Of a DNA stretch of 58,270 nt, positions 1-58,270 are shown one piece after another. The notes beneath the pieces were generated by a model that was not told the origin of the DNA, did not search any database, and saw only the letters and a list, made by a program, of their open reading frames with translations. Source of the stretch: Zetaproteobacteria bacterium. Lineage in GTDB: Bacteria; Pseudomonadota; Zetaproteobacteria; Mariprofundales; Mariprofundaceae. The stretch spans positions 1-58,270 of the forward strand of contig RFFT01000012.1 in the NCBI GenBank assembly GCA_003696795.1, given 5' to 3'. Within the stretch, counting starts at the first letter, position 1. Every line of letters begins with the position of its first letter. The translations under genes and the position numbers were made by a program.

Positions 1-1
1 C

Positions 2-565
2 GATCACGACGGTGACGGTATCCTGGATAAAGACGGGCACCCATTCAGGTTCACGATTCTGACCAACAACGGCAACAAACAGCGTGCCAACGCCGCTGCC
101 ATCATCCAGCAACGATTGAAGCGGGTGGGCATCGAGGTTCACATCCGGCTCGTGGAATGGTCCGCATTCATCGAGCATTTCATCAACAAACACAATTTTG
201 ACGCGGTGATTCTCGGCTGGTCGCTGTCGCCCGATCCCGATCAATTTTTCATCTGGCACTCCTCCCAGAACGGGCCGCGCCAATTCAACTTCCTGTCCTA
301 CCGCAATCCACGCGTCGATCAGGCGCTCGAACGGGCGCGGCGCACCTTCGATCGCGGCGCACGCAAGCAATGGTACGACCGGATGCAAGAAGAAATCTTC
401 AAGGATGTGCCGATGGTCTTCCTGTATGCCCCCTATTCCTTGCCGGTCATGCACAAACGCATCCGCGGCATCAAGCCCGCGCCCGCAGGCATTGGCTACA
501 ATAGCGAACACTGGTATGTACCCAAACCGCTGCAAAAATACCATGTCACGGCGATCACGCCGTAG
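2..565 (+). CDS. Peptide/nickel-type ABC transporter substrate-binding protein, C-terminal part (5' truncated by window)
   Basis: The reading frame is open from base 2 to a TAG at 563-565, giving 187 residues. It matches the C-terminal lobe of the DppA/OppA family (SBP_bac_5), periplasmic proteins that deliver peptides or similar solutes to an inner-membrane ABC permease. The first residues are an acidic, calcium-loop-like stretch (DHDGDGILDKDG) that precedes the second lobe in many family members. Later come the typical ILGWSLSPDPDQFF and FLSYRNPRVDQALERA segments. Two permease genes follow at 834 and 1814, so this is the binding protein of that operon. The signal peptide and first lobe lie outside the window. 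Substrate cannot be told from this part. Confidence 0.88.
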   Translation, partial: DHDGDGILDKDGHPFRFTILTNNGNKQRANAAAIIQQRLKRVGIEVHIRLVEWSAFIEHFINKHNFDAVILGWSLSPDPDQFFIWHSSQNGPRQFNFLSYRNPRVDQALERARRTFDRGARKQWYDRMQEEIFKDVPMVFLYAPYSLPVMHKRIRGIKPAPAGIGYNSEHWYVPKPLQKYHVTAITP

Positions 566-583
566 CCGCGAAGGAGGCCTTGC

Positions 584-784
584 ATGTCGCGCATACTGAT
601 TTTCGCGGGTGTGTTGTTATTGTTGCTCGGTCTGCTCTGGCCCTGGCTTACCCGTTTGCCGCTATTTCATCTGCCCGGCGATATTGTTGTGGAACGGGAC
701 AATTTCCGTTTTTACTTTCCGATCACGACCTCCATCGTGATCAGCATCGTACTCTCACTCATTTTCTGGTTGCTACGCCGATAG
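584..784 (+). CDS. DUF2905 family small membrane protein
   Basis: A 66-residue protein with an N-terminal transmembrane segment (about residues 3-24), a short central part with LPGDIVVERDNFRFYFP, and a second C-terminal transmembrane segment ending in arginines. This pattern is that of the DUF2905 family, whose function is unknown. The start is supported by an AAGGAGG ribosome site at 571-577, 6 bases before the ATG. It lies between the binding-protein gene and the first permease gene of an ABC transporter, an unusual position that makes co-transcription likely. Whether it has a role in transport is not known. Confidence 0.82.
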   Translation: MSRILIFAGVLLLLLGLLWPWLTRLPLFHLPGDIVVERDNFRFYFPITTSIVISIVLSLIFWLLRR

Positions 785-833
785 GCCAGGCAACGGCTTC
801 CACCCCACCCGCAACCCGGCTAGCCTGCCGGCA

Positions 834-1817
834 ATGAGAATGTACCTGGTCAAGCGCCTGCTCGGGATGATTCCATTGTTGCTTGGCATCACGATCATTT
901 CGTTCGGCATGATGCACTTGGCTCCCGGCGAGCCCAGCGTCGTCGGACAAGAGTTCAACCCGAAGATATCCGCCGAGGACATTCAGCGGCTACGCAGTTA
1001 TTACGGTCTGGACAAACCGCTGTACGAGCAATACTGGGACTGGCTGAAACGCCTGGCCGTACTCGATTTCGGGCAATCCTTCTCAGCGGACGGACGTGAC
1101 GTGTTGGACAAGATTCGCGAGCGCCTGCCAGTGACTTTGTGGATCAACGTCCTGGCCATGCTATTGATCATGCTCATCGCCATCCCGCTGGGCGTTGCCA
1201 GCGCGGTGCACCGGGATTCCTGGTTCGATCGCCTGACTACCGTCCTGGTATTCATCGGCTTTGCGATCCCCGCCTTCTGGCTTGGGCTGCTGCTGATGAT
1301 CTGGTTGGGCGTCAATCATAACTGGCTGCCCATCTCTGGCCTGCATGATTACAACTGGCGGCACATGAGCTGGCTGGACCGGCAACTCGACCTCCTGAGA
1401 CATCTGATCATTCCGGTGTTCGTATCCGCCATCGGGGGGCTAGCCGGCATGAGCCGATTCATGCGCAGCGGCATGCTGGAGGTAATCCGTGCGGACTACA
1501 TCACCACCGCACGCGCAATGGGCTTCCCCGAATCGACCATCCGCTACCGCCTGGCCCTAAAGAACGCCTTGTTGCCGATCATCACGCTGCTGGGACTCTC
1601 CGTGCCGGGACTGATCGGCGGCTCGGTGATCGTCGAGCAACTGTTCTCGTTGCCGGGCATGGGGCTGTTGTTCTATGAAGCGGTGCTGTCGCGTGACTAT
1701 CCGCTGGTCATGGGCATAACTGTCATTGGCGCGGTACTCACCCTGCTGGGCAATCTGATTGCGGACATCGCCTATGCCTGGGCGGACCCACGCGTACGAC
1801 GTGGACTGAAATCATGA
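834..1817 (+). CDS. ABC transporter permease, DppB/OppB type
   Basis: A 327-residue integral membrane protein of the BPD_transp_1 family. It opens with the family's usual N-terminal segment (MYLVKRLLGMIPLLLGITII), followed by a periplasmic loop containing PGEP and YGLDKPLYEQYWDWL. About five more membrane segments follow. The cytoplasmic EAA loop that contacts the ATPase is at about residues 216-245 (EVIRADYITTARAMG). The next permease gene overlaps its last 4 bases (ATGA), indicating translational coupling. A second ATG six bases downstream could also be the start. No ATPase gene is visible after the two permeases, so the ATPases are encoded upstream or elsewhere. Confidence 0.9.
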   Translation: MRMYLVKRLLGMIPLLLGITIISFGMMHLAPGEPSVVGQEFNPKISAEDIQRLRSYYGLDKPLYEQYWDWLKRLAVLDFGQSFSADGRDVLDKIRERLPVTLWINVLAMLLIMLIAIPLGVASAVHRDSWFDRLTTVLVFIGFAIPAFWLGLLLMIWLGVNHNWLPISGLHDYNWRHMSWLDRQLDLLRHLIIPVFVSAIGGLAGMSRFMRSGMLEVIRADYITTARAMGFPESTIRYRLALKNALLPIITLLGLSVPGLIGGSVIVEQLFSLPGMGLLFYEAVLSRDYPLVMGITVIGAVLTLLGNLIADIAYAWADPRVRRGLKS

Positions 1818-2617
1818 TTCGTCATCCCATGGTCCTGGCGGGCGGACTGATTGTCGCGTGCATGGCTCTGCTCGCCTTGTCCGCACCGTGGCTAGCCCCC
1901 TACGATCCCCAGCGCATCGATGTCCATGCCATTTTGCTGCCGCCATCCTGGGAGCATCCCTGTGGCACCGACACGCTGGGGCGCGACGTCTTCTCGCGCA
2001 TGCTGTACGGCGCTCGCATCTCGCTCGCGGTGGGCCTGGTGGCGGTAGGCATCTCGCTGGCCATCGGAATCGTGATCGGATCGTTGGCAGGCTTCTATGG
2101 CCGCCACGTCGATAGCGCCCTGATGCGCCTGACCGATATGGTGCTGTGCTTTCCCACTTTTTTCCTGATCCTCGCTGTGATCGCGTTCCTCGAACCCTCG
2201 ATCTGGAATATCATGATCGTGATCGGCGCCACCTCGTGGATGGGCGTGGCCAGGCTGGTTCGCGCGGAGTTCTTGAGCCTGCGCGAACGCGAGTTCATGC
2301 TGGCGGCCGAGGCGCTGGGCGTCTCCCCCTGGCGCCAGATCACTCATTACCTGCTGCCCAACGCGATGGGTCCGATTTTGGTGAGCGCCATTCTCGGCAT
2401 TGCGGGCGCGGTGCTGCTTGAGTCCGGGCTGTCCTTCCTCGGCCTGGGTGTGCAGCCGCCCGACGCCTCCTGGGGCAACATTCTGACCGAGGGCAAGGAC
2501 AATATTCAGTTGGCCTGGTGGCTGTCGCTGTTTCCGGGGCTTGCCATCCTGATCACCGTCCTGGGCTACAACCTGCTTGGCGAGGGGCTGCGCGACGTGC
2601 TGGATCCCAAGCGATGA
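1814..2617 (+). CDS. ABC transporter permease, DppC/OppC type
   Basis: A 267-residue membrane protein, the usual partner of DppB-type permeases. The N-terminal membrane segment is followed by the periplasmic WLAPYDPQ motif and HPCGTDTLGRDVFSRMLYGARISL, diagnostic of the DppC/OppC branch. The EAA loop is at about residues 151-183 (LREREFMLAAEALGVSPW). It ends with the conserved GLGVQPPDASWGNIL region. It is slightly short because the family's long cytoplasmic N-terminus is missing. The tadA start codon overlaps its stop (ATGA at 2614-2617). Confidence 0.9.
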   Translation: MIRHPMVLAGGLIVACMALLALSAPWLAPYDPQRIDVHAILLPPSWEHPCGTDTLGRDVFSRMLYGARISLAVGLVAVGISLAIGIVIGSLAGFYGRHVDSALMRLTDMVLCFPTFFLILAVIAFLEPSIWNIMIVIGATSWMGVARLVRAEFLSLREREFMLAAEALGVSPWRQITHYLLPNAMGPILVSAILGIAGAVLLESGLSFLGLGVQPPDASWGNILTEGKDNIQLAWWLSLFPGLAILITVLGYNLLGEGLRDVLDPKR

Positions 2618-3087
2618 ATACGCATGAAGATTATATGCGACTCGCGCTGCGCCAGGCCGAACTGGCCGCCCGGCAAGGTGAAGTGCCGGTGGGGGCGGTG
2701 CTCGTGGTCTCCGGTCGCCTGTTCGCCGCGCACAATACGCCCATCGCCACCCACGATCCGTCCGCGCATGCCGAAATGCGGGCGATCCGCGCCGCCTGCG
2801 CGGCCCTCGGCAACTACCGCCTGAATGGAGCCACCCTGTACGTCACGCTGGAGCCTTGCTGCATGTGCGCCGGAGCGATCATTCATGCGCGCATCGGACA
2901 TCTGGTCTATGGCGCACGCGACCCGAAAACGGGCGCGGTGGCATCGCTCTATCAACTCCTGAGCGACCGAAGGTTGAATCATCGACCAACCATCACCGAA
3001 GGCGTGCTCGCCGATTCCTGCGGCGCCGTGTTGAAGGCATTCTTCCGCCAGCGTCGACGCACCACTAACGGCGACGCGCAAGCATGA
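2614..3087 (+). CDS. tadA: tRNA adenosine(34) deaminase TadA
   Basis: A 157-residue zinc deaminase that converts A34 to inosine in the wobble position of tRNA-Arg(ACG). The zinc and catalytic motif HAEMRAI is followed by the PCCMC zinc-ligand motif and the family segment YGARDPKTGAVASL. The ATG at 2614 overlaps the stop of the upstream permease gene. The frame is open further upstream, but that part has no homology to the family and lies inside the permease gene. The 3' end overlaps the convergent lipoprotein gene by 23 bases. Confidence 0.95.
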   Translation: MNTHEDYMRLALRQAELAARQGEVPVGAVLVVSGRLFAAHNTPIATHDPSAHAEMRAIRAACAALGNYRLNGATLYVTLEPCCMCAGAIIHARIGHLVYGARDPKTGAVASLYQLLSDRRLNHRPTITEGVLADSCGAVLKAFFRQRRRTTNGDAQA

Positions 3088-3865
3088 ACTGTCCTGAACG
3101 GATGCGCATGTCGCCAGCAATGCTCTCCGCCGCCACTGAAGCGATAAAACGCAAAGCCTTCGCGCTTGCGCGCGCGTGCGCGATCAGCTCATCATAATTG
3201 CGATAGAAAAAACGCCGCTCTGCGACATGAATCGTGGTCATATAATCGATGCCCAGTTCGAGTTTGGGCACGTCTTCAGGATCATAGCCGACATTATACA
3301 CATTGGATGCAATCGTTCGCCTGCTCTTGGTGGACACCAAATCCGCGGCCACAATCATTCCCGGCCGATAGGGCTTGAACGGCGAGGCGGAATAATAACC
3401 AAAGCGTTTGATCTGCACATGAAGCAGCGCATCCACCCCGCGCAATTCGGGCGCACCCTTGCGATATGCAGCCTGCGCCTGCCAATAATTCATCTTCAAA
3501 TCACGCACGCGATAGCCAAGGTGGCGCAACCGGCGCTTGATTCTGTTGCGCAGGCGCGCCAAACACTCGCGATGCAGCTTGGGGTTGGCGCGCGCATATT
3601 CCACACGGTGATATTCCTGCACCATCTGCTGCACCAGCCGCGCGCTCAGCCCAATAATCGCATACATGGGATTCTCCCGACGCACATCAAGCTTGCGGGA
3701 CACATCAAACGTCGGCAGACCGATCACCTTGGGGGTCTTTCCCTGGGCTTGGTGCAAAGGAACCGGCGCCTTGTGCGTAGCGCAGGCTGACAGCGAGCCA
3801 AGCAACAAAATCAAGGCAGGCCACAAGCCAGAGCGTGATATATGCTGCAAAACTCCCTCCACCAT
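3065..3865 (-). CDS. Predicted lipoprotein of unknown function
   Basis: A 266-residue protein with an N-terminal hydrophobic stretch and a lipobox LSAC whose cysteine is residue 28, so it is probably anchored in the outer or inner membrane facing the periplasm. The mature part is basic in the middle and contains ALLHVQIKRFGYYS and MIVAADLVSTKSRRTI, beta-rich segments as seen in some periplasmic lipoproteins. I do not recognise the family. The ATG at 3865 has no ribosome site, whereas a TTG five codons downstream (3850) follows GGAGGGAG, so the true start may be 3850. It lies 71 bases downstream of the PPi-PFK gene on the same strand and overlaps tadA tail to tail. Confidence 0.6.
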   Translation of the reverse strand: MVEGVLQHISRSGLWPALILLLGSLSACATHKAPVPLHQAQGKTPKVIGLPTFDVSRKLDVRRENPMYAIIGLSARLVQQMVQEYHRVEYARANPKLHRECLARLRNRIKRRLRHLGYRVRDLKMNYWQAQAAYRKGAPELRGVDALLHVQIKRFGYYSASPFKPYRPGMIVAADLVSTKSRRTIASNVYNVGYDPEDVPKLELGIDYMTTIHVAERRFFYRNYDELIAHARASAKALRFIASVAAESIAGDMRIRSGQFMLARRR

Positions 3866-3936
3866 TGACTGTTGGAGGAAGCCTTGCCCATCCCACGCTT
3901 CACCTCTGTGATCCCGAACACACTACGGACAAGGAA

Positions 3937-5118
3937 TCACAGGCGACCGAGCCTGGGTAATGGCCCCACCAGCGGACGGAGATACTCCAGCCAACCGGCT
4001 GTCACATCATTGCCCGCGTCGGCGATCCATTCGTCGCGCATCGACCTCGTCTTCCGCGCGACACTGGACAAGGGTGTGATAAAGTACTCGCTCGCATACG
4101 GCGTATTGCCAAGACGTCGAATAGCCACCGACCCGGGCACACCCTGGGCAACGGCATGCTGTACGGCAAACGCGCCAACCTCGCGCGCCTCTCGCGCATC
4201 GACCTCGGATACGATGGTCGGGAAACTGCGTTGCAGATAGCCGAAGGTATCCGCACGCACCCGAACTTTACCGCCGGCAAAAGATTCCTTGATATGCCGG
4301 GCAAGAAAATCACCCAGCGCACCGGTACCCGACAATTGAACATTGCCATGGGAGTCCCGCTCCCCGGTAGTCAGAATCGGCTGTCCATCGGCATCGGCCA
4401 CGCCCTCGGACACCGCCACCACACAGCGCCCCAATTCCTCATAGACACGCCGCACATCGGCGACAAAGCGCGACATCTCGAACGCGCGCTCCGGCAGGTA
4501 GATGAGATGCGGACCATCGCCAGACTGTTGACGGGCCAGCGCGGATGCGGCGGTCAAAAAACCCGCATGCCGTCCCATCACGACATTGATCTTGATCCCC
4601 GGGAGCGCGGCATTGTCTCGATCGTCACCCATAAACGCCAATGCCACAAAGCGCGCGGCTGAGGCAAATCCCGGGCAGTGATCCGTGACTCGTAAATCGT
4701 TGTCGATGGTCTTCGGAATATGCACGGTGCAGAAGTCATAATCGGCCTCGCTCGCCATCTGCGCGATAATGTGCGCGGTCTCCGCCGAATCGTTGCCACC
4801 GATATAGAAGAAATAGCGCACATCATGCTTGCGAAACACCTCGAACACGCTCGCGCACTCTTCCCGGCCAGGCTTTAGACGCACCGATCCCAACGCCGCA
4901 GCCGGGGTTGCGGCCACCCGCTCAAGCGTTGCGCTGTCATGCGCGCTCAAGTCCACGAAATCCTCACGCATAATGCCGGCGATGCCATGTCTTGCTCCCA
5001 GAACCCCCGTGATCGCCCGCTGTTCCCGCGCCGCCAGCACCGCGCCGACCAGGGACTGATTGATCACCACGGTTGGCCCTCCCGACTGGCCAATGACCAT
5101 CTTGCCGCTGAATGCCAT
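3937..5118 (-). CDS. pfp: Pyrophosphate-dependent 6-phosphofructokinase
   Basis: A 393-residue phosphofructokinase that interconverts fructose 6-phosphate and fructose 1,6-bisphosphate. Two residues that separate PPi-using from ATP-using enzymes are seen directly: GGND at 107-110 (Asp110 in place of the ATP-enzyme glycine) and PKTIDND at 135-141 (Lys136 in place of glycine). The N-terminal GQSGGPTVVINQSL and later MGRHAGFL and GYLQRS segments are family hallmarks. The ribosome site AAGGAGG precedes the ATG. It is divergent from the sugar-phosphate operon. The PPi-linked enzyme is reversible, and in some autotrophs and methanotrophs it is reported also to act on sedoheptulose phosphates. That role here is inference. 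Confidence 0.93.
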   Translation of the reverse strand: MAFSGKMVIGQSGGPTVVINQSLVGAVLAAREQRAITGVLGARHGIAGIMREDFVDLSAHDSATLERVAATPAAALGSVRLKPGREECASVFEVFRKHDVRYFFYIGGNDSAETAHIIAQMASEADYDFCTVHIPKTIDNDLRVTDHCPGFASAARFVALAFMGDDRDNAALPGIKINVVMGRHAGFLTAASALARQQSGDGPHLIYLPERAFEMSRFVADVRRVYEELGRCVVAVSEGVADADGQPILTTGERDSHGNVQLSGTGALGDFLARHIKESFAGGKVRVRADTFGYLQRSFPTIVSEVDAREAREVGAFAVQHAVAQGVPGSVAIRRLGNTPYASEYFITPLSSVARKTRSMRDEWIADAGNDVTAGWLEYLRPLVGPLPRLGRL

Positions 5119-5218
5119 CGCAACCTCCTTACTCTCTAATCGCGCTCATGGTATCCCAAAGCCAAGCGTCTGTCTTCCTTGCTTTCATGGAAAGGCGTAT
5201 CCCATTAGGCTCGCTGCC

Positions 5219-6019
5219 ATGGACCATGACCGAACCATCATCGGAATCTTGCGATCGGCGGGCCAACAGATCATCCGCCCCGCCCTCGCCAGCCACACGC
5301 AAGGCGGAATCAAAGGCGATGGCTCGGTGGTCACCGAGGCCGACCTGGCCTGCCAGCAATATGTGGCGCAAGCTCTCGCCGCATTGACCCCCGACATCGC
5401 TTTTCTGGGCGAGGAGATGAGTCTCCGCGCGCAGACCGGATGCATCGCCAAGGGAGGGCGGTATTGGTGCCTCGATCCGCTGGATGGAACGAGCAATTTT
5501 GTCGCGGGCTTCCCGATGTGCGCCATTTCCCTCGCCTTGATTGAGGATGGGTATCCCGTTGCCGCTTACATTCACGACCCAATCCGTGATGAGACATTCA
5601 CCGCCAGACGCGGCCAGGGTGCGCGCTGCAATGATGAACATTTGCGCTGCGCCCCACCCGTCCCGCCTTCGGAGGCAATCGGATTCATCGACTTCAAGCG
5701 TCTCTCTCCCGTCGTGGCCGGTATCTTGCTGGAACAGGGACATTATCGCAGCCAGCGCAATCTCGGCTCCTGCGCGCTGGAGTGGGCCTGGCTGGCGGCA
5801 GGCAGGGCGCATTTCATCATTCATGGCGGCGAGAAGTTGTGGGACTTTGCCGCCGGCGCCCTGCTCGCCCAGGAAAGTGGCTGCGTAAGTGGTGATTTCG
5901 ATGCCCGCTCCCTTTTCCCCTACCAAGACATTTCCTCATCGATATTGGCGTGTTGCACGCCTGCATTGCAGCAATATTTCAGCGCCCTGCTCAACCGCGG
6001 CCCGCAGTCGTCCAACTGA
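5219..6019 (+). CDS. Inositol monophosphatase/CysQ-family phosphatase
   Basis: A 266-residue member of the lithium-sensitive sugar/inositol phosphatase family. Metal-binding motifs are present: GEE at 64-66, DPLDGTSNF at 86-94 and WDFAAGALLAQESG near the C-terminus. Substrate could be inositol phosphate, 3'-phosphoadenosine 5'-phosphate (CysQ) or a sugar bisphosphate, and the sequence does not decide. It is the first plus-strand gene before the FBPase-transketolase operon. In Acidithiobacillus a suhB-like gene holds the same place, which hints at a Calvin-cycle role. The ATG at 5219 begins the conserved part. Upstream in-frame codons overlap the PFK gene on the other strand and lack homology. 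Confidence 0.85.
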   Translation: MDHDRTIIGILRSAGQQIIRPALASHTQGGIKGDGSVVTEADLACQQYVAQALAALTPDIAFLGEEMSLRAQTGCIAKGGRYWCLDPLDGTSNFVAGFPMCAISLALIEDGYPVAAYIHDPIRDETFTARRGQGARCNDEHLRCAPPVPPSEAIGFIDFKRLSPVVAGILLEQGHYRSQRNLGSCALEWAWLAAGRAHFIIHGGEKLWDFAAGALLAQESGCVSGDFDARSLFPYQDISSSILACCTPALQQYFSALLNRGPQSSN

Positions 6020-6030
6020 CCCTGCGGACG

Positions 6031-6049
6031 GGTAAGGTGCAACCTTGCC
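6031..6049 (+). other. Small hairpin after the inositol-phosphatase-like gene
   Basis: GGTAAGGT and ACCTTGCC can pair over 8 positions (one U-G wobble) around a 3-base loop, 11 bases after the stop codon. The following bases (TTGTCTCT) are only weakly T-rich, so this is at most a weak terminator or a spacer hairpin before the FBPase gene. The rest of 6020-6164 shows no other clear signal apart from the FBPase ribosome site GGAGGGG. Confidence 0.3.
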
Positions 6050-6164
6050 TTGTCTCTACAACCCATCGATATTTCAGAAGGAATAGCGAAAGGCGCATGG
6101 CGCTCGATTTTTGCGCATGATTTGGCTAGCATGCTGCCGCAAAATTCACGGAGGGGTGCGAATC

Positions 6165-7121
6165 ATGGCAACGAAAGTCAGCGACCTGAAAATCGAATTG
6201 GTGGAAGTGTGCGAAGCCGCGGCACGCGCGTGCGCTCCATTTGTCGGTTCGGGCAAAAAGGATGAAGGCGATGGCCTGGCGGTCGATGCCATGCGTGCCC
6301 GTATCAATCAAGTTGGCATGAAAGGCATGATCGTGATCGGAGAAGGCGCCAAGGACGAGGCGCCCGCTCTTTACGATGGCGAGCAAGTGGGGACGGGCGA
6401 AGGGCTTGGTGTCGATATTGCCGTCGATCCGATCGAAGGCACGAACCTTTTCGCCAAGGATATGCCGGGCTCGATCTGTACGCTGGCCGCCGCTCCCGAA
6501 GGGGCGATGTATCGCCCGGGCTCCTGCTTCTATATGGACAAGCAGGTATATCCCAAAGCCGCAAGAGGAAAAATCGACCCGGAAGCGCCGGTAGCCGATC
6601 GCTTGCGCCAACTGGCCGACGCTCTTGGCAAGGAGGTGTCCGAGATCAAGGTGTTCGTGCTGGACAAGCCCCGCCACAAACAATTGCTGGCCGAGATCTA
6701 TGGCGCCGGTGCCAAGGTTCGTTTGGCGACCGATGGCGATGTCAACGGCGCCATTCAGGCCATCCTGAACATGGGCTGCGATGCCCTGTTCGGTATTGGC
6801 GGCACACCCGAGGGAATTGTCACCGCTTGCGCGGCGCGCGCCATGGGTGCGGAAATGTTCGGTCGCATGGCGCCGCAAAAGGATTTCGAGATCGAGGCTT
6901 GCAAGAAGGAAGGACTGGACACCACGCGCATCATCACCCGTGATGAACTGGTCACCAGCGATGACGTGCTGTTTATCGCCACCGGCCTGACCAGCGGCGC
7001 CTATGTCCATCATGTCAAAACGGGAACGGATAGTTTCGGGCGCTACATGACCACCGACACGATCGTGTTGGATGGAGGTATTGGGAACATTCGGCGCGTA
7101 CAGACGACGGTTCATGTTTGA
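6165..7121 (+). CDS. glpX: Fructose-1,6-bisphosphatase, class II (GlpX type)
   Basis: A 318-residue class II FBPase that hydrolyses fructose 1,6-bisphosphate (in autotrophs often also sedoheptulose 1,7-bisphosphate) in the Calvin cycle or gluconeogenesis. Seen motifs: GEGAKDEAP at 59-67, DPIEGTN at 88-94 (metal binding), GDVNGAI and GIGGTPEG. The ATG at 6165 follows a strong GGAGGGG ribosome site. An in-frame ATG 54 bases upstream has no such site. In cbb operons this gene is named cbbF. It heads the series FBPase, transketolase, GAPDH, PGK, pyruvate kinase, aldolase. Confidence 0.95.
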   Translation: MATKVSDLKIELVEVCEAAARACAPFVGSGKKDEGDGLAVDAMRARINQVGMKGMIVIGEGAKDEAPALYDGEQVGTGEGLGVDIAVDPIEGTNLFAKDMPGSICTLAAAPEGAMYRPGSCFYMDKQVYPKAARGKIDPEAPVADRLRQLADALGKEVSEIKVFVLDKPRHKQLLAEIYGAGAKVRLATDGDVNGAIQAILNMGCDALFGIGGTPEGIVTACAARAMGAEMFGRMAPQKDFEIEACKKEGLDTTRIITRDELVTSDDVLFIATGLTSGAYVHHVKTGTDSFGRYMTTDTIVLDGGIGNIRRVQTTVHV

Positions 7122-7134
7122 GAATAAGGTTTGC

Positions 7135-7175
7135 TTATATTCTCTATAACCATCACTAATTAGCTTTTATACTAA
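7135..7175 (+). promoter_or_regulatory. AT-rich dyad cluster and candidate promoter upstream of transketolase
   Basis: The 106-base gap between the FBPase and transketolase genes is much more A+T-rich than its surroundings. It holds TTATA-N5-TATAA (7135-7149), the palindrome CTAATTAG (7156-7163) and TTAG-N8-CTAA (7160-7175). A good -10 (TATACT, 7168-7173) lies inside the last dyad and lacks a recognisable -35 at 16-18 bases. That is the pattern of an activator-dependent promoter. A LysR-type regulator such as CbbR would fit, but no cbbR gene is in the window and the assignment is inference. Confidence 0.4.
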
Positions 7176-7227
7176 AAACACGTAAGGTCCGATGCGAATT
7201 GGACCAATCCACAAAGGGGAACGATAA

Positions 7228-10253
<3,026 letters not shown>

Positions 10254-10262
10254 TCAACCTGG

Positions 10263-10292
10263 CGTGGGGCGCTCCATTCGGGGTGCCCCACG
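10263..10292 (+). other. GC-rich hairpin in the gap-pgk spacer
   Basis: CGTGGGGC (10263-10270) and GCCCCACG (10285-10292) pair perfectly over 8 bases around a 14-base loop, starting 10 bases after the gap stop codon. No T-run follows, so it is not a standard terminator. It may protect the 3' end of the gap message or act as a processing point that sets gap and pgk levels apart. That role is inference. Confidence 0.45.
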
Positions 10293-10359
10293 AACGTAAA
10301 GACGCCGTGCCACAACCATCCGGAATGGTGTCCTTGTGTCCGCAAGAAAGGAGTGAAAC

Positions 10360-11538
10360 ATGTCAGTAATTAAAATGACCGATCTTGATCTCAAAGGTAA
10401 GCGCGTGCTGATCCGTGAGGATCTGAATGTCCCGATCGTCGATGGCCAGGTCGGTGACGACACGCGGATCCGCGCCAGCCTGCCCACGATGAAGCATGCA
10501 ATGGACGCTGGCGCGCGGGTGATGGTCATGGCGCACCTTGGCCGACCCACCGAGGGGGAGTATGATGAAAAATTCTCGCTGGCCCCGGTGGCGCGCCATC
10601 TATCCAAGGTATTGGGCAAGGAAGTGCGCCTGATCAAGGACTACCTGGACAACCCGCCCGAGGTTGCCGAAGGTGAGCTGGTGTTGCTGGAAAACATCCG
10701 CTTCAACAAGGGCGAGAAGAAGAACGATGAGACGCTGGCGAAGAAATATGCCGCGCTCTGCGATGTCTATGTCATGGATGCGTTCGGCACCGCCCATCGC
10801 GCCCAGGCATCCACCCATGGTGTGGGCATGTTCGCACCGGTCGCCTGCGCTGGCCCCCTGTTGGCCGCTGAGCTCGACGCGCTGGGCAAAGCGCTGGATA
10901 ATCCGGCAAGGCCGATGGTCGCCATCGTCGGCGGTTCCAAGGTGTCCACCAAGCTGACGGTACTCGAATCGTTGTCCAAGGTCGTGGATCAATTGGTGGT
11001 CGGTGGCGGCATTGCCAATACGTTCATCGCAGCGGCTGGCTATAACGTTGGCAAATCGCTGTACGAGCCCGACCTGATCGACACCTGCAAGAAACTCACT
11101 GCCGATGCCAAGGCGCGCGGTGCCGACATCCCGGTGCCGACCGACGTCGTGGTGGGCAAGAAATTCTCGCCGGATGCCGAGGCCACGCTGAAAAAGGTCG
11201 AGGATGTCGCCGACGATGACATGATCTTCGACATCGGACCCGACTCCGCCCAGGCGCTTGCCGACGTTCTGAAGAACGCTGGCACGATCGTGTGGAACGG
11301 CCCGGTCGGCGTGTTCGAGTTCGACCAATTTGGCGAAGGCACCAAGGCCATCTCGCTGGCCATCGCCGAGTCGGACGCGTTTTCGATTGCCGGCGGCGGC
11401 GATACCCTGGCGGCCGTGGCCAAGTACAACATCGGTGACAAGGTCTCCTACATCTCGACCGGCGGGGGTGCGTTTCTTGAATTCCTGGAAGGCAAGAAAC
11501 TGCCCGCGGTTGCAATGCTAGAGGAGCGTGCATCGTAA
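10360..11538 (+). CDS. pgk: Phosphoglycerate kinase
   Basis: A 392-residue monomeric kinase that phosphorylates 3-phosphoglycerate to 1,3-bisphosphoglycerate (reverse in glycolysis). The signature [10 protein letters not shown] is near residues 15-24, with [28 protein letters not shown] and the C-terminal nucleotide loop GGGDTLAAV. Full length for the family. AAGGAG lies 6 bases before the ATG. The pyruvate kinase GTG start follows its TAA directly with no spacer. Confidence 0.97.
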
Positions 11539-12993
11539 GTGGAAAATTTTCGTAGAACCAAGATCGTCGCCACCCTCGGGCCGGCCTCCGAGTCGCCCGA
11601 GGTCATCGACCGCCTGATTGCGGCGGGTGTCAATGTCGTTCGGCTGAACTTTTCGCACGGTACTCCCGATGAACATCGGCAGCGGGCCGAGCACGTGCGT
11701 GCCGCCGCCAAAAAACATGGCGTGTGCGTGGGCATCCTGGCCGACATGCAGGGACCCAAGATCCGCTGCGGCAAATTCAAGCGTGGCAAAACAACGCTTG
11801 AGCCCGGCCAGCGCTTCATTCTTGATGCCGCGCTGGACCTGGACGCCGGTACCGACGAACGGGTGGGTTTGACGTACAAGGAACTGGTCAATGACGTCGA
11901 GCCGGGTGCCCGCCTGTTGCTCAACGACGGCCTGATTGTCATGGACGTCGAAGAGGTGCGCGGATCGGAGATCCATTGCACGGTAGTCGTCGGCGGAGAG
12001 CTGTCCAACAACAAGGGCATCAACCGAGCCGGCGGTGGCCTGTCTGCGGCGGCGCTGACCGACAAGGACAAGGAAGACATCAAAACGGCTTGCGCGATCG
12101 GCGTGGATTACATCGCCATTTCGTTTCCACGCGATGGTGAGGATATGCGCTATGCGCGTTCGCTGGTCGAGGCCGCCGGGGGTCATGCGCGTCTTGTGGC
12201 CAAGGTTGAGCGCGCGGAAGCCGTCGACAATCTGGAGAGCATCCTGGAGGCATCCGATGCGGTGATGGTCGCGCGTGGCGATCTCGGTGTGGAGATCGGC
12301 GATGCGGCGGTGCCGCCGGTACAAAAGCGCATTCTGCGCTTGGCCCCCCGCTTCAATTGTCCGGTGATTGTCGCCACCCAGATGATGGAGTCGATGATCA
12401 ACAATCCGATTCCGACCCGTGCCGAGGTCAACGACGTGGCCAATGCGGTATTGGATGGCACCGATGCGATCATGCTTTCCGGAGAAACCGCGGCCGGCAA
12501 GTACCCGGTCGAGGCGGTCGAGGCCATGCATCGCACGTGCATTGAAACGGAAAAGCAGAAGGTCCTTCCCTCCTCCTCGACGCGCGATCCGCGTTATCCG
12601 CCGCGCTCGGTGGACGAGTGCATCGCGCGCCAAGCCATGGAGACCACACACATGTTGAAGGTGCGGGCGATCGCCGCCTTTACCCAGAGCGGAAATACCG
12701 CGCTGTACATGTCCCGACACCTCTCATCGGTGCCGATCTATGCGCTGACTCCGGATCCGCGCACGGCGGGCAGGGTCACCCTGTTCCGCAATGTGGTCGC
12801 CAAGAGCATCAGTGGCAAGTATCTGGAAACGGACGCGCCCAAGGCCACGCGCGAAGCGCTGACCATGATGCTCTATGACAATCTGGTGGACACGGACGAT
12901 ATGGTGGTGATGACGCTGGGGACCCCGATGGGACACTCGGGCAGCACCAATACCATGAAAATCATCAAGGTTGGCGACACCCTGCAGCAATGA
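11539..12993 (+). CDS. pyk: Pyruvate kinase
   Basis: A 484-residue enzyme that forms pyruvate and ATP from phosphoenolpyruvate and ADP. It opens with KIVATLGPASESPEVIDRLI, VVRLNFSHG and DMQGPKIR. The active-site lysine region, MVARGDLGVEI and ATQMMESMI follow, then the C-terminal allosteric domain with GNTALYMSRHL. The start is a GTG immediately after the pgk stop, with GAGGAG overlapping the end of pgk as ribosome site. A pyruvate kinase inside a Calvin-type operon would divert 3-phosphoglycerate carbon to central metabolism. Confidence 0.96.
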   Translation: MENFRRTKIVATLGPASESPEVIDRLIAAGVNVVRLNFSHGTPDEHRQRAEHVRAAAKKHGVCVGILADMQGPKIRCGKFKRGKTTLEPGQRFILDAALDLDAGTDERVGLTYKELVNDVEPGARLLLNDGLIVMDVEEVRGSEIHCTVVVGGELSNNKGINRAGGGLSAAALTDKDKEDIKTACAIGVDYIAISFPRDGEDMRYARSLVEAAGGHARLVAKVERAEAVDNLESILEASDAVMVARGDLGVEIGDAAVPPVQKRILRLAPRFNCPVIVATQMMESMINNPIPTRAEVNDVANAVLDGTDAIMLSGETAAGKYPVEAVEAMHRTCIETEKQKVLPSSSTRDPRYPPRSVDECIARQAMETTHMLKVRAIAAFTQSGNTALYMSRHLSSVPIYALTPDPRTAGRVTLFRNVVAKSISGKYLETDAPKATREALTMMLYDNLVDTDDMVVMTLGTPMGHSGSTNTMKIIKVGDTLQQ

Positions 12994-13065
12994 TACATTG
13001 CTGCGGGATTCCGCCAATCAACGCACTGCGGTTTTGCTGAACCGCGACTATCAAGGAGGAAGAAA

Positions 13066-14103
13066 ATGGCTCTAATTTCAATGAGACAATTGCTCGACCA
13101 TGCCGCTGAAAACGATTACGGCATGCCGGCGTTCAACGTAAACAACATGGAGCAGGTCCATGCCATCATGGAGGCCGCCAACGAGGTCGACTCCCCGGTT
13201 ATCATGCAGGGATCGGCGGGGGCGCGCAGCTATGCGGGCGAACCTTTCCTGCGTCATCTGATCGCCGCCGCGATCGAACAATACCCGCATATCCCGGTTG
13301 TCATGCATCAGGACCACGGCGCCTCGCCGGCCGTATGCATCCGCTCGATTCAGTCCGGCTTCTCATCGGTGATGATGGATGGCTCGCTGATGGAAGATGC
13401 GAAAACCCCTTCCTCCTACGAATACAATGTGGATGTCACCCGCAAGGTCTGCGAAATCGCCCATGCCTGCGGCGTTTCCGTCGAGGGCGAGCTGGGCTGT
13501 CTCGGGTCTCTGGAGACTGGCGAGGCAGGCGAGGAAGATGGTGTGGGCGCGTCCGGCAAGCTGGACATGGATCAGCTGCTGACCGACCCGGATCAGGCCG
13601 CGGATTTCGTCGAACAGACCGGTGTGGATGCGTTGGCCATCGCGATCGGCACCAGCCATGGCGCCTACAAGTTCACCAAGCCGCCGACAGGTGCGGTGCT
13701 GCGTATCGACCGCATCAAAGAAATCCACGCCAAGCTGCCGAACACGCATCTGGTGATGCACGGTTCGTCCTCGGTACCGCAGGACTGGCTGAAGATCATC
13801 AATGAATACGGTGGTGACATGGGCCAGACCTATGGTGTGCCGGTTGAGGAAATCGTGGAAGGCATCCGCAATGGCGTGCGCAAGGTGAATATCGATACCG
13901 ATCTGCGTATGGCGTCCACCGGCGCGATTCGTCGCCATCTGGCGGAGAACCCATCGAACTTCGATCCGCGCAAGTTCTACAAGGCCGCCAAGGACGCAAT
14001 GAAGGAAATCTGCAAGGCACGTTTCGAGGCCTTCGGTTCTGCGGGTCAGGCATCGAAGATCAAGCCCAAGTCGCTGGAGCAGATGGTTTCGTTCTACAGC
14101 TAA
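13066..14103 (+). CDS. cbbA: Fructose-bisphosphate aldolase, class II, Calvin-cycle subtype
   Basis: A 345-residue zinc aldolase that condenses dihydroxyacetone phosphate with glyceraldehyde 3-phosphate or erythrose 4-phosphate. Zinc and phosphate motifs: HQDHGASP near residue 85, [28 protein letters not shown] and NIDTDLRMA. The overall pattern matches the CbbA branch rather than the E. coli FbaA branch. AAGGAGG precedes the ATG. It is the last gene of the run; a terminator starts 21 bases after the stop. Confidence 0.95.
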
Positions 14104-14123
14104 GCGACAACGACGCCAACAAC

Positions 14124-14156
14124 AAGGGCAACGCCAATGCGTTGCCCTTTCTTTTT
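14124..14156 (+). terminator. Rho-independent terminator after the sugar-phosphate operon
   Basis: An 11-base perfect stem (AAGGGCAACGC/GCGTTGCCCTT) with a CAAT loop at 14124-14149 is followed by TCTTTTT on the plus strand. It marks the end of the operon. It touches the stop codon of the convergent MFS gene. It lacks a T-run in the minus direction, so it serves mainly the plus strand. Confidence 0.93.
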
Positions 14157-15399
14157 ATCGCACCTCTACCCGAAACAGCAATGCTGCGCCGACCGCAAAC
14201 AACCACAAGATAGCCAGGATCGCCAGGCGATTACTGCCGGAGAGCAGGCTGGCCAAGCCCATCAAAGCCGGTCCCGCCACCGCGGAAAACTTGCCCAGCA
14301 TATTGAAAAAGCCGAAGAATTCAGCCGCCTCCTCGCGCGGGACCATGCGCGCATACAGCGAACGGGACAGCGACTGAATGCCGCCCATCACCAAACCAAT
14401 GACCGCGGCAAGCGCATAAAACTCCCTGGCTTGCTGCATACCCGCGCTCCACAGGCACACCAGCGCATACACCGCAATGGTGAGCAGCAACACACGTTTC
14501 GCGCCCCATCGCTCCCCCATCCACCCCAGCGCAATGGCCGCGGGAAAGGCCACAAACTGGGTCAGCAACAAGGCTTTCATCAGAATCGCCGAGTCGAAAC
14601 CCAAGGCCAAACCATAATCCACCGCCATCCGCGCCACCGTATTGACACCGTCGATATAAAAAAAATAGGCCAACAGAAACAGCCAGACATTGCGCCATTC
14701 GCGGACATGCGCGAAGGTCTCCCGCAATTGGGCAAACCCGGCCCGTGCGGCGGCCAGCACCTCAAGTCGCTCGTGGCCGCCTCGTTCCGGCACATGCCTG
14801 GCGAGCGGCAGGGTGAACACCCCCCACCATAGCGCCACGCTGATGAATGACCAGCGCACCGCCTCCGCGCGATCGTGCAGACCAAACCAATCCGGATGCA
14901 CTGTCATCAACACATTGATCAGGAACAACAGTCCTCCGCCTATATAGCCCAACCCATAACCCAGGGCCGATGCGCGATCGAGCTCGGATCGCTCGGCGAC
15001 ATCGACCAACAGTGCGTCATAAAACACATTGGCGCCGGAAAATGCGACCGCGCCTAAGAAATAGATCAGCAGTGCCCACGGCCAAGCTCCAGCCCCGACC
15101 AGAAACAATGCGCCGGTCATCACCACCCCCATCGTGGTAAAAGACAACAGCATGCGTTTCTTCAACCCGCCACGATCCGCCATCGCCCCAAGCAACGGCG
15201 CGAGCAAGGCCACGATCAAGGCGGCCAGCGCATTGCCGGTGCCAAGCCAGAACGTGCTCTCGGACGACGCCATGTCGGAAGCCCAGTACTGTTTGAAAAA
15301 TACTGGAAAAAAGCCCGCCATCACCGTGGTGGTATAGGCGGAGTTGGCCCAGTCGTACATGGCCCAGGCATAAACGGATCGCGGATGTGCATAGGACAT
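14155..15399 (-). CDS. MFS transporter, UMF1/Atg22-like family
   Basis: A 414-residue protein with about 12 transmembrane segments. The N-terminal YAWAMYDWANSAYTTTVMAGFFPVFF is the signature of bacterial UMF1 (vacuole effluxer Atg22-like) transporters. The loop LGAMADRGGLKKRM is the MFS motif A variant, and GGIQSLSRSLYARMVP is also typical. Substrate is unknown for most members. It is convergent with the aldolase gene and divergent from the DASS symporter gene, with 81 bases between the two starts. No strong ribosome site is visible before the ATG. Confidence 0.88.
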   Translation of the reverse strand: MSYAHPRSVYAWAMYDWANSAYTTTVMAGFFPVFFKQYWASDMASSESTFWLGTGNALAALIVALLAPLLGAMADRGGLKKRMLLSFTTMGVVMTGALFLVGAGAWPWALLIYFLGAVAFSGANVFYDALLVDVAERSELDRASALGYGLGYIGGGLLFLINVLMTVHPDWFGLHDRAEAVRWSFISVALWWGVFTLPLARHVPERGGHERLEVLAAARAGFAQLRETFAHVREWRNVWLFLLAYFFYIDGVNTVARMAVDYGLALGFDSAILMKALLLTQFVAFPAAIALGWMGERWGAKRVLLLTIAVYALVCLWSAGMQQAREFYALAAVIGLVMGGIQSLSRSLYARMVPREEAAEFFGFFNMLGKFSAVAGPALMGLASLLSGSNRLAILAILWLFAVGAALLFRVEVR

Positions 15400-15480
15400 G
15401 GGCGGAAAAATAAACCATTGCCCACATGAGCGCGAGGAATCGCCCTTGCATGCCCGCCTTCAGCGGGCAATATCTCCGCC

Positions 15481-16914
15481 ATGTGGTTCAAACGCATCAG
15501 TCTGCTCGCCGGCCCTGCCCTGGCAGCGATCATCGCGCTGGGCTTGAACATCCCCGACGCTCCGCATGCGGCAACGATGTTGGGGCTTGCGCTTTGGATG
15601 TCGTTGTGGTGGATCAGCGAATGCCTTCCCATCGCTGCCACCGCACTGATTCCGCTGGCGATGTTTCCGCTATGCGGTATTGCGACCGGCCACGACATCG
15701 CGCCACGCTACGCGAACAGCATCATCTTTCTGTTCATCGGCGGTTTTCTGATCGCTCAGGGGATGGAGCGAAGCGGACTGCACAAACGCATCGCCCTCGA
15801 GCTACTCGCCCGCCTTCACGGCAGTCCCCTGCAACTGGCGCTCGGTTTTTCCCTGGTCACAGCACTGCTTTCGATGTGGATCTCAAACACCGCCACCACG
15901 ATGTTGATGGTCACCATCGCCCTGCCCATGCTCAAGCGTCTCATCGAGGAACATGGGGAACGGATGATTATGCCCATGGCCACCAGTTTCATGCTGATCA
16001 TCGCCTACTCGGCCAACATTGGCGGCATGGGCACGCCCGTGGGCACAGCACCCAATCTTGTCTTTCTCGAAAACATGCGCTTGCATGCCCCGGAACACAC
16101 CCCCTCGTTTCTACAATGGATGCTGGTCGGTTTGCCTACTGTTGCAGCGGGACTATTGGTCCTTTTTCTCTGGCAAGCGCCGACCCTCATCCGTATCCCC
16201 TGGCGGGCATCCGATGCCGCATCGCTTGATCAAGCGCGGCGGGCATTGGGGGCAATGTCCCGCGCCGAAAAACATGTTGCCTGGATCCTCGCTCTCACCG
16301 CCCAGTTATGGATGACGCGCAAAGGTATCGGAGACGTCCCCGGCTGGTCGGCGCTGCTACCCTATCGCGGTGTCGATGACGGCACGGTGGCCATGTTCAT
16401 GGCCATGCTGTTGTTTCTGCTCAAAAACGAACATGGAGCCCCCATTCTTGCGGCGGATGCCGTTCGTCGCCTGCCATGGGACATCGTCCTGCTGCTTGGC
16501 GGCGGTTTCGCGCTGGCCTATGGCATGCAGCAATCGGGGCTGTCCGCATGGCTTGGCGCTCAAATGAGCGCGTTTGGCGCCATGCCCGTCTTCTTGATCA
16601 TGCTGTGCGTTGCGCTGCTCATCACCATGCTGACCGAAATCACGAGCAATACCGCCACCACACAGGTGGTCCTCCCCATCCTTGCGGCGGGTGCGCTCGG
16701 CAACGGTCTTGACCCGGTATTGCTGCTGCTGCCGGCGACCTTGTCCGCCTCATGCGCATTCATGTTGCCGGCGGCGACGCCACCGAATGCGATCGTGTTC
16801 GGTTCCGGCTTCATCCATGTTCGGGATATGGCCAAGGCGGGGCTGCGCATGAACCTGAGCATGGCCTTGGCTATCACCCTGCTGGTCTGGCTCTTGCGCC
16901 CCATGCTGCCCTGA
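15481..16914 (+). CDS. DASS-family sodium/anion symporter (SLC13 type)
   Basis: A 477-residue membrane protein with two inverted-repeat halves. Each half carries the sodium-site SNT motif: ISNTATTMLMV in the first and TSNTATTQVVLP in the second. GTPVGTAPN and ATPPNAIVFGSG follow them. Members import dicarboxylates, tricarboxylates, sulfate or phosphate with sodium. The exact anion is not predictable here. The ATG at 15481 has only a weak ribosome site. The stop codon directly abuts the end of the convergent suhB gene (stop at 16915). Confidence 0.9.
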   Translation: MWFKRISLLAGPALAAIIALGLNIPDAPHAATMLGLALWMSLWWISECLPIAATALIPLAMFPLCGIATGHDIAPRYANSIIFLFIGGFLIAQGMERSGLHKRIALELLARLHGSPLQLALGFSLVTALLSMWISNTATTMLMVTIALPMLKRLIEEHGERMIMPMATSFMLIIAYSANIGGMGTPVGTAPNLVFLENMRLHAPEHTPSFLQWMLVGLPTVAAGLLVLFLWQAPTLIRIPWRASDAASLDQARRALGAMSRAEKHVAWILALTAQLWMTRKGIGDVPGWSALLPYRGVDDGTVAMFMAMLLFLLKNEHGAPILAADAVRRLPWDIVLLLGGGFALAYGMQQSGLSAWLGAQMSAFGAMPVFLIMLCVALLITMLTEITSNTATTQVVLPILAAGALGNGLDPVLLLLPATLSASCAFMLPAATPPNAIVFGSGFIHVRDMAKAGLRMNLSMALAITLLVWLLRPMLP

Positions 16915-17685
16915 TTACAGCTTCAACAAGCGGACGAATCCTTGGTGCAGGCGCGCATTCGTGGCCAGCACATCGCCTCGCTCCAGCTCCAGCGATTCGC
17001 CGGCCAGGCCGGTGGCCATCCCTCCCGCCTCTTGCACAAGCAGGTAGCCAGCCGCGATATCCCATGGACACAGCCCGGACTCCCAATAAGCATCCAGGCG
17101 GCCCGCCGCCACATAGGCAAGATCCAGCGCGGCCGAACCGCCGCGACGATAAGCGTCGCAATGGCGCATACATGCATCCATACGCTGCTGGAACATATCT
17201 AGGCCATCCTTGCGATAAGCGGGAAGTCCGGAAGCGAACATGGCATGTTCAAGCCGTTCGGTAGTGCTTACCCGCAAACGGCGACGGTTCAGAAATGCAC
17301 CGCCCCCATTCTTCGCCTCGAAGGTCTCGTTGCGAATCGGATCGTGAATCACGGCCAGCATGGGTTTGCCATGCTTCCAGGCGGCAATCGATACCGCAAA
17401 GTGCGGATAGCCATGGATAAAGTTCGTGGTTCCATCCAGCGGATCGATGTACCACTGGATTGGGGCCTCCGGGTTCACCCGCTTGGAACTCTCTTCGGCA
17501 ACAATGCCATGCGCCGGATAATGCCGCTGGATCTCCCGAATGATCAGCGCCTCGGCCCGCTGATCGATTTCGGTGACGAAATCCCGATGCGTCTTTTGCT
17601 GAACCTTCAAGTGCCCTCGTTCATCGAAGGCGCGAGCAATCAGGTCGCCCGCTCGACGGGCCACGCGTACGGCGACATATAGCAC
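16915..17685 (-). CDS. suhB: Inositol-1-monophosphatase SuhB
   Basis: A 256-residue protein close to E. coli SuhB, which dephosphorylates inositol 1-phosphate and also takes part in rRNA transcription antitermination. Motifs: VTEIDQRAE, VAEESS, DPLDGTTNFIHGYPHFAVS, ALDLAYVAAGRLDAYWE and WDIAAGYLLVQEAGG. The start is a GTG at 17685 with AGGAG about 8 bases upstream, and MLYVAVRVARRAG matches the usual SuhB N-terminus. This is the second family member in the window. The one at 5219 is clearly divergent from it. Confidence 0.93.
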   Translation of the reverse strand: MLYVAVRVARRAGDLIARAFDERGHLKVQQKTHRDFVTEIDQRAEALIIREIQRHYPAHGIVAEESSKRVNPEAPIQWYIDPLDGTTNFIHGYPHFAVSIAAWKHGKPMLAVIHDPIRNETFEAKNGGGAFLNRRRLRVSTTERLEHAMFASGLPAYRKDGLDMFQQRMDACMRHCDAYRRGGSAALDLAYVAAGRLDAYWESGLCPWDIAAGYLLVQEAGGMATGLAGESLELERGDVLATNARLHQGFVRLLKL

Positions 17686-17788
17686 TGAACAATCTCCTGA
17701 ACTGGACTGAAAGCGCCGCCGGACGGCGCTCCATGGCGCGCGAGGATAGCATGCGTATCAAGCAGCGTCTTGCTTTAAGCGGTGTCGC

Positions 17789-19966
17789 TTGCGCTTGGCC
17801 GAGCAAGGTCTATGCTTGGATAAAACTTCATCGAAGGTGGCGGTCCTGGAAGACTACATCGTTCAGCATTGGTTGCTCCGACATCATCGCCCGGACGATC
17901 AATCGCTCATCCAATCGCAGGTTCAACAGGTCAAGGCCCGCCTGCTTTTCGGGCTCGGCGGTCTGGCCTATCTCTATCTGCATGCTCCGCTGTTTGCGTC
18001 AAACAAGACGTGGTTCCTGCCCTTGAGTGCTGCCTATCTATTGTACAACGCATGCTCGATCTGGTTCATCAAGCGCAAGCCGCTATCCGCCCCACGTACA
18101 CTATCGGGACCGCTGTTCGACTTTGCGGTTGTCGCTTGCGCGATGCTCATCGATGGCGGACATACAAGCGGCATGTACATCATGATGGTCATCATCATCT
18201 TCGGCAACGCGTTCCGCTATGGCAATGCCCTGCTGCTCTATTCCCAAGTGCTTGGCATCATTTTTCTGGCGCTGACCAGCATCATCACCCTGGGAATGCT
18301 GCAGCAGGATATCGACATTACATTGCTGTTCTGGCAACTGCTGGGCCTGATCATCATTCCCCTGTATATGTACCTGATCGGTGACAAGGCGGAACGCGCG
18401 TTGCAAAGCCAGGGACAGGCGGAAGAAACCACCATGCGCCTGATCGACCAGGGCCCCTTGCCTGTGTTCGCCTTTGACCTCGACGCGCAAGGGAACGCGC
18501 GCATTCTCTATGCCAACGAGGCAATCCAAACGGTTGCAAAACATGAAAAAAGCACTCTGATCGGCGCTTCGCCCGAACGGCTTTGCCTGCCTGAGGATGG
18601 CCCGTTGTTCAACAACTTCTGCCAACAACTGCTGCGCCATCCGGACACCCAGCCAAGAACACTTTATGTACGCGGACATGGCGCTGAACATCAGCCCCTG
18701 CGTCTGCTATGCACCGCGACCCATGTTCGTTGGCGGGAGCGGAATATCGGTGTCTGTTTCATCCAGGACATCACCGAGAGCGAAGCGCGCAGGGAACGTT
18801 ATGAAGCCACGCATAAGCATGGCTATATGTCCGCCCTCGTCGCCGGCGTGGTACATGACTTCCGCAATGTGCTGACCACGATGATCGGTCAGGCGGAAGT
18901 GTTGCAAATGGAAATCGACGAACCGGCTTTGCGCGACCAAATCGAGAGCATCATTGAGGCCGGTGAGCGTGGTTCCACCATGGTCACCCACCTGTTGACG
19001 CTTGCGCAGAGTACGGCCGAGGTGGACACGGAGGTCATCGACAGCAACCATAGCGAGGCGTTGGAACGCATCATCGGCATTGCACGGCTACAACTGCCGC
19101 CGAAGATCACCCTGCACCATGAGATTGACGATATTCTGCCGCGCGTATCGATCAGCCTGGTGGAGATCGAACAAATTCTGCTCAACTTGATCAATAACGC
19201 CGCCCAAGCGATCGAAGACCAGGGCCAAATCCATATCGAAATCAAGAACCTGCACGACCATTTACTACTCCAGGTGCGGGACGATGGCATCGGCATTGCC
19301 GAGCAAGACCTTCCCATGGTGACCAAACCCTTCTGGACCTCACGCAGGGAAAAAGGTGGCACCGGACTGGGGTTGGCCATGATCGAGCGCATTGTGCGCA
19401 GCCATCGGGGACGCATGGAAATCGAGTCCCAGCCTGGCAAGGGCACCTGTATTCGCATCTTGCTTCCCGCCAATGCGCCAGCGGGTGCAAAAAACGATGC
19501 CTGGCCATCGACCTCTGACGCGCCATCTCACTCCCCCACCACTGCCGAACCGGGCAACAGCTATGACATTCTCTTGGTCGACGACGCGCCTGAAGTCTTG
19601 GCCATTCATGCTGCGCTGGTCCAAAAGCTGGGACATCGAACGAGCACCGCCAGAGATGGCAAACAGGCACTGGCTATCCTCGCCCGTCATGGCGAGAACG
19701 CATTCGATCTGATCATCACCGACTATCGTATGCCGGAGATGGATGGGCTGGAACTGGCGATCGAGCTCCGCCAGCGGGGAGTCGACACGCCGATACTGAT
19801 GATTACCGCCTACGGCGAGGACCATCGCCTGCGAGAGGCAGGACGCTATGGAGTGACGGTGCTACGCAAGCCGATCAGCCTGAAGGAGTTGCATACGCAG
19901 ATTCTGCGGGTGATTGGCCAAGCACAAGATCGCGCGCACGAAAATCCGCATAACGCGCATCCGTGA
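17789..19966 (+). CDS. Membrane hybrid histidine kinase with receiver domain
   Basis: A 725-residue two-component protein. Order: about six transmembrane segments (residues 50-200), a PAS-like region (215-330), an NtrB-type H-box with His356 in HDFRNVLTTMIG, an ATPase domain with N-box NLINNAAQAI, DDGIGIA and GGTGLGLAM, a proline/serine-rich linker, and a receiver with VDD and phospho-acceptor Asp645 (TDYRMPEMDG) and lysine in LRKPIS. No separate response regulator is adjacent, so its output is unknown. The TTG at 17789 lacks a clear ribosome site; a GTG at 17837 is an equally good start. Its 3' end overlaps truA by 92 bases. Confidence 0.88.
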   Translation: MRLAEQGLCLDKTSSKVAVLEDYIVQHWLLRHHRPDDQSLIQSQVQQVKARLLFGLGGLAYLYLHAPLFASNKTWFLPLSAAYLLYNACSIWFIKRKPLSAPRTLSGPLFDFAVVACAMLIDGGHTSGMYIMMVIIIFGNAFRYGNALLLYSQVLGIIFLALTSIITLGMLQQDIDITLLFWQLLGLIIIPLYMYLIGDKAERALQSQGQAEETTMRLIDQGPLPVFAFDLDAQGNARILYANEAIQTVAKHEKSTLIGASPERLCLPEDGPLFNNFCQQLLRHPDTQPRTLYVRGHGAEHQPLRLLCTATHVRWRERNIGVCFIQDITESEARRERYEATHKHGYMSALVAGVVHDFRNVLTTMIGQAEVLQMEIDEPALRDQIESIIEAGERGSTMVTHLLTLAQSTAEVDTEVIDSNHSEALERIIGIARLQLPPKITLHHEIDDILPRVSISLVEIEQILLNLINNAAQAIEDQGQIHIEIKNLHDHLLLQVRDDGIGIAEQDLPMVTKPFWTSRREKGGTGLGLAMIERIVRSHRGRMEIESQPGKGTCIRILLPANAPAGAKNDAWPSTSDAPSHSPTTAEPGNSYDILLVDDAPEVLAIHAALVQKLGHRTSTARDGKQALAILARHGENAFDLIITDYRMPEMDGLELAIELRQRGVDTPILMITAYGEDHRLREAGRYGVTVLRKPISLKELHTQILRVIGQAQDRAHENPHNAHP

Positions 19967-20693
19967 AAAACAGTCCCTGGGCGGGCGCTGTCGCCGCTCC
20001 AGCGGCCCTGTTCCGTCCCTTTAGCAAGTGCGCAAAGTCCTCGGGTGTACGCTTGCCAAGTCCAACCTCGACGAGATTGCCGACCAAATTGCGCACCATG
20101 TGATAAAGAAAAGCGTCCGCCCGCACCTCGATGCAAATACAGCAGCCTGAGCGGGTGATAACCACCTCGCGCACCTCGCGCACTGGATGGCGCGCCTGAC
20201 ACCCACTTGCGCGCAAGGCGCTGAAATCCTGCCTGCCCAGACAATACCTCGCCGCCTCACGCATCAAATCGAGATTCAGCGGCCTGGGCATCCACCAATG
20301 CTGCCAACGATGCAGGGCGGAAACCGTTTGTCGATTCCAAATCTGATAACGGTAAGCACGTTCCAGGCAATCGAAACGGGCATGAAAGTCCGCCGCCACC
20401 GCGCGCGCGCCAAGCACACGAATGGTTGCGGGCAACAGCGCGTTCACCCCATGCACGTAGGCGCGCGGTGAACGCAGCCAGCGAGAAGCCGAGACATCGA
20501 CATGAACCAGCAAGGCCTCGGCATGCACCCCCGCATCGGTTCTTCCTGCAGCGACGGTGGCAACGCTATGCCCCTCGATGCGTGCCAATGCCTGCTCAAG
20601 CGCCTGTTGCACGGACGGCGCATTCCGTTGTCGTTGCCAACCGCTGAAGGCATGTCCGTCAAACTCGAGCACAAGCGCAATGCGTTGGCTCAT
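19875..20693 (-). CDS. truA: tRNA pseudouridine(38-40) synthase TruA
   Basis: A 272-residue enzyme that makes pseudouridine at positions 38-40 of the tRNA anticodon stem. Catalytic Asp53 is in GRTDAGVHA, and YDG-equivalent FDGHAFSGWQ, RAYRYQIWNR and FLYHMVRNLVG are conserved. Its start codon overlaps the end of the EcfT-like gene (ATGA-type, 20690-20693). The convergent overlap with the kinase gene (92 bases) falls in the variable C-terminal tail, so both products can be intact. Confidence 0.95.
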   Translation of the reverse strand: MSQRIALVLEFDGHAFSGWQRQRNAPSVQQALEQALARIEGHSVATVAAGRTDAGVHAEALLVHVDVSASRWLRSPRAYVHGVNALLPATIRVLGARAVAADFHARFDCLERAYRYQIWNRQTVSALHRWQHWWMPRPLNLDLMREAARYCLGRQDFSALRASGCQARHPVREVREVVITRSGCCICIEVRADAFLYHMVRNLVGNLVEVGLGKRTPEDFAHLLKGRNRAAGAATAPAQGLFFTDARYADFRARDLVLGQSPAESAYATPSG

Positions 20694-21388
20694 TGTCCCA
20701 AGCCCACACTCAACATGCCAGCGAGCACCAACCAGAATATGCTTTCGATCGCGCCCCCAGCGCGCCGCACAGAATGCCGATCATCGCGCTCATCCCAAGT
20801 CAACCACAAACGCTCGGCATGCTCTCGACCCAACGCCAATGCGCGACGCACCGCATCCTCCAACAAGGACGGCAGGGCGCGCCATGAACGCCTGGCGCGC
20901 CATAGCCCAGCCAGCTCATGCACGATGTCCTTGCGCAAGGGCTCAAGCAACAACAGCAATGGATAAAGGCGATGGCCCACCACTGGCAGGCGCCTGAGTC
21001 CCATCAGCCAATCCGCCGGCGGCCATAGACGCGCGATCATCATCCCGCACAAAAAGAATAGCGCCAAATGCAGTGCCAACCCCATGCCGCTTGCCAGCCC
21101 TTCCCGGGTTACATGCAATCCCGCGCCGGACCAGAGCACCTCGCCAGGCGTGAACAGGGCATGCAACATGAATGTGGGCAGCAGCAGCCAAGGCAACACC
21201 ACCCCCAAGCGACGCAATCGATGCACCCCTTGATCATGACGGACGATCAGCCCGAACAGCAGGATGATCACGCCAGCCGCCAACCAGGGCGCAGGACGTG
21301 TCAAGCACAGCCACAGCAGGATCGCGGTAAAATAGCCTCGTGCCAGATGGTTAAACCACGCAACACACTCAACGCTTCGGGTCGTCAT
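20690..21388 (-). CDS. EcfT/CbiQ-like integral membrane protein
   Basis: A 232-residue protein with about five hydrophobic segments, then a basic cytoplasmic stretch (LRKDIVHELAGLWRARRSW) and a final membrane segment. The layout and the Ala-Arg-rich coupling stretch resemble the T-component of energy-coupling-factor or cobalt transporters, but the match is weak and no ECF ATPase or S-component is nearby. The ATG at 21388 overlaps the end of fimV by 20 bases. An in-frame start further upstream would lie inside fimV. The position between fimV and truA suggests co-transcription. Function is uncertain. Confidence 0.6.
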   Translation of the reverse strand: MTTRSVECVAWFNHLARGYFTAILLWLCLTRPAPWLAAGVIILLFGLIVRHDQGVHRLRRLGVVLPWLLLPTFMLHALFTPGEVLWSGAGLHVTREGLASGMGLALHLALFFLCGMMIARLWPPADWLMGLRRLPVVGHRLYPLLLLLEPLRKDIVHELAGLWRARRSWRALPSLLEDAVRRALALGREHAERLWLTWDERDDRHSVRRAGGAIESIFWLVLAGMLSVGLGQ

Positions 21389-23546
21389 CATCTTCCAAAC
21401 GCTTGAGCAACTCATCCAGCCTGCGGACATCATCCTTGTCGTTCTGCGACCCGGCCTCACTGTCAAAACTCAGCGCTTGTTCATTGTGTTCCACCAGTCC
21501 CGAACCGCCAGCGGGTGACTGTTCCATGGCCTTGTCCAAATCGAAATCGGAAATATCGAACTCCAGTTCGTCCGGGCCCGAGGCGCTGGCCTCGGCAACT
21601 GGCGCTTGCGCACGCAATTCCTCATCCCCGCTTGGCGCGGGTTCATCATGCGCGATATCCTCGTTCCCTTGCGCGGGATGCGCATCACCTTCCATGGCAG
21701 ACTCGGCGCGCGCGGGCGTATCCGGTGTTTCGGTCGCATCCGACAGAAAATCATCGAGCCCCATCGTTGCCAGCTCCTGACGAAAACGCGCATGCTCTGC
21801 TTCGTCCAGCGCGGCCAACGCATCGGCGACATGCCGGCGCATCGTCTCCGGATCGGCATGGAAGCTGAGCACCAGCAATTTCTTCAAATGCGCATCCAAG
21901 CGTTTGGGCTCACGTGCAAGCACACTTTCCACGGTTTTGAGCGCCTCATCCTCCATTCCATAGCGCAAATAGACATCGACATCGCTCAACGGATCGACAG
22001 CGGGCGCCTGCGGTCGCTCGGGCGATGTCGGGCGCACTCGTTCACCGGACTCACGACTTGCCTCCTCGCGCTCGTCGCGCTGGGCAACGGTCGGTGCAGA
22101 GACGCCCGCCGCTTCCGTTGCGGACATCCGCTCGGTAGCAGGTTTCTCAACGGGATCCGCCGGTGCGGCGGGCGCTGTAGCAACTGCCGGCTGTACTGTG
22201 CCGCTGCGGCGCGTGCGCATGATCCAAAGCAAGAGCAACAGTAGCAGAATGCCCATCCCGCCCAGAGCCATCAGCAACCATTGCTGACGTGCTTCCGCCT
22301 GACGCTTTTCCTCCATCACCAAAGCCAACTGCGCCTGCAGACGTTTAAGTTGATGCTCCAGCCGATCCATGCGCCGCCTCGTCTCCGCACTCATGCTCGG
22401 CTCAAGCGTAGGCTGCCTGGGTGCCGCCAAAGGTGCCGGGGGTACCGATGTTGTCTCTGCCTCGGCGGACTGGGCTGGCTTCGGAGCAGGCATTGGCGGT
22501 GCTGCTTCCCTCGGTTGAGGCGCGGCGGTGGACGCAGTGGGTTGCTGCTGCTCCCGCGCCTCGGCCTTGATCGGCGCCTCTGCCTGCGCGGTCACCGCCG
22601 GCTTACCAGCCGGTTGCGCAACCGCCGCCTGAGCGGATCGTTCGCCGCTTGACCCCAGCGCCTTGCCACCCATCCGGATACGCGGCTTGTAGCGTTGTTC
22701 CTGCGCGCGTTTCTCGGCCGCATAACGCGGCTGCTTCACCAACGCGCGCCAGCGCCGCTGATGATCTTCGAAAATGAGACTTGCCTCCCTTGGCGTATGC
22801 CGCTCCACCTCGGCTGCGGTCGGAACGCGTAACATGCTGCCCTGTTTGAGCAAATTGAAATTGTGGGCCGCAAACTTGTCTTTGTTCTTTTCGTACAGTG
22901 CCACCATTACCTGCGCCAGCGTATAGCGATTGTCGATCCGCAACCGCTGTGCCACGGTGGACAGCATATCCCCATGTACGATTGGCCCATAAACCGAGGC
23001 GCGCGCCCACCCGTCAAAGGGATGAAACGATGCGCTCTGGTTGGCTGACTCGCGTTGCTTGCTCGCATCGACAAGCTGTACGGGCGACACTTCCGGCCCT
23101 GCCTTGCGCACCGGCGCGGGCGTGTCCGTACCTTTGCCACGCAGGACCACTTTGGGCAGATCAAGCAGCACAGGGAATTTCTTGAATTGGGTAAAATGCC
23201 CCTCGCGCACACGCAGAATCAGATTGAAAAAGGGCGTATTCAGCGCCGCATTGCTGCGCACCTGCACGCGCAGCCCCTGCCGATCGCGAACCAGGGAGAC
23301 CTGCAACCGATCAAGCACCGGATCGCGATACGTCTCCAGCACGCGGTAATCGGCACGCGAGGCAATATCCACCTCGATTTTTGCTGCCTTCTCGTCGGCG
23401 GACAATTGCAGCGGAATACGCGCAAAAAACGGCTCGCCCAAATGGCTGGCAACCTCGATGCCACCGAGGGACACGGCGTATGCCGGAATCACAGCGGCAC
23501 ACCACACAGCAATGACCATCAGTCCGCGCATCAAAAGCTGCCGCAT
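21369..23546 (-). CDS. fimV: FimV/HubP-family polar hub protein
   Basis: A 725-residue protein. A signal peptide ends near AYA (about residue 24). The periplasmic FimV N-terminal domain (SLGGIEVASHLGEPFFARIPLQL) comes next. A LysM-like region (YGPIVHGDMLSTVAQRLRI...LRVPT) follows at about 187-245. A Pro/Ala/Glu-rich linker and coiled coil lead to one transmembrane segment near residue 425. An acidic cytoplasmic part carries the FimV C-terminal TPR-like motif (DVDVYLRYGMEDEALKTVESVL). Homologues organise cell poles and type IV pilus or twitching functions. The neighbours asd and truA match the usual gammaproteobacterial order. Confidence 0.92.
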   Translation of the reverse strand: MRQLLMRGLMVIAVWCAAVIPAYAVSLGGIEVASHLGEPFFARIPLQLSADEKAAKIEVDIASRADYRVLETYRDPVLDRLQVSLVRDRQGLRVQVRSNAALNTPFFNLILRVREGHFTQFKKFPVLLDLPKVVLRGKGTDTPAPVRKAGPEVSPVQLVDASKQRESANQSASFHPFDGWARASVYGPIVHGDMLSTVAQRLRIDNRYTLAQVMVALYEKNKDKFAAHNFNLLKQGSMLRVPTAAEVERHTPREASLIFEDHQRRWRALVKQPRYAAEKRAQEQRYKPRIRMGGKALGSSGERSAQAAVAQPAGKPAVTAQAEAPIKAEAREQQQPTASTAAPQPREAAPPMPAPKPAQSAEAETTSVPPAPLAAPRQPTLEPSMSAETRRRMDRLEHQLKRLQAQLALVMEEKRQAEARQQWLLMALGGMGILLLLLLLWIMRTRRSGTVQPAVATAPAAPADPVEKPATERMSATEAAGVSAPTVAQRDEREEASRESGERVRPTSPERPQAPAVDPLSDVDVYLRYGMEDEALKTVESVLAREPKRLDAHLKKLLVLSFHADPETMRRHVADALAALDEAEHARFRQELATMGLDDFLSDATETPDTPARAESAMEGDAHPAQGNEDIAHDEPAPSGDEELRAQAPVAEASASGPDELEFDISDFDLDKAMEQSPAGGSGLVEHNEQALSFDSEAGSQNDKDDVRRLDELLKRLEDDDDPKR

Positions 23547-23568
23547 GCCCCCTCCTTTTGCCGCTTAC

Positions 23569-24597
23569 TCAGCGAATAAGCATTTCCGCAATCTGTACAG
23601 CATTCAGCGCCGCACCCTTTCGGACATTATCAGCGACAATCCACAGCTGCAATGAATTCGGGAACGAAGTATCATCGCGAATCCGTCCCACCCATACCGG
23701 ATCGGAACCGGCTGCCTCGCTCGGCATTGGATAATCTTCGCTGGCGGGATCGTCAACGACACAGATGCCCTCGCTGTCCGCCAGAATGGCGCGCGCCTCT
23801 TCAGCAGGTAGCGGTCGCTCAAAGGTCACATTCACCGACTCTGAGTGGCCATAGAACACCGGCACGCGCACCGTTGTCGCCGTGACCGCAATGGATGGAT
23901 CGAGAATCTTGCGCGTCTCGTCCATCATCTTGCGCTCTTCCTTCGTGTAGCCGTCCTCGAGGAACACATCGATATGTGGAATCACATTGAACGCGATTCG
24001 GGCCGGAAAGACCTCCTGCTCCACCTCGCGCGCATTGAGCAATTGCGCCGTCTGCCGGGCCAACTCGTCCATGCCTTTGCCCCCGGCGCCGGATACGGCC
24101 TGGTAGGTGGACACCACCACCCGCTTGATCCTCGCCACCTCATGCAACGGCTTCAGCACCACCACCATCTGAATCGTCGAACAATTCGGATTCGCAATGA
24201 TGCGATTGTGCCGCGCCATCTCCAAGGCGTCGGGGTTGACCTCGGGCACGATCAACGCCACATCCGGCTCCATGCGCCAGGCGCTGGAATTATCGATCAC
24301 ATAACAACCCGCCTCGGCAAAGCGCGGCGCATGCGCCAACGAGGTGCCACCTCCGGCGGAAAACAATGCGATATCGAGTCCAGCCGGATCGAATTGCTCG
24401 AGATCGCGAACGACATACTCCTTGCCGCCGAATTCGATTTTCGAACCCGCGCTACGGCTGGAAGCCAACGGAATAAGCTCCTCCACCGGAAAGCCACGCT
24501 GTTCGAGGATCTCGACCATCGTACGCCCGACCGCGCCGGTGGCTCCCACCACGGCCACGCGATATGCGTCCTTCTCCGGCAAAAAACGCTCGCTCAT
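23569..24597 (-). CDS. asd: Aspartate-semialdehyde dehydrogenase
   Basis: A 342-residue NADPH-dependent enzyme that forms aspartate semialdehyde for lysine, threonine, methionine and diaminopimelate. GATGAVG at 18-24 binds NADP, and catalytic Cys139 is in NPNCSTIQ. The ATG at 24597 shares one base with the leuB stop (TGATG), so the two are translationally coupled. A GTG one codon upstream is possible but less likely. It is followed by fimV after 22 bases. Confidence 0.96.
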   Translation of the reverse strand: MSERFLPEKDAYRVAVVGATGAVGRTMVEILEQRGFPVEELIPLASSRSAGSKIEFGGKEYVVRDLEQFDPAGLDIALFSAGGGTSLAHAPRFAEAGCYVIDNSSAWRMEPDVALIVPEVNPDALEMARHNRIIANPNCSTIQMVVVLKPLHEVARIKRVVVSTYQAVSGAGGKGMDELARQTAQLLNAREVEQEVFPARIAFNVIPHIDVFLEDGYTKEERKMMDETRKILDPSIAVTATTVRVPVFYGHSESVNVTFERPLPAEEARAILADSEGICVVDDPASEDYPMPSEAAGSDPVWVGRIRDDTSFPNSLQLWIVADNVRKGAALNAVQIAEMLIR

Positions 24598-25685
24598 CAC
24601 TCATCCCCCAACATTTTCAATCGCTCCGCCACAGCCGTGCCCATCGCACTGCAGGACACAACAGCCCCCCCATCAAGCGCCAGATCCGCCGTACGCACGC
24701 CATCATCCAATACGAGATCCACCGCCCGCTCCACCTTGGTGGCCAGTTCAGCGGCATTCAATGAATAGCGCAGCATCATCGCCAACGACAGAATCGTGGC
24801 CAAAGGATTGGCCTTGTCCTGGCCGGCGATATCCGGCGCCGAACCATGAATCGGCTCATACATCGCGTAGCGTTCCCCGATCGACGCCGACGGCAACATG
24901 CCGATCGAACCGGTCAACATCGAAGCCTCATCGGACAGAATATCACCGAACAGATTGCCGGTCACGATCACATCAAACTGACGCGGCGCACGAATCAACT
25001 GCATGGCCGCATTGTCGACATACATGTGGGTCAGGCGCACATCAGGGAACTCCCGTGCCTGCACCTCCGAAACCACCTCGCGCCAGAGCTCGGATACTTC
25101 CAGCACATTGGCCTTGTCCACACTGCACACCCGCCTGTCGCGCAGTCGTGCGGCTTCAAAGGCCTTGCGTGCGATGCGCCGAATCTCACTTTCGCAATAG
25201 CTCATGGTATTGAATCCGCGCCGCCCGCCTTCCTCCTCGACAATGCCGCGCGGCTGGCCGAAATAAACACCCGAGACAAGCTCGCGTACGACCAGGATGT
25301 CCACCCCCTCGATCACCTCAGGCTTCAGCGTGGAAGCGGCCAGCAATTGCGTTTGCACCTTGGCCGGACGGTAATTGGCAAACAACCCCAAATCCTCACG
25401 GATACGCAGGAGCCCCGCCTCAGGGCGCAAGGGCTTGGCCAGCGGCTCCCATTTGGGACCGCCCACCGCCCCCAGCAGCACCGCATCACTGGCTTTCACC
25501 AGCCGCTGCGTCGCTTCCGGATATGGGTCGCGCGCACCGTCATAGCCAGCGCCGCCGATCAACCCTTCCTCCCATTCGGCATTCAGGCCGAAATGCGTGT
25601 TCAGCACATCCAGCACCTTCAATGTTTCGCGAACGATCTCCGGACCGATACCATCGCCCGGCAGCACCGCAATCTTGACACCCAT
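24597..25685 (-). CDS. leuB: 3-Isopropylmalate dehydrogenase
   Basis: A 362-residue NAD-dependent decarboxylating dehydrogenase of leucine synthesis. Seen: [11 protein letters not shown] at the N-terminus, [11 protein letters not shown], the substrate-binding [39 protein letters not shown] and the NAD-site [15 protein letters not shown]. Length is normal. leuC and leuD are not in the window. It lies 2 bases after nrdR and is coupled to asd. Confidence 0.97.
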
Positions 25686-25687
25686 GA

Positions 25688-26146
25688 CTACTCCTTCTTA
25701 CCTACGGCCGTTTTCACCGCCGCCAGAAAATCATCCACGTCCTTGAATTCGCGATACACGGAAGCAAACCGCACATAAGCCACTCCATCCAAACGACGAA
25801 GCTGTTCCATGACAAACTCTCCGATCGCCGTGGCCGATAGTTCATCCTCACCCAACTCACGCACCGAGCGCAACACCTCGTTGATACCGCGCTCCAGTTG
25901 CTCAGCCGATACAGGCCGCTTCTCCAAGGCTTTCTGCATGCCCCGCCGAATCTTGCCGACATCGAAAGCCTCACGGGTTCCATCTTTTTTGACCACCAAC
26001 GGCAAACGCAAGATTGCTCGCTCAAAGGTCGAAAAACGTTTGCCGCACGCCGCGCACGCGCGCCGCCGGCGCACCGCCGCCCCATCCTCCACTACGCGCG
26101 AATCAATCACGCGCGTGTCGTCATGGCCGCAGAACGGGCAATACAC
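25688..26146 (-). CDS. nrdR: Transcriptional repressor NrdR
   Basis: A 152-residue regulator of ribonucleotide reductase genes. A zinc ribbon is formed by Cys3, Cys6, Cys31 and Cys34, followed by an ATP-cone domain ([24 protein letters not shown]). It binds ATP or dATP and represses at NrdR boxes. The start is a GTG (VYCPFC) three bases after the glyA stop. There is no strong ribosome site, so translation is probably coupled to glyA. glyA-nrdR adjacency is common in proteobacteria. Confidence 0.95.
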
Positions 26147-26148
26147 AA

Positions 26149-27408
26149 TCAGAACTCGTAGACCGGGAACCTGCCGGTAAGCTTGCGCACCTCCTCAAGC
26201 ACGCCCGCCTGTACCTCGCGGTCCTCCGGCGCGCGCAGCACACGCAGAATCAGCTCTCCGATCAGCCGCGCCTCGGTCTCACCCATACCACGCGAGGTAA
26301 TCACCGAGGTGCCGATCCGGATTCCGCTGGTCACAAACGGCGACTCGGGATCGAACGGGATCGTGTTCTTGTTCACCGTGATGCCGGCCGCTTCCAATGC
26401 CTCTTCGGCGACCTTGCCGGTCAGGCCCTGCGGGCGCAAATCAACACGGAACATATGGCAATCCGTGCCGCCGGACACGATACGCAAACCTCCATCGCGC
26501 AGCGTTTCCGCCAGCGCGCGGGCATTGGCCACAACCTGCCGTTGATCCTGACGGAAATCATCGCCCAGGGCCTCACCGAAAGCCACCGCCTTGGCCGCAA
26601 TGACATGCATCAGCGGCCCACCCTGAATGCCGGGGAAGATGCGCGAGTTCAGCTTCTTGGCCAACTCGTCATCGTCCGTCAGGATCATCCCGCCCCTGGG
26701 CCCGCGCAAGGTCTTGTGCGTCGTGCTGGTAATCACGTGCGCATGCCCCACCGGGCTCGGATACACGCCTGCCGCAATCAGGCCGGCATAATGCGCCATA
26801 TCCACCATCAACAGCGCGCCCACCGAATCGGCGATTTGACGCATGCGGGCGAAATCAATATGGCGTTCATAAGCCGACGCGCCACCGATGATCATCTTCG
26901 GGCGGTGGATCTCGGCCAGCTTCTGCATCACGTCGTAATCGATCAGCTCGTTGTCCTCGCGCACCCCGTAGGCCACGACATTGTACAACCGACCGGAGAA
27001 ATTGACTGGGCTTCCGTGGGTCAGGTGTCCTCCATGCGCCAGATCCATGCCGAGGATCGTATCGCCCGGCTTGAGCACCGCCATATACACGGCCATATTG
27101 GCCTGCGAACCCGAGTGCGGCTGTACGTTCACATGCTTGACGCCGAAAATTTCGCGCGCGCGTTGCTGCGCCAACCGCTCCACCTTGTCGACATGTTCAC
27201 AACCGCCGTAATAGCGTCGCCCAGGGTACCCCTCTGCATACTTGTTGGTCAACACCGATCCCTGGGCCTCCAGCACAGCGCGCGACACGATATTCTCGCT
27301 TGCGATCAGCTCCAGTGTATGTTGCTGCCGACCCAATTCCGCGGCGATGGCCTCCTGCACCTCGGCATCAGCCAAGGGCGCATTGAAAAAGCGGCTGCGA
27401 TCCGTCAT
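26149..27408 (-). CDS. glyA: Serine hydroxymethyltransferase
   Basis: A 419-residue PLP enzyme that interconverts serine and glycine with tetrahydrofolate. The PLP lysine is Lys232 in [39 protein letters not shown] and HGGHLTHG are conserved. It is probably the first gene of the long minus-strand run glyA-nrdR-leuB-asd-fimV-EcfT-like-truA, because the upstream rplS transcript ends at 27506. Bases 27409-27505 must hold its promoter, though I see no clear -35/-10 pair. Confidence 0.97.
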
Positions 27409-27505
27409 AGCAAAAACTCCTCAATTCTTTTCCGACAGGGCTCACCCTTGCGGGTCGCGCATTATGGCGAATCCGACCGGTGGCGTCACCCGAAGATTGT
27501 GCAAC

Positions 27506-27530
27506 AAAAAAGGGGGGCCATAGCCCCCCT
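27506..27530 (-). terminator. Rho-independent terminator after rplS
   Basis: Read on the minus strand, an 8-base perfect stem (AGGGGGGC/GCCCCCCT) with a four-base loop ends in a run of five or more T. It lies 20 bases past the rplS stop and closes the methyltransferase-rplS transcript. Confidence 0.94.
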
Positions 27531-27550
27531 GAAAAGCTCGCAACGTTGTG

Positions 27551-27919
27551 TCAGAAACGGCGCTCGCGAATACGCGCCGCCTTGCCGCGCAGCGCGCGCA
27601 GATAGTACAGCTTGGCGCGACGTACACGGCCATGACGCACAACACTGATGCTCTCCAGCATTGGCGAATGCAGCGGGAACACGCGCTCCACACCCACGCC
27701 GTTCGAAATCTTGCGCACGGTGAACGTGCTCGAAATACCGTTGTTGTGACGCGCAATCACGATACCCTCAAAGGCCTGCAAGCGCTCGCGGCGCTCCAAT
27801 CCCTTCTTGGTTTCCTTATAGTCGACGACCCGGACATTGACACGAACCGTATCACCCTCACGAAATTCCGGAATATCGTCGCGCAACTGATCCTTGGTCA
27901 CTTCATCCAACGCACGCAT
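27551..27919 (-). CDS. rplS: 50S ribosomal protein L19
   Basis: A 122-residue ribosomal protein at the 30S-50S interface. [43 protein letters not shown] and the basic C-terminus are characteristic. GGAGG precedes the ATG. In many proteobacteria it ends the rpsP-rimM-trmD-rplS operon. Here the gene 18 bases upstream is a different SPOUT-like methyltransferase. Confidence 0.97.
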
Positions 27920-27937
27920 GCTTTATGCCTCCACACT

Positions 27938-28483
27938 CTATGCTCTGCCGGCGAAAAGCCTGTCCAGATAGATGGACAAGGCCGCTCTCACGGAAAGGTG
28001 GCGAACCATACCGTCCCCCTCGATGGGTGACAACCACCCAGATGGCTCGGGCAGCGCCGCCGCATCAAGGCCACATCCCGTCCCAAAGACGAGCAAATGA
28101 CGCCCCTCGCGCCATGCCAGATCGCGAACAGAAACAATAGGCGCATGCGCCGGCGGGCGAGCCGAAGTGTACCACCATGCGTCCACCTCCCCGAGCACAT
28201 CCTGCAAACAGGATACCATGCGCACCGAGGCCAGAGCCTGCGCCCGCGCAGGGTTCCGCCGCGCCCCGCCCCCTTTGCACCAATAGGCGCAAAGCTCCTC
28301 GACGAAGCGATGCATGGCCGGCGCGGGATGTACCAGGTATACCGGTTGTACTCCATAAAACGCGCAACTGCGCGCGAAATCATAGACATCGACCGGAGTT
28401 ACCGCAGTGACCGCGGTTTTTCCCTGACGGTTGAGCACCGGCGCATGCACCAACGCAACTGAAATCCGACAACGCACCGCCAC
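27938..28483 (-). CDS. Predicted SAM-dependent RNA methyltransferase (SPOUT-like, Methyltrn_RNA_4 type)
   Basis: About 181 residues from a GTG at 28483. VALVHAPVLNRQGKTAVTAVTPVDVYDFARS followed by YGVQPVYLVHP is the N-terminal signature of a TrmD-like family known mainly from deltaproteobacteria and Aquificae. The C-terminal LLVFGTGCGLD is the glycine-rich part of the knotted SAM site. The next gene is rplS, as in other genomes where this family sits in the trmD-rplS neighbourhood. Target RNA is unknown. A second GTG at 28477 is possible; neither has a strong ribosome site. The frame is open upstream but that part overlaps miaA and lacks homology. Confidence 0.75.
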   Translation of the reverse strand: MAVRCRISVALVHAPVLNRQGKTAVTAVTPVDVYDFARSCAFYGVQPVYLVHPAPAMHRFVEELCAYWCKGGGARRNPARAQALASVRMVSCLQDVLGEVDAWWYTSARPPAHAPIVSVRDLAWREGRHLLVFGTGCGLDAAALPEPSGWLSPIEGDGMVRHLSVRAALSIYLDRLFAGRA

Positions 28484-28552
28484 AAGATGCGAGACTTGCC
28501 CTTGTCTTGCAAGCTCCGTGCATCGCGCTCGGCATCGCGATAGCTTTGCGCC

Positions 28553-29473
28553 ATGAAGAAAACGCCATTGCGCGCCGTCGCCCTGGTTGGCGCCACCGGA
28601 ACCGGAAAGTCCGCGCTGGCCATGCGCATCTGTCGAGAATCCGGACAGTGCATCATTTGCTGCGATTCCATGCAGGTCTATCGCCATCTGGATATCGGCT
28701 CCGCCAAACCGACAGCTAAGGAGCAGCGTCTGGTTCGACATGCGATGCTCGATTGCTGTTCCCTACCCGATCAATTCTCCGCCGCACGCTGGGCAGCTGG
28801 CGCACGTGCGGTCATCCATCGTGAGAACACGGCGGGTCGCATACCGCTGATTGTTGGAGGTAGTGGCTTCTATTTGCGCGCCCTGCTGCAAGGCCTTGCC
28901 GAGATTCCACCCGAAAAGCCGGAAGTCCGTCGTATGCTCGAACAACTGCGTCACCAGCATGGAGTTCGTTGGCTGCACCGGCGTCTGCAACAGTGCGATC
29001 CTGAAACAGCCGCGCGGCTTCATGCCATGGACAGCCAACGCATCATGCGCGCGCTGGCCGTCTTTGAATCGACGGGCATCCCTTTGAGCGGCTGGCAACG
29101 GCACCCGCCGACACGCGAACCGATCGAGTGCCCGGTGTTCGTGCTGGAAATGCCGCGGGCGCAACTGCGCGAACACCTGCGCGCACGTTTTCTCGCCATG
29201 CTCGATGCCGGCTGGCTGGACGAGGTTCGCTGGCTGGATGCGAACTGTCCCGATCCACAGCATCCGGCCAGACGCGCCGTGGGCTATCGTCAACTGCTGG
29301 CACACCTGCATGGCTCCTGTACCCTGGAGCAGGCCATTGAACAAGGCATCACCGCCACCCGCCGCTATGCCAAGCGACAGGTCACGTGGTTTGCCCATCA
29401 ACTGCCGACAGCCGTGCATGGCACGGCGGAACAGCTGCACGCCTCTATCGGCGAACGCCTGCTTGCATCATGA
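28553..29473 (+). CDS. miaA: tRNA dimethylallyltransferase MiaA
   Basis: A 306-residue enzyme that adds dimethylallyl to A37 of tRNAs reading UNN codons. P-loop GATGTGKS is at 13-20, then DSMQVYRHLDIGSAKPT, GGSGFYLRALLQGL, DSQRIMRALAVFESTG, AVGYRQLLAHL and the TRRYAKRQVTWF tRNA-binding stretch. It overlaps hflX by 4 bases (ATGA). In E. coli hfq stands between the two, and here it is absent. It is divergent from the SPOUT methyltransferase with 69 bases between. Confidence 0.96.
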   Translation: MKKTPLRAVALVGATGTGKSALAMRICRESGQCIICCDSMQVYRHLDIGSAKPTAKEQRLVRHAMLDCCSLPDQFSAARWAAGARAVIHRENTAGRIPLIVGGSGFYLRALLQGLAEIPPEKPEVRRMLEQLRHQHGVRWLHRRLQQCDPETAARLHAMDSQRIMRALAVFESTGIPLSGWQRHPPTREPIECPVFVLEMPRAQLREHLRARFLAMLDAGWLDEVRWLDANCPDPQHPARRAVGYRQLLAHLHGSCTLEQAIEQGITATRRYAKRQVTWFAHQLPTAVHGTAEQLHASIGERLLAS

Positions 29474-30780
29474 CCGGATGGCAAACCCAAGCCGAACGCG
29501 AAGCGGCCATCAGCGTTCATCCCGAAATCATACGCCAGGGCAAAAGCCCGCTGACCTGGGATGCACGCGCCCAGGAGTTCGACCGCCTCGTGGAGGCGAC
29601 GGCCTGCCGACTCGTCCACTCCTGGCGCGTCCCCTTGCGTCAACTGCAGCCCGGTACCCTGCTGGGTAGCGGTCAGGTTGCTCAACTGAAACAACTTGTG
29701 CAAGCGCATGCGGCGGGTGTGGTGTTCGTCGATCATCCCCTGTCCCCGGTCCAACAGCGCAATCTTGAGAAGGGGCTCAACGCCAAAGTTGTCGATCGCA
29801 CCGGCTTGATTCTCGAAATTTTCGCAGCCCGCGCGCGCACACGGGAGGGGGTATTGCAGGTCGAGCTGGCCAGTCTGAACTATCAACTGGGCCGCTTGGT
29901 GCGAAGTTGGACCCACCTTGAACGCCAACGTGGCGGATTTGGTTTTCTCGGCGGGCCCGGTGAACGTCAGATCGAACTGGATCGACGTATGATTCGTACC
30001 CGCATCCGCGCGCTGGAACGCGAATTGGCCAAAGTCCGGCGCATGCGAGCGACCCAGCGTGGCGGCAGAAAACGCAAGTCGATTCCCACCGTCGCGCTGG
30101 TCGGCTATACCAACGCCGGCAAATCGACCCTGTTCAATCGCCTTTCCCAAGCCAAGGTATACGCGGCCGACAAACTGTTTGCCACGCTGGATCCCACCCT
30201 GCGCATCCTAAATCTCGCGCCCGGCCAGCGGGTAATGTTGGCGGACACGGTCGGTTTCGTGCAGGAATTACCCCATGAACTCATCGAGGCCTTCAAGGCC
30301 ACATTGGAAGAAGTCACCGAAGCCGACCTGATCCTGCACGTCCAGGATGCCGCCGATCCGATGCGGCACGAACAAGCACAAGTGGTGCGCCAAACCCTGC
30401 AACAACTTGGCCTGGTCGGCGACAGCGCGCCCCCGATCATCGACGTCTTGAACAAGATCGATCAAGTACCCGACATGCAACCGCCCCAGGGTCGCTGGGC
30501 GCGCCCTAATCGCATCGCGATTTCCGCACGCACAGGCCAGGGCATTGATGTCTTGAAAGCGCGCCTACGCAAATGGCTGGACAGCCGGATGCGGGAGGCC
30601 AGGCTCATCTTGGCGCCTTCCGACGGGCGCACCCTCGCCTTTTGCCATGCGCGTGGCGTAGTACTGGCCAGTTCCGTCGACGAAAACGGTATGATCCATC
30701 TCCATGTGCGCATGCGCCCCGCTGATCTGGGCAGAATCAGACGCAACCACCAGGGCCGCGATGAACTGATGGGCTCATAA
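29470..30780 (+). CDS. hflX: GTPase HflX (ribosome-associated)
   Basis: A 436-residue GTPase that splits stalled ribosomes under stress. The N-terminal HflX domain (GSGQVAQLKQL, VVFVDHPLSPVQQRNLEKGL, VDRTGLILEIFAARARTREG) leads through GGPGERQIELDRR to the G domain. P-loop GYTNAGKST is at 212-220, followed by DPTLR, DTVGF (G3) and NKID (G4). The ATG at 29470 overlaps the miaA stop; the frame is open further upstream inside miaA but without homology. The following terminator-like hairpin belongs to the opposite strand. Confidence 0.96.
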   Translation: MTGWQTQAEREAAISVHPEIIRQGKSPLTWDARAQEFDRLVEATACRLVHSWRVPLRQLQPGTLLGSGQVAQLKQLVQAHAAGVVFVDHPLSPVQQRNLEKGLNAKVVDRTGLILEIFAARARTREGVLQVELASLNYQLGRLVRSWTHLERQRGGFGFLGGPGERQIELDRRMIRTRIRALERELAKVRRMRATQRGGRKRKSIPTVALVGYTNAGKSTLFNRLSQAKVYAADKLFATLDPTLRILNLAPGQRVMLADTVGFVQELPHELIEAFKATLEEVTEADLILHVQDAADPMRHEQAQVVRQTLQQLGLVGDSAPPIIDVLNKIDQVPDMQPPQGRWARPNRIAISARTGQGIDVLKARLRKWLDSRMREARLILAPSDGRTLAFCHARGVVLASSVDENGMIHLHVRMRPADLGRIRRNHQGRDELMGS

Positions 30781-30781
30781 C

Positions 30782-30814
30782 AAAAAAGCGGGCGCGCCCT
30801 CGGACACGCCCGCT
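30782..30814 (-). terminator. Rho-independent terminator after amtB
   Basis: On the minus strand AGCGGGCG and CGCCCGCT form an 8-base stem around a 12-base loop, directly followed by TTTTTTG. It ends the TorF-glnK-amtB transcript and also separates it from convergent hflX. Confidence 0.88.
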
Positions 30815-30834
30815 GCTTCGCCATGGACCAACAA

Positions 30835-32043
30835 TCAGTGCGCCACATCCTCCTCCGGATAGGCGCTGACGTGATGTAGGGACAGATCCGCACCCTGATA
30901 CTCCTGCTCTTCATCCAACCGCAATCCGATCACGGCCTTGATCGCGCCATACACCACGAACCCGCCAACCACCGCGATTGCAAACCCGGTCATCGTTCCC
31001 ACCAACTGGGCCATGAAAGTGACGCCACCCGCGCCACCGAGCGAGGTCGATCCAAAAATACCGGCTGCGACGCCGCCCCAGATCCCCGCGCCGCCGTGCA
31101 AGGGTACCACACCCAGCACATCATCAATGCGCATGCGATTTTGGATCAACTGAAATCCGAACACAAAGCCGGCACCGGCGACCGCGCCGATCACGATGGC
31201 CCCGATGGGGTGAACAATATCGGAACCCGCACAGATAGCGACCAATCCGGCCAACGCGCCATTGTGCACGAAGCCCGGATCGTTCTTGCCTGCGACCAGC
31301 GCCGCAATCAGGCCACCTACCATGGCCAGCAACGAATTCATCGCCACCAGACCGGAAGCGGCATCGGCCGTGCCGGCGCTCATCACATTGAAGCCAAACC
31401 AGCCGACGCAGAGGATCCATGACCCCAAAGCCAAATAGGGAATATTGGAAGGAAGAATCGCATGCACGCGACCATCCGCCGAATACCGTCCCTTGCGCGC
31501 GCCCAGCAGAACCACCGCACCCAGTGCGAGGAAACCGCCCATGCCATGCACGACGACGGAGCCCGCGAAATCGTGGAAGCTGGCGCCGAATGTTTTTTCC
31601 ATCCACTGCTGATAGCCGAAATTGCCGCCCCAAATCAGACCCTCATAGAACGGATAGACCAATCCCACCAAAATGGTGGTCGCCAGCGCGTTGGGCCAAA
31701 AGCGAACGCGCTCGGTGATTCCCCCTGAAATGATGGCCGGAATCGCTGCCGCAAAGGTCAACAGAAAGAAGAAGTGCACCATCTCATAGCCATTGCTCTT
31801 CTCCCCGATGACCGACAACTCGGACACCGGCGCAAAAAACGAAATGCCATAGGCGACCGAAAATCCGACGAAAAAATACGCCAGCGTGGAGAAGCCGAAA
31901 TCACTGATCACGCGCACCAGCGCATTGACCTGATTCTTCTTGCGCACCGTGCCCGCCTCGAGAAAGGCGAAGCCGGCATGCATGGCCAACACCATGGCCG
32001 CGCCCATGGTGAGAAAAAATACGTCAAATCCCGCAGTATTCAT
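30835..32043 (-). CDS. amtB: Ammonium transporter AmtB
   Basis: A 402-residue trimeric channel with about 11 transmembrane segments. Conserved parts: FLTMGAAMVLAMHAGFAFLEAGTVRKKN, FAGSVVVHGMGG (first pore histidine), GWFGFNVMSAG and PLHGGAGIWGG (second pore histidine). No cleavable signal peptide is evident. It lies 32 bases downstream of the PII gene, the usual glnK-amtB pair, and is expected to be blocked by unmodified PII when nitrogen is plentiful. Confidence 0.96.
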   Translation of the reverse strand: MNTAGFDVFFLTMGAAMVLAMHAGFAFLEAGTVRKKNQVNALVRVISDFGFSTLAYFFVGFSVAYGISFFAPVSELSVIGEKSNGYEMVHFFFLLTFAAAIPAIISGGITERVRFWPNALATTILVGLVYPFYEGLIWGGNFGYQQWMEKTFGASFHDFAGSVVVHGMGGFLALGAVVLLGARKGRYSADGRVHAILPSNIPYLALGSWILCVGWFGFNVMSAGTADAASGLVAMNSLLAMVGGLIAALVAGKNDPGFVHNGALAGLVAICAGSDIVHPIGAIVIGAVAGAGFVFGFQLIQNRMRIDDVLGVVPLHGGAGIWGGVAAGIFGSTSLGGAGGVTFMAQLVGTMTGFAIAVVGGFVVYGAIKAVIGLRLDEEQEYQGADLSLHHVSAYPEEDVAH

Positions 32044-32075
32044 GTGATTTACCCCCGTTTTCCATCACTGTCCAA

Positions 32076-32444
<369 letters not shown>

Positions 32445-33185
32445 TCAATAGGCGAAATTCACGCCTGCAACCACCTGGTTCGCATTCTTCGGCCGCGGCC
32501 CGCTGCCCAGCCCATCGTTCTGCCAGGCCGGAATGGACACCATCAGCGAAGGCGTCATCGTCACCGCATCGCCCAAGGCCACATCCTTGCTGATCGACAG
32601 GTCCACATGCCCGAGCCCCTTCTTGGTGGTCGGAAACTCATTGACCGAAGTCGCAGTCGCTGCCTTGCCGAAATAGAAACCAAAGTCCGCGCCCAGGTCG
32701 AAACCGCCGACATTGTGCGCCAGCGCCACATCCAGATAGGCGCTCTTCTTCCAGCCCTTTGCATTGGAATTCGTGGCATAGTAATAGGTCGCCGAAATCG
32801 GACCGTAGCCCAGGCCGGCATAGACCTCACCGGTATTGCCGGCGGCATTGTTCAGATACGAATAGTAGATATAACCGACCGAGATGCTCACACCGCTCAG
32901 CTCGGTGGAATAGTCCACAGTCCAGTCGAACTCGGTCACATTGCCGCCGGTGACATTGTTGCCCAGTGGCGCGGCAAACCAGACATTCGCCGACAAGCCC
33001 TCAGCAATGTCGAGGCCGAGATCACCCTGCACCGAGGCTGTCGGGCTCTGCTGCATACCTCGCCACATATACTGGCTGTACACCCCTATATCGCCGGCAA
33101 CGCCCTCTGCCTGCGCGGGCAGCATAGCAGCCAATCCGAACAGGCCCGCAAACATCGTGGTAAGCCATGCCTTCTTGATACACAT
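32445..33185 (-). CDS. TorF-family putative outer-membrane porin
   Basis: A 246-residue protein with a signal peptide ending AQA (about residue 26) and alternating aromatic beta strands ending in Tyr. The start of the mature part (GVAGDIGVYSQYMWRGMQQS) and the final VVAGVNFAY match the TorF/Gcw_chp putative porin family (TIGR02001). The ATG at 33185 follows GGAGCGA; upstream in-frame codons overlap the promoter. It is the first gene of the nitrogen operon, so it may help ammonium or another nitrogen source cross the outer membrane. That function is inference. Confidence 0.85.
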   Translation of the reverse strand: MCIKKAWLTTMFAGLFGLAAMLPAQAEGVAGDIGVYSQYMWRGMQQSPTASVQGDLGLDIAEGLSANVWFAAPLGNNVTGGNVTEFDWTVDYSTELSGVSISVGYIYYSYLNNAAGNTGEVYAGLGYGPISATYYYATNSNAKGWKKSAYLDVALAHNVGGFDLGADFGFYFGKAATATSVNEFPTTKKGLGHVDLSISKDVALGDAVTMTPSLMVSIPAWQNDGLGSGPRPKNANQVVAGVNFAY

Positions 33186-33241
33186 TCTTGTTCGCTCCTT
33201 TATAGCTTTTGACACCGCAACCGCGGCCGCCCATCTATCAA

Positions 33242-33256
33242 GCAAGGACTGTGCCA
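33242..33256 (-). promoter_or_regulatory. Sigma-54 promoter for the TorF-glnK-amtB operon
   Basis: Read on the minus strand the sequence is TGGCACAGTCCTTGC, an exact match to the -24/-12 consensus TGGCAC-N5-TTGC. The -12 element ends 57 bases before the TorF start codon, leaving a leader of about 45 bases. This predicts RpoN- and activator (NtrC)-dependent expression on nitrogen limitation. I did not find a clear NtrC box in 33257-33413, so the activator site is unassigned. Confidence 0.88.
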
Positions 33257-33413
33257 AACGAGAAAAAGCGGCGCATACAGTATTCCCGTTTCGTCGTCCA
33301 ACCCATGCGCGCCCATCTGATAGACATAACTGCTCATAATTTAGGCACACTCAACTCACGCTACCGCTAGCGCATCGGAGCGACTACAATCGCGGCACTG
33401 TCTGGAGGCATAG

Positions 33414-35174
<1,761 letters not shown>

Positions 35175-35182
<8 letters not shown>

Positions 35183-36488
35183 CGTCCCTCCCCTGAGCGC
35201 GACGACGCGCCTTAAGCCAACGCAAGCGCTCGCCCAAAGTGCGCTCGAAACCACGATCGACCGGCGAATACAGCGTCCGTTCGGGTACCTGATCGGGAAA
35301 ATGGCGCTGACTGACCACGGCGTCCGGCGCATCATGGGCATATTGATAGCCTCGTCCATAGCCCAGTTCGCGCATGACACGGGTCGGCGCATTGCGCAAA
35401 TGCATCGGCACCTCGGCCTCGGACGTTTCCCGTGCCAGCTTGCGCGCCGCCTTTTCCGCCATGTACAGCGCATTGCTCTTTGGCGCCAACGCCAGATAAA
35501 CGGCCGCCTCGAACAGCCCCTGTTCGCCTTCCGGAGACCCAAGCACCTCGTACATCCGCAACGCATCCAAGGCAACAGTGAGCGCGCGCGGATCGGCAAG
35601 GCCAACATCCTCGCTGGCCATGCGAATCAAACGCCGGGCGAGATACAACGGCTCCTCGCCCCCCTCCAGCATGCGCGCCAGCCAATAGCAGGCCGCATCG
35701 GGATCGGAATCGCGCACCGACTTGTGCAGCGCGGAAATGAGATCGTAATGGGCGTCGCCCGCGCGGTCATATCGCGCCGCGCGTGTCGCCAGATAGCGCG
35801 CCACTTGTTCCGCGTTCCAGCGTCCGGCACGGGTCTCGTGCAAGGCTTCCAGCTGGTTCAAAGCATAGCGCGCATCGCCATGACTGTGTTTTGCGAGCAT
35901 ACGCCGTGCGTCGCCGGTCAATGCGAACGCCGGCGACCGTCGCGCCAACTCGGCACAACCGCGCTGCACAATGCGCTCAATATCCTCGCTCGAAAGTGGC
36001 TTGAGCACCACTAACCGACAGCGGGACAGCAAGGCGTCATTGAGTGAAAAGGACGGATTTTCCGTCGTTGCGCCCACCAGGATCAACGTACCATCCTCAA
36101 TATAAGGCAGCAGCACATCCTGTTGGGCCTTGTTGAAGCGATGAATCTCGTCAAGGAACAACAACCAGGTTTCATTGCGTTGGCGCGCGCGTTGGACCAC
36201 CTCGCGTATCTCGGCCTTGCCGGCCGAAACCGCGGACAACTGCGCAACGGGCAATCCCGCGCGGCGCGCCATCATCAAGGCCAATGTGGTCTTGCCCACA
36301 CCGGGCGGTCCCCAAAAGATGCAGGATGTCGCCCTTCCTTCACGCAGCATGGCGGCCAGCCACGCATCCTTGCCCGTCAAATTCTGTTGTCCGACGAAGT
36401 CTTCCAATCGCTCCGGCCTTAGCCGATGCGCCAACGGCACCCGTGTTACGGGCGATTCCTCGATGAGCGAAGCTTGTTTTCCGGTCAT
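35175..36488 (-). CDS. rarA: Replication-associated recombination ATPase RarA
   Basis: A 437-residue AAA+ protein of the clamp-loader class acting at stalled forks. Order: LAHRLRPERLEDFVGQ, Walker A GPPGVGKTT at 60-68, Walker B DEIH at 113-116, sensor VGATTENPSFSLNDALLSRC, then the RarA C-terminal tetramer domain with MASEDVGLADPRAL and YKYPHD-like GYQYAHDAPDAVV. In E. coli and relatives lolA-rarA follow ftsK; here a FadL-type gene has come between. Confidence 0.95.
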
Positions 36489-36493
36489 ACGCC

Positions 36494-37609
36494 CTAGAAA
36501 TGGCGTGACATCGACACGGCAATGGTTTGTCGGCGATCCCGATAGGTTCCCGCAAACGCGCCGGTCACCACCCGTTTGGGATAAAAGGTATAGCTATAGG
36601 CCGCGTCGAGATGCAACCCAAACGCGTCACCGCCAAACCCGATGGACACCCGATGCCCATCCTGATCCGCGATCATCGGATTCATGCCTTGGGCGCGCTG
36701 CGCGCCCTGCTCGAACGCATAGCCTAAACGCGCCTCGGTACCTTCCCGCCAAGTCCATACCAGCCCGCTGGCAAAGGACACCGTGTCGCGCATGGCCAGT
36801 GGATTGGCTGCCACAACCGCGCCCGCGCTGGAACGCAAGTTCATATCGCGCATGCGTGACCAGCGCGCCCATGTCACATCGCCCTCGATCCGCCAGCGGT
36901 CGGCCACCTGCCATGCCAGCCCGGCCTGAACGCGGTCGGGCAAACGCACCTTCAACGACCGGCCCGCATTGCTTAGGTTGATCGAGCTGCCACTGCGCGC
37001 CATCACTCCCAGCGACCAGCCCGGCAAAAATTTCCACATCAGTGAAGCATGGGCTCCAAAGCTGGCATAGTCGCGCGCCTGAAAGATCGTCGCCCCACGC
37101 TGTAGATTGATATCACTCAAATACCAATCCAGGCCCATGCTCATCGCCAAGGAACTGTTCCAGGCATAGACCGCATCGGCGGCCACATCATCCACGCGCA
37201 ACGTGGTCACCCCGTTGGCGACCCCGAACACACTGCCCCAATCGTTTTGCAGGTAGTACATCGGGGTATACGCAAAGGTGAAGCCGATGTTGCCGTCCAG
37301 CGGCATCCACCCGGCATGCACATAAACCTGATTCGGCTCCAAGCCCAGATTGGGCGCCACCCCGCCCGCAAGACGGACCGACGAATTGCGATAATCCACA
37401 AGATAACCCAACTGGGCATCCCAACCCACCTGCCAGGCCTTGCCCGAGGGATTGTACATCGCCGCGGAAACATCATCCGCCGTGGCGACAAAGGCATTGC
37501 CGCGCCCGGTGGCCGACGCGGAAAGCTCTGTCTGCATAAAGCCATTGGCGATCGCCGACGATGCCGTCAGCGGAAAGACGCAAAGCAGGAACAAAACTCG
37601 TTTCAACAT
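36494..37609 (-). CDS. FadL/TodX-family outer-membrane transport protein
   Basis: A 371-residue protein with a signal peptide. The mature N-terminal plug segment NGFMQTELSASATGRGNAFVATADDVSAAMYNPSG is typical of FadL channels for hydrophobic compounds. The C-terminus ends in FYPKRVVTGAF...SMSRHF, the aromatic end of the last beta strand. Substrate may be fatty acids or other hydrophobics. The start could be one codon upstream (37612). It is inserted between lolA and rarA with short gaps (11 and 5 bases), so it is probably co-transcribed. Confidence 0.9.
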   Translation of the reverse strand: MLKRVLFLLCVFPLTASSAIANGFMQTELSASATGRGNAFVATADDVSAAMYNPSGKAWQVGWDAQLGYLVDYRNSSVRLAGGVAPNLGLEPNQVYVHAGWMPLDGNIGFTFAYTPMYYLQNDWGSVFGVANGVTTLRVDDVAADAVYAWNSSLAMSMGLDWYLSDINLQRGATIFQARDYASFGAHASLMWKFLPGWSLGVMARSGSSINLSNAGRSLKVRLPDRVQAGLAWQVADRWRIEGDVTWARWSRMRDMNLRSSAGAVVAANPLAMRDTVSFASGLVWTWREGTEARLGYAFEQGAQRAQGMNPMIADQDGHRVSIGFGGDAFGLHLDAAYSYTFYPKRVVTGAFAGTYRDRRQTIAVSMSRHF

Positions 37610-37620
37610 CATGGATACTC

Positions 37621-38241
37621 CTAGCGTCGGGGCTGTACATCGATGACATCCACCCCTTTCGGGACCGCGAAGCTAAAGCGTTGCGAGGGCGGCGCAACCA
37701 ACGAACAGCGTGTAAAACGAATGCGATTGCGATTACCCAGCGCATCCGTGCTTTCCACATAGGCCAAACGACCATCGGCACGGTCAAAGGCCAACCATAC
37801 CGGCGCCATCGCACCGACCCGAATGCGATATGCATCCCTGCCCCTTTCGTGGCGCACATCCAACAGCGTCAAACGACCCGACTCCAGGCGCCCATCCAGC
37901 AGACGCATCACCAACGGATCGACGGCATCCAGATTGCTCATCCGCTCCACCTGCATCAGATCCGGCTCGTAATGCCAGATCAAACGCCCATCGCCGAGAT
38001 ACAATTGCGCATAAGGCTCGCGATACTCCCATCGAAAACGCCCCGGACGCAACACTTCGAGCGAACCGGCATACCGCTGCACCTGACCATCGGACAAGTA
38101 CACCTCCTGTTCGAAGGTGCAGGAAAATCCCACGCTGTTCGAAAATGCGGCGATGCGCTGCCGCAGGGTCGCCTGATCATCCGCGGCAAAAGCGCTTAGC
38201 GTATAGCTGCACAACAACAAAGCGCACCAGAGTGGACGCAT
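37621..38241 (-). CDS. lolA: Outer-membrane lipoprotein carrier protein LolA
   Basis: A 206-residue periplasmic chaperone that takes lipoproteins from LolCDE to LolB. A signal peptide ends near AFA (about residue 20). FSCTFEQEVY, GSLEVLRPGRFRWEYREPYAQLYLGDG and IWHYEPDLMQVE are LolA hallmarks. The ATG at 38241 shares one base with the ftsK stop (TGATG). The ftsK-lolA pair is conserved in gammaproteobacteria. Confidence 0.94.
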   Translation of the reverse strand: MRPLWCALLLCSYTLSAFAADDQATLRQRIAAFSNSVGFSCTFEQEVYLSDGQVQRYAGSLEVLRPGRFRWEYREPYAQLYLGDGRLIWHYEPDLMQVERMSNLDAVDPLVMRLLDGRLESGRLTLLDVRHERGRDAYRIRVGAMAPVWLAFDRADGRLAYVESTDALGNRNRIRFTRCSLVAPPSQRFSFAVPKGVDVIDVQPRR

Positions 38242-40427
38242 CACTCGATCACCCCGCCGCCCTGCTCTTGAGAGCGCGCCAACACCTTGCGAATGCCGCC
38301 CGCGCCCGGCGCGCTGACCAACCCCTCTCGTTCCATTTGTTCGACAATCCGGCTGGCCCGATTGTACCCGATACGCAGATAGCGCTGCACCATCGAAACA
38401 GAGCATTGCCCTTTCTCGATCACCAGTTGCGCCGCCTCGTCGTATTTCTCGTCATGCGCATCGTCTCCTCCACCAGCACTTTCCCCATCCGGGCTGGCCG
38501 GTGTCTCGAATACCTCCTCGCGATATTCCGGTTTGCCCTGTTCCTTCAAATGTTCCACCAGGGCCACGACCTCCGCATCGGAAACAAACGCGCCGTGCAC
38601 GCGCTTCAAGTCCCGCCCGCCGCTCAAGAACAGGCTGTCGCCCTGACCGAGCAGTTGCTCCGCACCCATCTGATCGAGAATTGTGCGCGAATCGATCTTG
38701 GAGGAAACCTGAAAGGCAATGCGGCTGGGCAGGTTGGCCTTGATCAGCCCCGTAATCACATCCACGCTCGGACGTTGTGTCGCAAGAATCAAATGCAAGC
38801 CTGCCGCACGGGCCTTTTGCGCTAGGCGGCAAATCGACTGCTCCACCTCTTTGCCGGCCACCATCATCAGATCAGCCAATTCATCGATGATAATCACGAT
38901 ATAGGGCAGGCGTTCGGCGTTCTCCTCCTGCGCGGCCGAGCGGTTGTAGCTGGCGATATTGCGAACGCGCGCCTCGGACATCAGTTTATAGCGGCGCTCC
39001 ATCTCGTACACGGCCCACGCCAGCGCCTTGGCTGCCTTGTGCGGATTGGTCACCACCGGCACAAGAAGATGCGGAATGTCGTCATAGATGGAGAGCTCCA
39101 GCATCTTCGGGTCGACCAGGATCAGGCGCAAGTCTGCGGGCGTATGGGTCATCAGCAACGAGCAAATCATGCTATTGACCGATACGGATTTCCCCGAGCC
39201 CGTGGTGCCCGCCACCAACAAATGTGGCATCTTGGCCAGATCGGCAACCACCGGGTGCCCCGCAATGTCCACCCCCAACGCCAGCGGCAACACATGCCGC
39301 TTGTCGGCAAACGCCTCGCTCGCCATCACCTCGTGCAAGCTGACGGTTTCCCGTTGCTCATTCGGAATCTCAATGCCGATCACGCTCTTGCCTGGAATAT
39401 TGCCGGCCACCCGCACGCTGACCGCGGCCATGGCGCGGGCCAGGTCATCCTGCAAAGCGATGATCCGGCTGACCTTGGTGCCCGGCGCAGGCTCCAATTC
39501 AAACTGGGTCACCACCGGTCCCGGCTGCACCGCAACTACCTGTCCCTTGACGCGATAATCCAAAAGCTTCTTTTCCAGCATGCGCGCCATCGCCTGCAAC
39601 GCGGCCTGATCGGGCTTGCGCTTGGGCTTTGCACCCGCTGAGAACAGGTGCAGCCCGGGCAGCTTGAAACCGCTTGCCGCCGGCTCCTTCAACGCCAACT
39701 CAGCCTGCCGGCGCTGACGCGCCTGGGTGGAAACACGCACTTCCGCCGGCGGCGCGATCTCCGGCTCTTGCCGCGGCGTATCATTCTTCTGCTCGCGCTG
39801 CGCCTTGCGCCGTTGCTCACGCCCTTCCAGCCGGGCCTTGCGTTCACCGGCGGTGGCCCGCACACGCACCGTGATCCCGCCAAGCATCGACACCATGGCG
39901 CGCACAAGACCCATGCCACGCGCCAGCAACCCAAGCAGCGAAATGCGAGCCGCCGCAACAAAGCTGCTCAAGGCCAGGGTCAGCAATACAATGTCCCGAC
40001 CCAAGGCATGCAAGGCGTAGGACAGACTGGCGACGATACGCTTGCCTAACACCCCGCCCGACCCCACAGGCAAAGACAACAGGGACGACGGCACATGCGC
40101 CTGCAGCAATCCCGCCACCGCCAGGACAAAAGGCAGCCACATCCAAGCCATCCACCCTCCCAACAATGGGCGTCGAACTTTCGCAATGCGCCAGGCAAGC
40201 ACGCCCACCCCAACCACCAGAAGCCAAGCGGTCAGGCCCAGCAACTGATAGAGCATATCCGCCGTGTACGAACCAACCAGCCCCATCAGATTGCGCACAG
40301 GGGCGGTGGTTGCATGATTGAGCGAAGGATCGCCGGGATGATAGCTATAAAGGGACAATGCGAGCACCAGTGCCACCCCAACGACCAGCAGCGCCAGTGC
40401 CTCGCGCAGAATCGCGCGCACTTCCAT
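38241..40427 (-). CDS. ftsK: DNA translocase FtsK
   Basis: A 728-residue septal DNA pump. Four N-terminal transmembrane segments (within 10-165) are followed by only a short basic linker (about 185-250). The motor domain has Walker A AGTTGSGKS near 407-414 and Walker B IIIDELADLMM, and the winged-helix gamma domain at about 660-728 reads KOPS sites. The linker is much shorter than in E. coli (1329 residues), as in many bacteria. The ATG at 40427 overlaps the RNase J stop (TGATG). Confidence 0.96.
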   Translation of the reverse strand: MEVRAILREALALLVVGVALVLALSLYSYHPGDPSLNHATTAPVRNLMGLVGSYTADMLYQLLGLTAWLLVVGVGVLAWRIAKVRRPLLGGWMAWMWLPFVLAVAGLLQAHVPSSLLSLPVGSGGVLGKRIVASLSYALHALGRDIVLLTLALSSFVAAARISLLGLLARGMGLVRAMVSMLGGITVRVRATAGERKARLEGREQRRKAQREQKNDTPRQEPEIAPPAEVRVSTQARQRRQAELALKEPAASGFKLPGLHLFSAGAKPKRKPDQAALQAMARMLEKKLLDYRVKGQVVAVQPGPVVTQFELEPAPGTKVSRIIALQDDLARAMAAVSVRVAGNIPGKSVIGIEIPNEQRETVSLHEVMASEAFADKRHVLPLALGVDIAGHPVVADLAKMPHLLVAGTTGSGKSVSVNSMICSLLMTHTPADLRLILVDPKMLELSIYDDIPHLLVPVVTNPHKAAKALAWAVYEMERRYKLMSEARVRNIASYNRSAAQEENAERLPYIVIIIDELADLMMVAGKEVEQSICRLAQKARAAGLHLILATQRPSVDVITGLIKANLPSRIAFQVSSKIDSRTILDQMGAEQLLGQGDSLFLSGGRDLKRVHGAFVSDAEVVALVEHLKEQGKPEYREEVFETPASPDGESAGGGDDAHDEKYDEAAQLVIEKGQCSVSMVQRYLRIGYNRASRIVEQMEREGLVSAPGAGGIRKVLARSQEQGGGVIE

Positions 40428-42085
40428 CAAATCTCCAGCACCATCGGCAACACCATCGGACGACGCCCGATATTGCGCTTACACCAGCGCCGCACGAACA
40501 AACGCACCTCCTCCTTAGCCGCTTCAATGTCGCCAAGGGTTTCCTGCCCCAGCTGCTCGAGATGTCCCTGCAGCTCGCGACCGATTTCACCCAGGCACTC
40601 ATCGCTGACATCCGAGCTGAGCACCCCGCGCGCCACCAACTGCGGTTCGCCGAGCAAACGCCCCTCATATTGGCTGATCAGCACCGTCGCCGATATCATC
40701 CCATCCTCGGCAAGAATTCGCCGATCGCGCAACACCAGGTCGTCGATCTCGTCCCGGCTTGCGCCGTCGACAAACACCGCCCCGGCGCGGAACGCATCGC
40801 CATGTCGCACGCCCTGCTCATCGACCACCACGCTCTGGCCGTTCTCCGCAATAATCGTGCGATCGTGCGCAATACCGATGGCCGTGGCCAGATCGCGATG
40901 CTCGATCAGATTACGGTATTCGCCATGCACGGGATAGAAATAGCGGGGACGCACCAATTGCATCATCATCTTCAGCTCATGCGCCTGGGCGTGGCCGGAC
41001 ACATGCAGCGGCGCCATGCCGGCATGCCGGATGCGCGCGCCCCGTCGATAGATATGATTATACAAGCCGGCGATAATGCGTTCATTGCCCGGAATATTGC
41101 TGGAGGAAAACACCACCAGATCACCCTCACCCAGCTGGAAGCCGGGGAAACGCCCCTGCGCCATGCGCGCCAGCGCGGCCCGGCTTTCCCCTTGCGATCC
41201 AGTCGCGATCACCAGCAGTTCATGGTCGGGGACCTGATCAACCTGCTTGATGGGTACCATCGTCCCGGCGGGAATGGTCAACCGATTCAACCGCTGAGTA
41301 ATCTCGATATTGCGCTCCAAGCTTCGCCCGGCCACCGCAACCCGCCGGCCGCATGCTACCGCCGCGTCGATGATCTGCTGAATGCGAAACATGTTTGAGG
41401 CAAAGGTGGTGACCACGACCTTGCCTCGACAGCCGGCAATCGATTGCTTCAGCGCCGGACCCACAACCCGCTCGGATGGGCCACTACCGGCGCGGGTGGC
41501 ATTGGTTGAATCCGATGCCAGCAACACCACGCCCTCGTCCCCCAATTGGGAAAAACGATGAATTGCCGTCGGCCGACCATCGATCGGAGCGGGATCGAAA
41601 CGGAAATCGCCGGTATGCACGATCAAGCCCAGCGGCGTCTTGATCGCCAGCGAGCACGCATCCATGATCGAGTGCGTGACATGCACCGCCTCGACCTCGA
41701 ACGGGCCAATATGCACGCGCTCCCCGGGCCCCGCAAAAGGACGCAGCTCGGCTCTCTGTCCATGCTCGGACAGCTTGCCCTCGACCAAGGCCAAGGTGAC
41801 TGGCGTGCCATAGATCGGCAGCTTGAGATGAGGCCATAGATATGGCAGCCCGCCGATATGATCCTCATGGCCATGGGTCAATAAAATCGCATGCAGCTTC
41901 AAACCCAAGGCATCCAGCGCGGAAATATCGGGTACAACCACGTCCACGCCATGCTGTCCGGGTTCTGGAAAACCCATGCCACAATCGACGACAAGCGCAT
42001 CGCTGCCCCAGGCATAAACCATCATGTTTTTGCCGAACTCGCCGACCCCGCCGAACGGGAAGCAGCGGATACGCTTTTTCGCCAT
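40427..42085 (-). CDS. rnj: Ribonuclease J family protein
   Basis: A 552-residue metallo-beta-lactamase/beta-CASP nuclease. Metal motif HGHEDHIGG is at 71-79, with GDFRFDP, SDSTNA, the beta-CASP region with FASNMFRIQQII and GSQGE, and HVSGHA plus PVHGEYRN near the end of the catalytic part. RNase J has both endo- and 5'-exonuclease activity in RNA decay. It is unusual in the E. coli branch. The ATG at 42085 overlaps the pyrE stop (TGATG) and begins the conserved sequence. Confidence 0.93.
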   Translation of the reverse strand: MAKKRIRCFPFGGVGEFGKNMMVYAWGSDALVVDCGMGFPEPGQHGVDVVVPDISALDALGLKLHAILLTHGHEDHIGGLPYLWPHLKLPIYGTPVTLALVEGKLSEHGQRAELRPFAGPGERVHIGPFEVEAVHVTHSIMDACSLAIKTPLGLIVHTGDFRFDPAPIDGRPTAIHRFSQLGDEGVVLLASDSTNATRAGSGPSERVVGPALKQSIAGCRGKVVVTTFASNMFRIQQIIDAAVACGRRVAVAGRSLERNIEITQRLNRLTIPAGTMVPIKQVDQVPDHELLVIATGSQGESRAALARMAQGRFPGFQLGEGDLVVFSSSNIPGNERIIAGLYNHIYRRGARIRHAGMAPLHVSGHAQAHELKMMMQLVRPRYFYPVHGEYRNLIEHRDLATAIGIAHDRTIIAENGQSVVVDEQGVRHGDAFRAGAVFVDGASRDEIDDLVLRDRRILAEDGMISATVLISQYEGRLLGEPQLVARGVLSSDVSDECLGEIGRELQGHLEQLGQETLGDIEAAKEEVRLFVRRWCKRNIGRRPMVLPMVLEI

Positions 42086-42666
42086 CAATTGCTCCGGCTG
42101 CCCGGCTTCACAGCGGGCAATGTCCCCGCCCGGCACAGCGGGCAAGCATCCGGCGCGAAGGTCTCCACCTCCAGCGCCAACGCCGTTTGGTGCGGCACAT
42201 CGAAACGCCCCTCGACACTCGGTGCCCGATCCACCACCGCCAAAATCCGCACCGGTTCACCACCATGCCGGCGAACCACTTCCATGCACTCGCGCACCGA
42301 TCCACCGGTGGTAATCACATCCTCCACCACCAACAGTCGTGCGCCTTGCGGAATCGAGAAACCGCGCCTGAGCTGCATGTCGCCTTGCTTGCGTTCAGTA
42401 AAGATAAACGGCTTGTTCAACTGCCGCGCAACTTCCTGCCCAATGACCAGCCCTCCAATCGCCGGCGAAACCACCATGTCCACCCGAACATTTCCCAGCT
42501 TTTCAAGCAAGGTGCGCGCCAACGCCTCGGCGTTGCCCGGATGCATCAATACCAATGCCGACTGGAGGTAGCGCGATGAATGGCGCCCACTGGACAAGAT
42601 AAAATGCCCGTTCAGCAATGCACCCGCATCTTCATACATCGCTAGAATTTCTTGTTCCGTCACCAT
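42085..42666 (-). CDS. pyrE: Orotate phosphoribosyltransferase
   Basis: A 193-residue enzyme that joins orotate to PRPP in pyrimidine synthesis. The PRPP loop VVEDVITTGGS is at about 113-123, with HFILSSGRHSSRY and FTERKQGDMQLRRGF. Four cysteines are clustered or spread (CPLC near the end). It seems to head the pyrE-rnj-ftsK-lolA run, each junction overlapping as TGATG. AAGGTGGTG lies before the ATG. Confidence 0.95.
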   Translation of the reverse strand: MVTEQEILAMYEDAGALLNGHFILSSGRHSSRYLQSALVLMHPGNAEALARTLLEKLGNVRVDMVVSPAIGGLVIGQEVARQLNKPFIFTERKQGDMQLRRGFSIPQGARLLVVEDVITTGGSVRECMEVVRRHGGEPVRILAVVDRAPSVEGRFDVPHQTALALEVETFAPDACPLCRAGTLPAVKPGSRSN

Positions 42667-42691
42667 TCACCACCTTGTAAGAATTTGCCGC

Positions 42692-42746
42692 AGTATAGCA
42701 GTGTCGCGACCTTGCTTGAACCTTGCACCCCATGCGCTGCTATAAT
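42692..42746. promoter_or_regulatory. Divergent promoters for pyrE and the HAD gene
   Basis: Plus strand: a perfect -10 TATAAT at 42741-42746 with TTGAAC (42716-42721) 19 bases upstream. The predicted transcription start is at or within a base of the HAD ATG at 42754. Minus strand: a -10 TATACT (42697-42692) faces pyrE, with only a poor -35 (TTCAAG) overlapping the plus-strand -35. The leader for pyrE would be about 19 bases and includes AAGGTGGTG. Confidence 0.6.
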
Positions 42747-42753
42747 CCGTTCC

Positions 42754-45783
<3,030 letters not shown>

Positions 45784-45787
<4 letters not shown>

Positions 45788-47373
45788 TGCCCCCCCAGTT
45801 CGACATAGCGCACCATCAGCACATGCTCAAGCGAAGCCAACCGGTCCAACACCATGGATGAAGGGCGCGTATCCACGCGCACCAAGGCCACCGCATTGGG
45901 GCCATCCTCGCGCCGTCCCAAACGGAAATCCGCGATATTGATGCCTGCTTCGGCCAATACCGTTCCCACCGCGGCAATCACCCCCGGACGATCCTCATTC
46001 TGCAGGAAAATGATGTTCCCCTCGGGGGCCACTTCGACCTCGCAGGTATCGAAGCTCACCAGGCGTGGACGCGTCTCATCGAACAAGGTGCCGGACACGC
46101 AGCGGTGGCCTTCATCCCCCTCCACTTCCAGTCGGATCAGGGTCGAGAAATTACCCGCCTGCTCATTGGCGCGTTCGACGATTTCGATACCGCGATCGCG
46201 TGCCAGCATCGCCGCGTTGACCTCATTGACTTCCTCAAAGCTTTGCGACAATAGCCCTCGCAACACCGTATTGATCAAGGGCTTACGGTTGATCGATGCC
46301 GCCTGCCCCTCAAAAGAGATCGTCACGCGCGCATAGCCGGGGCGCATGCTTTGGCCCATGAATTCCCCCATTCGCCGGGCGAGCAGCATATAGGGCGCCA
46401 ATTGACGCTGCTCTTCCTCGCTCAACGAAGGAACATTGACCGCATTGATCACCGTGCCGTGCAGCAGGTAATCGGCCATCTGTTCGGCGATTTGCACGGC
46501 CACATTCTCCTGCGCCTCGTCCGTCGACGCGCCGATATGCGGCGTGCAAGTGACATTTTCCAACTCAAACAGCGGATTGTCCCGCGCAGGTTCCTGCTCG
46601 TAGACATCCAATCCCGCAGCGCGCAGATGCCCGGAGGCACAAGCCTCGTACAATGCGCGCTCATCTACGATGCCGCCGCGGGCGCAATTGACCAGGATCG
46701 CTCCTTTTTTCATTCGCTTCAGGATGTCCGCGTTGATCATGTGTCGCGTCGCTTCCAGCAACGGCACATGAATCGTAAGTACATCCACCATCTCGGCCAA
46801 CTCGGCCACACTATCCACCTTGGTCACCCCCAAGGACTCGGCACGCTCGTCCGAGATGAACGGGTCGTAGACATATACGGACATCTGCAACCCACGCAAA
46901 CGATTGCACACGATCGCGCCGATATTTCCCGCCCCGATCACGCCCGCCTTCTTACCGGTCAGCTCCATACCCATAAAGCGGGACTTTTCCCATTTCCCAG
47001 CCTTGGTGGAGGCTGATGCCGGCGCGATCATGCGCGCGGCAGCCACGATATGTGCAACCGCCAACTCGGCGGTCGTGATTGTGTTGCCGAAGGGGGTATT
47101 CATCACCACGATACCACGACGCGAGCACTGCTCAACGTCGATGTTGTCCACGCCAATGCCCGCGCGGCCAATCACCTTCACACGCTTGGCCGCCTCAAGC
47201 AACGCACCTTTTAGGGTGGTCGCCGAACGGACCGCAATGCCGTCATACGCACCGGCAATGGCCAGCTTTTCCGCATCGGACAAGCCGGGACGATAATCCA
47301 CCTCGATACCGCGCGCATTGAACACCTCGATCGCACGTTCGCTCATCTTGTCCGCAATCCAAACCTTGGGCAT
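45784..47373 (-). CDS. serA: D-3-phosphoglycerate dehydrogenase, long form
   Basis: A 529-residue NAD enzyme, the first step of serine synthesis from 3-phosphoglycerate. GRAGIGVDNID, NAD motif GAGNIG at 147-152, VNCARGGIVDE and the catalytic HIGASTDEAQENVA come first. The intervening ASB domain and a C-terminal ACT domain (NEDRPGVIAAVGTVLAEAGINIADFRLG) follow, which allows serine feedback. The ATG at 47373 has GGAGGG 4 bases upstream. serC lies upstream on the same strand after a 98-base gap. Confidence 0.96.
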
Positions 47374-47471
47374 GGTCCCTCCTTGCAACCCGGCACGCAC
47401 GCAAGCGCCCGCGCTCTGTGAAAAAGCGCAGGCACTCTATACCCCGCCCCTACAGGGTCAATTGGCGCGCA

Positions 47472-48551
47472 TCAATGCGAGCGCTCGAAATCCTCCATGT
47501 AGGCAATCAAGGCATCGACACCTTCCTCGGGCATCGCGTTGTAAATGCTGGCGCGCATCCCACCGACCGAACGATGTCCCTTCAAGGTCAGCAAGCCGCG
47601 TTCCGCCGCTCCTTGCAAAAAGGCCGCATCCAGCGCTGGGTCGGCAAGCGTGAACGGCACATTCATCCAGGAACGCGCATTCTTGTCCACCGGATTGGCG
47701 TAGAGCGAACTGCGATCAATTGCCGCATAAAGCTTCTCCGCCTTGCGCCGGTTGACCTCGGCAATCGCGCTCAAGCCCCCCTGCTCCTTGATCCACTCGA
47801 ATACGAGCCCCGCCATATACCAGCTATAGGTCGGCGGCGTGTTGTACATCGAACCACTATCGGCATGCACCTGATAGTTGAACATGGTCGGCGCCATTTC
47901 GGCACAACGGCCCAACAAATCCTCACGTACGATCACAATGGTCAGCCCCGCCGGGCCGATATTCTTCTGCGCGCCGGCATAGATCAGGCCAAAACGAGAC
48001 ACATCGATCGGCCGCGATAGAATCGTAGAGGACATATCCGCCACCAGCGGCACATCGCCGGTATCTGGAATATAATCGAATTCCACACCGCCAATCGTCT
48101 CATTGGGCGTGTAATGGACATAGGCGGCGTCGGGATTGAGGGAAAGCTCCTCTTGGCTCGGCACGCGCGTAAATCCATCCTCCGACGTATCCGCCGCGAT
48201 ATTGACCTGGCAAAAGCGCTTGGCCTCGGCAATGGCTTTCTTCGACCACATGCCCGTGTTCAGGTAATCCGCACTCGTGCGCGCCCCCAGCAGATTCAAC
48301 GGCACCATGGCGAATTGCGAGGAAGCGCCACCCTGCAAAAAAAGCACCTTGTAGTGATCGGGAATCGCCATAATCTCCCGCAAGGTACGCTCAGCCCGCT
48401 CGGCAATGGACATGAATTCCTTGCCCCGATGGCTCATCTCCATGACCGACATCCCCGATCCCTGCCAGTCCGGCAGTTCACGCTGCGCACGTTCGATGAC
48501 CGCGGTCGGCAGCATCGCCGGGCCCGCGCTGAAGTTGAATTTTCTTGCCAT
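47472..48551 (-). CDS. serC: Phosphoserine aminotransferase
   Basis: A 359-residue class V PLP enzyme, second step of serine synthesis (also pyridoxine synthesis). FNFSAGPAMLP at the start, QGGASSQFAMVPLNLL, and the PLP lysine Lys196 in GLIYAGAQKNIGPAG. AAAAAAGGAATTC precedes the ATG. Together with serA it draws on 3-phosphoglycerate, the carbon-fixation product. Bases 48552-48668 upstream contain no gene and no clear terminator. Confidence 0.96.
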   Translation of the reverse strand: MARKFNFSAGPAMLPTAVIERAQRELPDWQGSGMSVMEMSHRGKEFMSIAERAERTLREIMAIPDHYKVLFLQGGASSQFAMVPLNLLGARTSADYLNTGMWSKKAIAEAKRFCQVNIAADTSEDGFTRVPSQEELSLNPDAAYVHYTPNETIGGVEFDYIPDTGDVPLVADMSSTILSRPIDVSRFGLIYAGAQKNIGPAGLTIVIVREDLLGRCAEMAPTMFNYQVHADSGSMYNTPPTYSWYMAGLVFEWIKEQGGLSAIAEVNRRKAEKLYAAIDRSSLYANPVDKNARSWMNVPFTLADPALDAAFLQGAAERGLLTLKGHRSVGGMRASIYNAMPEEGVDALIAYMEDFERSH

Positions 48552-48668
48552 GATTCGAATTCCTTTTTTGCTGGATTTAGAGGCGGCATATTCCGCGCGC
48601 CGGCTTCAACCGTCAATCCACAATGACAAGCTCGCAGACCTGTTCCGCTGACAACAGGGCGCAACCGC

Positions 48669-49865
48669 CTACGATGATGCGTTGCGGGGCAACAGAAGCG
48701 AAATCAGCCCGGCGATCACCAGGAAGCTGGTGGAGAACCACAGACAACCGCTTAAACCGAGGCTCTGGTACACGAAACCGGAGAGCACGGTGCCGGCCAG
48801 CCGGCCGCCGGCATTGGCCATGTAGTAGAAGCCGACATTCATACTTACCTTGTCCTGATCGCTTAAGGACACGATCAGATAGGAATGCGCCGCCGAATTG
48901 ATCGCGAACACGAAGCCGAACAGCACCAACCCGCCGACAATCACCAGCGTCAGATCCATTCCCGCGTGCATCAGCCAGGCAATCAACGCCGGAATCGCGG
49001 CAAGGATGAAGGCCCATGTCGCAATCATGCGCCCATCGGGATGGCCGGAAACGCGCTTCAAGAAATCAGGTGCTGCAGCCTGAACGATGCCATAGCCAAT
49101 CACCCACAGCGCGAAGAACGCGCCGACCTCCGTAAAAGTCCAGCCCAGCTCGGCGGCCAGGAATACTGGCAGGGCGACCACGAACCACACATCGCGCGCA
49201 CCGAACAGAAAGAAACGTGCCGCCGACAGGCGGTTCACGGCAGGGGACTTGGAAAAGATTTCGGAGAACTTCGCCTTGGCCTTTGTCTTGCCCATGTTCT
49301 GGGGCAACAATATCCAGGTCATGACCAGTGCCGCAGCCAGCATCAGGGCCAGCGCAACCAGCGCGCCACGGAATCCCAGCCAGGCCAGCAACGCACCCCC
49401 GATGAAGAAACCGCCGCCCTTGAGCGCGTTCTTCGAACCGGTCAACACCGCCACCCAGCGGAACAGCTTTTCATCGGCCGCATCGGGCACGAACAGCTTC
49501 ACGCCGGCCTTGGCGCTCATCTTGTTCAGGTCCTTGGCGATGCCGGAAAGCGCCTGTGCCGCCATCACATAAGGCACCGACAACCAGGCATCGGGGGCGG
49601 TCAGCAGCAGAAGCGCTACGATCTGCATGGCCATACCGATGTTCATGCAACGATTCAGACCGATGCGCGCGCCCAGCCAGCCGCCGACGAGATTGGTGAC
49701 AATGCCGAAGAACTCGTAGAATAGAAACAACATCGCGATCGCAAATGGCGTATAGCCAAGCTGGTAGAAATACAGCACCACCAGCATGCGGATGGCCCCA
49801 TCGGTGATGGTGAACGCCCAGTAGCCGCCGGTAACGGTCAGGTAATGGCGAAAGCCGGCATCCAT
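48669..49865 (-). CDS. arsJ: Organoarsenical efflux MFS transporter ArsJ
   Basis: A 398-residue MFS protein with about 12 membrane segments. YWAFTITDGAIRMLVVLYF, AMLFLFYEFFGIVTNLVGGWLGARIGLN, ALSGIAKDLNKMSAKAGVK, LTGSKNALKG and FLFGARDVWFVVALPVFLA closely match ArsJ. ArsJ exports 1-arseno-3-phosphoglycerate made by GAPDH from arsenate, giving arsenate resistance without reduction. Its usual partner, a dedicated GAPDH gene, is not adjacent. It lies 15 bases downstream of acr3 in an arsR-acr3-arsJ order. Confidence 0.93.
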   Translation of the reverse strand: MDAGFRHYLTVTGGYWAFTITDGAIRMLVVLYFYQLGYTPFAIAMLFLFYEFFGIVTNLVGGWLGARIGLNRCMNIGMAMQIVALLLLTAPDAWLSVPYVMAAQALSGIAKDLNKMSAKAGVKLFVPDAADEKLFRWVAVLTGSKNALKGGGFFIGGALLAWLGFRGALVALALMLAAALVMTWILLPQNMGKTKAKAKFSEIFSKSPAVNRLSAARFFLFGARDVWFVVALPVFLAAELGWTFTEVGAFFALWVIGYGIVQAAAPDFLKRVSGHPDGRMIATWAFILAAIPALIAWLMHAGMDLTLVIVGGLVLFGFVFAINSAAHSYLIVSLSDQDKVSMNVGFYYMANAGGRLAGTVLSGFVYQSLGLSGCLWFSTSFLVIAGLISLLLPRNASS

Positions 49866-49880
49866 GCTAGAGCTACGACG

Positions 49881-50927
49881 CTAGGGGCAGCGAACCGGCA
49901 TGGCCTCATACCAGCCCTTCGTTCGATTGACGATGGACACGACCGACAGCATCACCGGTACCTCGACCAGCACGCCGACGACGGTGGCAAGTGCTGCGCC
50001 CGACTCGAAGCCGAACAATGCGATCGCCGCGGCCACGGCCAGCTCGAAGAAGTTCGAGGCCCCGATCAGCGCCGACGGCCCGGCCACCTCATGCGCCACG
50101 CCGAGCCTGCGGTTCACCCAGTAGGCCAGCATGGAGTTGAAATAGACCTGCACCGTGATCGGGATCGCCAACAGTAGGATCACCAGCGGCTGGCGGGTGA
50201 TCTGTTCGCCCTGGAAACCGAACAAAAGCACGACTGTGACCAAGAGCGCGGCCATCGAAACCGGATCCATCAGGTGCAGCACATCATCCAGTTTGTTGCG
50301 AGCCAGGAGCGCTTTGCGACCGATGTAGGCAATCACGACCGGAATTACGATGTACAGCAACACCGACAAAAACAGCGTGTCCCATGGCACAATCACCGAG
50401 GCCACGCCGAGCAGCAGGCCGACGATGGGCGCAAACGCAAACACCATGATCACATCGTTCAGCGCCACCTGCGTGAGCGTGAACTGCGGATGCCCGTTCA
50501 CCAGCCGCGACCAGACGAAAACCATCGCCGTGCAGGGGGCTGCGGCCAGCAGAATCAGCCCGGCGATGTATTCGTTGATGCGCGCGGGATCGAGGAAATC
50601 CGCGAACAGAACGCGCAGGAAGATGAAGCCGAGAGCCGCCATCGAGAACGGCTTGACCAGCCAGTTGATAACCAGCGTCACGCCGATGCCCCGACGATGA
50701 TGCCAAACCTCGTGCAGCGCCGAATAATCGATCTTGAGCAGCATCGGCAGAATCATGGCCCAAATCAGCACCGCCACCGGCAGATTGATGTGCGCCACCT
50801 CCATGCCGCCCAAGGCATGGAACAAACCTGGAAACGCATTGCCCAGCACAATACCGGCAACGATCGACAACAGCACCCAAACAGTGAGATAGCGAGCAAA
50901 CAAGCCGAGCGATTTGGATCCGGACAT
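49881..50927 (-). CDS. acr3: Arsenite efflux transporter Acr3
   Basis: A 348-residue member of the ACR3/BART family with ten membrane segments that expels arsenite. The essential transmembrane cysteine is Cys132 in LAAAPCTAMVFVWS; NWLVKPFSMAALGFIFLR, LNDVIMVFAFAPIVG and GPSALIGASNFFELAVAAAI are ACR3 hallmarks. The ATG at 50927 follows CAGGAG. Upstream in-frame codons lie in the arsR-acr3 spacer, which carries a palindrome. Confidence 0.96.
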   Translation of the reverse strand: MSGSKSLGLFARYLTVWVLLSIVAGIVLGNAFPGLFHALGGMEVAHINLPVAVLIWAMILPMLLKIDYSALHEVWHHRRGIGVTLVINWLVKPFSMAALGFIFLRVLFADFLDPARINEYIAGLILLAAAPCTAMVFVWSRLVNGHPQFTLTQVALNDVIMVFAFAPIVGLLLGVASVIVPWDTLFLSVLLYIVIPVVIAYIGRKALLARNKLDDVLHLMDPVSMAALLVTVVLLFGFQGEQITRQPLVILLLAIPITVQVYFNSMLAYWVNRRLGVAHEVAGPSALIGASNFFELAVAAAIALFGFESGAALATVVGVLVEVPVMLSVVSIVNRTKGWYEAMPVRCP

Positions 50928-50960
50928 GGCAAACTCCTGGCTCAAACTGGCGGCGGCAAT

Positions 50961-50981
50961 ATATCCGCATATCCGGATATG
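50961..50981. promoter_or_regulatory. ATATCCG repeat/palindrome between arsR and acr3
   Basis: ATATCCGC-ATATCCGG-ATATG: two 8-base direct repeats and a half repeat, containing the 14-base perfect palindrome CATATCCGGATATG (50968-50981). It sits in the 62-base spacer between arsR and acr3, 34-54 bases before the acr3 start. It is a candidate binding site for ArsR (an ArsR-family dimer) or another regulator, allowing separate control of acr3-arsJ. Confidence 0.5.
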
Positions 50982-50989
50982 TAAATGAT

Positions 50990-51340
50990 CTAGCCTGATT
51001 TCTCCTTGCAACCGCCATGTACCCGCAACAGACGCGTGGCGTCGGCGGACAGCACCTCCGACCCGCCCTGCGCCTGTACGATGCGCGCCAATTCCCGCGC
51101 CATCGCACTACCGAGCCGATAATGCATCCACTTGCCTTCGCGCCAGGCGGTCACCATGCCGGCCTGGCGCAACACCGCCAGATGACGCGAAATCGTGCTT
51201 TGCGGCAATTGCAGCGCCTCGGTGAGGTGGCAGACACATAGCTCATCGCAGCAGGAAAGCGCATGAAACAGACGCAGACGAACCGGTTCCCCCAACGCGC
51301 GGAACACCTGCGCCAATTCAGTTTCATTCTGCACGCTCAT
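50990..51340 (-). CDS. arsR: Arsenical-resistance repressor ArsR
   Basis: A 116-residue winged-helix repressor of the ArsR/SmtB family. The arsenite-binding helix carries Cys35 and Cys37 in ELCVCHLTEAL, with Cys30/Cys31 close by; the common form is ELCVCDL, so His replaces Asp. Recognition helix LPQSTISRHLAVLRQAGMV follows. The ATG at 51340 has AAGGAGGTG upstream. It is divergent from the glycosyltransferase gene with 109 bases between. Confidence 0.94.
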   Translation of the reverse strand: MSVQNETELAQVFRALGEPVRLRLFHALSCCDELCVCHLTEALQLPQSTISRHLAVLRQAGMVTAWREGKWMHYRLGSAMARELARIVQAQGGSEVLSADATRLLRVHGGCKEKSG

Positions 51341-51383
51341 TCGCCCACCTCCTTGACCCTTCGTGCACAAGACTATTACGTGA

Positions 51384-51401
51384 CCTTGATCGCGCTCAAG
51401 G
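51384..51401. promoter_or_regulatory. Inverted repeat in the arsR promoter region
   Basis: CCTTGA-N6-TCAAGG lies 44-61 bases upstream of the arsR start codon. On the minus strand it overlaps possible -35 boxes (TTGAGC or TTGCCT) that precede a TAATAG -10-like hexamer (51378-51373). It is a candidate ArsR operator over the promoter. It shares no sequence with the ATATCCG element, so the two may bind different proteins. Confidence 0.4.
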
Positions 51402-51449
51402 CAACACTTCAGCATCGACTCACCAGAAATCACGACTAGGGTTTGCGGC

Positions 51450-53048
51450 ATGATGCGCTATGCCCCCCTGTTGCTCACCCTGTGGTTCGTCCTTGGTCTC
51501 TTGACCATCGGCCTGGCGCCGCTGTTCGACTATGACGAAACCGTTTACGCACAAACGGCGCTGGACATGATGCGGCACGGACAATGGCTGGTGCCGGAAG
51601 CCAACGGCATGCGCTTCTTCGAGAAGCCGCCATTCGTCTATTACCTGATGGACATCGGATTCCGCCTGTTTGGCGAAAACGCGTTCGCGGCACGCCTGCC
51701 CTCGCTCATCGCCACCCTGCTCACCAGCCTGACCTTGCTGTGGGCCGGAACGAAGCTCTTCGACCGCGCCTTTGGCTGGCTGGCCGCGCTGATCTATCTG
51801 AGCTTGTTCGAGGTCGGCTTTCTGGCCCATGCGGCCATTCTCGATGCGGTGTTGAATCTGTTCATCACCGTCACCTTGATATGTTACCTGCTTTGGCGCC
51901 ATGAACAACGGCCGGCCTGGCTGCGAATGGCCGCGCTGAGTGCGGGCATCGCGGTCAGCATCAAGGGTCCGGTGGGTATCGTGATCCCTGCGCTGGTCAT
52001 CCTGGCCGAACGAATATGGGATCGCCGAGCCTGGCGAACCACGCATGCCATTCCCTGGTTATCCTCCCTGCTGCTGTTTCTGCTCGCGGCCACGCCATGG
52101 TATGTGATGATCGCCATCGCCAACGGCCCCGAGTTCCTGTACGAATTTATTTGGGTGCACAACATCGGACGCGCAATGCACCAGATGCAAGGTCACGGTG
52201 GTGGCTGGCACTATTATTTCGTTGTGTTCGCCCTGTCGGTGCTGCCCTGGCTTGCCTGGCAGCCGCGCATGTTCCGCCATGCCATCCGATACGCGCGTTC
52301 CGCGTCGCCGCCCGAAACCTTGCTTGCCCGAATGTGCCTGCCCTGGATTGCACTGGTGATCGCGCTGTTCACCTGCGTGCAAACGAAACTTCCGCACTAC
52401 ATCTCATGCATCTACCCGGCCGTGGCCCTACTGCTCGCGTTGCTCGTTCGCAAATCGCAGCACACTGGCAACGCTCGCCTGCCTCTGGCCACCGCATGCA
52501 TCCTGGCCCCTTTCAGTCTGTTTCTGCTGACCATGCCCTGGCTCTACCCGAAGCTTGCGCATTGGGTTCATCATCCGCGCGCACGCGCCATCCTGACCCA
52601 GCCCATCCAACCGGATATTTCCTTGCCCCTGGCGGGCCTCGCGCTTGCCTGCGTCCTATTCTGGCTGATCAAGGCGCGCAGACCGGAAACGGCCTGGCGG
52701 ATGATCATTGTCGGCATGATGTTGCAGCTTCTACTGCTGGTCAGCGCAGGCACATTCGCCGCCCGCCTGATCCAAGGACCGCTGCTAAACATTGCCGATC
52801 AGGTGCGACGCGCCCCGCTGGAAACGCCACTTTACAGTCTCCACCTGAATGCACCGTCGGTGTCCTTCTATGCGGGACGCAACTACCGCATCATCGACGC
52901 CAAGCGTCTTGAGGCATTGCTGGCCGAACAACGGCCATTTTTGCTCATGCTGCGCAGTGAGGCTCGCAACGAACTGCCACCGGCGCTACAGCATCAGCGT
53001 CCGTTGCTCACACAAGGCGGCTATCTGCTGTACCAAGTGCAACCCTAA
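51450..53048 (+). CDS. Glycosyltransferase family 39 membrane protein (ArnT-like)
   Basis: A 532-residue protein with about 11-12 membrane segments. The first periplasmic loop has the catalytic-type acidic motif DYDE (27-30) followed by MRFFEKPPFVYYL, as in ArnT and other GT39 enzymes that move sugars from undecaprenyl phosphate to lipid A or proteins. TKLPHYISCIYP and the C-terminal periplasmic domain are also typical. A specific ArnT role (4-amino-arabinose) is not supported, as no arn genes are nearby. Weak ribosome site. Confidence 0.85.
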   Translation: MMRYAPLLLTLWFVLGLLTIGLAPLFDYDETVYAQTALDMMRHGQWLVPEANGMRFFEKPPFVYYLMDIGFRLFGENAFAARLPSLIATLLTSLTLLWAGTKLFDRAFGWLAALIYLSLFEVGFLAHAAILDAVLNLFITVTLICYLLWRHEQRPAWLRMAALSAGIAVSIKGPVGIVIPALVILAERIWDRRAWRTTHAIPWLSSLLLFLLAATPWYVMIAIANGPEFLYEFIWVHNIGRAMHQMQGHGGGWHYYFVVFALSVLPWLAWQPRMFRHAIRYARSASPPETLLARMCLPWIALVIALFTCVQTKLPHYISCIYPAVALLLALLVRKSQHTGNARLPLATACILAPFSLFLLTMPWLYPKLAHWVHHPRARAILTQPIQPDISLPLAGLALACVLFWLIKARRPETAWRMIIVGMMLQLLLLVSAGTFAARLIQGPLLNIADQVRRAPLETPLYSLHLNAPSVSFYAGRNYRIIDAKRLEALLAEQRPFLLMLRSEARNELPPALQHQRPLLTQGGYLLYQVQP

Positions 53049-53089
53049 TGCGTTTGGTGTTCCATCGTAATCCGGGCTAGTCTGCGGCC

Positions 53090-54286
53090 ATGGCACGGTT
53101 CGACTACATCGACACGCCCGCCCAACTCCAACATGCCTGCGCGAGCATGCGATGCTGCCGAGTGCTGTGCGTGGATACCGAGTTCCACCGCGAAAACACC
53201 TATTATCCTGAATTCGCCCTACTGCAGATTTACGGCCGCGGGCAATGCTGGATTATCGACCCGCTGGCTCTGGACGATCTCGCGCCCGTTTGGGACGTGC
53301 TGCTCCGTCCCGACATCGTGAAAGTATTCCATGCCGCCCGCCAGGACCTGGAAATCATTTTCCGCGCCAGCGGTTCGCTTCCACTGCCACTGTTCGATAC
53401 CCAGATCGCCGCCGCCCTGCTTGGTTTCGGGCAACAAATCGGCTTTGCCAACCTGGTCCAGCGCCTGCTCAAGAAAACGCTCGGCAAGCAGGAATCGTTC
53501 AGCGACTGGAAACACCGGCCATTGACGAGCAAGCAATTGGCCTATGCCGCGGATGACGTGATATGGCTTATGCCATGCTATCAAGCCTTGCGTGAACGGC
53601 TGCAGGCGCGTGGGCGACTGGAATGGCTGGACGAGGAACAACGCGCATTATGCGATGCAAATCAGTACCGCGAACAGGATGCGACTCTGTTTTGGCGTGT
53701 CAAAGGCGCCACCAAACTCAAGGGCGCGCACCTAGCCGCTTTGCGCGAACTCGCCGCCTGGCGCGAGCGTGAAGCCAGGCGGTGCAACATCCCGCGCCGC
53801 CGCTTGTTGCCCGATGAATCACTGGTGGAAATCGCACGTTGCAAGGCGCTCAATCGGGATCAACTGCGACGTATTCGGGGGCTCAACGATGGCATCGTCA
53901 AGCGGTTCGGAGAAGCCATAATGCTCGCCTGGCAAAGCGGCATACAGAGCGACGCGGCCAGTTGGCCCAAACCTGAGCAGCGAAAATCGCATGCGGCAGG
54001 AAGCGAACTCCGCTGCGCGATGCTCGATGCGTTGGTCCGCATCCGCGCCGAATCGGATCAGATCTCGCCCCATATTCTTGCCGCCAAATCGGACTTGATG
54101 GCGCTGGCCTCGTGGGGGCGCCACTGTCGCGGCGAACCACCCCAGGTCTCCTGCCTCCAAGGCTGGCGACATGAATTGATCGGACGAGAGCTTCTGCAGC
54201 TGCTGCGCGGCGAGATCTGTCTTTCGCTGGATCCGGGCAAAGGCAAGCCCGTTGTACACCCCATTGACAATGGAGATACCGTATGA
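53090..54286 (+). CDS. rnd: Ribonuclease D
   Basis: A 398-residue 3'-to-5' exoribonuclease that trims tRNA 3' ends. DEDDy active site: Asp29 and Glu31 (VDTEFH), FHAARQDLEII, and YAADDVIWLMPCY near 162. A first HRDC domain (LAALRELAAWREREARRCNIPRRRLLPD) and a weaker second one follow. A GC-rich region with no good ribosome site precedes the ATG. Its end overlaps the next gene by 4 bases (ATGA). Confidence 0.94.
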   Translation: MARFDYIDTPAQLQHACASMRCCRVLCVDTEFHRENTYYPEFALLQIYGRGQCWIIDPLALDDLAPVWDVLLRPDIVKVFHAARQDLEIIFRASGSLPLPLFDTQIAAALLGFGQQIGFANLVQRLLKKTLGKQESFSDWKHRPLTSKQLAYAADDVIWLMPCYQALRERLQARGRLEWLDEEQRALCDANQYREQDATLFWRVKGATKLKGAHLAALRELAAWREREARRCNIPRRRLLPDESLVEIARCKALNRDQLRRIRGLNDGIVKRFGEAIMLAWQSGIQSDAASWPKPEQRKSHAAGSELRCAMLDALVRIRAESDQISPHILAAKSDLMALASWGRHCRGEPPQVSCLQGWRHELIGRELLQLLRGEICLSLDPGKGKPVVHPIDNGDTV

Positions 54287-54915
54287 AGATGTGTTTTTCT
54301 ATCGACGCGCTTTCGCCTTCGGGCGGCAAGGCATGGCGCTTGCAACAGGATGGAAGCTGGCGCCTCTGTCGCTACGGCGAGCCCTTGCAGCCTGGCGATG
54401 CGCGGATCACCGACAAGGCAAAAGCCCAACACTGGGCGGGACAGCGATTGAAAAAGGACCGCGACCACGGCCTGAAACCGGCCGGTAAGGCGGGGCGCTT
54501 CGACTTCTGGGTGCGTGGCATCTTTGCTCATGTCGTGAGCCATTATCTGGCCGCGCCCGCCATCCCCGATCGCCTGGAATTGGAAACCTTGGTTGGCTCG
54601 CTCGAACCGGGCAAGGCATGGCTGATCTACCTCGACACCGAAGGCCATTTCCGCGCCCTGGACAGCGATCAAGCCCCGATCATTGGCAACGTGGACATCG
54701 CGGTTCGTGGCGAGATTGCATCGAGTCCGGATTATGTCGGACCGCGTGCCGTCGACAACGAGGCGCGCATGGATGAACTTTATCGCCAATTTCTCGCCGG
54801 CTGGCTGGAGCATCTGGAATCGGCCAATCTTGGCGTCTTCGTACCGGACCCCGAAAAACTGAAGTCCTCCGAGGATTACCTCGATGCCATCCGCAACTGG
54901 CGGCCGGAACATTGA
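54283..54915 (+). CDS. Hypothetical protein between rnd and xthA
   Basis: A 210-residue soluble protein with no signal peptide or membrane segment. I do not recognise it. It has an N-terminal basic, glycine-rich stretch and a hydrophobic core (FDFWVRGIFAHVVSHYLA). It reads through to conserved-looking WLIYLDTEGHFRAL and a terminal acidic region. It is coupled at both ends (ATGA with rnd, TTGA with xthA), so it is co-translated with two nucleases. A nucleic-acid role is possible but not shown. Confidence 0.7.
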   Translation: MKMCFSIDALSPSGGKAWRLQQDGSWRLCRYGEPLQPGDARITDKAKAQHWAGQRLKKDRDHGLKPAGKAGRFDFWVRGIFAHVVSHYLAAPAIPDRLELETLVGSLEPGKAWLIYLDTEGHFRALDSDQAPIIGNVDIAVRGEIASSPDYVGPRAVDNEARMDELYRQFLAGWLEHLESANLGVFVPDPEKLKSSEDYLDAIRNWRPEH

Positions 54916-55706
54916 AAATCGTCAGTTGTAATATCAACGGCATCCGTTCCGCCGCCAGTAAAGGGTTCTTCGACTGGTTCGCGGAGAACGGAGCGGACAT
55001 ACTCTGTCTGCAGGAAATCAAGGCCCAAACCCATCAAATCCCCAAGGCAGCCCACCTTGCCGGCTATGAAACGTTCTTTCTACCCGCTGAGCGACCGGGC
55101 TATGCCGGCGTGGCGCTGTACTCACGCAGATCACCCGATACCATCTGGCATGGCATCCAGCAATTGGATCCGAACCAGGACTGGCAAACCTTCGATGCGG
55201 AAGGGCGCTATCTACAAGCCGACTTTGGCAGCCTCTCGGTTATCAGCGTGTATTTCCCCTCCGGCTCCAGCACCCATGCACGACAGGCGCGCAAGATGGT
55301 CTTTCTGGAACGCTTTCTGCCATTCATCCAACGTCTACACCAGCAAGGGCGCGAACTGATCATCTGTGGAGACATCAACATTGCCCACCAACGCATCGAC
55401 CTCAAGAACTGGCGCGGTAACCAGAAGAATTCCGGCTTTCTGCCCGAGGAGCGGGCCTGGTTTGGGCGTCTGCTCGATAGCGGATTCGTGGACGTCTTCC
55501 GTCATTTGTATCCGCAGCGCGAAGCCTATTCGTGGTGGTCCAACCGAGGACAAGCGCGGGCCAAAGATGTCGGCTGGCGCATCGATTATCATCTCTGCAC
55601 GCGCGCAATCGCCGCCGCGGCGACCGGCGCAGGCATGCACGACCGCCACCAGCGCTTTTCAGACCATACACCGATCTGGGCAACGTTCGACTACCCGGGC
55701 TTCTGA
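54912..55706 (+). CDS. xthA: Exodeoxyribonuclease III
   Basis: A 264-residue AP endonuclease/3' exonuclease of base excision repair. NINGIRSAASKGF, Glu35 in CLQEIKAQ, GDINIAHQRIDLKN, the family WWSNRGQARAKDVGWRIDYHL and catalytic SDHTPIWATF are present. The start is a TTG at 54912 that overlaps the preceding stop (TTGA). The end overlaps convergent apaH by 16 bases. Confidence 0.95.
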   Translation: MKIVSCNINGIRSAASKGFFDWFAENGADILCLQEIKAQTHQIPKAAHLAGYETFFLPAERPGYAGVALYSRRSPDTIWHGIQQLDPNQDWQTFDAEGRYLQADFGSLSVISVYFPSGSSTHARQARKMVFLERFLPFIQRLHQQGRELIICGDINIAHQRIDLKNWRGNQKNSGFLPEERAWFGRLLDSGFVDVFRHLYPQREAYSWWSNRGQARAKDVGWRIDYHLCTRAIAAAATGAGMHDRHQRFSDHTPIWATFDYPGF

Positions 55707-56527
55707 CACGCCTCACAGGGCTGACTGGCCACGATACGGTAATGTCCTCCGGACATGAGCTCGGCCAAAGTCAGCGTCCCGCCCCACACACAGCCGGAAT
55801 CTAGCCCCAGCACATGAGGTTGATCGAGCACCAATCCCCGCGCCGCCCAATGGCCAAATACGATGCGCATTTCTCCGCGCCACCGCAGGCTTGGGTGGGC
55901 ATACCATGGCGCATCCCCCTCGCGCGCACTCGCTCCAGCACGGACGCGCCAGTTGAACCGCCCCTCAGCCGTACAATAGCGCGCACGGGTAAAGACCGCC
56001 GCATCAAACAACGCACGCTCCGCCACATCGTCCGGCGCCCATTCCGGCGCTCGCCGCCGCGCCAGCATCACGCACCATTTACGCCATTCCGGACCACGCA
56101 AACGCTGCTCCACAGCCTGGGCCCGCCGTTGCACCTCCGCGATATTCCATGCCGGATGCAGTCCGGCATGCACCATACACCAACCCAGGGAGCGATCCCG
56201 ATGGACAAGGGGACGATGTCTGAGCCATTCGCACAGCGCGTCCCGGTCGTCCGCCTCCCGAACCTCCCGCAGGCAATCAGGCCATCGCGCATCCGCTGAC
56301 GCCGCCATCAACCCAAGCAATGACAGGTCATGGTTGCCCAGCACAGCAACGCATGCCGAACCCAGTTCCTTGAGCAGCCGCAGCACCGCCAGCGAATCCG
56401 GACCGCGATTGACCAGATCGCCGACACACCACAGCTGGTCGCATGCGGGATCGAAAGCAACGCGATCGAGCAGCCGCTTGAGCGGCTGTACACACCCTTG
56501 GATATCGCCGACCGCGTAAATACTCAT
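55691..56527 (-). CDS. apaH: Bis(5'-nucleosyl)-tetraphosphatase, symmetrical (ApaH)
   Basis: A 278-residue metallophosphatase that splits Ap4A to two ADP. It also removes Np4 caps from RNA in E. coli. GDIQGC, CVGDLVNRGPDSLAVLRLL, VLGNHDLSLLG and MVHAGLHPAW are the metal motifs, followed by FGHWAARGLV and LDSGCVWGGTLTLA. The start overlaps the rdgC stop (ATGA), so the two genes are coupled. Confidence 0.95.
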   Translation of the reverse strand: MSIYAVGDIQGCVQPLKRLLDRVAFDPACDQLWCVGDLVNRGPDSLAVLRLLKELGSACVAVLGNHDLSLLGLMAASADARWPDCLREVREADDRDALCEWLRHRPLVHRDRSLGWCMVHAGLHPAWNIAEVQRRAQAVEQRLRGPEWRKWCVMLARRRAPEWAPDDVAERALFDAAVFTRARYCTAEGRFNWRVRAGASAREGDAPWYAHPSLRWRGEMRIVFGHWAARGLVLDQPHVLGLDSGCVWGGTLTLAELMSGGHYRIVASQPCEACQKPG

Positions 56528-57426
56528 CCTAAGGCATCCATCGCGCCCAGCAATGCAGGTATCAACTCGCCCAGCTCGGCACCCATGATCGCGAAATCGG
56601 CATCGAATTGGGTACGCGCATCGGTCGCTTCCGCCGCCGCCTGGTCCACCAGCTCGCTGTCAAAGCGAATCCGCCGCAACGATAAATCATCATGCAACAC
56701 GAACGACACCCGCTCTCGCCATCTCATCGCCAGTTTGTACACCGAACGTCCCGCCAACACATGCGCGCGCACCTCGTCAGAATCCATATCCACATGCTGG
56801 CAACGAATCACCGCGCCATTTTTATCCGCCGCCCTCAACTCGCATGCGTCTTCAATCATAAAATCGGGCGGCAGGGATGGTTCATCCAACAGCCAGCGTG
56901 TCATTGCCGATTCCGGCGATACAGCCGGTTGCGGCACCACCACCGGCAACTGCCCCACGCAACGGCGCAACAGCGCGATCAATTCCTCGCTTTTTTTGGC
57001 CGAGGCCGCATTCACCACCAGCCAGCCAGCACGTCCATCGATATAGGCCCAGGTATGGCTGGCCTTGACCAGGGCGCGCGGCAACAACTCGCGCAGCAAT
57101 TGTTCGCGCAGCTCCGCCCGTTCGCGCCGCCCGACCTTGCGTCCCGTTTCCTGCTCGATCTCAAACACCTTGGCAGCCAGCTGCTCACGCATGAGCGAGG
57201 GCGGAAGCACCTTGTCTTCCCGTCGCAAACAGACCATCAGGCGACCGTCCGTGTCATGCACCAACATCTGGCCATCCAACCCCAACGGACGACTCCACCC
57301 CTCACAGGCTGGCTCCAACTGACCGCACGGACGGGCCTTGCGCTGAGCCAGCGCTTGATCGAGCTGTTCAGCCGTGTACTTAAACGGTTCCTCAAAACGA
57401 TAGAAATGAATGTTTCTGAACCACAT
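56524..57426 (-). CDS. rdgC: Recombination-associated protein RdgC
   Basis: A 300-residue DNA-binding ring protein that limits RecA action. It begins MWFRNIHFYRF, with LPRALVKASHTWAYID and LVVNAASAKKSEELIALLR, all RdgC signatures. The ATG at 57426 follows AAGGAA; upstream in-frame codons have no homology. The 99-base gap to the OmpA-domain gene upstream shows no clear terminator or promoter. Confidence 0.94.
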   Translation of the reverse strand: MWFRNIHFYRFEEPFKYTAEQLDQALAQRKARPCGQLEPACEGWSRPLGLDGQMLVHDTDGRLMVCLRREDKVLPPSLMREQLAAKVFEIEQETGRKVGRRERAELREQLLRELLPRALVKASHTWAYIDGRAGWLVVNAASAKKSEELIALLRRCVGQLPVVVPQPAVSPESAMTRWLLDEPSLPPDFMIEDACELRAADKNGAVIRCQHVDMDSDEVRAHVLAGRSVYKLAMRWRERVSFVLHDDLSLRRIRFDSELVDQAAAEATDARTQFDADFAIMGAELGELIPALLGAMDALG

Positions 57427-57525
57427 GGAATGCTGTTCCTTGTTGTGCAACCTGGCCCGACGATGGACTCGCCTGCCGGACGGCAAAGGTACAACAAGCG
57501 GGATAAAAGACCATCCCGTGATGCA

Positions 57526-58209
57526 TCAATGAAAAGTAATCACCACGCGTCGGTTCTGCACCTGGCAGGCTTCCTCTTTGCTCGTGGTGCATCGCGGCTG
57601 CTCCTCGCCAAAACTGCGGATTGCCACATCCTCTTGCCGCACACCCTCCGCAACCAAATACTCCCGCACGGCTTCCGCCATCCGTTCCCCGCGAATCAGG
57701 TTGTATTCCCGCGGGCCGCGCCCGTCCGTGTGTCCATCGAGACGGAAACGCGGCGAGGCGCCTCGTTGCCGCAGGCGGCGGTAGGCCCGGACATACCGGT
57801 CCAGCTCACGCCTGGCCTCATCGGAGAGCTGGAACGAATCCCGCCCGAACCGGATTTCGCCCCGCTCCGGCACGATGGGCGCTGCGATCCTGAAAGAGAG
57901 CGGCGTGCAGGTCCCTCGCGTTTCCACATGCGCCAGCACATGGAACCGATCCCCCACGGAAGCGCCCTCCAGCGCCGCCCGGTTCTCCCGATCATACACC
58001 TCAAAGATTCTTCCCCGCAGCTTCTCCCCGGCCATTTTGCCGCCGGGCACGGATCGTTCCGTGTCCGGGTGGGTTGGAATGAAGCGGAAGCGATACGTTT
58101 CGTCTTCGGCCTCCTTCACTTGCGGCGTGGAAACGATCTCGGCCACCCCTTCGACATCGACATAATCGCACCGTCCGCCGGCTACCTGGCTCCAGTCCCT
58201 TCGGACCAT
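57526..58209 (-). CDS. OmpA-family protein, N-terminus probably lost
   Basis: A 227-residue frame from an ATG at 58209. The C-terminal half is a peptidoglycan-binding OmpA domain: EIRFGRDSFQLSDEARREL, GHTDGRG at 159-165, NLIRGERMAEAVREYLV, SFGEEQP and NRRV. The first half (about 15-110) is a beta-rich region of unknown type. No signal peptide precedes it. The first dozen codons fall in a stretch that encodes a transposase helix-turn-helix in another frame, so the original start is probably lost and the present ATG accidental. It may be a truncated gene. Confidence 0.7.
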   Translation of the reverse strand: MVRRDWSQVAGGRCDYVDVEGVAEIVSTPQVKEAEDETYRFRFIPTHPDTERSVPGGKMAGEKLRGRIFEVYDRENRAALEGASVGDRFHVLAHVETRGTCTPLSFRIAAPIVPERGEIRFGRDSFQLSDEARRELDRYVRAYRRLRQRGASPRFRLDGHTDGRGPREYNLIRGERMAEAVREYLVAEGVRQEDVAIRSFGEEQPRCTTSKEEACQVQNRRVVITFH

Positions 58210-58270
58210 ACCGTTCCATACGAGCCTTCCAGCGGTAATAGGTCGGTCTGCTTACACCCACAACACGGCA
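58175..58270 (-). mobile_element. Transposase N-terminal helix-turn-helix fragment (IS481/IS3-like), truncated by window
   Basis: Read on the minus strand from the window edge, the frame gives CRVVGVSRPTYYRWKARM, then ERYGPKGLEPGSRR. This is the leucine/HTH segment at the N-terminus of many IS481- and IS3-type transposases. The frame stays open to about 58001 but homology seems to stop near 58175, where the OmpA-type sequence begins. The rest of the element, if any, lies to the right of the window. Confidence 0.6.

Follow-up and report, generated by a model that had tools for sequence, protein, structure and literature searches.

A porin gene at the head of a glnK-amtB operon with a conserved sigma-54 site in a zetaproteobacterium, and the recurrence of its family beside Amt and Kdp genes

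What is an outer-membrane porin gene doing at the head of a glnK-amtB operon, and is it tied to nitrogen limitation? The question is raised by a 58,270-nt stretch of DNA from a member of the Mariprofundaceae (Zetaproteobacteria; contig RFFT01000012.1, assembly GCA_003696795.1), hereafter the window. Here the porin gene, glnK and amtB lie in one direction with intergenic gaps of 27 nt (porin–glnK) and 32 nt (glnK–amtB), the gene order and spacing of the nlmA-glnK-amtB operon type, and a G+C-rich hairpin with a T run starts 20 nt past the amtB stop (Table 1). An earlier note on this DNA, made from the sequence alone, had described three genes with short gaps running to a terminator, and both the gaps and the strength of the hairpin agree with that description. 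The listed open reading frame of the porin has a GTG start and extends to 33350; we preferred the ATG at 33185, since a signal-peptide-like stretch begins there and the GTG frame would overrun the promoter. Counted from this ATG, the sigma-54 site is 56 bases away, so that the close spacing given in the note stands and its figure of 57 does not. No sigma-70-type site was found between positions 30600 and 33500. A FadL/TodX-type outer-membrane protein (PF03349, 69.2 bits) is encoded a few kb away on the minus strand (36494-37612).

Table 1. Features of the porin-glnK-amtB locus (positions in the window)
Feature	Position	Strand	Description
Porin gene	32445..33185	-	246 aa; PF09694 Gcw_chp; signal-peptide-like start (by eye); C-terminal Tyr
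glnK	32076..32417	-	PII protein, T-loop Tyr51; PF00543; aligned to E. coli PII
amt gene 'type B' (amtB)	30835..32043	-	402 aa; PF00909; transport residues kept
Sigma-54 promoter TGGCAC-N5-TTGC	33242..33256	-	Exact match; conserved 5' of glnK-linked porins
Ribosome-binding site AAGGAG, porin gene	33195..33200	-	From sequence; 9 nt 5' of ATG
Intrinsic terminator	30787..30814	-	12 pairs, 9 G-C, then TTTTTGTTAT
Weak dyad copy GCMTAA-N3-TTAKGC	33332..33346	-	Possible activator site, 75 nt upstream of sigma-54 site; 3 mismatches

The products of the operon were assigned by profile searches. GlnK matched PF00543 with 113.9 bits and its Tyr51 aligns with that of E. coli PII, identifying it as a PII protein; the genome has two PII genes. 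The Amt protein matched PF00909 with 291.5 bits and retains the twin His, the Trp and the Asp of the transport path, which places it in the Amt/Rh family; against the NCBI subfamily TIGR00836 it fell below the cut-off (307.2 vs 343.3). The porin matched PF09694 (Gcw_chp), listed by Pfam as a family of unknown function, with 45.7 bits against a gathering cut-off of 24, and is the one PF09694 gene in a genome that is 97.5% complete. Its score against TIGR02001 (TorF family putative porin), 36.9 bits, lies below the curated cut-off of 47.15 bits, whose own closest porin relatives reach higher scores; TIGR02001 matches all 31 class members of one porin alignment at E <= 0.001 (best 3.3e-19). The label 'TorF-type' given in the earlier note is thus right as to PF09694 membership and overstated as to the TorF name. 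Shewanella oneidensis torF, the name giver of TIGR02001, is annotated as the porin of the TMAO reductase system (PMC5955497); the window porin matches the same profile, but below its cut-off, and has no TMAO genes beside it.

We then surveyed the linkage of the family to glnK and amt. Of 398 genomes sampled in the phylum, 215 carry a PF09694 match. The window's class, with 78 genomes of a single order, accounts for 45 of these (45/78 with a match at E <= 0.001). Each of its 55 matches was inspected, and glnK follows immediately in 51. Outside the class glnK follows immediately in 25 of the 110 porins examined among the matches listed, and among the remaining 85 an amt gene immediately precedes the porin in six. 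The 110 consist of 30 loci and 80 porins chosen from the listed matches, strong ones first, with most matches of family f21 skipped. A second copy in one class genome (G048) does not adjoin glnK and lies upstream of an ABC-transporter permease gene. On plasmid pTB101 of Aquabacterium olei (3905-6158), a gene annotated as a TorF family porin directly precedes an ammonium transporter gene without glnK. Aminomethyltransferase, purU, DUF3445 and sigma-54-regulator genes surround it, a set that looks suited to methylated-amine use.

Upstream of the window porin, TGGCACAGTCCTTGC on the minus strand matches the sigma-54 consensus exactly, with the GG and GC of the -24/-12 element at the right spacing. 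The motif by itself is weak evidence: other matches occur in both the window (14 in all with <=1 mismatch, 7.6 expected) and the 1.55-Mb genome (7 exact matches, counted by hand, among 64 looser ones); a second exact match in the window (22940-22954) was ruled out as a promoter, being inside a FimV-like frame. The real evidence is conservation. Within 330 nt before the porin match, a site with <=1 mismatch was found for 22 of 50 glnK-linked porins of the class and 18 of 25 elsewhere in the phylum, as against 9 of 84 unlinked porins (18/25 vs 9/84 outside the class, Fisher p 6.6e-9), and base-shuffled upstream regions reached this level in 0.2% (class) and 1% (linked elsewhere) of cases. Allowing <=2 mismatches, the counts were 43/50, 21/25 and 33/84, with the site 100-234 nt before the match in 39 of the 43 class loci and 19 of the 21 elsewhere; the remaining six are closer (4-61 nt) and doubtful. 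Seven class loci lack the site: a head unit (L190), five units in second position within tandem arrays, and one copy of such a second unit at a contig edge. One class locus (L171) and one unlinked phylum locus were excluded for their short upstream regions, and the shuffles here and in the tests of activator sites below were simple base shuffles. The exact sigma-54 promoter at the head of the operon, as claimed in the note, is therefore conserved in linked relatives. The nine unlinked porins with a sigma-54-like site (<=1 mismatch) are L065, L227, L232, L233, L244, L254, L255, L256 and L266, the first of which precedes an aminotransferase gene.

The genome encodes one RpoN and four strong sigma-54 activators. 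One activator, NtrC, barely clears the curated cut-off (558.7 vs 558.6 bits); the gene before it encodes a kinase that resembles NtrB and AtoS, below both cut-offs. Another activator is nearest to NtrX, below the NtrX cut-off. The classical NtrC box has the consensus TGCACY-N5-GGTGCA. Its best match in the window has 4 mismatches and the box is missing in most of the class too; boxes with <=2 mismatches were found in loci outside the class only, where they are common. A dyad, GCMTAA-N3-TTAKGC, occurs upstream of the promoter with <=3 mismatches in 39 of 40 class loci (shuffles 18%) and with <=2 mismatches in 18 of 40 (shuffles 2%), figures that come from a motif derived from the very sequences it was scored on. 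In 29 of the 40 loci it lies 51-53, 72-77 or 92-97 nt upstream, a spacing of about two helical turns. The class may use another activator sequence, possibly this dyad, in place of the classical NtrC box. We also tried the dyad as a regulon marker, by exact search of four relatives, and found it in three: one copy belongs to the porin operon (G022), and in the other two cases it sits between genes that converge, away from any sigma-54 match with <=2 mismatches, so that outside the porin operon the dyad may be a mere repeat.

The operon type is already known from Herbaspirillum. In H. seropedicae, nlmA(orf1)-glnK-amtB is induced by nitrogen limitation and dependent on NtrC, an amtB::lacZ fusion was 21 times more active under nitrogen limitation, and NlmA turned up in membrane extracts; the paper gives its function as unknown and its location as most probably periplasmic (PMC3023670). 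In literature searches, none of which paired the family with kdp, only that paper tied such a gene to glnK-amtB. A primer from the paper matched 92 stretches. Ten of them encode glnK at the match, and each of these ten has a Herbaspirillum title; H. seropedicae was absent among the titles listed for the primer matches. In the nine Herbaspirillum loci with a whole head gene, this gene encodes 259-265 aa, ends 12 nt before glnK and has TGGCACGGCTCCTGC 60-65 nt upstream. Three head genes scanned against PF09694 scored 160.7-164 bits and two scanned against TIGR02001 scored 164.3 and 166.4 bits; since these close relatives are strong members, NlmA can be placed in the PF09694/TorF porin family. 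The window operon thus shares with that of Herbaspirillum the gene order, the Pfam family of the head gene and a sigma-54-type site, which in Herbaspirillum reads TGGCAC-N5-(C)TGC and is 60-65 nt before the start. However, the window porin is only 27-30% identical, belongs to a separate clade and scores below the TorF cut-off, the window Amt is of another type, and no NtrC box was found in the window. The glnK-amtB pair is also found in E. coli, where it is under nitrogen control by sigma-54 and NtrC; unlike the window operon, it has, to our knowledge, no porin gene at its head. The link to nitrogen limitation made in the earlier note is well founded, given the conserved sigma-54 site, RpoN, NtrC and a published operon of the same gene order that is induced by nitrogen limitation and NtrC-dependent; in view of that precedent it is not new in kind.

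A quick tree of 168 porins, with a midpoint root, separates the glnK-linked porins of the class, as a deep branch, from the Herbaspirillum-type porins, and the label 'linked' requires 10 changes, 8 of them forced. The window porin, standing in this separate deep clade, cannot be called an NlmA orthologue; by position, it would resemble NlmA in role. No plasmid-borne close relatives of the window porin were found. Structure prediction of the window porin from a shallow alignment gave a mean pLDDT of 31.8. For a Herbaspirillum NlmA, two of five models reached a pLDDT of about 64; the one at 64.8 has 12 long strands, the number that a table row in PMC4827864 also gives for the family containing Gcw_chp. 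The nearest solved folds to the NlmA model were KdgM (Z 16.4), a COG4313 channel and NanC (Z 15.1), with autotransporter barrels scoring a little lower; for the window porin itself no convincing solved homologue was found by sequence (best E 0.56) and none by profile. KdgM/NanC-type porins are 12-strand monomers that take acidic sugars. They share only 7-8% identity with the NlmA model, and the conserved strand residues in the window family are, in contrast, mainly acidic.

Conservation reaches 90-100% for seven residues, Y39, R42, Q53, W69, E85, D87 and E120, whether or not the porin is linked, and D55 (100%) and D91 (96%) are added in the linked porins of the class, where other members mostly have Gly. 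With strands assigned to the window porin, their limits taken partly from the poor model, the more polar strand faces are those that carry E85-D87-D91, Q53-D55, R42 and E120. This suggests a lumen that would be mainly acidic; the lumen side of these residues and the cation selectivity of the pore are both inferred. The acidic cluster is family-wide and therefore does not single out ammonium. Mean net charge was -12.9 for linked class porins, -4.8 for those linked elsewhere and -16.9 for unlinked porins (window porin -8); it is no guide, as the groups are not separated in the expected direction.

A second recurrent neighbourhood emerged among the unlinked porins. KdpA is encoded within 6 kb of 13 of 149 PF09694 matches outside the class (13 genomes, among the matches listed), and OmpW, the sole control family, searched in the same genome sample, was near KdpA in none of 150 among the matches listed, within 6 or 20 kb (Fisher p 9e-5, among the matches listed). 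The count used the best-listed matches, and one KdpA match on an already represented contig was left out. Scanning 20 downstream neighbours of unlinked porins retrieved two KdpC, one KdpD, one P-type ATPase, one Na+/H+ exchanger with TrkA_N and one further Na+/H+ exchanger, with six of the 20 matching no family at 1e-10. By similarity, partial genes included, Kdp-type genes are present at nine unlinked-porin loci. Among nine kdp-linked porins whose loci were examined, none has a sigma-54 site with <=2 mismatches; they occur in scattered parts of the tree (7 changes required, at least 5 of them forced), two in the clade of Herbaspirillum NlmA. Other neighbours of family porins include glutamine-synthetase-like, aminotransferase, cytosine/purine-permease, choline dehydrogenase and agmatinase genes.

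The Kdp neighbourhood points to small monovalent cations beyond ammonium as candidate substrates. NH4+ and K+ are almost equal in radius, and what the Amt and Kdp neighbourhoods would have in common is a small monovalent cation. A 12-strand barrel, as modelled for the relative, and the invariant acidic residues would fit a channel for NH4+ and K+, and passage of ammonium through the window porin is plausible. We tentatively propose, as a possibility that we hold to be more doubtful than the nitrogen operon itself, that Gcw_chp/'TorF' proteins are small-monovalent-cation channels placed repeatedly beside high-affinity scavenging systems (Amt/GlnK for NH4+ under sigma-54, Kdp for K+ without sigma-54). 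The R/E/D/E cluster would act as a filter, with D55 and D91 added in the class, and the outer membrane would be a regulated selective step. This family-wide idea is the part that goes beyond the known operon layout. Ammonium and potassium uptake have mostly been studied at the inner membrane; if so widespread a family does go with Amt and Kdp, control over the scavenging of these ions may extend to the outer membrane, and a Pfam family of unknown function gains a testable substrate.

For the window itself, we lean, by no more than a little, towards an nlmA-glnK-amtB-type, sigma-54-dependent nitrogen-limitation operon whose porin favours small monovalent cations and raises ammonium influx. When nitrogen is limiting, RNA polymerase-sigma54 would be activated at the promoter by an enhancer-binding protein, for which NtrC is the likeliest candidate, and a single mRNA for porin, GlnK and Amt would run to the terminator. 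The porin, presumably a 12-strand outer-membrane barrel like its modelled relative, would favour small monovalent cations through its acidic inner face and so raise ammonium influx into the periplasm. Amt would then carry ammonium over the inner membrane. A GlnK block of Amt is established for these protein families, and GlnK would probably shut the window Amt once ammonium returns.

The porin could instead serve nitrogen scavenging in general, letting in organic nitrogen such as amino acids or small amines, and be co-expressed with GlnK and Amt simply because all are needed together. The nitrogen-related genes that adjoin some family members, from glutamine-synthetase-like to agmatinase genes, and the TMAO annotation of Shewanella torF (PMC5955497) fit such a role, which we nevertheless think unlikely, as no other neighbour was found nearly as often as glnK and amt, and Kdp, which comes second among those that recur, is unrelated to organic nitrogen. 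Less probable still is a general diffusion channel that raises overall permeability under nitrogen limitation and does not itself discriminate between solutes: small barrels of this type may lack specificity, and the window porin model, at pLDDT 31.8, yields no pore to judge by, but recurrence beside both Amt and Kdp would be surprising for such a pore, and OmpW does not recur beside Kdp. That the sigma-54 site is a chance match, as the seven exact matches in the genome (one in a coding region) might invite, or that the porin is transcribed apart from glnK-amtB, is very improbable, because both the site and its distance from the porin are kept through the class and the phylum and the kdp-linked relatives lack the site (0/9).

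Ks-Amt5 is a non-transporting sensor with a seven-residue intramembrane ion site that includes E31 and D50 (PMC5764959). In the window Amt two of the seven are identical (E29 and D48, corresponding to E31 and D50), so that the ion site as a whole is not present, and the protein consists of the Amt domain only, without the fused output domain of a sensor Amt. Its best solved matches were 8qj3/8qpf (644-661 aa, 'Ammonium transporter'), followed by Ks-Amt5 (6eu6) and E. coli AmtB. Since it has no output domain, transport is the likelier function; we also considered a pure sensor, which is disfavoured because this is the sole Amt found in the 97.5%-complete genome and its transport residues are kept.

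Many class operons carry two Amt types in series, type B having D48/E29 like Ks-Amt5. In a comparison of frames >380 aa, in which the window protein was counted twice, E29 and D48 were present in all 27 type B rows with the transport residues kept, and among the 36 type A rows Glu was found at position 29 in 25 and the Asp in none; as those 25 share the Glu, only D48 is peculiar to type B. We compared the operon layouts of 46 class loci and the window, many of them cut by contig ends. Both Amt types occur in 26 of the 46, in the order porin-glnK1-amtA-(porin2)-glnK2-amtB, some with no second glnK in view, and the window operon, porin-glnK-amtB only, keeps the glnK2-amtB part of the glnK1-amtA-glnK2-amtB array. 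Its glnK groups with the glnK2 of two same-genus genomes that have one (support 98/84). One or other of the same-genus genomes G039 and G038 is closest for amtB (88%), argB (86%) and the gene at 33414-33926 (75%), and the window porin is 69% identical to the porin of another genus and 39-41% to those of G039/G038. The simplest reading would be a loss of glnK1-amtA together with an exchange of the porin under the same promoter.

Divergent to the porin gene lie, on the plus strand, a gene for a 170-aa membrane-protein-like product (33414-33926) with no convincing Pfam or NCBIfam match and, next to it, argB (33923-34813). Among the 47 layouts (window included) the 170-aa gene was found in 18 frames and argB in 16. 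ArgB is a PII target in cyanobacteria, and its conserved neighbourhood here may therefore matter.
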